Positions 1-32,151 of a stretch of 32,151 nt of DNA are shown piece after piece. Below the pieces are notes generated by a model. That model made no database searches. It was not told where the DNA came from and was given only the letters and a program-made list of their open reading frames with translations. Positions within the stretch are counted from its first letter, which is position 1, and every line of letters starts with the position of its first letter. The stretch is from a virus: positions 1-32,151 of the IMG/VR virus record IMGVR_UViG_3300005581_000075; one strand, 5' to 3'. Both the position numbers and the translations under genes were made by a program.

Positions 1-104
1 AAAAACTAATTGATCTTGGTCGATATATGACCATAGAAGAAGCGCAGGCGGCGTACACAGCTTTTGCGCAGCATGCATTTGCTGAATACCACGTTCCTGC
101 ATAA
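1..104 (+). CDS. C-terminal end of an AP2/HNH-type phage protein (partial)
   Basis: Only the last 33 codons are in the window; the frame is open from base 3 to the TAA at 102-104. The tail contains LGRYMTIEEAQAAY and ends FAEYHVPA. This follows the pattern of the AP2-type DNA-binding domain at the C-terminus of many phage HNH endonucleases (glycine, aromatic, 'T.EEA..AY', then an aromatic-rich end). The catalytic part would lie off the left edge. Being next to head genes fits a free-standing homing-type endonuclease in the structural cluster. The assignment rests on a short tail, so the family is probable and the function is inferred. Confidence 0.6.
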   Translation, partial: KLIDLGRYMTIEEAQAAYTAFAQHAFAEYHVPA

Positions 105-112
105 GGAGAAAC

Positions 113-343
113 ATGCAAGTAGAGATCAAATTTAAGCGCACCGGTTCACATAGTGTTTACGGCAACTTCGCCGCAGGCGATGTGATGCGGTGTGACGAGG
201 CCCTGGCCGCTTTCTATGTGAAAGACGGTGTTGCCAAGTACGTCAATGCAGAGCGGCCGGACGCCATTGTCCAGGCAGAAAACGCCGCATTGACGCCGCC
301 AATCAATAAGCCAAAACGCACGGCAAAATCAGCATCAGTTTAA
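113..343 (+). CDS. Small head-region protein (76 aa), unknown function
   Basis: The start is supported by a strong AAGGAG four bases before the ATG. The protein is a small, mostly polar domain (residues 1-50, with 'NFAAGDV' and 'YVKDGVAKYV') followed by a basic Ala/Pro/Lys tail. Small proteins of this size lie between major capsid and connector genes in many HK97-type phages; their role is mostly unknown. Its layout (a glycine turn, 'GD/GE' then V, an acidic 'EA' helix, then 'G.A') resembles the N-terminal domains of the next two genes, suggesting they share a fold. No enzyme motif is visible. Confidence 0.75.
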   Translation: MQVEIKFKRTGSHSVYGNFAAGDVMRCDEALAAFYVKDGVAKYVNAERPDAIVQAENAALTPPINKPKRTAKSASV

Positions 344-365
344 AAAGACTGAAAGGTAAAAAATC

Positions 366-2057
366 ATGACCATCCGAATGCTCCACTCTTTCAACGGGCT
401 GTTTACCGGAGAACTGGTTACCGATTTGACATCGGAGGAGGAGTCGCGGCTGGTCGGCCTAGGACTCGCTACCCGTGCCATATCAGGGGATACATCAGAT
501 GTTCCTCCAGCGCCTCGTTCCAGGGTTGCATATTCTGTTGCTGAAATTCAAGACGCGCACGATGAGCTGGTTAGCCTTGGCGGTGGTGCGCTGCACTTTG
601 TCCCTCAAGCGGACTACGTTTGGAAAAGCACAGACCCATCGATCAACATAGACAGCACGTACGTTGATCTTTATTTCAATCGATCAAGGCACAACCTGAC
701 GGCGTGCGCCGATGGTTTTGAGGCGTTTAAGTTTGCCTCCACCGTGGTGGGAAATCAGAACACTTTTGCGCAGCGATGTATTTACGATCCTTGGATCTTC
801 ACGGACAACGACGGCGCACTCGCAGACTCTGGGCCTATTGCATTTAGATTTGATGCGACCACGGCGAGCACGTCAAACCGTCTGCAAATTCACCGTGCGC
901 GTCTTAAGGGTCTGAAGCGCGGCATATCTCTCGGGTCCAGAAGCTATTTTGTTCGGATGTACAACCCACACATTACGCGGTGCCGTCATGCGCTTTATCA
1001 GTCATCGTCGCCTTCTGACTTCGCAGAGATGGTCACAGCTGAAGGCGGTGTATTTGATGACAACTACTCACACCTAACGGACGTCGGCGGCCAAATTTGG
1101 CGTTTCAAGACTTGCAGTTTCGACTACCACACGGGCTACTTGTTCGATCTGTCTGCTGGGGCTAAGGTTTTCGGCGATGACGTTCACGGCGAGTGGAGCT
1201 ACGGCGAAGATGTTGCGGACACCAACTCCCCGATAAGGCTTCAGGGGGCCAACTGCGGCGTTCAGCTTGATGGTGGTTCTGTTTTGGCCTATGTTGGGGC
1301 GGGACAAAACCCCTATTACACCTCGCTTGTCAGCGCAAACAACTCAAGCCAGAAGGTTATTCTGAAGCTGGCCAAGGCTTCTAAGTTGGGGCGGCTTACG
1401 GACACAACAGGATATGACGCGCTCGTCGCCACTTCTGGCGGCGTTAGTTGCAAGGTGGATTTTGAGGTGCAGGCAGACGGTACGGCTGTTAGTGACGTTC
1501 CGACAATGACCCTTGTTGCAGAGGGTGGCGGGGTTATCGGCCAGCTCCGCAACGGCGAAGACGACATTTACAACGAACTCGTTCACCGGATCGCTGTCAC
1601 GGGCTCCGCTGCTGTTTCGAGAGTGACCGCAGATGAAAACGGCGTAACACGCAAAAACAGCAAAAACATGCTGAAGATAACCGGGGTTGGCAAGGTGTTA
1701 ATTGCCTTCCCGCAGACAGACGGGTCTCGTCGGCATGCTTGGTCACTTTTCACAAACCCGGCGTTTGTCACTGGGTCCGTCACTATCAAAGAACGCCAGA
1801 CCGGGTTCTCGCCGAAATTCGACGGCACGACTGTGACCTGGGCGGCAGACACAAGGGGTGCGCAGTACAGCGCAACAACTGTCACCGTATCTGCTGGCGC
1901 TAATGCGTGGACTCGGCAAAGTTGGAAGAGCTGCAACACAGTTTTCTACCCATCGCAGCGGCAAAACGTATCGGGGGCAATCCTGATCGAGATCGACACC
2001 GCGTCAATGTCAGCCGGTGCCTTGTACCTGTCTCACGCCGGATTCGACCTTCTGTAA
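366..2057 (+). CDS. Spike-like protein with beta-helix-like body (563 aa)
   Basis: Residues 1-36 form a short domain beginning MTIRMLHSFNG, 26 of 36 residues identical to the start of the protein at 2172. The body (about 50-420) is rich in short beta-type stretches, Gly, Asn and aromatic residues, with an entry segment ('VAEIQDAHDELVSLGGG') typical of right-handed beta-helix tailspikes and pectate-lyase-fold proteins. The last 140 residues look like a separate beta domain. Such proteins bind or cut surface polysaccharide. No catalytic residues can be assigned by eye. The position is odd: it sits in the head cluster, before the connector gene, not with the tail fibres. A weak AAAGGTAA precedes the start. 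Confidence 0.7.
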   Translation: MTIRMLHSFNGLFTGELVTDLTSEEESRLVGLGLATRAISGDTSDVPPAPRSRVAYSVAEIQDAHDELVSLGGGALHFVPQADYVWKSTDPSINIDSTYVDLYFNRSRHNLTACADGFEAFKFASTVVGNQNTFAQRCIYDPWIFTDNDGALADSGPIAFRFDATTASTSNRLQIHRARLKGLKRGISLGSRSYFVRMYNPHITRCRHALYQSSSPSDFAEMVTAEGGVFDDNYSHLTDVGGQIWRFKTCSFDYHTGYLFDLSAGAKVFGDDVHGEWSYGEDVADTNSPIRLQGANCGVQLDGGSVLAYVGAGQNPYYTSLVSANNSSQKVILKLAKASKLGRLTDTTGYDALVATSGGVSCKVDFEVQADGTAVSDVPTMTLVAEGGGVIGQLRNGEDDIYNELVHRIAVTGSAAVSRVTADENGVTRKNSKNMLKITGVGKVLIAFPQTDGSRRHAWSLFTNPAFVTGSVTIKERQTGFSPKFDGTTVTWAADTRGAQYSATTVTVSAGANAWTRQSWKSCNTVFYPSQRQNVSGAILIEIDTASMSAGALYLSHAGFDLL

Positions 2058-2068
2058 GACAAACCGAG

Positions 2069-2141
2069 TTCAACCAAGCCAGCCAAGTGCGGGCTCTTTT
2101 ACGTCTAAACATCAATGGCCCACAAGATCATCACGCCAGCC
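2069..2141. repeat. 73-bp direct repeat, left copy
   Basis: This 73-bp stretch matches 3573-3645 at 68 of 73 positions; the last 41 bases are identical. It covers a decayed terminator stem, its T-run, the short leader and the first nine codons of the connector gene. The five mismatches all lie in the terminator part, whose stem is broken in this copy. The two copies are 1504 bp apart and bracket the SGNH spike gene. Confidence 0.95.
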
Positions 2142-2156
2142 GCTGGTAATCCGTAA
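2115..2156 (+). pseudogene. Duplicated 5' fragment of the head-tail connector gene
   Basis: The reading frame starts MAHKIITPA, exactly as the connector protein at 3619, then diverges to AGNP and stops: 13 codons plus stop. It is a left-over copy of the connector start, created when the spike cassette was duplicated or inserted. It probably has no function as a peptide, but it is a clear record of recombination at this point. Confidence 0.85.
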
Positions 2157-2171
2157 AGCAAAAGGTAAAAC

Positions 2172-3563
2172 ATGACAATTAAGATGCTTCACTCGTTTAA
2201 CGGTCTAGCGCCCGGACAAATTGTTACGTCCTTGACGCCCACCGAGGAATTGCGGCTTGTTGGCTTAGGCATCGCAACATACGACGCATATGATGCTGTC
2301 GTTCAAGACCCCGACAATCTAGAGGTTTTGACAAAAACTGGTTCAGTTATTGCCAGCTCTCGTATTAACGGTAGGCCGAATAGCACTGGCGCGTCTGCAT
2401 TTACCATGCACGGGTGCTTTCCTAGCCCGGTTAAATTTACGCATGTGCAGCTTGTTTATGAAAGCGTGGCTGCTTTTGCCACAATAAATGCTGTCGTTGC
2501 AGCCAGCGCCGCAAAAAACAATGGTTACACGCCAAAAAATGCGGCTAATGCTGATGTCACATCGGGAACCGTCGTTACATTTGGCACGACGGATCCGAAC
2601 AACTTTACGAATCCAGGCGGCGGGGCGGCCACAAGCGCCATGCCTGCGGCTGTGTCTGGAAGTGATGCTGGCGCGAACGTAATCGCTGGGCGGTTGTTTT
2701 CAGACATTATCAGTTTGCCTGCTTTGGATCGTATCGACGGCGGAACCAATTACCTTGCCATGGTTCGCACGTATGGGGCACTCGGCATACCGGGTTCATC
2801 ACTGCCAACCATCAGCCCAGGATACGCAACGCCAAGCGCCGGGACAGTACAAAGCATTGAGCCTGATTGGTCGGGGGGGTATCAAACCGGTGGCGACTTC
2901 ACTGGCGGCAGTTACTCATCCTACAACCCACCGTCATTTGATTGGATCACGCCCGCAGGTGTAAGGTTTTTCTGTGAATCAGAAGTCAAAACGGTCGCCA
3001 GCTATGGTGACTCAACAATGACCGGCTGGGCAGTTGCACCTAACGATTTTGGTGGATGGATTAACGGTTATGTGCGCAGGGCTGTTAGGCAAATTCTTAA
3101 CAAAGGCAAAAAGGTAACTCACTGGAATAACGCATTCCAAGGGAAGAAAACTGAATTTCTTGAAAACCTTATCAGAGAAGTTCCAATATTAAAACCTGAT
3201 ATTGTCATTTTCCATGGTTGGTCAATAAATGACGGAACCTCGCAAAATGCTTTTGATACAGCATGGCAAAGAGTGACAAAAGCCTGGTCAACATGCGCGA
3301 ATAATAGAATTATGTCTATTGTTTGCACGGCAATGCCAGCAAACATTTCAACTGGCGCAGAAGATGACAGGAGAATAGCGTTTAATGAGAAGATTAGATC
3401 TAGCGGGCAAAGGTACTTTGATGCTGATAGATTGATGAGTAATTTTGCATACCCTGCGAGAATAAAAACATCACTGCAGACCGGAGATGGCACACACCAA
3501 AATAATGCTGGTCACCAGTTTCTTGCCGACAAGCTTGAGGAATACTTGAGTAAGTTGATATAA
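2172..3563 (+). CDS. Spike-like protein with C-terminal SGNH/GDSL esterase domain (463 aa)
   Basis: Residues 1-36 repeat the N-terminal domain of the preceding spike. A Gly/Ala/Ser-rich beta region follows to about 270. Residues 274-463 form an SGNH hydrolase: block I GDS with Ser281 as nucleophile, the 'GWSIND' stretch at 349-354 matching the Gly-x-Asn-Asp block, and 'DGTH' with Asp439 and His442 completing the triad. Phage SGNH domains typically de-acetylate surface or capsular glycans, so the product is likely a receptor-processing enzyme carried on the particle; the substrate is unknown. The DNA from about 3050 is visibly more AT-rich than its neighbours, consistent with recent acquisition of this domain. 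Confidence 0.85.
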   Translation: MTIKMLHSFNGLAPGQIVTSLTPTEELRLVGLGIATYDAYDAVVQDPDNLEVLTKTGSVIASSRINGRPNSTGASAFTMHGCFPSPVKFTHVQLVYESVAAFATINAVVAASAAKNNGYTPKNAANADVTSGTVVTFGTTDPNNFTNPGGGAATSAMPAAVSGSDAGANVIAGRLFSDIISLPALDRIDGGTNYLAMVRTYGALGIPGSSLPTISPGYATPSAGTVQSIEPDWSGGYQTGGDFTGGSYSSYNPPSFDWITPAGVRFFCESEVKTVASYGDSTMTGWAVAPNDFGGWINGYVRRAVRQILNKGKKVTHWNNAFQGKKTEFLENLIREVPILKPDIVIFHGWSINDGTSQNAFDTAWQRVTKAWSTCANNRIMSIVCTAMPANISTGAEDDRRIAFNEKIRSSGQRYFDADRLMSNFAYPARIKTSLQTGDGTHQNNAGHQFLADKLEEYLSKLI

Positions 3564-3572
3564 TTCCGCCGA

Positions 3573-3645
3573 TTCAACCAAGCCCGCCCCGAGCGGGCTT
3601 TTTTACGTCTAAACATCAATGGCCCACAAGATCATCACGCCAGCC
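3573..3645. repeat. 73-bp direct repeat, right copy
   Basis: This is the partner of 2069-2141. It contains the intact terminator after the SGNH spike and the true start of the connector gene, so it is probably the ancestral junction. Confidence 0.95.
3582..3604 (+). terminator. Intrinsic terminator after spike genes
   Basis: Stem GCCCGC/GCGGGC with loop CCCGA is followed by six T. It lies between the SGNH spike and the connector gene, inside what must be one late transcription unit, so late polymerase must be able to read through it. Confidence 0.85.
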
Positions 3646-4173
3646 ACTGCCGTTATCACCACGGCAGACCTGAAGTCATTTCTGCGCGTTGATTCCAGCG
3701 CAGAGGATTCGTTGATTGACGGATTCTTGCTGGCCGCAATGGCGAAGGTCCAGCACGATGCAAACTTGGCTATTGGAGTGCAGACGATTGAGCTTGCCTT
3801 AGATGCCTTCCCTGATGGCGGGATCAGCCTGCCTCTCATCCCAGCAGCGTCAATCACAAGCGTGACCTATGTTGACACGGCTGGAACTACGCAGACGCTT
3901 TCTTCAGCGCTCTACTTCCTAAACGACTACTCGACGCAAGACCATCAAGTGACGCTTGTTTACGGTGCGGAATGGCCCGATACACGCGACACGACGAATG
4001 CCGTGAAGGTTAGGTATGTGGCCGGAAGTGCGACATTGCCAGCATCGGTTAAGGCCGCGCTAATGCTTCTGGTCGGCCATCTCTACGAGAACAGACAAGA
4101 GGCCACAGAGAAGGCGCTGCACAGCCTGCCAATTGGCATCACGGCCTTGCTTGACCCTGGCAAGGTTTATTGA
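3619..4173 (+). CDS. Head-tail connector protein, gp6-like (184 aa)
   Basis: The N-terminal helical part ('LKSFLRVDSSAEDSLIDGFLLAAMAKV') is the hallmark of the HK97 gp6 / phiE125 gp8 connector family: short helix, 'D..AEDSLI', then a helix with regularly spaced Ala. A middle beta region and a C-terminal helix (residues 145-170, ending in 'GHLYENRQE') also fit. The protein forms a ring beneath the portal that joins the head to the tail. Length is normal. The promoter-proximal 27 bases of coding sequence are duplicated upstream at 2115. Confidence 0.9.
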   Translation: MAHKIITPATAVITTADLKSFLRVDSSAEDSLIDGFLLAAMAKVQHDANLAIGVQTIELALDAFPDGGISLPLIPAASITSVTYVDTAGTTQTLSSALYFLNDYSTQDHQVTLVYGAEWPDTRDTTNAVKVRYVAGSATLPASVKAALMLLVGHLYENRQEATEKALHSLPIGITALLDPGKVY

Positions 4174-4175
4174 GA

Positions 4176-4514
4176 ATGAGTGACATCGGCAAGTTCAACC
4201 GCCGCGTGGTCATCCAGGCGCGGTCAGGCGCTGTTGACAGCGTAGGCCAGCCAGTAGAGGACTGGTCAACGTTTGCGACGGTTTGGGCGCAGTTCGTTTT
4301 TACGCCGGGCTCTCGCATCCCCAACATTGAGGGCATTCGAGGTGGCGCTATGTCGTCAAACCCGCCTGCAATATGGCGCGTCAGGTTCAGGACGGATATC
4401 ACAGCGGCCATGCGATTGGTTGACGGATCGACGGTCTACAACATCGAGCAAGTCCTGCCAAACATGGCAAAGAAGGACGTCACAGACTTGGTATGCGAGG
4501 TCATCAATGGGTAA
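4176..4514 (+). CDS. Head closure / head-tail adaptor protein (112 aa)
   Basis: The opening 'MSDIGKFNRRVVIQ', then 'D..GQPVEDWSTFATVWAQ' and a C-terminal 'VDGSTVYNIEQVLPNM' match the SPP1 gp16-type head-tail adaptor family: a small beta-barrel that plugs the connector after DNA packaging. I choose the ATG at 4176, preceded by AAGG at 4162-4165, rather than a TTG two codons upstream. It overlaps the next gene by 8 bases, which fits translational coupling. Confidence 0.88.
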   Translation: MSDIGKFNRRVVIQARSGAVDSVGQPVEDWSTFATVWAQFVFTPGSRIPNIEGIRGGAMSSNPPAIWRVRFRTDITAAMRLVDGSTVYNIEQVLPNMAKKDVTDLVCEVING

Positions 4515-5040
4515 TGCCACGTTCAGCATGGGTCTGAATTTGTCAGACCTTGATGGCTTCATTAACGCATCGAAAGAAAAGATCCAGGCCGCTGTTCGCC
4601 CAGCCGCGCAAGCTGGCGCACAGGTGCTTTACGAAGCAGTTAAGTCAAACGCTGGACGAAACAAGAAAACAGGAAACCTTGAGCGCTCGATTTACCAGAA
4701 GTTCAGCGAGTCCAACAGCTCAGAGCTAAAGGCCACATATCACATCAGCTGGAACCAAACCAAGGCCCCTCACGGATTTTTGCTTGAGTATGGGCACATC
4801 CAGCGATACAAGGTTTACACCGGTTCCGATGGCAAGTGGTACACGGCGGTTCGCAAGGCAATGCAGGGCAAACCAAAGCCAAGCCGAAGGGCTCCTCAGG
4901 CTGTGAAAGATGCCTATTACGTGCCACTGCCAAGCCTTAAATACGTGCCTGCAATCCCCCTTGTTCGTTCCGCTGTTGTGTCCCATGGAGAAAAGGCTGT
5001 TCAGGCCATGAGAGATGAGTTCGCGAGGCGGCTGGCATGA
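4507..5040 (+). CDS. HK97 gp10-like tail-completion/neck protein (177 aa)
   Basis: After a short lead, the protein shows the gp10 pattern: a helix with 'AAQAGAQVLYEAVKSNAG', then 'KTGNLERSIYQK', a conserved 'HGFLLEYGHIQ' and 'VPAIPLVRSAV' before the C-terminal helix. Family members act at the head-tail junction or at the tail terminus. The frame is open further upstream, but that part runs antiparallel to no feature of the family and overlaps the head-closure gene; the ATG at 4507 gives normal length and a short overlap. Confidence 0.88.
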   Translation: MGNATFSMGLNLSDLDGFINASKEKIQAAVRPAAQAGAQVLYEAVKSNAGRNKKTGNLERSIYQKFSESNSSELKATYHISWNQTKAPHGFLLEYGHIQRYKVYTGSDGKWYTAVRKAMQGKPKPSRRAPQAVKDAYYVPLPSLKYVPAIPLVRSAVVSHGEKAVQAMRDEFARRLA

Positions 5041-5393
5041 CTGTTGAGGCTGACATCACAACCGTTCTCAAGACGCAATGCGCTCGGGTGTTCCCTGACT
5101 TTGCGCCGATGAGCACGACTCGTCCCTATGTGACTTACCAAAAAATTGGCGGCAGAGCTATCAACCTTTACGGCAAGGTGGTCCCAGACAAGGCGCTGAG
5201 CATGTACCAGGTCAACGTCTGGGCAGACACCAGGCTGCAGGCCGATGCGCTGTCGTGGTCTATCGACGCGGCCATGAGAACGGCCACCTTGTTCGATGCC
5301 AAACCAGAGACGGACCCTGTATCAGTCTTTGAAGACGATGAACCAAATCTAAGGGGCACTAGGCAGGATTTTGCCGTTGTCCACAACCGATAG
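5037..5393 (+). CDS. Tail completion protein, DUF3168 family (118 aa)
   Basis: The order 'EADITTVLKTQCARVFPD', 'RPYVTYQKIGG', 'YQVNVWADTRLQADALS' and a late 'RGTRQDFAVVH' follows the DUF3168/gp17-like tail-completion family, which caps the tail end that joins the head. It overlaps the previous gene by ATGA, so translation is coupled. Two terminators follow before the major tail gene. Confidence 0.88.
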   Translation: MTVEADITTVLKTQCARVFPDFAPMSTTRPYVTYQKIGGRAINLYGKVVPDKALSMYQVNVWADTRLQADALSWSIDAAMRTATLFDAKPETDPVSVFEDDEPNLRGTRQDFAVVHNR

Positions 5394-5412
5394 GGCCTAG
5401 CCCTTCCACATA

Positions 5413-5442
5413 AGCCGCCACGGGAAACCTGGCGGCTTTTTT
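5413..5442 (+). terminator. Intrinsic terminator before major tail gene
   Basis: An eight-base stem AGCCGCCA/TGGCGGCT with a nine-base loop leads into a run of six T. Confidence 0.9.
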
Positions 5443-5466
5443 GTTGCCCACCTCGGGCATTTAACC

Positions 5467-5487
5467 GCCTCCTTCCGGGGGCTTTTT
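5467..5487 (+). terminator. Second, tandem terminator before major tail gene
   Basis: Stem GCCTCC/GGGGGC (one G-T pair), loop TTCC and five T. It lies 25 bases after the first terminator and 21 bases before the major tail gene start. Confidence 0.65.
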
Positions 5488-5507
5488 CATTTCTGAAAGG
5501 CAATCCC

Positions 5508-6152
5508 ATGGCTTTATATTTTCCCGAGGGAGCAAAGTTCTACTTCTCCCAAACGTTCGCATCGGCAAAAACCATTACCGTCTTGACCAATGCAAATCCC
5601 GCTGTTGCCACCTCTGTGGCCCACGGCTACGCAGACAACGACGAAATCTTGCTGACATCCGGCTGGGAGGACGCCACCGATACGGTGTTCAAGGTTGACC
5701 AATTGACCGCCGACACCTTCTCGCTTCTTGACTTCGACACAAGCAACACCGGTTTTTACGCCGCTGGCACGGGTATTGGAACCGCTCAAAAACTGTCTGC
5801 CTGGACTGAGATTCCTCAAGTCTTGACCATCGCAACCAGCGGTGGCGATCCACGCTACACCGAAGTGAACTTGTTGGCCCGTCGCAATGGTGTTCGCATT
5901 CCTACCGGCTTCAACCCGGCCGACGTGACTTTGACGCTGGCTCACGACCCAGCCAATGCCAACTACAAAACGATGCTGAACATCAGCCGCACCAGCACGA
6001 AGGTCGCGTTCAAGCTGGCGCTCGCCAGTGGTGCCACTTCTTACGGTTACGGCTACATGGCAGTGTCGGACGTTCCGCAGATGAACGCCAACCAGGTCAA
6101 TCAAGTGACCGCTGCATTCTCGATGCTCGGACGTACGATCAGCTACTCCTAA
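5508..6152 (+). CDS. Major tail (tube) protein (214 aa)
   Basis: Position, size and composition fit the major tail tube protein of a siphovirus: a beta-rich, Thr/Ala/Ser-rich protein directly after tail-completion genes and directly before the assembly chaperone. Residues 25-75 ('VATSVAHGYADNDEILLTSG', then 'FSLLDFDTSNTGFY') form an inserted beta domain of a kind often seen in tail tube proteins. The start has AAGG eight bases upstream. It is isolated by terminators on both sides, as expected for a gene needing high output. Confidence 0.85.
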   Translation: MALYFPEGAKFYFSQTFASAKTITVLTNANPAVATSVAHGYADNDEILLTSGWEDATDTVFKVDQLTADTFSLLDFDTSNTGFYAAGTGIGTAQKLSAWTEIPQVLTIATSGGDPRYTEVNLLARRNGVRIPTGFNPADVTLTLAHDPANANYKTMLNISRTSTKVAFKLALASGATSYGYGYMAVSDVPQMNANQVNQVTAAFSMLGRTISYS

Positions 6153-6174
6153 TTAACTGCCTAGCAGTTGCCAT

Positions 6175-6198
6175 GCCCGCCGCAGCGCGGGCTTTTTT
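6175..6198 (+). terminator. Intrinsic terminator after major tail gene
   Basis: Stem GCCCGC/GCGGGC with a six-base loop and six T. Confidence 0.9.
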
Positions 6199-6200
6199 AC

Positions 6201-6234
6201 GCCTGCGGGTAGCTCCCGAGTCCAGGCGCTTTTT
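6201..6234 (+). terminator. Tandem hairpin before tail assembly chaperone
   Basis: GCCTG pairs with CAGGC and an inner CGGG pairs with CCCG; five T follow after two bases. It is weaker than the terminator just upstream. Confidence 0.5.
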
Positions 6235-6254
6235 CATTACAAGGACAAAACATC

Positions 6255-6638
6255 ATGGCAAAGGTAACGCTCGGGAATCGCCCGACAGAATTCAAACACA
6301 CGGTGAAATTTCAGATGCTGGACGGCACAAACGCTTCGATCCAGGTCAAATACAAGTACATTACCAGGCAAGAGGCCGCAAAGCTGCAAGACGAACTACG
6401 CGCCAAGGCTAAGGCCAGAGTCTTTGATATTGGCGAAGACAAAACATTGTCAGAGCTGATTGAAATGGCTGACGAGTCAACCGTTGACGGCTTGATGAAT
6501 TGCGTCATCGGTTGGGATCTGGACGAGCCATTCACGCGTGATAACGTTGAGACTCTGTGCAATGAGTTCCCGGCAGCCGCAGAGGCAATCCGCGACTCGT
6601 ACTGGGCCGCGGTATTGAATGGCCGACTGGGAAACTGA
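6255..6638 (+). CDS. Tail assembly chaperone, G-like short form (127 aa)
   Basis: This small acidic, mostly helical protein ('RQEAAKLQDELRAKAKARVFD', then an Asp/Glu-rich helix and a closing 'WAAVLNGRLGN') fits the phage tail assembly chaperone family, which coats the tape measure before tube polymerisation. It lies exactly between major tail and tape measure genes. Its last two sense codons form a slippery heptamer, so it is also made as a longer fusion (next entry). Confidence 0.88.
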   Translation: MAKVTLGNRPTEFKHTVKFQMLDGTNASIQVKYKYITRQEAAKLQDELRAKAKARVFDIGEDKTLSELIEMADESTVDGLMNCVIGWDLDEPFTRDNVETLCNEFPAAAEAIRDSYWAAVLNGRLGN

Positions 6639-6952
6639 AAGCCTGCGTCGAGGCGCTCTACTCTAGTTCGTCGCAGGCTTCAAAACCATTTAACGCTTTT
6701 GATATATCCGGGCTTGTTAAACCAAAAGATGTAGAAGTCTGGCCCGAAAACGTCCAGGCTTTTACGTTGTTTACAAGAGTTGGCACACAGTGGCGCGTCG
6801 GCATGAATGGCGCTACCGGCCTGGACTACTGCGCTCTATACCCACTCCTGGACAGAGCAGCTAAAGACGACGAGGAATGGCAGCAGCTATTCGATGACAT
6901 CCAAGTGATGGAATCGGCGGCGCTTTCCATAATGTCGAGTAAAAACCAGTAG
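6255..6952 (+). CDS. Tail assembly chaperone GT-like fusion made by -1 frameshift (about 232 aa)
   Basis: The -1 frame is open from before the G stop to the TAG at 6950-6952 and has no ATG. Read through the slip, the extension begins LKACVEALYSSSS and carries a DUF1799-like domain: 'VEVWPENVQAF', 'GTQWRVGMNGATGLDY', 'LFDDIQVMESAAL'. DUF1799 proteins occupy the lambda T position in many phages. The fused form would be join(6255..6635,6635..6952). In lambda the GT protein binds both the tape measure and the tube protein, and the G:GT ratio is critical. Evidence is the phase of the heptamer, the open frame and the missing start codon. Confidence 0.85.
6629..6635 (+). promoter_or_regulatory. Slippery heptamer GGGAAAC for -1 ribosomal frameshift
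   Basis: The heptamer is in the correct X-XXY-YYZ phase (G GGA AAC) and is followed at once by the zero-frame stop TGA. The lambda site is the closely similar GGGAAAG. A GC-rich segment follows, but I do not see a single obvious stimulating hairpin. Confidence 0.85.
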
Positions 6953-6972
6953 GCCCATTGGGGCCTATTTTT
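6950..6972 (+). terminator. Terminator between chaperone and tape measure genes
   Basis: Stem TAGGCCC/GGGCCTA (7 bp), loop ATTG, then five T. The stem starts on the stop codon of the GT frame. Confidence 0.8.
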
Positions 6973-6984
6973 ATTGGGGCTTCA

Positions 6985-9900
6985 ATGGCCGATAACCCAA
7001 AGATACAAGCAGAGATAGGCTTAAATGCCGACCCTGCTGTTCAAGGATTCGAGAAGGTCAAGAAGGCCGGGGAGCAGGCCGCCCAATCTTTGAAGGCTTC
7101 CGGAGAGAAAGCTGAACAAGCGCTTAAAGGCACCGGTGAACAGGCCGATGAATCTGCAAAAAAGATCATCCAGGCTGAAGGAAGAATTGAGGCCGCACTC
7201 AAAAGGCGCATTGCCCTAGAGGAAGCATCCCTAAAAGGACAGCGGGCGGTCGATGAGGCTCGAATCTCTAACCGTGGCCTTGACCCGGCGAAGTTCTCGC
7301 CTTACCTTGACCAGTTGGAGCGCGTAAGACAGCAGCAAGACGCTGTGCGCAATTCCATGGTGAATAGCGCCAAGAGCCTGGACTATGTCGGGCTATCGGC
7401 AAAGCAAGCCACTGCAGCACTGCGCCAGGTCCCCGCGCAGTTCACTGACATTGCCGTCAGTCTTCAGGGCGGGCAAAATCCTCTAACGGTACTCCTGCAG
7501 CAAGGCGGACAGCTTAAGGACGTGTTCGGCGGGGTTGGCAATGCAGCCCGTGCGCTTGGCGGCTACGTTGCCGGACTAGTTAACCCATTCACCTTGGCCG
7601 CTGCCGCCATCGGCGCTATCGCATTCGCCTACGAAAAAGGCGCGAACGAACAACGCGAGTTTGAGAAAACACTGATCTTGACAGGCAAGGCGGCGGGCGT
7701 CACCGCTGGCCAGCTCTCAGACATCTCGGCCCGCATTGACCAGTTCAGCGGTGCCACTCAAGGCAAGGCGGCTGAAGCTCTGAATGTCTTCGCGAATGCA
7801 GGCATCAAAGGTGCAAGCAACCTGGAGCGCTTCACGGCCACGGCCATCGAGTTCGAGCGAGCAGGCGGCGGGGCACTTGAGACCGTTGCAGAGAACTTCG
7901 CCAAGCTAGGCAAAGACCCGCTCAAGGCGAGCCTGGCACTGAACGAGTCAACAAACTTCCTGACCCGCTCACTGTACGAGCAGATCAAGGCGCTTGAGGA
8001 TCAAGGCAAGAGTGTAGAGGCCGCACGGGTCGCGCAAGACGCCTACAACTCTGCACTGCAAGACCGTACGCCGCAGCTTTTGCAAAACCTTGGGTACATC
8101 GAGCGCGGCTGGAATGCTATCAAGGACGCCACCAAGGGCGCTATCGACGCGGCTTTTAACGTTGGCAGGGCAAGTAATCCAATAGACGATGCAAGAGCAG
8201 CATTTTCAGCTTCACAAGTCCGTGTTGAGCGGCTTCGCCAGTTGGGTCCTGGTGTTGATAACCAAAGGGCCATCGCCGCAGAGCTTGCGCGCGGTGAGGC
8301 AAGCAAGCAAATCCTGTTTAATCTTCAAGAGCAGGAAAAGTTCGAGCGGAAGATTTCAGGGCTCAAAGCCGAGCAATTGGTTTCTGTGAAAGCGTCAGCG
8401 GCTTGGGACGAAGCTCGGGCAAAGTTTTTGACAAATGAAGAACAGGTCACAAGAACCATTGCCGATCTCAGAAGCAAGGCCAACACTGCTATGCGCGGCG
8501 CTGATGCCGAGCAGCAGACAAAAATCCAGGCCGAATTGGCTGCTGCAGAAAAACAAGCTCGGGAAAGCGCAGCCTCAAAACAAAGCGCCAAAGACCCAAC
8601 TGATTCGCCTGTATACAAGGAAGCATTGCGGGCCGCAAAGCTGCGTCAAGAGCTGCGCATCAAAGAAAACGAAGAGATAGACAAGTTCATTCGTGAGACC
8701 ACAGACAAGCAGATAGAGGGTTACAGAAAACTTAAAGAAGCAGCGTCTGACGCCGCCAATAAAGCCTTCGTTGACCAATACACCTCATCTCAAAAGTCCA
8801 TCGACTCTCTTAAAGAGCAGATCGACAAAGAGAAGGAAGCCGCTGCAGCGATCGGTCTCACAAAGGATGCCATTGCAGACCTTGAAGCAGCAAAGTTAGA
8901 CGAGCTGGCCGCTTCAAAAGACCGCCTTGCGATATCAAAACTCGAAAGAAACGAGTCTGATGCTCTCTATGAAACCTACAAAGAGGAAGCCGATTCTTTG
9001 CGGGCTCTTGCTCAAGCGAAAAGAGAGCGCGGCATAAAGGCGGCAGAGTTCGATGAACTGAAAAAGTACAACGACGAACTGAAGAAATCGGCAGAGGAGC
9101 TGAATAAAAGCCTGACCGATGCCATCATGCGCGGCTTTGACAACGGCAAGGGCTTTGCTGAGAACTTCCGCGACACGATCAAGAACATGTTCAAGACGCT
9201 GGTTCTGCGCCCGGTCATCAGCGCGATAGTGAACCCCGTATCTCAGGGCATATCGGGACTGTTGGGTGGCGGGTCGGCTGGTGGAGGATTTGGGGGCCTT
9301 GGCGGCCTTGGCGGCCTTATCGGTGGCGGAATTAGTAGCTTCACCGCTGGCTTCCAGGGCGCTGGGCTTGCTGCAGGGCTTGCTGGCCCGACAACATTAG
9401 GCGCGGGCGGGCTAACAGGGTTTGGTGCGGCGCTTGGCGCAAGCCCTTTTGCCGGGGCCTTAAGCGCACTTGGCACATCCATGCCATACATTGGCGCAGC
9501 CTTGGCCCTTTACAGCGTCTTCAAAGAAAAGAAGACCCCGCACCTTGGCTCTGCGGTCAACGCCAACATATTCGGCGCGACAACCGACAGAACAGATTAC
9601 CTCGCGGGGAACTTCAACGCTCAAACCGATGATGCGTTACGCTTCCTGACGCTTGGCAGTGTTGGCTCTCTGAACAAGCTGGATCGCGCCTTTGGCGGCT
9701 CTGGAGACTTCAGCGCTAACGCCAAATTCGCAGCTGACAACAAAGACGCCTCCGCTGCAGATGCCACCATCTTCAGAGGTTCGCAAGAGATCGCAGCGCT
9801 GTTCGGTGAAGGTTACAAGCTTTATACAAAAGACGCTGGCGAGGCATTCAAGCAGTTCACGCAAGACTTCGACGGGCTAACGCTGCAGGCAATCAAGTCG

Positions 9901-11100
9901 CTTAGCAATGTTCCTATCTACGTAAAAAACGAATTTGACAAACTAGGCGACAACGCAACCACCGAAGGCATCGGCATTCTGGTTGACCAGATCGGCGTAT
10001 TCCAGGGCCAGCTATCAGCCATGAAGCTGGCCATCGGATCACTTGGTTCCGCCTCTGATGCCGCACTGGCAAGCATCATCGCCAACGTGGGCGGCATTGA
10101 GCAATTCTCAAGCGCTGTCGATGCCTATTACCAAAACTTCTTCACCGAGGCTGAGCGCCTAGCTTTCTCAACTTCGCAGCTGTCGGCAGAGTTCGAGAAG
10201 CTTGGCGTTTTGATGCCGACAAGCCGAGAAAGCTTCAGGGGCCTTGTGGATTCCATTGATACCGCCACAGAGTCAGGGCAAAAGCTCTATGCGGGCCTAT
10301 TGAGCCTCGCTGGTTCATTCGCGGCAGTTGTGCCAGAGGCAGAAAAGGCTAAGGCCGCAGTCGGTGCGGTAGTTCAAGAAGTCGGTGCGATAGTTCAAGA
10401 CGTAGGTGCGATAGTTCAAGAGATCGTTGCAACAGCACAGGCCGCATCCTTTACGCCCCTGCCATCCACGTATGGTTCATATGTCCAGGATGGCGTGACG
10501 TTCATTGTCGGCAACCTGAACGACCTAGCTGCGGCATCATCTGGTGCGGCGAACTCTATTGGGCAGGTAACTGATGCGATAAATGACGCATCTAGCGCAT
10601 GGAAAGCGGCAGCGGATTCGATTGATGCTGAGATTAGAAGGATACGAGGGGATATAAACGGTACGGGCAAAGATGGGCAGGCAGAGGCTTTAGCAAACTT
10701 TGCGACGCTAACTGCAAGGGCTAGAGCCGGAGAGGTTAGCGCCGCTTCTATGCTGCCAAAAGCAAGCCAAGACTATTTATCTTTGGCCGCCGGTAATGCC
10801 TCGTCCGCTTCAGAACTTCGCAGGGCTCAGTCAACAACCCTGGCAAGTTTGATTCAGACACAAAAAACGCTTGCGTTGGCTCCTGCAATTGGATTTTCGT
10901 CTCCGAGTTATCCGGTTATGACTGGAACATCTGCGGCGTCTTCAGGTTCGTTAGATGCGCTTATTGCTGAGGTAAAGGCGTTGAAGCTGTCGATTGAGAC
11001 CGCTCAAGCGGCATCAAACGTCAACACCAAAAAAACCGCTGACATTCTGGTGAGAGTGACAGAAGGCGGCGATGCAATGCTGACGAGGGCCGCGCCATGA
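6985..11100 (+). CDS. Tail tape measure protein (1371 aa)
   Basis: This is the longest gene of the window, as expected for the protein that sets tail length. Residues 1-130 are charged and helical. A TMP_2-type segment follows ('AALRQVPAQFTDIAVSLQGG', 'LVNPFTLAAAAIGAIAFAY', the latter hydrophobic). Long coiled-coil regions span about 400-720. A lambda-H-type C-terminal signature follows ('GFDNGKGFAENFRDTIKNMF'), then a Gly/Ala/Leu-rich hydrophobic region (about 755-850). Three copies of a seven-residue repeat lie near residue 1130. I start at the ATG at 6985 because the frame upstream reads through the terminator hairpin. The stop overlaps the next gene by ATGA. Confidence 0.93.
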   Translation: MADNPKIQAEIGLNADPAVQGFEKVKKAGEQAAQSLKASGEKAEQALKGTGEQADESAKKIIQAEGRIEAALKRRIALEEASLKGQRAVDEARISNRGLDPAKFSPYLDQLERVRQQQDAVRNSMVNSAKSLDYVGLSAKQATAALRQVPAQFTDIAVSLQGGQNPLTVLLQQGGQLKDVFGGVGNAARALGGYVAGLVNPFTLAAAAIGAIAFAYEKGANEQREFEKTLILTGKAAGVTAGQLSDISARIDQFSGATQGKAAEALNVFANAGIKGASNLERFTATAIEFERAGGGALETVAENFAKLGKDPLKASLALNESTNFLTRSLYEQIKALEDQGKSVEAARVAQDAYNSALQDRTPQLLQNLGYIERGWNAIKDATKGAIDAAFNVGRASNPIDDARAAFSASQVRVERLRQLGPGVDNQRAIAAELARGEASKQILFNLQEQEKFERKISGLKAEQLVSVKASAAWDEARAKFLTNEEQVTRTIADLRSKANTAMRGADAEQQTKIQAELAAAEKQARESAASKQSAKDPTDSPVYKEALRAAKLRQELRIKENEEIDKFIRETTDKQIEGYRKLKEAASDAANKAFVDQYTSSQKSIDSLKEQIDKEKEAAAAIGLTKDAIADLEAAKLDELAASKDRLAISKLERNESDALYETYKEEADSLRALAQAKRERGIKAAEFDELKKYNDELKKSAEELNKSLTDAIMRGFDNGKGFAENFRDTIKNMFKTLVLRPVISAIVNPVSQGISGLLGGGSAGGGFGGLGGLGGLIGGGISSFTAGFQGAGLAAGLAGPTTLGAGGLTGFGAALGASPFAGALSALGTSMPYIGAALALYSVFKEKKTPHLGSAVNANIFGATTDRTDYLAGNFNAQTDDALRFLTLGSVGSLNKLDRAFGGSGDFSANAKFAADNKDASAADATIFRGSQEIAALFGEGYKLYTKDAGEAFKQFTQDFDGLTLQAIKSLSNVPIYVKNEFDKLGDNATTEGIGILVDQIGVFQGQLSAMKLAIGSLGSASDAALASIIANVGGIEQFSSAVDAYYQNFFTEAERLAFSTSQLSAEFEKLGVLMPTSRESFRGLVDSIDTATESGQKLYAGLLSLAGSFAAVVPEAEKAKAAVGAVVQEVGAIVQDVGAIVQEIVATAQAASFTPLPSTYGSYVQDGVTFIVGNLNDLAAASSGAANSIGQVTDAINDASSAWKAAADSIDAEIRRIRGDINGTGKDGQAEALANFATLTARARAGEVSAASMLPKASQDYLSLAAGNASSASELRRAQSTTLASLIQTQKTLALAPAIGFSSPSYPVMTGTSAASSGSLDALIAEVKALKLSIETAQAASNVNTKKTADILVRVTEGGDAMLTRAAP
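10360..10422. repeat. Three 21-bp tandem repeats in the tape measure gene
   Basis: Three consecutive 21-bp units encode VGA(V/I)VQ(E/D). Units differ at only one to three positions. A length change here would alter tape length by seven residues per unit. Confidence 0.9.
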
Positions 11101-12149
11101 TTGTTATACCGCCGATTGATATCACAGATGCAATGCTTACAAGTAGCTCCGCATACGAGGCGGCTCCGGCGGCTTACAACTCCGGGACAACGTACTCAAT
11201 AAATGCTTATGTGAGCGTTGCTGGCTCGCTCGGTCAAATAACAGTTTATAGATCATTGCAAAACTCTAACCTTAACCACACTCCGGCATCTAGCCCGTCA
11301 TGGTGGGAAAACCATTGCAATACTTATAATGTATACAACGGGTCGACAAATTACCTTGTAGACGAATACGCAATTGACACAACAACTCACAAAATATATA
11401 GAAGCCTTGTCCATCCAAATTCTGGAAACGCTCAGACAGATACAGACTTTTGGGAATTTATAGGCACAACAAATAGATGGGCTATGTTTGACACCGACAG
11501 AAGCGCTGGCACGGTGCAGGCCGCGCCTATTGTTGCTGTCTTGACACCGGGTCAGCGAGTCAATTCTTTAGCATTGACTGGTTTGATCGGTAGCTATGTG
11601 ACTGTCTCGATGACGGTATCAGCAGTTAGCGTTTTCTCTAGAACGATATCAATTACCGGTAGACAGACTCTCACTTGGTCTGATTATTTCTTTGGTGACT
11701 TTGAACATGTTGAAAGCGTATTGATAACTGACCTACCTCCGTATTCCAACGGAGTAATAACGGTCACGATATCAGGGACTGGCGTTGTTCAGTGTAGCTC
11801 GCTTGTTATTGGGCTTGTCGTAAACATTGGAAGGGTGATTTATGGAGCTAGGAACGACGCATTAAACTTTTCGCGTATCGAGCGCGATGATTTTGGCAAC
11901 AGTGTTTTAGTACCAAGAAGAACAGTTCCGAAAACAAATCAAACGATTCTATTCAACAAGAACCAGACAAATACACTAATTGGCATCAGAAAATTGCTCA
12001 ACGCAAAGCCCGCAGTTTGGTCCGGTGTTGATGACGAAAACTCTGATTATTTTGAGTCGTTGCTGATTATTGGAATCTACAAACAATTCGAGATCGAACT
12101 AACTCACCCTTCGCATGGCATGTTGAATCTTGAACTTGAGGAACTGTAA
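11097..12149 (+). CDS. Tail-tip protein with two carbohydrate-binding-like repeats (350 aa)
   Basis: It follows the tape measure with an ATGA overlap, the usual place for a distal tail or tail-tip protein. Residues 27-73 ('YNSGTTYSINAYVSV...SWWEN') and 75-121 ('YNGSTNYLVDEYAID...DFWEF') are two copies of a small domain opening with Y-N/G-T/S-Y and closing with a Trp/Phe pair, like the short chitin/carbohydrate-binding modules on phage fibres. The rest is beta-rich and ends with 'HGMLNLELEEL'. The DNA is more AT-rich than that of the tape measure. The exact family is not recognised. Confidence 0.65.
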   Translation: MIVIPPIDITDAMLTSSSAYEAAPAAYNSGTTYSINAYVSVAGSLGQITVYRSLQNSNLNHTPASSPSWWENHCNTYNVYNGSTNYLVDEYAIDTTTHKIYRSLVHPNSGNAQTDTDFWEFIGTTNRWAMFDTDRSAGTVQAAPIVAVLTPGQRVNSLALTGLIGSYVTVSMTVSAVSVFSRTISITGRQTLTWSDYFFGDFEHVESVLITDLPPYSNGVITVTISGTGVVQCSSLVIGLVVNIGRVIYGARNDALNFSRIERDDFGNSVLVPRRTVPKTNQTILFNKNQTNTLIGIRKLLNAKPAVWSGVDDENSDYFESLLIIGIYKQFEIELTHPSHGMLNLELEEL

Positions 12150-12949
12150 TGGCAATAACGGCACCACCAACAATTGCGGCGCTATCTACGCCGCCGACAA
12201 CTGCAGATCCGACAACGTTCGACACTCGTGCTGACACGTTTCTTTCAGAGCTTACGCCATGGGCTGGGGACGTTGGGGACGTTGCTGACAACGTATTTGA
12301 CAACGCAACAGAAGCGTTTAACTATGCAACTTCAGCATCTTCATCCGCATCTACCGCGACAACCCAGGCCAACGCTGCTGCTGCGTCGGCTGCAAGCGCC
12401 CTGGGCGCACCAGGCACCAACGCGACCAGCACGACAAGCACGGCGACCGGCACGGGATCGAAGACGATCACGATTCAGACCGGCAAGGCGTACTCGGTCG
12501 GGCAGAGCGTCATCATCGCACGCACTAGCGACCCGTCAGGCGTTCGCATGGGCGGGGCGATCACGGCCTACAACAGCGGCACCGGATCTTTGACTGTGAA
12601 CGTGTCCATTGCTGTCGGCAGCGGGACACACACCGACTGGACGATATCGCTTGGCGTGATCGCAAACTCTGGCATCTTGCCGATATCAGCCATCACGACG
12701 AACACGTCGGCAACGGTTAACACGGACTACCTGATTGATGCCGACTCGGTGGTCCTGACAGCCCCGACATCAAAGTCGGTGGGCGACTTGTTTCAGTACC
12801 AAATCATGAACAGCCGCGCGACATGCTCTGTCGATTTTGGCTCCGACAAATTGTTTGGCAGAACACCGGGCGTTATGTCGCTGGCGAGCCCAAATTCACG
12901 CGGGAAACTGCAATGGTCTGGTTCAACTTACGGATGGATTGACGCATGA
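12149..12949 (+). CDS. Tail fibre-like protein (266 aa)
   Basis: The N-terminal 60 residues ('PPTIAALSTPPTTADPTTFD', 'FLSELTPWAGDVGDVADNVF') resemble the attachment segment of many phage fibre proteins. An Ala/Ser/Thr-rich helical stalk follows (about 60-90), then a beta domain with 'GKAYSVGQSVIIARTSDPS' and 'MGGAITAYNSGTGSLTVNV', a motif common in tail fibres, and a C-terminal beta domain ending 'KLQWSGSTYGWIDA'. The likely role is host binding at the tail tip. It is coupled to its neighbours by one- and four-base overlaps. Confidence 0.8.
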   Translation: MAITAPPTIAALSTPPTTADPTTFDTRADTFLSELTPWAGDVGDVADNVFDNATEAFNYATSASSSASTATTQANAAAASAASALGAPGTNATSTTSTATGTGSKTITIQTGKAYSVGQSVIIARTSDPSGVRMGGAITAYNSGTGSLTVNVSIAVGSGTHTDWTISLGVIANSGILPISAITTNTSATVNTDYLIDADSVVLTAPTSKSVGDLFQYQIMNSRATCSVDFGSDKLFGRTPGVMSLASPNSRGKLQWSGSTYGWIDA

Positions 12950-13377
12950 GCATAGATACAGAATTCTTTGGCGGTCAGCCGCCAAAATGGGTTAGCGGTA
13001 CAACGTACCCGCTTGACTTCATCGTTCGCAGCCCTGCGAGTCAGCATCACTATGTGCGGATCGTTGCTGGAGCCGGGACAACAGACCCAAGCGCGGACGG
13101 CACGAATTGGGCTCGCGTTGGGGCCGGTGGCATCAAGAGCATCCAACGCGGTGTTATTTCGTTTTCTGCAGCATCTGCAACAGCGACGGTTTCATCGGTT
13201 GACACAAACAAATCCAGGCTCACTAAGCTGGGGAATACAAACAATGGCGGCGCGTCAGCGACGCAAGCTAACGACGAAACAAATATCGTTTTGACAAACG
13301 CCACAACGATAACGGCGACAAAAAATGGGACAACTCAAACTGTCGTTGTTTCGTATGAGCTTGAGGAGAAGTGGTGA
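12946..13377 (+). CDS. Fibre-associated protein with carbohydrate-binding-like N-terminus (143 aa)
   Basis: The N-terminal half ('WVSGTTYPLDFIVRSPASQHHYVRI', then 'DPSADGTNWARVG') has the same Y/W-spaced module pattern seen in the tail-tip protein, typical of short carbohydrate-binding modules. The C-terminal half is a Ser/Thr/Ala-rich beta region. It overlaps the fibre gene by ATGA and the next small gene by three bases. It is likely a fibre accessory or a second fibre segment. Confidence 0.7.
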   Translation: MSIDTEFFGGQPPKWVSGTTYPLDFIVRSPASQHHYVRIVAGAGTTDPSADGTNWARVGAGGIKSIQRGVISFSAASATATVSSVDTNKSRLTKLGNTNNGGASATQANDETNIVLTNATTITATKNGTTQTVVVSYELEEKW

Positions 13378-13541
13378 TGCGCTACTTTTACGCAGAGCTT
13401 GACGGGTCAAACATTGTCAAATGCATTCTTGACACAGACCGGCAAATCGTTTCTCCGTCAATGATTCAGATCGGATCACCTGATGTTTCTTTATTTGGGC
13501 GCGTACATGCCGGAGAAGGTGTGTTCGAGGTTCCGGAATGA
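13377..13541 (+). CDS. Small fibre-cluster protein (54 aa), unknown function
   Basis: The start shares its A with the TGA of the previous gene, and its stop overlaps the ATG of the next gene, so it sits inside a coupled chain. The product begins MRYFYAELDGSNIVKC and ends GEGVFEVPE. Very similar small proteins with 'Y.VL.....V......' openings occur after fibre genes in many phages. No enzyme motif or membrane segment is visible. Confidence 0.7.
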   Translation: MRYFYAELDGSNIVKCILDTDRQIVSPSMIQIGSPDVSLFGRVHAGEGVFEVPE

Positions 13542-14329
13542 AGCGAACCGCACTCATCCTAAGCGTCCTTTTGGGCGCTTTTTTTTCGCCTGCGTTTGCT
13601 CAGTACCTGGGGCAGATGCAGGGGCATGTGCCAGCAGTCCCATTTCAGATTCAAGGCCCGCCATGCAACTTGCCGAACACCGTTCAGGCATCTGAGTTTC
13701 AGATGCTCGACGCGCCAGTCAAGATCGAAAATTGCATGGTGACGCCATTCGACGGATACCAGCGCGGAGCAATCGGAGCACACACCCGTGTCGATATGAA
13801 CGGGAAGCTAGGCAAAGGGTGGACGGCTTATTACTCAGTGGAGTGCTTCGGGTCTTCGGGTAACACCATGGGCGAATGTGGCGCTCTTTACGCCCGAGTT
13901 GAGCCCGTATTGGGTGGCTCCCCGTTGTGGCATTTTGCAATTCACGGAGAGTGCCGCAATCGAGGCGAAAACCCAGGCTTGTGTGGCGGGCTAAATATCG
14001 AACTGCGCGATCACTGGCAGGAGCAGTATGGAGTACCAAGCAAGGGCGAGTTCCTTGCTGTGAACATCCAGCCATCGCCAAATATGCGCAACGTCAAAGG
14101 TGTGCAGATTCAGCACGGCGAAGCTTTTCAATTTAGCTTTGACCACGACGGCGCTTTTGAGCGAGTTGGCCATGTCAACGGCACGCCATTCTGCTGGAAG
14201 TTTGAGGCAAGCACCCAGCAGCTTTTGCTGATTCGCGGATGTCATCTTCATGGCGCACAGGTGGCCCATGTGATTGATCTTAATTGGCGGTCAAACCTGC
14301 CCCTGTACATCCCCCATAAGAGGTATTGA
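13538..14329 (+). CDS. Exported cysteine-rich protein (263 aa), unknown function
   Basis: Residues 1-21 form a clear Sec signal peptide: MKRT, a hydrophobic core (ALILSVLLGAFF) and cleavage after AFA. The mature part of about 242 residues holds eight cysteines, an even number that suits disulfides in the periplasm. It is rich in beta-type stretches and His/Trp; no family is recognised. Location between fibre and lysis genes suggests a late-expressed exported factor, for example in superinfection exclusion or surface change, but this is speculation. A full intrinsic terminator lies inside the signal-peptide codons. Confidence 0.75.
   Translation: MKRTALILSVLLGAFFSPAFAQYLGQMQGHVPAVPFQIQGPPCNLPNTVQASEFQMLDAPVKIENCMVTPFDGYQRGAIGAHTRVDMNGKLGKGWTAYYSVECFGSSGNTMGECGALYARVEPVLGGSPLWHFAIHGECRNRGENPGLCGGLNIELRDHWQEQYGVPSKGEFLAVNIQPSPNMRNVKGVQIQHGEAFQFSFDHDGAFERVGHVNGTPFCWKFEASTQQLLLIRGCHLHGAQVAHVIDLNWRSNLPLYIPHKRY
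13561..13586 (+). terminator. Strong intrinsic terminator inside the signal-peptide coding region
   Basis: Eight-base stem AAGCGTCC/GGGCGCTT (one G-T pair), loop TTTT, then a run of eight T from 13579. It lies 23 bases after the ATG of the exported protein, so the codons of the hydrophobic core double as a terminator. Confidence 0.8.
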
Positions 14330-14331
14330 GG

Positions 14332-14649
14332 ATGGACATAGATCCTGAAAAGATCATCCACGGCCCGTTTGTTATCGGGGCGATGGGCGCACTTGTCGCG
14401 GCATATAAATCTATGCCTGGCTCGACATTCGCAGAAAAGGCAATCAATGTAGGTCTTGGCGCTATGTCAGCGGAATATGTGACGCCAGCCATAACCGAAT
14501 GGCTGCAAATTACGTCGAAGGCGTATTTTGGCTGCGCCGCCTTCCTTTTTGGGATGCTTAGCATGTCTCTTGCGGCGGCTGTACTTGACGGGATAAAGGC
14601 CACAAAATTAGGGGAAATTATTGAGTCATGGCTAAAGCGCAAGGGCTGA
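14332..14649 (+). CDS. Putative holin (105 aa)
   Basis: A short N-terminal polar stretch is followed by hydrophobic segments at about 10-26 ('GPFVIGAMGALVAAY'), 36-50 and 67-90 ('GCAAFLFGMLSMSLAAAVLDG'), and a basic tail (WLKRKG). Size, charge distribution and position just upstream of the endolysin fit a phage holin that permeabilises the inner membrane. I use the ATG at 14332, with AGAGG about nine bases upstream; a TTG two codons earlier is possible. Family membership is inferred from topology and context. Confidence 0.65.
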   Translation: MDIDPEKIIHGPFVIGAMGALVAAYKSMPGSTFAEKAINVGLGAMSAEYVTPAITEWLQITSKAYFGCAAFLFGMLSMSLAAAVLDGIKATKLGEIIESWLKRKG

Positions 14650-14652
14650 AAA

Positions 14653-15018
14653 ATGTTTGAATTAATTTCCATCATCAATGCGGTTGTCTGCCTTTCCCTG
14701 TCTTTTGCGTCTATCTTTGCGATCCTGCACCCATCGGTAAACGATGGGGTCGTCATCAAGTTCGGCCTGATACTTCTTACAGTTGGTTTCGGCACTCTGG
14801 CTTATAAACTGTCGGGCATGTGCGATTTATACGACGTTCAAAGCCTAGAGAAGACGCTCCTGATTATTCATCTTGGAGCACTTGTGTTGGTCATTGGCTA
14901 CCTGTTCAGGGTGCTCAAAGCAGGCCACAAAATGCAGCGTGTGTCCGACTGGATTCGTCCGCATGGGCAGAAAGAAAGTCAGTTGCAGCAAGTGTCAGGC
15001 CGCACTGATGGACGTTGA
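14653..15018 (+). CDS. Putative second holin or antiholin, membrane protein (121 aa)
   Basis: Three membrane segments are visible: about residues 5-25 ('IINAVVCLSLSFASIFAIL'), 34-52 ('VIKFGLILLTVGFGTLAY') and 68-88 ('LLIIHLGALVLVIGYLF'), followed by a polar, basic C-terminal tail. It starts four bases after the first holin-like gene and precedes the endolysin. Paired membrane proteins in lysis cassettes often act as holin and antiholin; which is which cannot be read from the sequence. Confidence 0.65.
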   Translation: MFELISIINAVVCLSLSFASIFAILHPSVNDGVVIKFGLILLTVGFGTLAYKLSGMCDLYDVQSLEKTLLIIHLGALVLVIGYLFRVLKAGHKMQRVSDWIRPHGQKESQLQQVSGRTDGR

Positions 15019-15079
15019 ACAGATACTTCTGAAATGCCGGATAAAACCGGCCACCGCTAAAGAATTCGCGCCGCACTAG
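14963..15079 (+). CDS. Possible small CxxC protein (38 aa) nested in the lysis cassette
   Basis: The product begins MGRKKVSCSKCQAAL, with a CxxC pair, a third Cys further on, and many Lys/Arg. It overlaps the end of the preceding membrane protein in another frame and runs into the terminator at 15070. The pattern recalls tiny zinc-binding phage proteins of the Com type. The start has no clear ribosome-binding site, so it may be a chance frame. Confidence 0.35.
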   Translation: MGRKKVSCSKCQAALMDVEQILLKCRIKPATAKEFAPH

Positions 15080-15092
15080 ATGCGGCTTTTTT
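15070..15092 (+). terminator. Intrinsic terminator before the endolysin gene
   Basis: Stem GCCGCA/TGCGGC, loop CTAGA, six T. It ends about 40 bases before the endolysin start. Confidence 0.85.
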
Positions 15093-15133
15093 ACGCCCCG
15101 AAATTGCTTCGCTTAGGCTGGAAGGTGCTGCCA

Positions 15134-15601
15134 ATGAACTTCGATCTGGCTTTTGAAAGACTCATCGGCCACGAAGGCGGATATGTGTGGCACGAGAAAG
15201 ACCCAGGAGGCGAAACAAAATTCGGCATCAGTAAGCGTAGCTACCCGGGAGAAGATATTTCGGGGCTGACACTCAACATGGCCAAGCAAATCTACATGCG
15301 CGACTACTGGGGGCCGTCGGGGTGTGATGCTGTACCGGACGCCATCAAGTTTGATCTGTTTGACATGGCGGTCAATAGCGGTGTGCAAGCCGCTGTGAAG
15401 TGCCTTCAAAGAGCTGTCGGCGTGACTCCTGACGGCGTACTGGGGTCGGTGACATTACAAGCGGTGCAGAGCATGCCTGCTGTGCGCCTGCTGGCACGCT
15501 TCAATGGTTCCCGTCTCGCTTTAATGACTGACCTTCCAACCTGGTCGGCGTTTGGCAAAGGGTGGGCACGACGCATCGCGGCGAATTTGGCGGCAGCATG
15601 A
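15134..15601 (+). CDS. Endolysin, GH108-type N-acetylmuramidase (155 aa)
   Basis: The N-terminus carries the GH108 signature: 'HEGGYV' with Glu14 as the probable catalytic acid, then 'DPGGETKFGISKRSYPG'. The C-terminal half has 'FDMAVNSGVQAAVKCLQRAVGV' and 'DGVLG', the peptidoglycan-binding repeat of this family, with closing 'GKGWARR'. It hydrolyses the glycan backbone of murein after holin triggering. I choose the ATG at 15134 (GGAAGG upstream); the frame extends 18 codons further but that part reads through the terminator. No signal peptide is present, so it depends on the holin. ATGA overlap with Rz. Confidence 0.92.
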   Translation: MNFDLAFERLIGHEGGYVWHEKDPGGETKFGISKRSYPGEDISGLTLNMAKQIYMRDYWGPSGCDAVPDAIKFDLFDMAVNSGVQAAVKCLQRAVGVTPDGVLGSVTLQAVQSMPAVRLLARFNGSRLALMTDLPTWSAFGKGWARRIAANLAAA

Positions 15602-16086
15602 TCCCTATGCGCCTGTACATCTATGCCGCAGCCGTGGCTGGCATCCTTGCGGCGTTGTGGGGCTATGGGTATCACCAAAAGCAGCAAGGCCGCGCTGAGG
15701 GGAAGGCGGAGTTAGCTGCCTACATCGCAAAGCAAACGACAGACACGTTGCAGGCCAGCCTGGCAAACCAAGAAACCTCACTGCTGAAACAGAAAGCGGT
15801 GGATCGGAGCAGAGACAATGATTTCGAAAACACCAAGAAGCTGGCCGCTGCCAATGCTAATCTGCGTGGCGCTGTTGCAGGGCTGCGCGACACAATCGCC
15901 GCCTTCGATCATTCAGCCAAAGCCAGTGACGCTCCCAAGCCCAGCGCCGGAACTGATGAAGCCGCCAAAGTCGCCCGAGAGCTACTTGGCGAATGCGCAA
16001 TCAGACATTACGAGCTGGCAAAAGAAGCTGGAGAACTCGCGGCCCAAGTGATCGGGCTTCAAGGGTTTATTGAGGCGACTCAGTAG
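15598..16086 (+). CDS. Rz: Rz-like inner-membrane spanin (162 aa)
   Basis: A single N-terminal membrane segment (about residues 5-22, 'YIYAAAVAGILAALWGYGY') is followed by a long, Ala/Lys/Glu-rich coiled-coil periplasmic region. This is the i-spanin layout. It follows the endolysin with an ATGA overlap and contains the lipoprotein spanin gene in another frame. i- and o-spanins join inner and outer membranes and disrupt the outer membrane at the end of lysis. It ends tail-to-tail with the first minus-strand gene, overlapping by 20 bases. Confidence 0.88.
   Translation: MIPMRLYIYAAAVAGILAALWGYGYHQKQQGRAEGKAELAAYIAKQTTDTLQASLANQETSLLKQKAVDRSRDNDFENTKKLAAANANLRGAVAGLRDTIAAFDHSAKASDAPKPSAGTDEAAKVARELLGECAIRHYELAKEAGELAAQVIGLQGFIEATQ
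15818..16051 (+). CDS. Rz1: Rz1-like outer-membrane lipoprotein spanin, nested in Rz (77 aa)
   Basis: The frame lies wholly inside Rz in the +1 relation. A lipobox, LLQGC with Cys23, ends a short signal sequence (core MLICVALL). The mature part is Pro-rich (SPPSIIQPKPVTLPSPAP), as is typical of Rz1. The start may be the ATG at 15818 or, for a shorter signal, the ATG at 15854. Nested spanin pairs are known from lambda. Confidence 0.85.
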   Translation: MISKTPRSWPLPMLICVALLQGCATQSPPSIIQPKPVTLPSPAPELMKPPKSPESYLANAQSDITSWQKKLENSRPK

Positions 16087-16300
16087 CAATTTTTTTGCAA
16101 AGAACTCCGCACACAGTCCCGACAAGAAATCCAGCCCCACTTTGGTCGAAAACCTGCTCATTGCCGTCGTGAATAAATAGGTTTGTTGGCCTTGTATTGC
16201 CTGTCTTTATAGAAACAATCCTGTCGTTTACCCATACATCCACGAAGCCCAATTCTGGGCTCACATCTGGCAACGCATCCAATTCTTCCGCAGTCATCAT
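16067..16300 (-). CDS. Small hypothetical protein (77 aa)
   Basis: It is the last gene of the leftward operon. The product has a polar acidic N-terminus ('MTAEELDALPDVSPELG'), a beta-like middle ('VDVWVNDRIVSIKTG') and a hydrophobic 'GAGFLVGTVCGVLC' near the end that could sit in a membrane. Two adjacent ATGs are possible; neither has a clear ribosome-binding site. Its 3' end overlaps Rz by 20 bases. It is not recognised. Confidence 0.5.
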   Translation of the reverse strand: MMTAEELDALPDVSPELGFVDVWVNDRIVSIKTGNTRPTNLFIHDGNEQVFDQSGAGFLVGTVCGVLCKKIATESPQ

Positions 16301-16332
16301 TTACAATTTTTGTTGCCAAAAGTGATGTGGCT

Positions 16333-16575
16333 TCAGGGGTTTGTGCTGGCTATTGCTTTGCCCCAATCTCTGTCGCTGAAGATGCGAACCTCAGTCTTAT
16401 CTGTCACTGCAATAACTTTGCCGGTGCTGTAAAGGTCGCTGGTTACCTCCTCGTAGTGTTTCTTCGCTTCTTTAATGTCAGTAGTCCGGCCAACGTAGCC
16501 AGGTTTCCCCATGCCGTCTTCGCTCACGCCTGCATAAAGTAGGTACCAAGTTTGATTAGTGGGTATCTGGTTCAT
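16333..16575 (-). CDS. Small hypothetical protein (80 aa)
   Basis: The ATG at 16575 has an excellent AAGGAG seven bases upstream, so I reject the longer frame from 16596. The product begins MNQIPTNQTWYLLYAG and has 'GYVGRTTDIKEAKKHYEEV'. It looks like a small mixed alpha/beta domain, with no recognised family. It overlaps the Lar-like gene by four bases, so translation is coupled. Confidence 0.7.
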   Translation of the reverse strand: MNQIPTNQTWYLLYAGVSEDGMGKPGYVGRTTDIKEAKKHYEEVTSDLYSTGKVIAVTDKTEVRIFSDRDWGKAIASTNP

Positions 16576-16811
16576 TCTTTGCTCCTTGTGTTCCATGACT
16601 CAATCGCTGCGGCAGACCCCTTTGAGCTGGCCCCAGCTTGTGCGCCGCACCCGCCCGGGCCGCCGGGATGGCTTGCATCGCACACCACGGACCATGATTC
16701 GCTGTGGGGGTACAGACCAAAGTAATCCTCGTCCCATTCCTGCGAAGCAGCGACTACGCGGAGCGCATCTGTCTTTCCGCAGAAAGGGCAGCTCAAGAGT
16801 TCTTCAGTCAT
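16572..16811 (-). CDS. Lar-like restriction alleviation family protein (79 aa)
   Basis: The product opens MTEELLSCPFCGK with a CxxC zinc pair; a second Cys group (CDASHPGG, then GGCGAQAG) and the end 'AAAIESWNTRSKE' match the Lar family pattern 'CPFCG ... C..CG ... EAI..WN.R'. Lar from Rac modulates type I restriction enzymes to protect unmodified DNA; for most family members the role is inferred only. The ATG at 16811 follows a purine-rich AAAGGGGG. It is coupled at both ends. Confidence 0.8.
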   Translation of the reverse strand: MTEELLSCPFCGKTDALRVVAASQEWDEDYFGLYPHSESWSVVCDASHPGGPGGCGAQAGASSKGSAAAIESWNTRSKE

Positions 16812-16966
16812 AAAAGCCCCCTTTCCTTCGCCTCGATCACCTGCAAGGCCGACGCAGCACAGAATTCTTTGTCGCTCGGCTTGCTCCGCTTTGACCATGA
16901 CTGAGCGACGCGGCGCTTAATCAGCTTGATCCGTGCGAACTGCAGTTGTGTGCGTAGTGTTTGCAT
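16808..16966 (-). CDS. Small basic protein (52 aa), unknown function
   Basis: The product MQTLRTQLQFARIKLIKRR... is strongly basic in its first 30 residues, with an amphipathic helix, then 'SDKEFCAASALQVIEAKERG'. CGGAG stands just upstream of the ATG, and the stop overlaps the Lar-like start by ATGA. It could bind nucleic acid, judging only from charge. Confidence 0.6.
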   Translation of the reverse strand: MQTLRTQLQFARIKLIKRRVAQSWSKRSKPSDKEFCAASALQVIEAKERGLL

Positions 16967-16979
16967 GTGCTCCGGCCTC

Positions 16980-17018
16980 TTTGACTGTTGTTTGACTGTT
17001 ATTTGACTGTTATTTGAT
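16980..17018. repeat. 11-bp tandem repeats, 3.5 copies
   Basis: Three and a half copies of TTTGACTGTT(A/G) run from 16980 to 17018. They span the gap between two leftward genes and the last codons of the Gp157 gene. Eleven base pairs is one helical turn, so each copy presents the same face. Confidence 0.85.
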
Positions 17019-17510
17019 TTGCAGGTTTTGACGCACATCTAAATGAGCGCCTGGAACTTCAGCCCCGGCCTTCAAGGCTGCCTTTATTGCGGTCTTATCT
17101 GGTTGCGGGGGGGGCGGCTCAGGCTGACGCATGTACTCGCTAGGCACAAGGCCGGGCTCATTGATGACAACGGCTTCAGACTTGCGGAAACTAATGACAA
17201 CGCTGGGGCAATCAATCTTTGTGATGCCTGCTAATTCCATGCATGACTTCAGATAGTCGCGCAGGTGGTCAGCACGTTTCTCAATTGCCTTCGCTCGCTC
17301 AAGTTGCGTCTGTGCGTGAGCCTTGATTGCTTCTGCGGATACCTCAAAATTCCGCACTATGTACGCCACATTGGTGGCCTTTGTTTCCAAGTCTCCAGAC
17401 ATGCCTTCTAGGGTGTCCGACATGGTTTGTAAGTCCATGTCCATTTCTGCCAGTTGATCCGCTGCTTGGCGGTACTCAGTTGCAAGATTGAATATGGTTA
17501 GTGATGTCAT
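17010..17510 (-). CDS. Siphovirus Gp157 family protein (166 aa)
   Basis: The first 110 residues form a long coiled coil with regularly spaced Leu/Met and Glu/Asp ('TMSDTLEGMSGDLETKATNV', 'KAIEKRADHLRDYLKSCMEL'), followed by 'AGITKIDCPSVVISFRKSEAVVI' and a Pro-rich loop. This is the Gp157 layout. Gp157 was linked to phage resistance in Streptococcus and is found next to recombination genes, where a nuclease-modulating role has been proposed. Here it directly follows the Sak4/SSB pair in the operon. Confidence 0.82.
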   Translation of the reverse strand: MTSLTIFNLATEYRQAADQLAEMDMDLQTMSDTLEGMSGDLETKATNVAYIVRNFEVSAEAIKAHAQTQLERAKAIEKRADHLRDYLKSCMELAGITKIDCPSVVISFRKSEAVVINEPGLVPSEYMRQPEPPPPQPDKTAIKAALKAGAEVPGAHLDVRQNLQIK

Positions 17511-17518
17511 GGCTCGCC

Positions 17519-18163
17519 TCAGAATGCAATGTCATCATCAAATGGGATTTCCTCACCAGCATGACCAAAGTCATGCCCCGCAGGGAATGCCGCCACCTTC
17601 TTTCGGTTGTCCTTGACTGGACGCGCCATCAGCGTTGTCAGCATTTGAGACAAGCGCTCAGGGTTTGTTTTCTTCGCATACATCTCAGAGGCCGTCAGCT
17701 CTGAGTCAGCATTGAATACAGCAAAGATGCCAACACGTTCAACGTCTTTCCCGGTCTTGTTGTTTGTCTCTAATTGCTTCTGGAGCAGCAGTCCAACCTT
17801 CTTGCCCATCAGGCCGGGGTAACCGCTTGTGCTAGTCTTCTCGCGCTTGCCGGTCGTGTTGTCCCAGCGCTCAACAGTGATAGGGCCCTCTTGCGCTTCA
17901 GATGTTTTTGTACAGCACAGAATCGCGTTGACAGTCTTCAGGCCGGACAGTTCTGAACCATCTCCGCGTGTGTGCCAGATGTCCAAGTAATCAGCGCTCA
18001 GGCCGTCATCCGTCTTGATTGACAAGCCAAGGCCGACAGTCCCCTTATCCTTGGAAACTAACTTCTCAGCGCGGGTAATCGTGCCGACGTACTTGCCGGT
18101 TTCTTTGATTCCTGCATTGATGTTGTCGGCGTCTTTAGCGAGTTGTGCATTTAGTTTGAGCAT
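17519..18163 (-). CDS. Putative ssDNA-binding partner of the Sak4-like ATPase (214 aa)
   Basis: The core (about 20-160) is beta-rich with 'GKYVGTITRAEKLVSKDKGTV' and 'DYLDIWHTRGDG', and resembles phage OB-like/DUF669-like proteins. The tail ends 'EEIPFDDDIAF', closely like the acidic tip of bacterial SSB (DDDIPF), which recruits replication and repair partners. Its stop is two bases upstream of nothing but the next gene; it starts two bases after the Sak4-like gene. In phage HK620 and others Sak4 works with its own SSB, so the pairing fits. The core fold is inferred. Confidence 0.7.
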   Translation of the reverse strand: MLKLNAQLAKDADNINAGIKETGKYVGTITRAEKLVSKDKGTVGLGLSIKTDDGLSADYLDIWHTRGDGSELSGLKTVNAILCCTKTSEAQEGPITVERWDNTTGKREKTSTSGYPGLMGKKVGLLLQKQLETNNKTGKDVERVGIFAVFNADSELTASEMYAKKTNPERLSQMLTTLMARPVKDNRKKVAAFPAGHDFGHAGEEIPFDDDIAF

Positions 18164-18165
18164 AG

Positions 18166-18831
18166 TTAAGCAGCTTTCAAGTTAGTAGTTGGTGGTTTGA
18201 TTTCATAAAACTCGCATATCGATTTATCAACCGCCGCAAGGTCGTTATCGATCAATCGTTCTTCAAACATGCCCATAGGGCTCTTGCAGCAATCTTTCCC
18301 GTTTGTCTGTGTGCTGAACTGATAAACGCCATTCACCACCTCTGTTCTCAGCACGATGGTGAAATAGCCTTCAGGCACCAAGTGCTGATCGACAAGACGC
18401 CCGACAGTTTTCATTCGCACATTGCCAAACTCATCAATGTTTGTGTGCGCCAAGATGTAGACGCGGCGATGTTCAGCAAGCGCCCCGGCAGCGTTAAAGA
18501 TGTTCCATGCGCTTTTTCCGATGTCGGTGAACTTGTCATATCCGCGCTCTGCGCTTCGTGACATCAGCTCATTGACCATCACCGCTTGGTAGTCGTCGAT
18601 GATCACAACCTCATGCGTCGATGCACGCATGGCTTTTTCAATCGCTGCCGGGTCGAATGACTGAAAGACATTCCCGCCGTTTTCCTTTGTGCGAATTGCC
18701 CATCCTTTGGCCTTGAACGGCAATGGCTTTTTGATGCACTGAATCAGCAAAGTTTTTGATGGGTCAAGGTTGCGCAGGCTGGTGCTTTTCCCGCTCCCGC
18801 TTTCACCCAAGATCATTACGGCTACGCTCAT
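18166..18831 (-). CDS. Sak4-like RecA-fold recombinase / AAA_24 ATPase (221 aa)
   Basis: Walker A is GESGSGKST (residues 9-17) and Walker B is VVIIDD (75-80), followed by a helix with 'NELMSRSAERGYDKFTDIGK' and 'VYILAHTNID' as a sensor strand. This is the phage AAA_24 layout that includes Sak4, a short RecA relative with single-strand annealing activity. It is likely to promote recombination of phage DNA during replication. Lack of a RecT, Redbeta or exonuclease gene nearby supports this route. Start has GGGTGAAAC upstream. Confidence 0.85.
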   Translation of the reverse strand: MSVAVMILGESGSGKSTSLRNLDPSKTLLIQCIKKPLPFKAKGWAIRTKENGGNVFQSFDPAAIEKAMRASTHEVVIIDDYQAVMVNELMSRSAERGYDKFTDIGKSAWNIFNAAGALAEHRRVYILAHTNIDEFGNVRMKTVGRLVDQHLVPEGYFTIVLRTEVVNGVYQFSTQTNGKDCCKSPMGMFEERLIDNDLAAVDKSICEFYEIKPPTTNLKAA

Positions 18832-18840
18832 GTTTCACCC

Positions 18841-18951
18841 TTAAAACTGAAATTCGTCTGGATTCCCGCCTCGTCGAGCATGCCGACGATCCATCCAAAC
18901 AAACTTTGCAATATGCCAAACGTGCTTGATGTCTTCTATTAGTTCTTTCAT
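18841..18951 (-). CDS. Small hypothetical protein (36 aa), first gene of the recombination operon
   Basis: The product MKELIEDIKHVWHIAKFVWM... is an amphipathic Trp/His/Lys-rich helix followed by a basic tail. A strong AAGGAG lies eight bases upstream of the ATG at 18951. The frame continues upstream to an ATG at 19020 that also has a GAGG site, giving a 59-aa version; I prefer the shorter form. It ends nine bases before the Sak4-like gene. Confidence 0.55.
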   Translation of the reverse strand: MKELIEDIKHVWHIAKFVWMDRRHARRGGNPDEFQF

Positions 18952-19251
18952 TTGCTCCACTCCTTTTTCTCCATAGGTTCTAACAGGGGTGACCATATCA
19001 ACGGTCACTCGCCCTTCCATCTTTGAGCCTCTTCTGTGCATCAAAGACCAAAGTCCAATGAGGGAAGATCAAACGCTGCAAGCCTGTCCATGTCACCTTA
19101 CTTGCAACTTGCCCCGGCTGGTCTCCATCAGGTCCGGGTCGGCTAGCACGTGGGTATTCCGTCTGCCGGTCTATTTCTGTCTGCCCCCGATTACATGAGG
19201 ATAGGGAATCGTTGCAACTCCCGACAGCCGTTGGAGAGCACAAAAGCAAAA

Positions 19252-19381
19252 GCCGATGTGCACTCAACGCCAAAACGTTGCCCTCTCGGAACCAAAAGCT
19301 TCTCAGGGCTTTAGGCAGTGCACATCGGCCTTTTTTCTGACTCTGTGCGTGGGTTTGAGAGACCCGAGCGTTTTGGCGCTC
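19252..19381. other. Structured intergenic element with complementary hairpin loops
   Basis: A perfect 13-bp inverted repeat (19252-19264 with 19317-19329, GCCGATGTGCACT) encloses a hairpin CAACG-CCAAAA-CGTTG (19265-19280) and a weaker CCCT/AGGG stem-loop (19281-19308), a three-way-junction shape. On the plus strand six T follow the outer stem (19331-19336). Beyond it lie hairpins GGGT/ACCC (19351-19365) and GAGCG-TTTTGG-CGCTC (19366-19381). The loops CCAAAA and TTTTGG are fully complementary. The stretch 18952-19392 holds no convincing gene. It may be an RNA leader, a terminator/antiterminator or a small RNA. Confidence 0.6.
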
Positions 19382-19391
19382 AACTGAAAAC

Positions 19392-19397
19392 ATTATA
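19392..19397 (-). promoter_or_regulatory. Possible leftward promoter, perfect -10 only
   Basis: The minus strand reads TATAAT here, with a predicted start near 19385, at the edge of the structured element and upstream of the recombination genes. No convincing -35 box is seen at 16-18 bases, so it would need an activator or may be chance; it also overlaps the stop of the gene at 19393. Confidence 0.3.
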
Positions 19398-19557
19398 CGG
19401 ACTCCATTTTTGTTTGTGTAGGCTTTGCAAGCAACCATTTATTGCCAAGAGCACGAACCGACTTGACCCACTGCCTACGGTTGTGACGGTTCACGTACAT
19501 CGGCACGAAGTCGCTGTTGAAGTTCTTGCGTGCCATTTTCAGAAGATTGGTTTTCAT
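19393..19557 (-). CDS. Small basic protein (54 aa), unknown function
   Basis: The product begins MKTNLLKMARKNFNSDF and has 'YVNRHNRRQWVKSVRALGNKW', very rich in Arg/Lys/Asn, consistent with nucleic-acid binding. The ATG has AGGGGT just upstream and overlaps the stop of the membrane peptide before it. It is the last of seven coupled small genes. Confidence 0.65.
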   Translation of the reverse strand: MKTNLLKMARKNFNSDFVPMYVNRHNRRQWVKSVRALGNKWLLAKPTQTKMESV

Positions 19558-19634
19558 AAGACCCCTGCGATCAAACAAACAACAACAGCCACCAGCAGCG
19601 CCGCATTGATTCGGTCAACTACGCGCCAGGTCAT
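19554..19634 (-). CDS. 26-aa membrane peptide in a coupled gene chain
   Basis: The product begins MTWRVVDRINAALLVAVV and ends LIAGVL: a short basic start and one hydrophobic segment of about 17 residues. Its ATG overlaps the stop of the gene before it and its TGA overlaps the ATG of the gene after it, which is strong support for so short a frame. Function unknown. Confidence 0.6.
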   Translation of the reverse strand: MTWRVVDRINAALLVAVVVCLIAGVL

Positions 19635-19777
19635 ACAAACAACCTCGGCAGAGTCACCGCCAGCAGCCAGCAGGCCACAGTCGCAGCAATAGCCACAATA
19701 GAAATAACAGTGGCCTTCTTGCCTTCACGGGTGAGCCAAACTTGATCGCGCTCGATGTCTTTGCGGTCTGCGGTCAT
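19631..19777 (-). CDS. Small single-pass membrane protein (48 aa)
   Basis: A charged N-terminus (MTADRKDIERDQVWLTREGKK) precedes one membrane segment (about 22-44, 'TVISIVAIAATVACWLLAV'). The start at 19777 has GGAGGT seven bases upstream, and ATGA overlaps couple it to both neighbours. Small early membrane proteins of temperate phages often alter host entry or membrane state, but nothing specific can be read here. Confidence 0.7.
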   Translation of the reverse strand: MTADRKDIERDQVWLTREGKKATVISIVAIAATVACWLLAVTLPRLFV

Positions 19778-20115
19778 GCTGCGACCTCCAATTTGTAAAC
19801 AATGCTGCCCCAGAACCCGCCGCCTTTTGTGGCCCAAGAGTTCCCGTGTTTTTGGCGCTCTTCGATCAGAACAAATCCATCTTTTTGCAGAGACTTGACC
19901 ACTTGAAACCATGCGCGTGACTGGTGCATCGTTGCGTCAGTTGTGCCGCACGACTCGCGCCAGCCAACTTCAACTTGACCAAACTGCATAAGGTCGCGCA
20001 GCCACTTGGCAAGCTGGTTTTCTTGCCAGCCAACACGCTTGTTCAGCGCTTCATCTTTGGTGGCAATCAGAGTAAGAGTCTTGGCGCTTGGAGTGCGCAT
20101 ATCAACAGCGTTCAT
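19774..20115 (-). CDS. Hypothetical protein with possible winged-helix region (113 aa)
   Basis: The product has helices around residues 18-60 ('DEALNKRVGWQENQLAKWLRDLM'), a segment 'MHQSRAWFQVVKSLQKDGFVLIEERQK' that reads like a recognition helix and wing, and an aromatic end. It may bind DNA, but the family is not recognised. The start has a weak GGTGA and overlaps the previous stop by ATGA. Confidence 0.65.
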   Translation of the reverse strand: MNAVDMRTPSAKTLTLIATKDEALNKRVGWQENQLAKWLRDLMQFGQVEVGWRESCGTTDATMHQSRAWFQVVKSLQKDGFVLIEERQKHGNSWATKGGGFWGSIVYKLEVAA

Positions 20116-20258
20116 GCGATCACCAGCGGCAAGAGGTAGGACAACACAGCAAGCGCACCAACAGCGAGTACGGCAATCAGCCAGAGGCCAAGCGCGTTGC
20201 GTGATGAAATCTCATCTTCTTGCTCCTCGCGCATTTCGTGTAAAAGCCTGTTGTTCAT
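20112..20258 (-). CDS. Small single-pass membrane protein (48 aa)
   Basis: A charged N-terminus (MNNRLLHEMREEQEDEIS) precedes one hydrophobic segment (about 22-47, 'ALGLWLIAVLAVGALAVLSY'). GAGGT precedes the ATG, and both ends carry ATGA overlaps. It has the same plan as the membrane protein at 19631, though the sequences differ. Confidence 0.65.
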   Translation of the reverse strand: MNNRLLHEMREEQEDEISSRNALGLWLIAVLAVGALAVLSYLLPLVIA

Positions 20259-20407
20259 AGCGACCTCGCTGATTCGTTGCATGCTTCGTTAGCAATTGCC
20301 TTGTAGTGATACAGAGCGAGGGTTTTTCGATATCGCTCAAAATTCCTTGCCGCTTCCGCATGGTCAATCTCGCGGCGCGGCGCGGCGGTTTGATTAAGGT
20401 GGTTCAT
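20255..20407 (-). CDS. Small hypothetical protein (50 aa)
   Basis: The product begins MNHLNQTAAPRREIDH and has 'ARNFERYRKTLALYHYKA', a basic, Tyr-rich helix. GAGGTG lies at good spacing before the ATG, and both ends overlap neighbours by ATGA. No family is recognised. Confidence 0.65.
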   Translation of the reverse strand: MNHLNQTAAPRREIDHAEAARNFERYRKTLALYHYKAIANEACNESARSL

Positions 20408-20667
20408 GCCGACACCTCGCGTTTGAACAGCACTGAGCAGCCATCAGCCCGCTCGTAACTCTTTCCGTCTCTGAGCGCAATTACTGGGTGATCCATGCAG
20501 CGATGGCCAAATGCCAGTAAATCTGTCTCTTGGTTATTGCACTCAGGACGCAAGTCGCAAGCGCGGCAGATGTTTGAGCCATCTGCTGGCTTGGCTTCAC
20601 TTTTCAGGACTGCGAAAAACCCGACGGGAGCTTCGTGCGGGTTAAGTTGCCTGGTTGTCTCTTGCAT
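20404..20667 (-). CDS. First leftward early gene: cysteine-rich protein (87 aa)
   Basis: The product contains CRACDLRPEC and a later 'HRCMDHPVIALRDGKSYERA' with one more Cys, a pattern seen in small phage proteins likely to bind zinc; function unknown. The ATG at 20667 has GGGAGAAG upstream and is my preferred start. The frame also runs back to an ATG at 20703, which coincides with the predicted transcription start, so a 99-aa leaderless form is possible. Confidence 0.7.
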   Translation of the reverse strand: MQETTRQLNPHEAPVGFFAVLKSEAKPADGSNICRACDLRPECNNQETDLLAFGHRCMDHPVIALRDGKSYERADGCSVLFKREVSA

Positions 20668-20709
20668 TTGGCTTCTCCCTGGTTTGCTGCGTTTGCAGCG
20701 CATGTAAAG

Positions 20710-20738
20710 AATGTACCGGAAGCGGTTTTGAGTGTCAA
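20710..20738 (-). promoter_or_regulatory. Leftward early promoter
   Basis: On the minus strand TTGACA (20738-20733) and TACATT (20715-20710) are separated by 17 bases. The predicted start is near 20703. The -35 box lies within the operator at 20722-20742. Confidence 0.75.
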
Positions 20739-20742
20739 CCGA
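20722..20742. promoter_or_regulatory. Operator 1 of the divergent switch
   Basis: Inverted CGGTT/AACCG half-sites frame a nine-base centre. Read on the minus strand it matches operator 2 at 18 of 21 positions. It covers the leftward -35 box and part of the spacer, so bound repressor would block that promoter. Confidence 0.7.
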
Positions 20743-20800
20743 ATTTGGGGCGACAGCAAAAAATAATGTTGCATGGCCCTGGAAAAAATAAGTTTACTTT

Positions 20801-20821
20801 GCGGTTGACGCGCAAAACCGC
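20801..20821. promoter_or_regulatory. Operator 2 of the divergent switch
   Basis: Perfect GCGGTT/AACCGC half-sites with a nine-base centre, covering the rightward -35 box and part of its spacer. It is the inverted counterpart of operator 1, centre to centre 79 bp. The likely ligand is the Cro-like protein encoded at 20841. Confidence 0.75.
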
Positions 20822-20833
20822 GTTCGGTATGAT
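20805..20833 (+). promoter_or_regulatory. Rightward early promoter
   Basis: TTGACG (20805-20810) and TATGAT (20828-20833) are separated by 17 bases. The predicted start is at 20840-20841, at the ATG of the Cro-like gene. Confidence 0.8.
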
Positions 20834-20840
20834 GCGGCGC

Positions 20841-21044
20841 ATGGCCACACAAATACCACAAGCATCTTTGATCCGCGAAAATCTGCAGAAGTTAGCGGCT
20901 TATCAGCTGCGTTCTATTGCAGCAAAATCAAATGTCCCGTTCACTACTCTTTTGAAGATACGTTCAGGTGAAACAAAAAATCCAGGCATAGAAACAGTGC
21001 GTGCTTTTTTTCCATATTTGCCACGGTCTTCATCTGGAAAATGA
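20841..21044 (+). CDS. Cro/CI-like helix-turn-helix regulator (67 aa)
   Basis: The core 'YQLRSIAAKSNVPFTTLLKI' is a helix-turn-helix of the short phage regulator type, followed by 'RSGETKNPGIETVRAFFPYL', which closes the fold. No cleavage/dimerisation domain is present, so it is Cro-like in size rather than a full CI. It presumably binds the two operators next to its promoter. The start lies on or one base after the predicted transcription start, so the message may be leaderless; ATGs at 20829 and 20832 would lie within the -10 box. Confidence 0.82.
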   Translation: MATQIPQASLIRENLQKLAAYQLRSIAAKSNVPFTTLLKIRSGETKNPGIETVRAFFPYLPRSSSGK

Positions 21045-21094
21045 ACCATTCAACTAAATCCTCCTGTCATCTCCGCTCCCGTGGAGGTGTCTTG

Positions 21095-21119
21095 CCTGGC
21101 TCCACACCAGGCTTTTTTA
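21095..21119 (+). terminator. Terminator after the Cro-like gene
   Basis: Stem GCCTGG/CCAGGC, loop CTCCACA, about six T. Early rightward transcription must pass it to reach replication genes. The rest of the gap to 21193 shows no other clear signal. Confidence 0.85.
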
Positions 21120-21192
21120 CAGCCGCGTCACGTGCAACCGCATGCGATAGCAAAACAGCCGCAGCGCTCCGGCGCGTTCTGATGGGGGCCAT

Positions 21193-21456
21193 ATGACTCT
21201 TCGAATCCCGACCTACACCCTAGCCAAGACCATATCGATCATGGCCGATGAGATGGGTGACGGCGATGCTTCTGGCAGCGCGACGATTCATCATGTTTCC
21301 AGGCGTCTGATTGAGCTGCGCCGCTTGCTTGAGCTGGTTGAGCCAATAGTCAGCGCTCAGCACGGGGCCGAGCACATGCTTGATGGATTCAATCTGAAGC
21401 CAAGGCCAAAGATCGATTCACTGCTGGAGTCGCTACAGAGGGAGTTGTCAAATTGA
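21193..21456 (+). CDS. Small helical protein (87 aa), unknown function
   Basis: The middle 'HHVSRRLIELRRLLELVEP' is a Leu/Arg-rich helix, echoed by 'GRLLELRRLLESSLP' in the protein at 22965, so the two may be related. GGGGGC lies just before the ATG. The next gene starts within its stop codon. Confidence 0.65.
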   Translation: MTLRIPTYTLAKTISIMADEMGDGDASGSATIHHVSRRLIELRRLLELVEPIVSAQHGAEHMLDGFNLKPRPKIDSLLESLQRELSN

Positions 21457-22106
21457 GCGGCACCAAGTGGGCGGCATCAGAGCTTGAGACGCTTAGAGCT
21501 GAGTATCCAAACACCGACACAGCTGAACTTGCTAAGTCAATGGGGCGCACAAATTCAAGCGTCCAAAACATGGCTCAGTCGCTGGGTCTCAAAAAGTCTG
21601 CGTCTCGAATTGCTGTAGTTCAGGCGCAGCGAATTCAGCAGCTGAACGCACTAGCTCTAAATCGCTTTTCGCCCGGCCACAACACATGGAACAAGGGAAA
21701 GAAGCTCCCCGGCCATGGAGCACCGAACACGTTTTTTAAACAGGGACATGTCCCCCACACGCACAAGCCAATTGGATCGCAGCGTCTTTGCAAAGATGGT
21801 TGCCTGATCGTAAAGGTTGCGGACACCGGTGTTAGGCGTCAGGACTGGGTGCCAGCTCACGTCGATGCATGGGTCAAAGCACATGGTCCAATTCCAAAAG
21901 GTCACATTGTCGTATTTCGTCAAGGCATGAGGACGACAAAGCTGCACGAGATCACTGCTGATCGTCTTGAGTGCATAGACCGCGCCGAAGTTATGCGACG
22001 TAACAGCGTGCACAACAAATATCCGCCAGAGCTGGTCAAGTTGCAGCAGCTGCGCGGAGTACTTACCAGGCAGATCAACAAACGGGCAAAGGAGCAAAGA
22101 GCATGA
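21453..22106 (+). CDS. HNH-type endonuclease-like protein with N-terminal helix-turn-helix (217 aa)
   Basis: Residues 4-48 ('WAASELETLRAEYPNTDTAE', 'SMGRTNSSVQNMAQSLGL') form a Myb/GcrA-like helix-turn-helix. The centre has 'NKGKKLPGHGAPNTFFKQGH', 'QRLCKDGCLIVKV', 'VPAHVDAWVKAHGPIPKGH' and 'LECIDRAEVMRRNSVHNKYP', the order found in a phage HNH family (H..VW...G.IP.G). It may be a homing enzyme or a replication-region nuclease. The start is TTG within the preceding stop (TTGA), with GGGAG upstream. Confidence 0.75.
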   Translation: MSGTKWAASELETLRAEYPNTDTAELAKSMGRTNSSVQNMAQSLGLKKSASRIAVVQAQRIQQLNALALNRFSPGHNTWNKGKKLPGHGAPNTFFKQGHVPHTHKPIGSQRLCKDGCLIVKVADTGVRRQDWVPAHVDAWVKAHGPIPKGHIVVFRQGMRTTKLHEITADRLECIDRAEVMRRNSVHNKYPPELVKLQQLRGVLTRQINKRAKEQRA

Positions 22107-22381
22107 GCGAGAAGAAAAGCGGCGATCACAACATCGCGGATTTGAGGAAAAAGTTATTCGAGACGCTTGACGCGGTTAAGTCTGGGACGCTCGAACTGGA
22201 CCGCGCACGCCTCGTTAACGAGATTGGCAAAACGCTGATTGATTCCGCCAAGGTTGAGGTCGATTTCATTCGTGCTACCGACGGCAGCGGAAGTGAGTTT
22301 CTTGGCAACGCGGCCAAAGAAGAAGCGCCACCGAAGCCCATGGGCATATCCAGCGTTTTTCAGCATCGGATTGCAGGCTGA
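22103..22381 (+). CDS. Conserved-looking small phage protein (92 aa)
   Basis: A helical, charged protein ('IADLRKKLFETLDAVKSGTL', 'LVNEIGKTLIDSAKVEVDFIRA') with a flexible Pro-rich end. Such proteins occur beside early HNH genes in phages of this type; function unknown. It overlaps the previous stop by ATGA. Confidence 0.7.
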   Translation: MSEKKSGDHNIADLRKKLFETLDAVKSGTLELDRARLVNEIGKTLIDSAKVEVDFIRATDGSGSEFLGNAAKEEAPPKPMGISSVFQHRIAG

Positions 22382-22382
22382 T

Positions 22383-22574
22383 ATGACGGTTGAGCCTGGT
22401 CAGCGCTGGAGGACGCCAAGCGGCAACTGCTGGCAGGTTGTGAGCTTCTGCAAAGAGGATGCCCGCGACGTTGTTGCTGCTCCTGTAGTTGGTGGAGTCC
22501 TAAGCAGCGAGGGCCACAAGCTTGCGGAATTTAGGTGCAGCTATCTAACCAGATTTGGGGTGTTGGTGAGATGA
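22383..22574 (+). CDS. Small hypothetical protein (63 aa)
   Basis: The product begins MTVEPGQRWRTPSGNCW, with a short SH3-like beta pattern ('WQVVSFCKEDARDVVAAPVV'). It starts one base after the previous stop and overlaps the next gene by ATGA. No family is recognised. Confidence 0.6.
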   Translation: MTVEPGQRWRTPSGNCWQVVSFCKEDARDVVAAPVVGGVLSSEGHKLAEFRCSYLTRFGVLVR

Positions 22575-22858
22575 AAAACGATTCCTCATTCCGTCGCGCT
22601 CAGGCGCTTGTGCTGACTGCAGTACGTCACAACGGTCCGCTGAAGTCCCATGTGCTGACCGATCTTTGCATTGGCGCGGAACTGATTGACCAGAACCAAG
22701 TTGGTGCCCTGTTTTCTGGCCTTAAGAGCCGCGGCTTGATCGAGCCATATGCGAACTACAAGCGCTCGAATGGTCAGCTTGACGGGGTTGTGTGGGCGGC
22801 GACGTCTTACCCTGTTCTTTTGTCAGTTGTTGAAAAAAGCCTTTGCTCTATTCAATAG
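22571..22858 (+). CDS. Possible winged-helix protein (95 aa)
   Basis: The pattern 'FRRAQALVLTAVRHNGPLKS', 'VLTDLCIGAELIDQNQVGAL', 'LKSRGLIEPY' reads as helix, helix, recognition helix, wing. It may regulate early genes or assist replication. ATGA overlap with the gene before. A gap of 106 bases follows. Confidence 0.6.
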   Translation: MKNDSSFRRAQALVLTAVRHNGPLKSHVLTDLCIGAELIDQNQVGALFSGLKSRGLIEPYANYKRSNGQLDGVVWAATSYPVLLSVVEKSLCSIQ

Positions 22859-22964
22859 AGCGAAGCATAATGAATATAGACCCGGCTAGGCGCGATTAGC
22901 TCTCGCGCTGATAGGTGCAGCTCCCACCGCGCCGGTGTTCTTCAACAGGAGCGAGGACGCAAGC

Positions 22965-23165
22965 ATGAATCAACCAGATATCAGGCGCTCAACGGTCGAT
23001 ATAGCCGCCTCAGTTGATGTGGCAAGCCAAACAACCCCATCGATTTCAGACGCATTCGGTAGACTTCTAGAGCTTCGCAGGCTTCTTGAATCATCTCTTC
23101 CAGCAGTTGAGCTGTTTGGTGATGTCGAGACTATGCGGGCCATTCGGCAGGAGTTGGGCCTTTGA
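22965..23165 (+). CDS. Small helical protein (66 aa), unknown function
   Basis: It shares the 'LLELRRLLE' helix with the protein at 21193. GGAG and GAGG motifs precede the ATG. Its stop overlaps the TTG start of the replication gene (TTGA), tying it to replication. Confidence 0.6.
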   Translation: MNQPDIRRSTVDIAASVDVASQTTPSISDAFGRLLELRRLLESSLPAVELFGDVETMRAIRQELGL

Positions 23166-23983
23166 ATTACTACCCATTCCATCTGGGCGACTACGCGGCT
23201 CACACGGCACATCTAGAGCCAATGGAAGACCTCGCTTATCGAAGGATGCTTGACCTTTACTACCGCACAGAGGCGGCTTTGCCGCACATAGATTCTCTGT
23301 GCAGGCTCATCAGGATGAAGGACCACCATGTTGAAGTCAGCAACGTGCTGGCCGAGTTCTTTCATTGGGACGGCGATGGATGGACTCACGCCCGTTGCGA
23401 TGCCGAAATTGCAAAGATGCAGGACAAACAAGCGAAAGCTAAGGCATCTGCTCAGGCGTCCGTTAAGTCCAGAGAAGCGAACGCTCAACGAACGCTCAAC
23501 GAATGCTCATCAGGCGTTGAGCTACCAACACCAACACCAACACCAAAAGAAGAGATAAGCAAGCTATCGCTTGCTGGCCCTCGCCACTTGGCCGAGAGCG
23601 CTCCTGAGCAGGAGCAGGCAAAGCCTGGAAAGCCAGCTATTCCCGATTGCCCGCACCTCGAGATTCTTTCCTTGTGGGCTGAAGTTTTGCCTGCACTACC
23701 GCGTCACTCACCGAGCCTTTGGAACGGTGCCAGAGCGGCGCACCTTCGCGCACGTTGGCGAGAGACTGCAGCGGTCAAAGGTTGGACGAACAAAGAGCAA
23801 GGCTTGGCGTACTTCCGCCGTGTTTTTACTTTTGTCGGCAACAGCAAATTTTTGACCGGGAGAGTGCCAAACCGAGACCCTACTAGACGGCCAATGTTGA
23901 TCGAACTTGAGTGGCTTGTGAGCCCCAGAAATTGGGCAAAGGTTCTCGAAGGAAAGTACAACGAAGAGGTGGCAGCAGCATGA
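23162..23983 (+). CDS. DUF1376 (YdaU-like) replication protein (273 aa)
   Basis: Residues 1-95 are typical DUF1376: 'YYPFHLGDYAAHTAHLEPME', 'AYRRMLDLYYRTEAALP', 'FFHWDGDGWTHARCDAEIAK'. A low-complexity linker (Asn/Gln/Arg-rich, then PTPTPTP) carries iteron-like repeats in its DNA. The C-terminal part ('HLEILSLWAEVLPALPRHSP', 'WTNKEQGLAYFRRVFTFVG') is the segment seen in many phage replication proteins that precede a DnaB-type helicase. By position and gene order it likely recognises the origin and loads the helicase, as lambda O and P do. The start is TTG overlapping the previous stop. Confidence 0.8.
   Translation: MNYYPFHLGDYAAHTAHLEPMEDLAYRRMLDLYYRTEAALPHIDSLCRLIRMKDHHVEVSNVLAEFFHWDGDGWTHARCDAEIAKMQDKQAKAKASAQASVKSREANAQRTLNECSSGVELPTPTPTPKEEISKLSLAGPRHLAESAPEQEQAKPGKPAIPDCPHLEILSLWAEVLPALPRHSPSLWNGARAAHLRARWRETAAVKGWTNKEQGLAYFRRVFTFVGNSKFLTGRVPNRDPTRRPMLIELEWLVSPRNWAKVLEGKYNEEVAAA
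23478..23510. repeat. Three 11-bp iteron-like repeats, candidate replication origin
   Basis: Three contiguous copies of CGAACGCTCAA (third with two changes) lie inside the linker region of the replication gene, followed by an A/C-rich stretch. Lambda carries its origin iterons inside gene O in the same way. Confidence 0.6.
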
Positions 23984-25332
23984 CGCAAGAGCAAAAAGCG
24001 AAAGTGTGGAGCCTAGAGGCTGAGCAGTCTGTTTTGGGTGCGCTTTTGACCTATGGGCGCGAGGCTTTTGAGCTGGCGCAGCCACTTAACCGGGAGCAAT
24101 TTTTTGACGGGCTTCACAGAACAGTGTTTACGGCCATTGAGGGCATGCATCTAAAGCGGCTTGGCGTTGATGTGATTGCCGTTTGGGACAGCCTAAAAGC
24201 CGAACAGAAGGAGGAGGTCACACTCCAATACCTTAACGACCTGTCTCATGCCTGCTACGGGGTCAACAACGTTGCAAGACATGCCGGAATTGTTCGAGAG
24301 AAAGCAAAGCGCCGCGAGTTGATCAAAGCAGCCGAGAAAGCGTCTGAGATTGCGTTGCAGGATGGGGACATGGCGCAGCAGATCGACTCGATCACAACGG
24401 CCTTTGTCAGCTTGCAGCGGGAAACATTGCGACAAGCCCCGGTGTCACTTGCTGACATTGCGCTCAGAAGAACGGAGCACTACGAAGCTCTACAGGCCGG
24501 GAAAGTGCAGGCTGGGTGGCCGACAAACATCAACGGCCTGACCAACATGCTAAGCGGCGGACTTAGGACGGGCGGGCTTTACATCGTCGCTGCTAGGCCC
24601 GCTGTTGGCAAATCCAGTTTTGCTCAGTCACTTGGTTGGGCGATGGCAAAAAACGGCAAGAGGACGCTGTTTCTGAGTCAGGAAATGCCCGCCGATGAAC
24701 TTGGAGACCGCGCACTTGCAAGCGTTGGCCGGGTTGACTTTGGTCACATCCTGACCGGGCGCATAAATAACGATGAGTGGGGCAGAGTTTCAGAGGCCGC
24801 CGAGGAATTGTTGTCGCATCGTGACGACTTCTTTGTTGATGACCAAGGGGGCTTAACCCTTACTGATGTGCGCTCAAAGGCAAAACAGATTCCAGGATTG
24901 TCCGTTCTGATTCTTGACTACCTGCAGTTGTGCTCTGGGTCGTTCGATAAGGGCGCGAATCGAAACGCAGAGATCGAGCAGATAAGTCGCGGCCTGAAGA
25001 CATTTGCCAAAGAGATCGGCGTTGCTGTGGTTGTGCTTTCCCAGCTTAACCGCGAGGTCGAAAAGCGGGCGGACAAGAAGCCGACTCTTGCGGACCTTCG
25101 TGACAGCGGGGCAATTGAACAAGACGCAGACGTTGTGATGTTTCTTTGGCCTGCGCGTGAGCTAAGCGGCGGGGCGAAGTTGGTGGGCCTAAGCCTTGGC
25201 AAAAACCGCCAAGGCCGATGCGGCGATGTTGCGTTGCACTTCGACGGCGCTATGCAGATGTGGGCCGAAAGCACAGAGCCTCTTTTCCAATATCGGCCGG
25301 TTTCAACACAAAGATCAAGGATTGAGCTATGA
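23980..25332 (+). CDS. dnaB: Replicative DNA helicase, DnaB family (450 aa)
   Basis: The N-terminal domain opens 'SLEAEQSVLGALL'. The RecA-like domain has Walker A 'ARPAVGKSS' (Lys211), 'LFLSQEMP', Walker B 'LILDYLQL' (Asp313), 'VVLSQLNREVEKR', 'LRDSGAIEQDADVVMFL' and a closing 'KNRQGRCGDVALHFDG'. All DnaB motifs are present, and length is normal. It would unwind the fork as a hexamer, loaded by the preceding protein. The ATG at 23980 overlaps the previous stop and has GAGGTGG upstream. Confidence 0.95.
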   Translation: MTQEQKAKVWSLEAEQSVLGALLTYGREAFELAQPLNREQFFDGLHRTVFTAIEGMHLKRLGVDVIAVWDSLKAEQKEEVTLQYLNDLSHACYGVNNVARHAGIVREKAKRRELIKAAEKASEIALQDGDMAQQIDSITTAFVSLQRETLRQAPVSLADIALRRTEHYEALQAGKVQAGWPTNINGLTNMLSGGLRTGGLYIVAARPAVGKSSFAQSLGWAMAKNGKRTLFLSQEMPADELGDRALASVGRVDFGHILTGRINNDEWGRVSEAAEELLSHRDDFFVDDQGGLTLTDVRSKAKQIPGLSVLILDYLQLCSGSFDKGANRNAEIEQISRGLKTFAKEIGVAVVVLSQLNREVEKRADKKPTLADLRDSGAIEQDADVVMFLWPARELSGGAKLVGLSLGKNRQGRCGDVALHFDGAMQMWAESTEPLFQYRPVSTQRSRIEL

Positions 25333-25532
25333 CCTACGAGCAAGGCTTCATTAAAGGCGAGCGGGCCGCCTGGTTTGATAGGCGTTCTTTTATTCCACGC
25401 GCAATGCCGGAAGTTGTTGACGAGGAAACGCGAGGTTTCGTTGACGGCTACACACCAAGGTCAAGCACATGGGCGCTGGGCATCAACAACCGTCCAGTAA
25501 TCGAGTGGTGGCGTGAAAGCGAGGCGGCATGA
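25329..25532 (+). CDS. Small hypothetical protein (67 aa)
   Basis: The product has 'YEQGFIKGERAAWFDRRSF' and ends 'VIEWWRESEAA', with paired aromatic residues; similar small 'GF..GER.A' proteins occur after helicase genes in other phages. ATGA overlaps at both ends show translational coupling. Function unknown. Confidence 0.7.
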   Translation: MTYEQGFIKGERAAWFDRRSFIPRAMPEVVDEETRGFVDGYTPRSSTWALGINNRPVIEWWRESEAA

Positions 25533-26272
25533 AAACAATCCAGGAATTAAAGGGAGAAATGATGCTGGATTCAGCAACAAGCATTGCGTATGACGAGCAA
25601 AAGCGGTGGTTCGATTCAACACGCATTGAGATCGATTTTTTTGACAAAGTTGGTCTTGATGTAGAGATATCGAGCCGAATGATTCTGGTAGTTCCAATCC
25701 ACACACTAAGTCATACGCCATACAACCCCGCATCGAGAACCAAAGAGGGCAAAAGCCTTATGCGGCTTATGCATGAAATTTCTGTTCGCGGGCTGATGTA
25801 TCCGATTTTGATAACTCAGGATAGGAAAGTTATCGACGGTAACCGTCGTCTAGCTGCTTGTCGCTCTCTCGGCCAAGAAACCATCGAGTGCATTGTTAGC
25901 GACATTGATCGTGATGAAGCCTTCACGATGGTGAATACAACGTCAATCCCAATTGGCGGCAAAGGATGGCTCGAGATCGGGCTCGCTAATGGGCACCTAC
26001 CTGGGAAGCTGCGCCAGCAGTATGACGAGCTATTTGGTTTGATTGGATCTTATGGAATCAAACTTTTAATTGACAGAAAACTCGGCCTGAACGTTCTCGC
26101 GCTTTGTAAGTCAGTTGTTGCCCTTGACCAGAAATACAGCCTGGCCGATGTTGTCATGAGCGTTGCAAGCATGAAGCTTACGAACAAAGTGAATTCGGTT
26201 CTTCGCTCAGGTGCGTCCAGGTCAGAGAAGGTGGCGGAGATGGACTCGCTTTTTAACAGCGCAAAGCCTTGA
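25529..26272 (+). CDS. ParB-like nuclease/CTPase-fold domain protein (247 aa)
   Basis: Residues 56-125 hold a ParB N-terminal fold: 'NPASR' (66-70), 'LMHEISVRGLMYPILIT', then 'DGNRRLAACRSLG' (103-115). The rest is helical, with no clear helix-turn-helix, and no ParA gene is present. Single ParB-fold proteins in phages include nucleases, DNA-modification proteins and regulators; partition is unlikely here. It overlaps the previous gene by ATGA. Confidence 0.75.
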   Translation: MKTIQELKGEMMLDSATSIAYDEQKRWFDSTRIEIDFFDKVGLDVEISSRMILVVPIHTLSHTPYNPASRTKEGKSLMRLMHEISVRGLMYPILITQDRKVIDGNRRLAACRSLGQETIECIVSDIDRDEAFTMVNTTSIPIGGKGWLEIGLANGHLPGKLRQQYDELFGLIGSYGIKLLIDRKLGLNVLALCKSVVALDQKYSLADVVMSVASMKLTNKVNSVLRSGASRSEKVAEMDSLFNSAKP

Positions 26273-26276
26273 TTGC

Positions 26277-26384
26277 ATGAACAACGTTTATCAATTTTCT
26301 GACCACTGCATCAAATGCGGCAGATCAGGCCACAGCTCTGGCAAATGCAAATGGCCGTCATTGTTTAACTACATGGAGAAGTAA
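26277..26384 (+). CDS. 35-aa CCHC zinc-knuckle protein
   Basis: The product carries CIKCGRSGHSSGKC: C-x2-C-x4-H-x4-C at residues 11-24, exactly the CCHC zinc-knuckle spacing known from nucleic-acid-binding proteins. It sits four bases after the ParB-like gene and directly abuts the MazG-like gene, so its place in the operon supports it. A likely role is RNA or ssDNA binding, by motif only. Confidence 0.65.
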   Translation: MNNVYQFSDHCIKCGRSGHSSGKCKWPSLFNYMEK

Positions 26385-26690
26385 TTGAGCACATTCAAAC
26401 AGCTAGAGATGGACGTAATTCGATGGGCTGAGGCGAGGAATATTATTCAGAACGCAAAACCATACACCCAGTTACTGAAAGCATTTTCAGAAATGGGCGA
26501 ACTTGCAGACGCAGAAATCAAGGGTGATTTGCATGGCGTGGAGGACGGCATCGGCGATGTCTTGGTGTGCCTTATAAATTACTGCGCCATCAAAGGCATA
26601 GATCTAACTGGCTGCCTGTTCGTTGCATACGAAGCGATCAAAGACCGCAAAGGAACGCTGATGCCGAATGGTGTTTTCGTGAAGGAGTGA
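26385..26690 (+). CDS. MazG-like nucleotide pyrophosphohydrolase (101 aa)
   Basis: The helix 'AFSEMGELADAEIKGD' (Glu36, Glu39) and 'GVEDGIGDVLVCLINYC' (Glu53, Asp54, Asp58) form the acidic metal site of the all-alpha NTP pyrophosphatase superfamily; 'AYEAIKDRKGTLMPNGVFVK' is a usual MazG-like C-terminus. Such enzymes hydrolyse (d)NTPs and may tune nucleotide pools or ppGpp during infection. TTG start at 26385 with GGAGAAG upstream. Confidence 0.82.
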   Translation: MSTFKQLEMDVIRWAEARNIIQNAKPYTQLLKAFSEMGELADAEIKGDLHGVEDGIGDVLVCLINYCAIKGIDLTGCLFVAYEAIKDRKGTLMPNGVFVKE

Positions 26691-26691
26691 C

Positions 26692-26907
26692 ATGGGCAGT
26701 GACGACAACAACCGTAGCGGTAAAGATGCCCCTTGGAGACAGGTCGGAACGGGCATGATTCTTGAGTTCAGATGCCCACGCTGCGACAAGATCCGCCCTA
26801 CTACAGGTCGGAGGTTGTGGAGGTCAACGCCTAGGTTGATGCAGTGCGCGAACTGTATTCAGTTGGCTCAGTCAAAGAAGGCGGCACAACATGAAAAAGT
26901 TGCATGA
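26692..26907 (+). CDS. Small zinc-ribbon protein (71 aa)
   Basis: Two CxxC pairs, 'FRCPRCDK' and 'MQCANC', about 23 residues apart, form a zinc ribbon flanked by basic residues. AAGGAG precedes the ATG. It overlaps the next gene by 17 bases. Likely DNA or RNA binding; specific role unknown. Confidence 0.7.
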   Translation: MGSDDNNRSGKDAPWRQVGTGMILEFRCPRCDKIRPTTGRRLWRSTPRLMQCANCIQLAQSKKAAQHEKVA

Positions 26908-27079
26908 CGGACGAGAAGTCGCCGACGACTCTGACGAGTGGCGGCATGAGTGCGAATGCAGGGCGATATCTGCATTGCCAACGCTTGCTGATCGCCGGGC
27001 CTGGCTTGAGAGCTTAGAGAAGCGGCGCGGCCTGCCTGAAGTGCAGCGCATTCGGGAAACGATGAAACAGCTTTGGTAG
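26891..27079 (+). CDS. Conserved small phage protein (62 aa)
   Basis: The pattern 'DGREVADDSDEWRHECECRA', 'LPTLADRRAWLESLEKRRG' and 'IRETMKQLW' is one I recognise from many proteobacterial phages and prophages, always near the VRR-NUC or recombination genes. Function is unknown. AAGGCGG precedes the ATG. Confidence 0.75.
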   Translation: MKKLHDGREVADDSDEWRHECECRAISALPTLADRRAWLESLEKRRGLPEVQRIRETMKQLW

Positions 27080-27092
27080 AAAAGGAAAAGCC

Positions 27093-27458
27093 ATGTCTGA
27101 GCATGACCATCAAGCGGCGTTTTTCTCTTGGGCAGTACGTCAAAAGCGGCATGAACTTGATGCCATGTTTGCCGTACCGAATGGCGGGCAGAGACATAAA
27201 GCAGTCGCGGCACAGCTTAAAGCTGAAGGCGTCAAGCCCGGTGTGCCAGATGTTTTTATGCCGTCACCGCGCGGTGGATATGTCGGGCTGGCTATTGAGT
27301 TCAAGTTCGACGCTGGCAACTGCGGGAAAGAACAACGCGAGCGCATCACAAGGATGCAGCGCGACGGCTGGCTGTGCGTGGTTGTTTGGGACTGGGAAGC
27401 GGCGGCGCGTACGATCATGGGTTATTTGGATATGCCGACGTGGGAGGTTGTGAAGTGA
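27093..27458 (+). CDS. VRR-NUC domain nuclease (121 aa)
   Basis: The protein is one compact VRR-NUC domain: 'QAAFFSWAVRQ', 'VPNGGQRHKAVAAQLKAEGV', 'GVPDVFM' with Asp53, 'GLAIEFK' with Glu69 and Lys71, then Gln81 in 'KEQRERITRMQRDGW'. These form the PD-(D/E)xK active site. Stand-alone viral VRR-NUC proteins are structure-specific DNA nucleases, thought to resolve replication or recombination intermediates. AAGGAA precedes the ATG. Confidence 0.92.
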   Translation: MSEHDHQAAFFSWAVRQKRHELDAMFAVPNGGQRHKAVAAQLKAEGVKPGVPDVFMPSPRGGYVGLAIEFKFDAGNCGKEQRERITRMQRDGWLCVVVWDWEAAARTIMGYLDMPTWEVVK

Positions 27459-27640
27459 TCAGCAGTGTATGCAGGCGACGCGGCTGTGACGGCGAAATGC
27501 AGCCTGGAGTTGCCATCCGCCAGACGTACACGGGGCGTCCTGACTTTTCTGGAGGTCACGTAGTTACGATGAGCCCAGGAGGCCCCGGGCAACTTGTCCC
27601 ATGCCTTAAATGCAAAAAGTGTGGCTACTCAATGGAGTGA
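27455..27640 (+). CDS. Small zinc-ribbon protein with GTG start (61 aa)
   Basis: The frame begins at a GTG overlapping the stop of the nuclease gene. The product has paired cysteines near each end ('VCRRRGC', 'PCLKCKKCGYS') around 'IRQTYTGRPDFSGG', a layout repeated in many betaproteobacterial phage proteins. Probably a zinc-binding accessory protein; role unknown. Confidence 0.7.
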   Translation: MISSVCRRRGCDGEMQPGVAIRQTYTGRPDFSGGHVVTMSPGGPGQLVPCLKCKKCGYSME

Positions 27641-27644
27641 TCAA

Positions 27645-27806
27645 ATGACTGACACAGTGGAATCCATCCTGATGGCCGCCGGATCAATGATCGCCGAGCG
27701 TGATCGAGAGTTGGCGGAAAGAGCTGTGGAAATTGAGGCATTGCGCACAAACTGCAAGCGCATGCGGCTCGAGCGCGACGAGGCTATTGCGGCGCTGAAA
27801 AAATGA
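27645..27806 (+). CDS. Small coiled-coil protein (53 aa)
   Basis: Nearly the whole product is helical and charged ('AERDRELAERAVEIEALRTN', 'RLERDEAIAALK'), a coiled coil. GGAGTGA lies just before the ATG at 27645, which I prefer to an upstream in-frame ATG inside the previous gene. ATGA overlap with the next gene. Confidence 0.7.
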   Translation: MTDTVESILMAAGSMIAERDRELAERAVEIEALRTNCKRMRLERDEAIAALKK

Positions 27807-28258
27807 ATCCCACATTTAGCGGCGAGGTCATGTTGGCGGGCTGGTCGGAAACACATAACGGCGGGGCAAAGGTCACTTTTTGGTTATCAGACCCTGAAGA
27901 GCTTGCAGCCTTCAAGCGTATGACGGTTGCGAAGGGTAAGACTGCAGGGCAGCGCCTCGCCTGCGTGCTGGTTGAAATTGGCGAGGATGAGCTACCAAAG
28001 CAGCCAGAGCCAGCAAAAGCCGAAGAACTCAAAGGTGGGCCGCTGGCTAAGCTGGCTGGGATGTGGTGCCAAAGCCGGGACTTCATGAGGTGGTGCGGCG
28101 CGGCTTCCCCTTCTAAGGCAAAACTTTTCATCCTAGAGGTCTGCGGCATTGAGAGCCGCGTTGAGCTAGACCATAACCCTGTCGCTGCGGAGATATTCCA
28201 CCGGCGCATCCGAAGCGTTTACCCCGAATGGCTCGGGAATGAAGGTTGGGGAGAATGA
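27803..28258 (+). CDS. Conserved phage protein of unknown function (151 aa)
   Basis: The N-terminal 60 residues ('TFSGEVMLAGWSETHNGGAK', 'LSDPEELAAFKRMTVAKGKT', 'AGQRLACVLVEIGEDE') form a pattern I recognise from many betaproteobacterial phages, without known role. A Pro/Ala linker follows, and then a helical domain ('LAKLAGMWCQSRDFMRW', ending 'YPEWLGNEGWGE'). It may bind DNA or nuclease partners, as the next gene is coupled by ATGA. Confidence 0.75.
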   Translation: MNPTFSGEVMLAGWSETHNGGAKVTFWLSDPEELAAFKRMTVAKGKTAGQRLACVLVEIGEDELPKQPEPAKAEELKGGPLAKLAGMWCQSRDFMRWCGAASPSKAKLFILEVCGIESRVELDHNPVAAEIFHRRIRSVYPEWLGNEGWGE

Positions 28259-28578
28259 ACTACCTGAAGACCAAACTATTCGAGAGCGAAAAGCTGCGTC
28301 GAGCCATTGCAGCCCTTCCATGCGCTGAATGTGGTTCAGAAGGGTGTCAGCATGCCCACGCCAACACGCCGCCGTTTGGCAAAGGCAAGGGAATCAAAGC
28401 GCCTGACTGGGCCGCATTCCCGCTATGTGCTGACCAGCCTATGCGGCAAGGATGCCACTCAAAGTGGGATCAAAACAAAGAAGGATTGAGCAAGTCAGAG
28501 CGAATTGACAAAGAGGCAATGATGATTGCTCGGACGCTTGGCGCTTTAATTGAGCGCGGTTTGTTGGTTGTGAAGTGA
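28255..28578 (+). CDS. YbcO/DUF1364-like putative nuclease (107 aa)
   Basis: 'CAECGSEGCQHAHAN' (Cys23, Cys26, Cys31), 'GKGKGIKAPDWAAFPLC' and 'GCHSKWDQ' (Cys67, His68) follow the order of the phage YbcO-type proteins: zinc cysteines, His-rich strand, 'KG.G.KA.D' and a final 'CH...D', a minimal HNH-like fold. YbcO is thought to be a nuclease; the role here is inferred. It closes the rightward early operon. Confidence 0.65.
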   Translation: MNYLKTKLFESEKLRRAIAALPCAECGSEGCQHAHANTPPFGKGKGIKAPDWAAFPLCADQPMRQGCHSKWDQNKEGLSKSERIDKEAMMIARTLGALIERGLLVVK

Positions 28579-28611
28579 GGACAAAAATTCCATCACAGGG
28601 GGTTGGAGTTG

Positions 28612-28667
28612 GTCAACCCGATGCGCTCCCACTGGCCCGCCTGTCGACCGTCGTCAACCCGATGCGC
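28612..28667. repeat. Two 15-bp direct repeats in a convergent intergenic gap
   Basis: GTCAACCCGATGCGC occurs at 28612-28626 and 28653-28667, 41 bp apart, in the gap between the plus-strand early operon and the minus-strand accessory genes. I see no terminator with a T-run in this gap and no other feature. Confidence 0.8.
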
Positions 28668-28688
28668 CCGCCTCGCGTCTGGCAATGC

Positions 28689-28850
28689 TCACCCCTGCGG
28701 CCTGCCGCTCTCTGGCTGTTGTAGCGCAATCGCTACGCGCATCACTATCCAGTCTGATAGTTTCATACCCGCCGCTTGGCTTTGACGCACCCAAGCCGCC
28801 TTAGTCGCGGCTGGGGCTCTTAGGTGTATTAGGGCTTCAGGTTGTGGCAT
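28689..28850 (-). CDS. Small ribbon-helix-helix-like protein (53 aa)
   Basis: The product begins MPQPEALIHLRAPAATK, then 'AWVRQSQAAGMKLSDWIVMR'. A beta strand with 'HLR.PAA.K' followed by two helices is the ribbon-helix-helix plan of small DNA-binding proteins such as Arc and antitoxins. Its start overlaps the end of the gene before it. No toxin partner is apparent. Confidence 0.6.
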   Translation of the reverse strand: MPQPEALIHLRAPAATKAAWVRQSQAAGMKLSDWIVMRVAIALQQPESGRPQG

Positions 28851-29256
28851 TTTCTTTGTGTTTTGCCATGTCGCCAGTGACGACAAAAGGCTTATCCCAT
28901 CGACCAATGCGCAAATTAACGTAATGGCCGACATCAAAATAGTCTCTCTGTGTGTCGCTGCGGTCGTAATTGTCGGTGTTTAGCGCCCTCAAAATGGACT
29001 CAAAAACATCAGCGACACATTCGTCGGCAATTTGTGACCTGCAATAATAATTGCTTACTTCGATATCTGTGGCCGTTTCAGGATTGAAATATTCGCTTGC
29101 TTTGAAGGCGCGGATAAGATCTAAAGGCGCTGACTTTATTGTCATGCAAATAGTCATTTTGTCGCGAACAGAAAGGCTATATTTCCAGCCACTAGGCACG
29201 ACCTTTTTAAGTTCGGCTGCAATTTTTGCTTTGTCTTCTTGTGATACCCATGCCAT
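28837..29256 (-). CDS. Conserved mobile-element protein of unknown function (139 aa)
   Basis: 'DKAKIAAELKKVVPSGWKYS', 'LSVRDKMTICMTIKS', an alpha-helical middle, and 'YVNLRIGRWDKPFVVTG' form a pattern found in proteins of many phages and plasmids, without a known role. The start has AGGAG eight bases upstream, and a promoter element lies at 29328-29354. Confidence 0.7.
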   Translation of the reverse strand: MAWVSQEDKAKIAAELKKVVPSGWKYSLSVRDKMTICMTIKSAPLDLIRAFKASEYFNPETATDIEVSNYYCRSQIADECVADVFESILRALNTDNYDRSDTQRDYFDVGHYVNLRIGRWDKPFVVTGDMAKHKENATT

Positions 29257-29327
29257 GATTTTTGCTCCTATCAGGATTCCAGGTGCCGCCTGGGCGGTGG
29301 AAGCGTTGCGCTGTCCATAGGTATTAA

Positions 29328-29354
29328 TGGATATGCTTAATCAAGCAATGTCAA
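29328..29354 (-). promoter_or_regulatory. Accessory promoter element, copy 1
   Basis: Minus strand: TTGACA (29354-29349), 15-base spacer containing CTTGATTAAGCA, then TATCCA (29333-29328). The same layout recurs at 30081 and 30751. It would drive the gene at 29256. The short spacer is unusual for sigma-70 and may mean regulation. Confidence 0.6.
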
Positions 29355-29557
29355 GGCATTTTTGAGGCAAATTTGCGGGCTTTTTTTGCCTCTGCCGCGA
29401 CTAGCTCACGCACCCGATCCATGCCGATCAGCAGCACATCGGACCAGCCCGAATCAGTCCAGCGCATGGCGTGATTCTTCATGCGCTCACCGGTGGCTGA
29501 TTTCGGCTTCGGGCCTGAGTTAGGGCGTGCGCCTCCGTGTTGTTTTTGTTCAGTCAT
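29351..29557 (-). CDS. Small hypothetical protein with GARP-type start (68 aa)
   Basis: The product begins MTEQKQHGGARPNSGPKPKS, then 'ERMKNHAMRWTDSGWSDVL' and a basic helix. The 'GGARP..GPKP' opening is common in small phage and plasmid proteins, often DNA-binding. ATGA overlap with the upstream gene. Its stop overlaps the -35 box of promoter element 1. Confidence 0.7.
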   Translation of the reverse strand: MTEQKQHGGARPNSGPKPKSATGERMKNHAMRWTDSGWSDVLLIGMDRVRELVAAEAKKARKFASKMP

Positions 29558-29772
29558 TGCGCCCTAACAGACGAGTAAACGCCTTCTGCCAGAGAGCGAC
29601 GAATTGCCGCGCCTTCTTCAGTAGCAGCCAGCGTGCTATTCATCAGCTCACGATCTCTGTCCAAAACGGCTTTCCCAGCTTCCTCCAAGCTCAAGCCGGT
29701 GGCTAGAAAAGGAATCATTCGGGCCATAAATTGAGCGGCTTGGTGGGTATTAATGCAGTCGGCACTTGTCAC
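29554..29772 (-). CDS. Small helical protein with GTG start (72 aa)
   Basis: The frame is 'INTHQAAQFMARMIPFLATG', 'LEEAGKAVLDRDRELMNSTL', 'GAAIRRSLAEGVYSSVRAQ', all helical. I accept the GTG at 29772 because AGAGCAAA stands upstream, like the GGAGCAAA leaders of neighbours; an ATG at 29727 is an alternative. Unknown function. Confidence 0.6.
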   Translation of the reverse strand: MTSADCINTHQAAQFMARMIPFLATGLSLEEAGKAVLDRDRELMNSTLAATEEGAAIRRSLAEGVYSSVRAQ

Positions 29773-29796
29773 GGTCTTTGCTCTTGTTTGTTTAGT

Positions 29797-29821
29797 GGTT
29801 ATTTCCGTTTTGGAAATAACC
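29797..29821. promoter_or_regulatory. Perfect 10-bp inverted repeat, candidate operator
   Basis: GGTTATTTCC and GGAAATAACC flank a five-base centre. It sits between the stop of the upstream minus gene (29825) and the start of the next (29772). There is no T-run on either side, so an operator is likelier than a terminator. Confidence 0.6.
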
Positions 29822-29824
29822 TAT

Positions 29825-30031
29825 TCATGGTTGAGAAACAAATCCAAGAAATTCACCTTTGTGAAACTTATGGAACAGTACTCTCTCTATTGCCTCCATG
29901 CGCAGCCCACGAACAGTGGTGCCAAAAATACCAGTTTGCACCGTGTCTCGGCCAACTGTGTAAGTTTGTCCATTCAATAGAATTGTGTCGCCTACTGTGA
30001 GATCAGCCGGTTTTGCTGTTTCAGTTCCCAT
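29825..30031 (-). CDS. Small beta-rich protein (68 aa), unknown function
   Basis: The product begins MGTETAKPADLTVGDTILLN and has 'GQTYTVGRDTVQTGIFG', an SH3-like beta pattern. The start at 30031 has AGGAG followed by CAAACACA. The longer frame from 30097 would include the promoter and is rejected. It is served by promoter element 2. Confidence 0.65.
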   Translation of the reverse strand: MGTETAKPADLTVGDTILLNGQTYTVGRDTVQTGIFGTTVRGLRMEAIERVLFHKFHKGEFLGFVSQP

Positions 30032-30080
30032 TGTGTTTGCTCCTGTTTGCGGCCAGCACCTTGCTGCCCATGAGTAGTAA

Positions 30081-30107
30081 CGTATATGCGCATTCAAGTG
30101 TTGTCAA
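30081..30107 (-). promoter_or_regulatory. Accessory promoter element, copy 2
   Basis: Minus strand: TTGACA (30107-30102), 15-base spacer with CTTGAATGCGCA, then TATACG (30086-30081). The predicted start is near 30074, about 42 bases before the gene at 30031. It overlaps the end of the upstream gene. Confidence 0.65.
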
Positions 30108-30348
30108 GTAATTCCGCTAACAATTCATCTTCTGACATTTCGTCATTCGCGCTAATTTTGTTAGCGGCTGCGACTGAGTAACCAGTTTTGCGCAACTGGC
30201 GCAAAGTCTGATCGAGGTGGGCTGTAAAAATCTTGCCTGTGCCGTCGTTCCGCTTCGCCAGTTCAGCCCATGCCGCATAGCCCGCTGATGTTTCCGGCAG
30301 AAACAAGGTAAACAGGCCGGATTTTTTGTATGTAAGGTCTGATTTCAT
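30094..30348 (-). CDS. Small hypothetical protein (84 aa)
   Basis: The product has 'YKKSGLFTLFLPETSAGYAA', 'GKIFTAHLDQTLRQLRKTGY' and an acidic tail 'EMSEDELLAELLDNT'. It looks like a compact alpha/beta domain, not recognised. The ATG at 30348 overlaps the stop of the gene before it (ATGA). Confidence 0.65.
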   Translation of the reverse strand: MKSDLTYKKSGLFTLFLPETSAGYAAWAELAKRNDGTGKIFTAHLDQTLRQLRKTGYSVAAANKISANDEMSEDELLAELLDNT

Positions 30349-30509
30349 GCTGCTGCCTTTGCCCGAAGTTCGGTGTAAAGCTCATCTATCAAGCACTCGT
30401 ACCAGCCAGGGCCGAACACATAGCCGAATGCCTGTTCAATCGTCGCGCCACTGTTGATGTATGACAGCAGGCGTGCGGAGATGATGGCGTTTTTTTCTGT
30501 TGTGGTCAT
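30345..30509 (-). CDS. Small helical protein (54 aa)
   Basis: The product begins MTTTEKNAIISARLLSYIN and has 'YVFGPGWYECLIDELYTEL'. CGGAGCAAACAAC precedes the ATG. The long upstream extension of the frame is Arg/His-rich out-of-frame sequence and is rejected. Confidence 0.65.
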   Translation of the reverse strand: MTTTEKNAIISARLLSYINSGATIEQAFGYVFGPGWYECLIDELYTELRAKAAA

Positions 30510-30529
30510 GTTGTTTGCTCCGGCTGGTT

Positions 30530-30709
30530 TCATGCGGAAAGTTTGGCAATGTATGCGCCGGTCGATTTTTTGGCGGCGTTCAAGGTGGCGAAGTGGCGGC
30601 CTTTGTAGCCGTGGATCACGTTTTCTTGCCCATCCCTGTCGATGCGGACTATCGACGCGTAAAACTCGCCGTCTTTGTTGCGGGTGATGCGGGATTCGTA
30701 TTTGCTCAT
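30530..30709 (-). CDS. Small basic beta-rich protein (59 aa)
   Basis: The product begins MSKYESRITRNKDGEF and has 'ASIVRIDRDGQENVIHGYKG', then 'ATLNAAKKSTGAYIAKL'. Short beta hairpins followed by a helix recall small DUF-type plasmid and phage proteins. CGGAGCAAACACA lies just before the ATG. Promoter element 3 lies 42 bases upstream of the ATG. Confidence 0.65.
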   Translation of the reverse strand: MSKYESRITRNKDGEFYASIVRIDRDGQENVIHGYKGRHFATLNAAKKSTGAYIAKLSA

Positions 30710-30750
30710 TGTGTTTGCTCCGTTTGGTTGCATGTTGTCGATGTATGTAC

Positions 30751-30777
30751 TGTATATGCGCATTCAAGACAATGCAA
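30751..30777 (-). promoter_or_regulatory. Accessory promoter element, copy 3
   Basis: Minus strand: TTGCAT (30777-30772), 15-base spacer with CTTGAATGCGCA, then TATACA (30756-30751). Seventeen bases, CTTGAATGCGCATATAC, are identical to copy 2. It faces away from the promoter of the Q-like gene. Confidence 0.65.
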
Positions 30778-30805
30778 GCACTTTTTCAACTCGTTTGATT
30801 GATTC

Positions 30806-30835
30806 TTGCTATCAGTTTTGATGCTGTTGTAAAAT
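30806..30835 (+). promoter_or_regulatory. Possible promoter of the Q-like gene
   Basis: TTGCTA and TAAAAT are separated by 18 bases, with a predicted start near 30842. The region up to 30905 holds no other gene. Confidence 0.45.
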
Positions 30836-30905
30836 CGCGCCCGATAAGCGCGTCGGCAAAGCATCGATATCGCATCAGGGCACTACGGGGCGAAAGTCGT
30901 GAAAC

Positions 30906-31412
30906 TTGAAAATCGTAGAAAGATACGCAAGCGCGATCCGCAGCAGCAACCTTCGCAGCATCGAGCGCACAAACTTCAGTGATTTAGATGTAATTGGCGC
31001 GGTTGGCCTTGCGTCTAAGACTGACTACCTCGGGGCGCTATTGCTGCGCTTTGAGCTTGGCGACAACAAAGCCGCACGCGAATGTGCAGGCCGCATGGCG
31101 CACAGGGCAACGGTTCAATTTCCTAAGCTGCACCCGCGTACAGCCGTGGACATTGCATCGGCACTGCTCGCATTCACCCGCTCAGACGTTTGCACCGACT
31201 GCAATGGCCTAGGCAGCAGAGTCATAGAGGGCACACCGGTCCTTGAGAAAGCGGAATGCCAAACATGCCGGGGCACGGGAAAGAAACGCATCGATAGGCA
31301 GTTCGCAAAGGAACACATGCCTGTGGTTGACTGGATGAACGCATGGATCAGCAGGGCGAAACACGAGGCAGCGTTGGTCAGTGCAGAAAAGATTGGAGCC
31401 TTGAATGAGTAA
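30906..31412 (+). CDS. Q-like late antitermination protein (168 aa)
   Basis: Two zinc pairs, 'CTDCNGLG' (Cys96, Cys99) and 'CQTCRGTGKK' (Cys118, Cys121), sit in a DnaJ-like finger as in the phage antitermination protein Q family (phage 82/21 types). A helical N-terminus and a C-terminal helix ('MNAWISRAKHEAALVSAE') complete it. The protein should bind at the late promoter just downstream and make RNA polymerase ignore terminators. The TTG at 30906 is the first start after an in-frame stop; the ribosome-binding site is weak. Confidence 0.85.
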   Translation: MKIVERYASAIRSSNLRSIERTNFSDLDVIGAVGLASKTDYLGALLLRFELGDNKAARECAGRMAHRATVQFPKLHPRTAVDIASALLAFTRSDVCTDCNGLGSRVIEGTPVLEKAECQTCRGTGKKRIDRQFAKEHMPVVDWMNAWISRAKHEAALVSAEKIGALNE

Positions 31413-31584
31413 TGATTCAACGCTAATGTTCCATGCGCACCTGGTGATTGCAAACGTGTGGATGGCTGCGGAATATGTTGGCGGGGCCTCATTCCTTACC
31501 AAGTCGATGGCGGCGGCGTCTCTTGTTATGTGCGCACTCCATTTCTACGAAATATGTAGGCGCTGGTGGCGCAATATTCACTGA
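31405..31584 (+). CDS. Small hydrophobic protein after Q (59 aa)
   Basis: The product begins MSNDSTLMFHAHLVIANVW and has 'KSMAAASLVMCALHFYEICR', two moderately hydrophobic helices. It overlaps the end of the Q-like gene by eight bases and has GGAGCC upstream, so it is likely co-translated. Function unknown. Confidence 0.6.
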   Translation: MSNDSTLMFHAHLVIANVWMAAEYVGGASFLTKSMAAASLVMCALHFYEICRRWWRNIH

Positions 31585-31613
31585 TTGCCTAGCCGCCGAA
31601 TATGTGCTATCGT
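31585..31613 (+). promoter_or_regulatory. Candidate late promoter (pR'-like)
   Basis: TTGCCT (31585-31590) and TATCGT (31608-31613) are 17 bases apart, with TG one base before the -10 (extended -10). It lies directly after the Q operon and about 90 bases before a terminator, as lambda pR' does. Confidence 0.6.
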
Positions 31614-31629
31614 TTCGTCGCTCGATATA

Positions 31630-31681
31630 GCCGAGGTGTTCTCGGCCAAACATAAAAGAGAGCAGCGCACTAGAAGCTGCT
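31630..31681 (+). promoter_or_regulatory. Structured late leader with two hairpins
   Basis: GCCGAG/CTCGGC with loop GTGTT (31630-31646) and AGCAGC/GCTGCT with a nine-base loop (31661-31681) fill the leader between the late promoter and its terminator. The leader might help Q loading or pausing. Confidence 0.5.
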
Positions 31682-31701
31682 GCATGCTCTAAACAAACAC
31701 A

Positions 31702-31726
31702 AGCCACCCTCACCTGGTGGCTTTTT
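31702..31726 (+). terminator. Leader terminator of the late operon (tR'-like)
   Basis: Stem GCCACC/GGTGGC, loop CTCACCT, five T. It would block late transcription until the Q-like protein acts. The remaining gap to the HNH gene shows repeated ACGTG words (CACGTGACGTGGGACGTGC) but no other clear signal. Confidence 0.85.
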
Positions 31727-31831
31727 GCATTTCCGAAACGCAGGGCAAGCGGTTACACCCACATGGGCCGCATCACGTGACGTGGGACGTGCACTGTCGA
31801 GTCTCCTAGACACTGCGGCGGGCACGTGAAC

Positions 31832-32113
31832 ATGAAGCAGGAACCTAAGCGCATCACAGGCAGAGCGCTACAGCGGCGCAGGCTGACGGTGTGGAGCGCT
31901 AATCCTCACTGCGCTATGTGCAGCAGGTTGGTTGCATTCCCTCATGGCTTCGAGCTAGACCACATCACACCGTTACATAAGGGTGGCGAGGACACAGCGG
32001 ATAACTGCCAGGTGTTGTGCGCCCCCAATGGATGCCACGACATCAAGACACGAACGGATCTAGGACAAGCTGAGCGGGTGCAGTTTGACCAACAGGGCCG
32101 AGTCGTGTGGTAG
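31832..32113 (+). CDS. HNH endonuclease, terminase-associated type (93 aa)
   Basis: The product has 'HCAMC' (Cys27, Cys30), 'ELDHITPLHKGGEDTADNCQ' with catalytic Asp43-His44 and Asn58, and 'LCAPNGCHDIKT' (Cys63, Cys68, His69), a complete HNH fold with a zinc site. Small HNH proteins directly upstream of terminase genes assist cos cleavage in HK97-like phages. The start is ATG 31832, or GTG two codons earlier; no strong ribosome-binding site is seen. Terminase would lie beyond the right edge. Confidence 0.9.
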   Translation: MKQEPKRITGRALQRRRLTVWSANPHCAMCSRLVAFPHGFELDHITPLHKGGEDTADNCQVLCAPNGCHDIKTRTDLGQAERVQFDQQGRVVW

Positions 32114-32151
32114 GGGGCGGTTCAAAAGTCTAGGCGGTAGCGTTGGGAAAC

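Follow-up and report, generated by a model that had tools for sequence, protein, structure and literature searches.

Two large proteins encoded in tandem in a 32,151-nt stretch of viral DNA (IMG/VR record IMGVR_UViG_3300005581_000075; hereafter the window) share an N-terminal domain of about 38 residues, the anchor, and carry unrelated bodies behind it. The anchor is related to free-standing proteins encoded after major capsid genes, the fused genes lie in the head gene region, and the bodies have been exchanged between related phages. From these observations we infer docking of enzymes on the capsid (or neck) through a gpFI-like domain, the reading that we favour. In its specific form, with the anchor as a small capsid-associated domain that was fused N-terminally, docks enzymes on the capsid and allows them to be swapped by recombination, we consider it on balance probable. 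The relevant features of the window are as follows.

3..104, + strand: C terminus encoded by an HNH homing-endonuclease-like gene that the window edge truncates (alignment to L006 5956-6468)
113..343, + strand: SM76, a 76-aa free-standing post-capsid protein (homologous ORFs, AF2 model, Foldseek)
366..2057, + strand: 563-aa anchored protein with a beta-helix tailspike-like body (ORF, weak tailspike similarity)
366..482, + strand: anchor domain copy 1, about 39 residues (HMM family, AF2)
2172..3563, + strand: 463-aa anchored protein, SGNH esterase-like (PHROG 6102 lipase, E 5.5e-8; L003 orthologue)
2172..2288, + strand: anchor domain copy 2 (26/36 identical to copy 1, HMM family)
3006..3014, + strand: SGNH block I, Gly-Asp-Ser, residues 279-281 of the 463-aa protein
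3486..3497, + strand: SGNH block V, Asp-Gly-Thr-His, residues 439-442 of the 463-aa protein
3619..4173, + strand: gp6-like head-tail connector, the right border of the slot that holds the enzymes (Phage_connect_1, E 8e-8; PHROG 442 head-tail adaptor, E 1.6e-24)
4170..4514, + strand: head completion protein (Phage_HCP, E 1.6e-19)

The three reading frames to which the original prediction refers, of 76, 563 and 463 aa, were all present. Their proposed location between capsid-side genes and the connector was borne out on the connector side, where the enzymes are followed by genes for the gp6-like connector, head completion, gp10-like, tail completion and tail tube proteins. The window itself holds no capsid gene, and the capsid gene adjoining this cluster is visible only in relatives such as L003 and L088. 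Positions 3..104 aligned locally with the C terminus of L006 5956-6468 (score 155), an HNH_3 gene (E 1.3e-15) that in this relative separates the capsid gene from the 76-aa homologue.

When the record was searched with the 563-aa protein as query, the second anchor copy was returned (E 1e-10, 70% over 37 residues), and the match to the 463-aa gene was limited to this N-terminal part, in agreement with the earlier claim that the bodies are unrelated and that residues 1-36 are common to both. An iterated HMM of the anchor retrieved the N termini of many other slot proteins with E-values of 1e-15 to 1e-24, and the similarity is therefore not due to chance. Viral contigs and prophages yielded 25 proteins with the anchor at the N terminus, followed by unrelated bodies comprising SGNH esterases, polysaccharide-deacetylase-like domains and beta-helices. 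Pfam GDSL matches were obtained for the anchored proteins of L006, L072, L106, L107, L114, L116 and L117, that of L106 exceeding the Lipase_GDSL_2 cut-off, and deacetylase matches for those of L020 and L061. A scan with three close anchors returned L003 only, and a degenerate DNA pattern was used thereafter. Among 369 class-level and 398 phylum-level genomes, the anchor was detected solely in an already known Rhodoferax contig, and the fused form thus appears rare and, in the genomes searched, confined to the vicinity of Burkholderiales. Comparison of the anchor with catalogued tail-attachment domains in Pfam, PHROGs and PDB sequences gave no match, the best PHROG hit being an unnamed family with E 0.028. 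PDB sequence searches with the anchor and 76-aa profiles found no relatives; a match to TruB was judged to be chance.

The SGNH identity of the 463-aa body is supported by conserved SGNH/GDSL blocks containing the catalytic Ser, within GDS at residue 279, and the Asp-x-x-His, within DGTH at residue 439. The protein scores below the curated Pfam cut-off (Lipase_GDSL, 14.5 bits vs 23.6), and its orthologue in L003 is 93% identical. A weak PDB match (E 0.56) was dismissed as chance. The proposed beta-helix of the 563-aa protein is less firmly placed: residues 175-338 weakly resemble Serratia and Klebsiella tailspikes (tblastn E 3e-4), nothing matched the protein in Pfam, PHROG or PDB, and no close relative of its body was confirmed in IMG/VR.

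In most loci, the major capsid gene is followed by a 76-aa homologue and then by the fused gene, before the gp6-like connector. Among the 46 capsid relatives in which both borders of the slot between the 76-aa homologue and the connector were found, it was empty in 35 and filled in 11, and homing endonucleases sometimes flank it. In the relative L003, the first enzyme is missing, and the locus is collinear with window positions 113-473 and then 2161-4174. Its single anchored gene combines a 5' anchor resembling copy 1 with a body resembling copy 2, and the upstream DNA homology of copy 1 to L003 stops at 473. Judged by these alignments, the L003 gene appears to be chimeric, with its junction inside the anchor, which, together with the missing first enzyme, identifies the anchor as the exchange point. 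A simple recent tandem duplication of the anchor was rejected, since the two copies are identical at only 72/108 DNA positions and exchange is seen in L003.

Homologues of SM76 comprise 74 ORFs (61 distinct) in capsid-relative loci, nearly all directly 3' of the capsid gene; a Pfam search with SM76 gave no match. Its AF2 model shows a small beta-alpha domain followed by a disordered basic tail. A Foldseek search with this model ranked the C-terminal domain of lambda gpFI (2lsm) third, with prob 1.00, TM 0.63 by target and a weak E-value of 0.077, Foldseek E-values being weak for domains so small. Sequence HMMs scored at shuffle level against lambda gpFI and Mu gp35, detecting neither. The profile comparison with gpFI was marginal by E-value (0.0005-0.006) but scored higher than each of 100 shuffles, with the motif PG..RVs..A..li..GLA in register between gpFI and the profile. 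The lambda gene order is E-FI-FII, and gpFI is a packaging chaperone located on the prohead gpE lattice (PMC4856287). On the strength of the model, we propose that SM76 may be a gpFI-C-like capsid-binding domain.

The anchor was modelled as a beta-beta-alpha-beta domain of about 38 residues (AF2 pLDDT ~90 over residues 1-30). Its best PDB fold matches were N-terminal domains of ribosomal protein L9 (TM about 0.6-0.7), with which it has no functional link and likely shares only a mini-fold. The profile of the anchor matched free-standing post-capsid proteins of PG1, AS1 and BgVeeders33 (hhalign 96%, E 4.9e-9) with a score reached by 0/100 column shuffles, and these proteins in turn matched SM76 (E 1.3e-4). 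The similarity of anchor and 76-aa protein noticed earlier is thus supported through bridging post-capsid proteins, less strongly than the tie of the anchor to those proteins themselves, while the direct comparison is weak (E 0.018-0.06). This weakness, and the small and common nature of the L9-like fold, would also suit unrelated, convergent mini-domains, in which case SM76 would lend no support to a head placement of the anchor. We regard such convergence as improbable, since the bridging proteins connect both domains above all shuffles, and since in L072 the place behind the capsid gene, for which no homologue of the 76-aa protein was detected, is taken by the anchored gene.

Other loci depart from the common layout. 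In L107, the anchored gene lies across the connector, between the Phage_connect_1 connector and the Phage_HCP head completion protein, and in the capsid_3-type phages L108 and L119 it is downstream of neck-type genes. Together with the usual adjacency of anchored and connector genes, these positions would be expected if the anchor bound the connector or head-completion ring and the enzymes formed a collar at the portal vertex. Such neck spikes are a minority possibility, albeit the most plausible of the alternatives, as the relatives of the anchor are post-capsid rather than neck proteins and the fold match of the SM76 model is to a capsid-lattice binder, gpFI. The anchor of L121 lies in a tail-tip/fibre cluster, and this locus and the anchors after neck genes in another phage type mean that a head-only placement is not strict. 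The proteins could be ordinary tailspikes whose gene position is incidental: tail receptor proteins of temperate phages belong predominantly to these enzyme classes (PMC13123978), and Caulobacter phage DMCA encodes an L072-like SGNH protein in its tail-tip cluster. We consider this quite unlikely, because a tail-tip anchor occurs in only 1 of about 24 loci, because whole-record searches of 16 records found the anchor in five, as a single copy in the head slot each time, and because the window owns separate tail-tip/fibre-like genes at 11097-13377.

A further reading takes the chaperone role of gpFI (PMC4856287) as its lead: the anchor would have the fold of a chaperone for assembly or packaging, with the enzymes as cargo (morons) acting in or on the lysogen. 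The frequently empty slot and the occasional neighbouring homing endonucleases agree with it. The bodies, however, belong to classes known from virion receptor enzymes, their genes lie within the late structural operon, and by inspection the anchor, beginning at residue 1, leaves no room for a signal peptide; we give this reading very little weight.

Under the favoured docking of enzymes on the capsid, the N-terminal ~38 residues of each protein would be a fused copy of the domain also encoded free after the major capsid gene. The anchor would most likely dock on the head shell, like the similar-looking gpFI domain, and hold the fused body facing outward. The bodies would act on surface glycans, as SGNH O-deacetylases, CE4-like deacetylases, or beta-helix lyases or hydrolases, and would trim or bind host capsule or O-antigen before tail engagement. 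Because the anchor is common to them, recombination inside it could swap, add or remove enzymes without new assembly parts. As a general strategy, phages may have copied a gpFI-like lattice-binding domain and joined it to interchangeable glycan esterases or depolymerases, so that the shell itself carries enzymes that open the host coat, an extension that we offer tentatively.

Searches for host-range enzymes look to tail-fibre clusters. Should a post-capsid domain also anchor such enzymes on the head or neck, many enzymes that process receptors are being overlooked or assigned to the wrong part of the virion. The anchor would then also provide a naturally modular docking tag of ~38 residues for display of enzymes on capsids, and the very common, uncharacterised small genes 3' of capsid genes would gain a testable role.

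The lambda gpFI C-terminal domain is, like SM76, a small domain encoded directly 3' of the major capsid gene, and the SM76 model matches its fold, albeit with the weak E-value given above. gpFI has an additional N-terminal part absent from SM76 and carries no fused enzyme, whereas the present domain is itself N-terminal and only marginally similar to gpFI in sequence. The Hoc-GDSL proteins of Karamvirus (Enterobacter phage CC31 and relatives) likewise place a GDSL/SGNH enzyme after a capsid decoration domain, according to a record note, and the L072 body matches PHROG 9703 'head decoration'. They differ in their Hoc anchor, in belonging to T4-type myoviruses and in a gene position away from the capsid gene; a swappable series was not seen for them in this analysis. 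The RcGTA head spikes Rcc01079/Rcc01080 attach particles to host capsule polysaccharide (PMC7296036), but consist of a jellyroll pentamer base and a separate fibre and bind rather than act as enzymes. No domain common to them and the anchored proteins was found, and the predicted fold of the anchor lacks the Ig-like or jellyroll base typical of Hoc-type and RcGTA-type head spikes. In tailspike depolymerases and SGNH tail fibres, too, beta-helix or SGNH bodies can be exchanged behind a conserved N terminus (PMC13123978), and esterase tailspikes have been reported (PMC11654681); their N-terminal anchors, in contrast, attach to the tail and are encoded in tail-fibre clusters. Since capsid-borne enzymes and spikes are already on record, the suggestion in the original prediction of an undescribed way to arm virions was too strong for the principle, although it holds for this anchor. 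Each ingredient thus has a precedent, in Hoc-GDSL, the RcGTA head spikes or modular tailspikes, and it is their combination that appears to be undescribed.

The window, a 32-kb IMG/VR fragment, starts inside a gene, and the features at its left end are as follows:

3-104, C-terminal end of an HNH endonuclease
113-343, SM76, a free-standing 76-aa post-capsid protein
366-2057, 563-aa protein
2172-3563, 463-aa protein

Downstream of the 463-aa gene follow, in order, the connector, head completion, gp10-like, tail completion and tail tube genes. The two large proteins are identical at 26 of 36 N-terminal residues, and beyond these no similarity is detectable. The original prediction of two large proteins with a common N terminus and unrelated bodies is therefore borne out, and the shared domain (the anchor; copy 1 at 366-482, copy 2 at 2172-2288) proved to be conserved and more widespread than the first reading could reveal. 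The 463-aa SGNH gene (2172-3563) has a GC3 of 0.448, against 0.564 in the backbone of neighbouring structural genes, which fits the expectation for an acquired module.

The 463-aa protein has one close IMG/VR relative (93%), on contig L003, which carries genes for terminase, portal, protease, capsid protein, SM76, the 463-aa protein and the connector, and lacks the 563-aa gene. The same sequence occurs in L088, a contig from a Rhodoferax MAG bin, with 100% identity across the 7535 bases of L003. L003 is collinear with the window over two stretches: 113-473 (88%), which reaches to codon 36 of the 563-aa gene, and 2161-4174 (90%). In the L003 anchored gene, the informative sites among the first 60 bases side with copy 1 by 14 to 3; past base 108 the gene follows copy 2, and the rest of its body is ~90% identical to it. 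A breakpoint scan put the changeover at about base 70 (permutation p 0.0002 over 144 bases), a signal that is in part trivial, since past base 108 the 563-aa body is unrelated anyway. Faster divergence of anchor copy 2 would also account for the 5’ part of the L003 gene, and is a weaker explanation than the fusion of a first-type anchor with the second gene's body, which the collinearity and the site pattern together indicate.

Using the L003 capsid protein as query, 80 related loci were kept, and in nearly all of them the capsid gene is followed by SM76. Among loci with both borders detected, the capsid-to-connector interval is short in 35 and filled in 11. Anchored proteins fill the slot between the SM76 homologue and the gp6-like connector in L003, L006, L019, L020/L022/L024, L027 and L061, and also in L009, L015, L016, L043, L066 and L072, where the connector was not detected by BLAST. 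The slot of L034, L040 and L059 holds other fibre-like proteins. A GDSL protein lacking the anchor lies in the interval of L018, a homologue of the Ralstonia phage GP4 fibre gp80 in L040 (3792-4196), and a zinc-carboxypeptidase-like protein in L090 (6512-8539), the latter two likewise without anchor; the slot is thus a general site for accessory genes, mostly fibre-like. Multi-gene fibre-like insertions without the anchor were seen at the same place in L040, L090, L008, L034, L059, L091 and L093. In some relatives, the capsid gene and the 76-aa gene are separated by an HNH homing-endonuclease-like gene (L006 5956-6468, L017 5204-5704).

With an iterated HMM, the N termini of slot proteins were recognised as anchors (E 1e-15 to 1e-24). 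A degenerate DNA pattern run over IMG/VR, together with profile searches of genomes in the same family and order as the Rhodoferax MAG, added L105, L106, L107, L108, L112, L114, L115, L116, L117, L119 and L121; the L116 protein recurs in L120 and L122. The final set comprised 25 proteins. GDSL/SGNH bodies are carried by the window 463-aa protein and by L003, L006, L027, L072, L106, L107, L114, L116, L117 and L119, polysaccharide-deacetylase-like bodies by L019, L020 and L061 (with L066 related to L020), and beta-helix-like bodies, assigned by weak similarity or by eye, by the window 563-aa protein, L009 and L115; the remaining bodies were assigned to no class. Among receptor proteins of Klebsiella temperate phages, the SGNH fold and the pectin-lyase-like fold make up the two leading enzyme classes (PMC13123978), and related tail proteins have esterase activity (PMC11654681). 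Gordonia phage Zany gp5 (L004 3834-5072) is related to the 463-aa SGNH body but lacks the anchor; its gene sits just behind those for the portal and an annotated minor tail protein, ahead of a MuF-like gene, and it is a further putative head-region esterase.

The anchored gene directly follows the SM76 homologue in 18 distinct loci, the window included, and its next neighbour, in loci with a visible right border, is usually the gp6-like connector; L105 has one extra gene in between, and in L066 no connector was seen after the anchored gene. In L072, the anchored SGNH gene comes after the capsid gene and occupies the place of SM76; between the two genes (4860-4937) no SM76 homologue was found. 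In L107 the anchored gene lies between the connector and the head completion protein, and no capsid gene was detected with the L003 capsid query. Neck-type genes, identified by inspection, precede the anchored gene in L119, whose capsid is Phage_capsid_3, and in L108, which is similarly arranged. The single clear exception to head-neck placement is L121, where an anchor on a short beta-rich body (5193-5687) lies in a tail-tip cluster after a 1011-aa protein, taken as tail-tip-like on account of its neighbours and an fn3 trace. Five of the 16 records searched whole contain the anchor, in one copy each.

An anchor model built from 20 rows (pLDDT about 90, residues 1-30) adopts a beta-beta-alpha-beta fold. 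In the PDB this model is closest to the N-domains of ribosomal L9 (TM about 0.6-0.7, E 0.1 and above); the top viral hits are small, uncharacterised proteins of phages. One sequence match led to a free-standing 86-aa protein of Pseudomonas phage PG1 that contains the anchor domain and lies between capsid gene and connector; in Marinobacter phage AS1 and Burkholderia phage BgVeeders33, the free-standing domain lies just after the capsid gene. An anchor-only profile matched these three proteins at 96% (E 4.9e-9). Against SM76, the three proteins gave E 1.3e-4, the anchors combined with them 79.6% (E 1.5e-5), and the anchors alone E 0.018-0.06. All observed scores exceeded those of 100 column-shuffled profiles. 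It is thus well supported that the anchor is a post-capsid domain copied in fused form, and moderately supported that it is kin to the window’s own SM76. The post-capsid small protein of L122 (1106-1561; also L120 14111-14473) contains two SM76 domain copies in tandem.

The C-terminal domain of the lambda packaging chaperone gpFI is its capsid-binding part. The SM76 model resembled this domain (2lsm) at rank 3, gpFI family profiles aligned in register with SM76 and the anchors at marginal strength (E 0.0005-0.006), and in lambda FI follows E, the capsid gene, and precedes FII. On the lambda prohead, gpFI is located on the lattice of gpE (PMC4856287). Mainly because of this link, docking of the anchored proteins on the capsid is favoured. 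In the proposed mechanism, a fused gpFI-like post-capsid domain would dock glycan-processing enzymes on the head (or neck), and recombination inside that domain would exchange them. The genes are best read as encoding putative glycan-processing enzymes, predicted to dock on the head or neck via the fused gpFI-like domain and swapped within it.

Modular N-terminal anchors are standard on tailspikes. A limited literature search, of incomplete coverage, found no description of enzymes anchored by a post-capsid domain. Enterobacter phage CC31 and its relatives offer a parallel, in which the Hoc head-decoration domain is fused to a GDSL enzyme. The arrangement also resembles RcGTA, whose heads bear spikes that bind the host capsule (PMC7296036).
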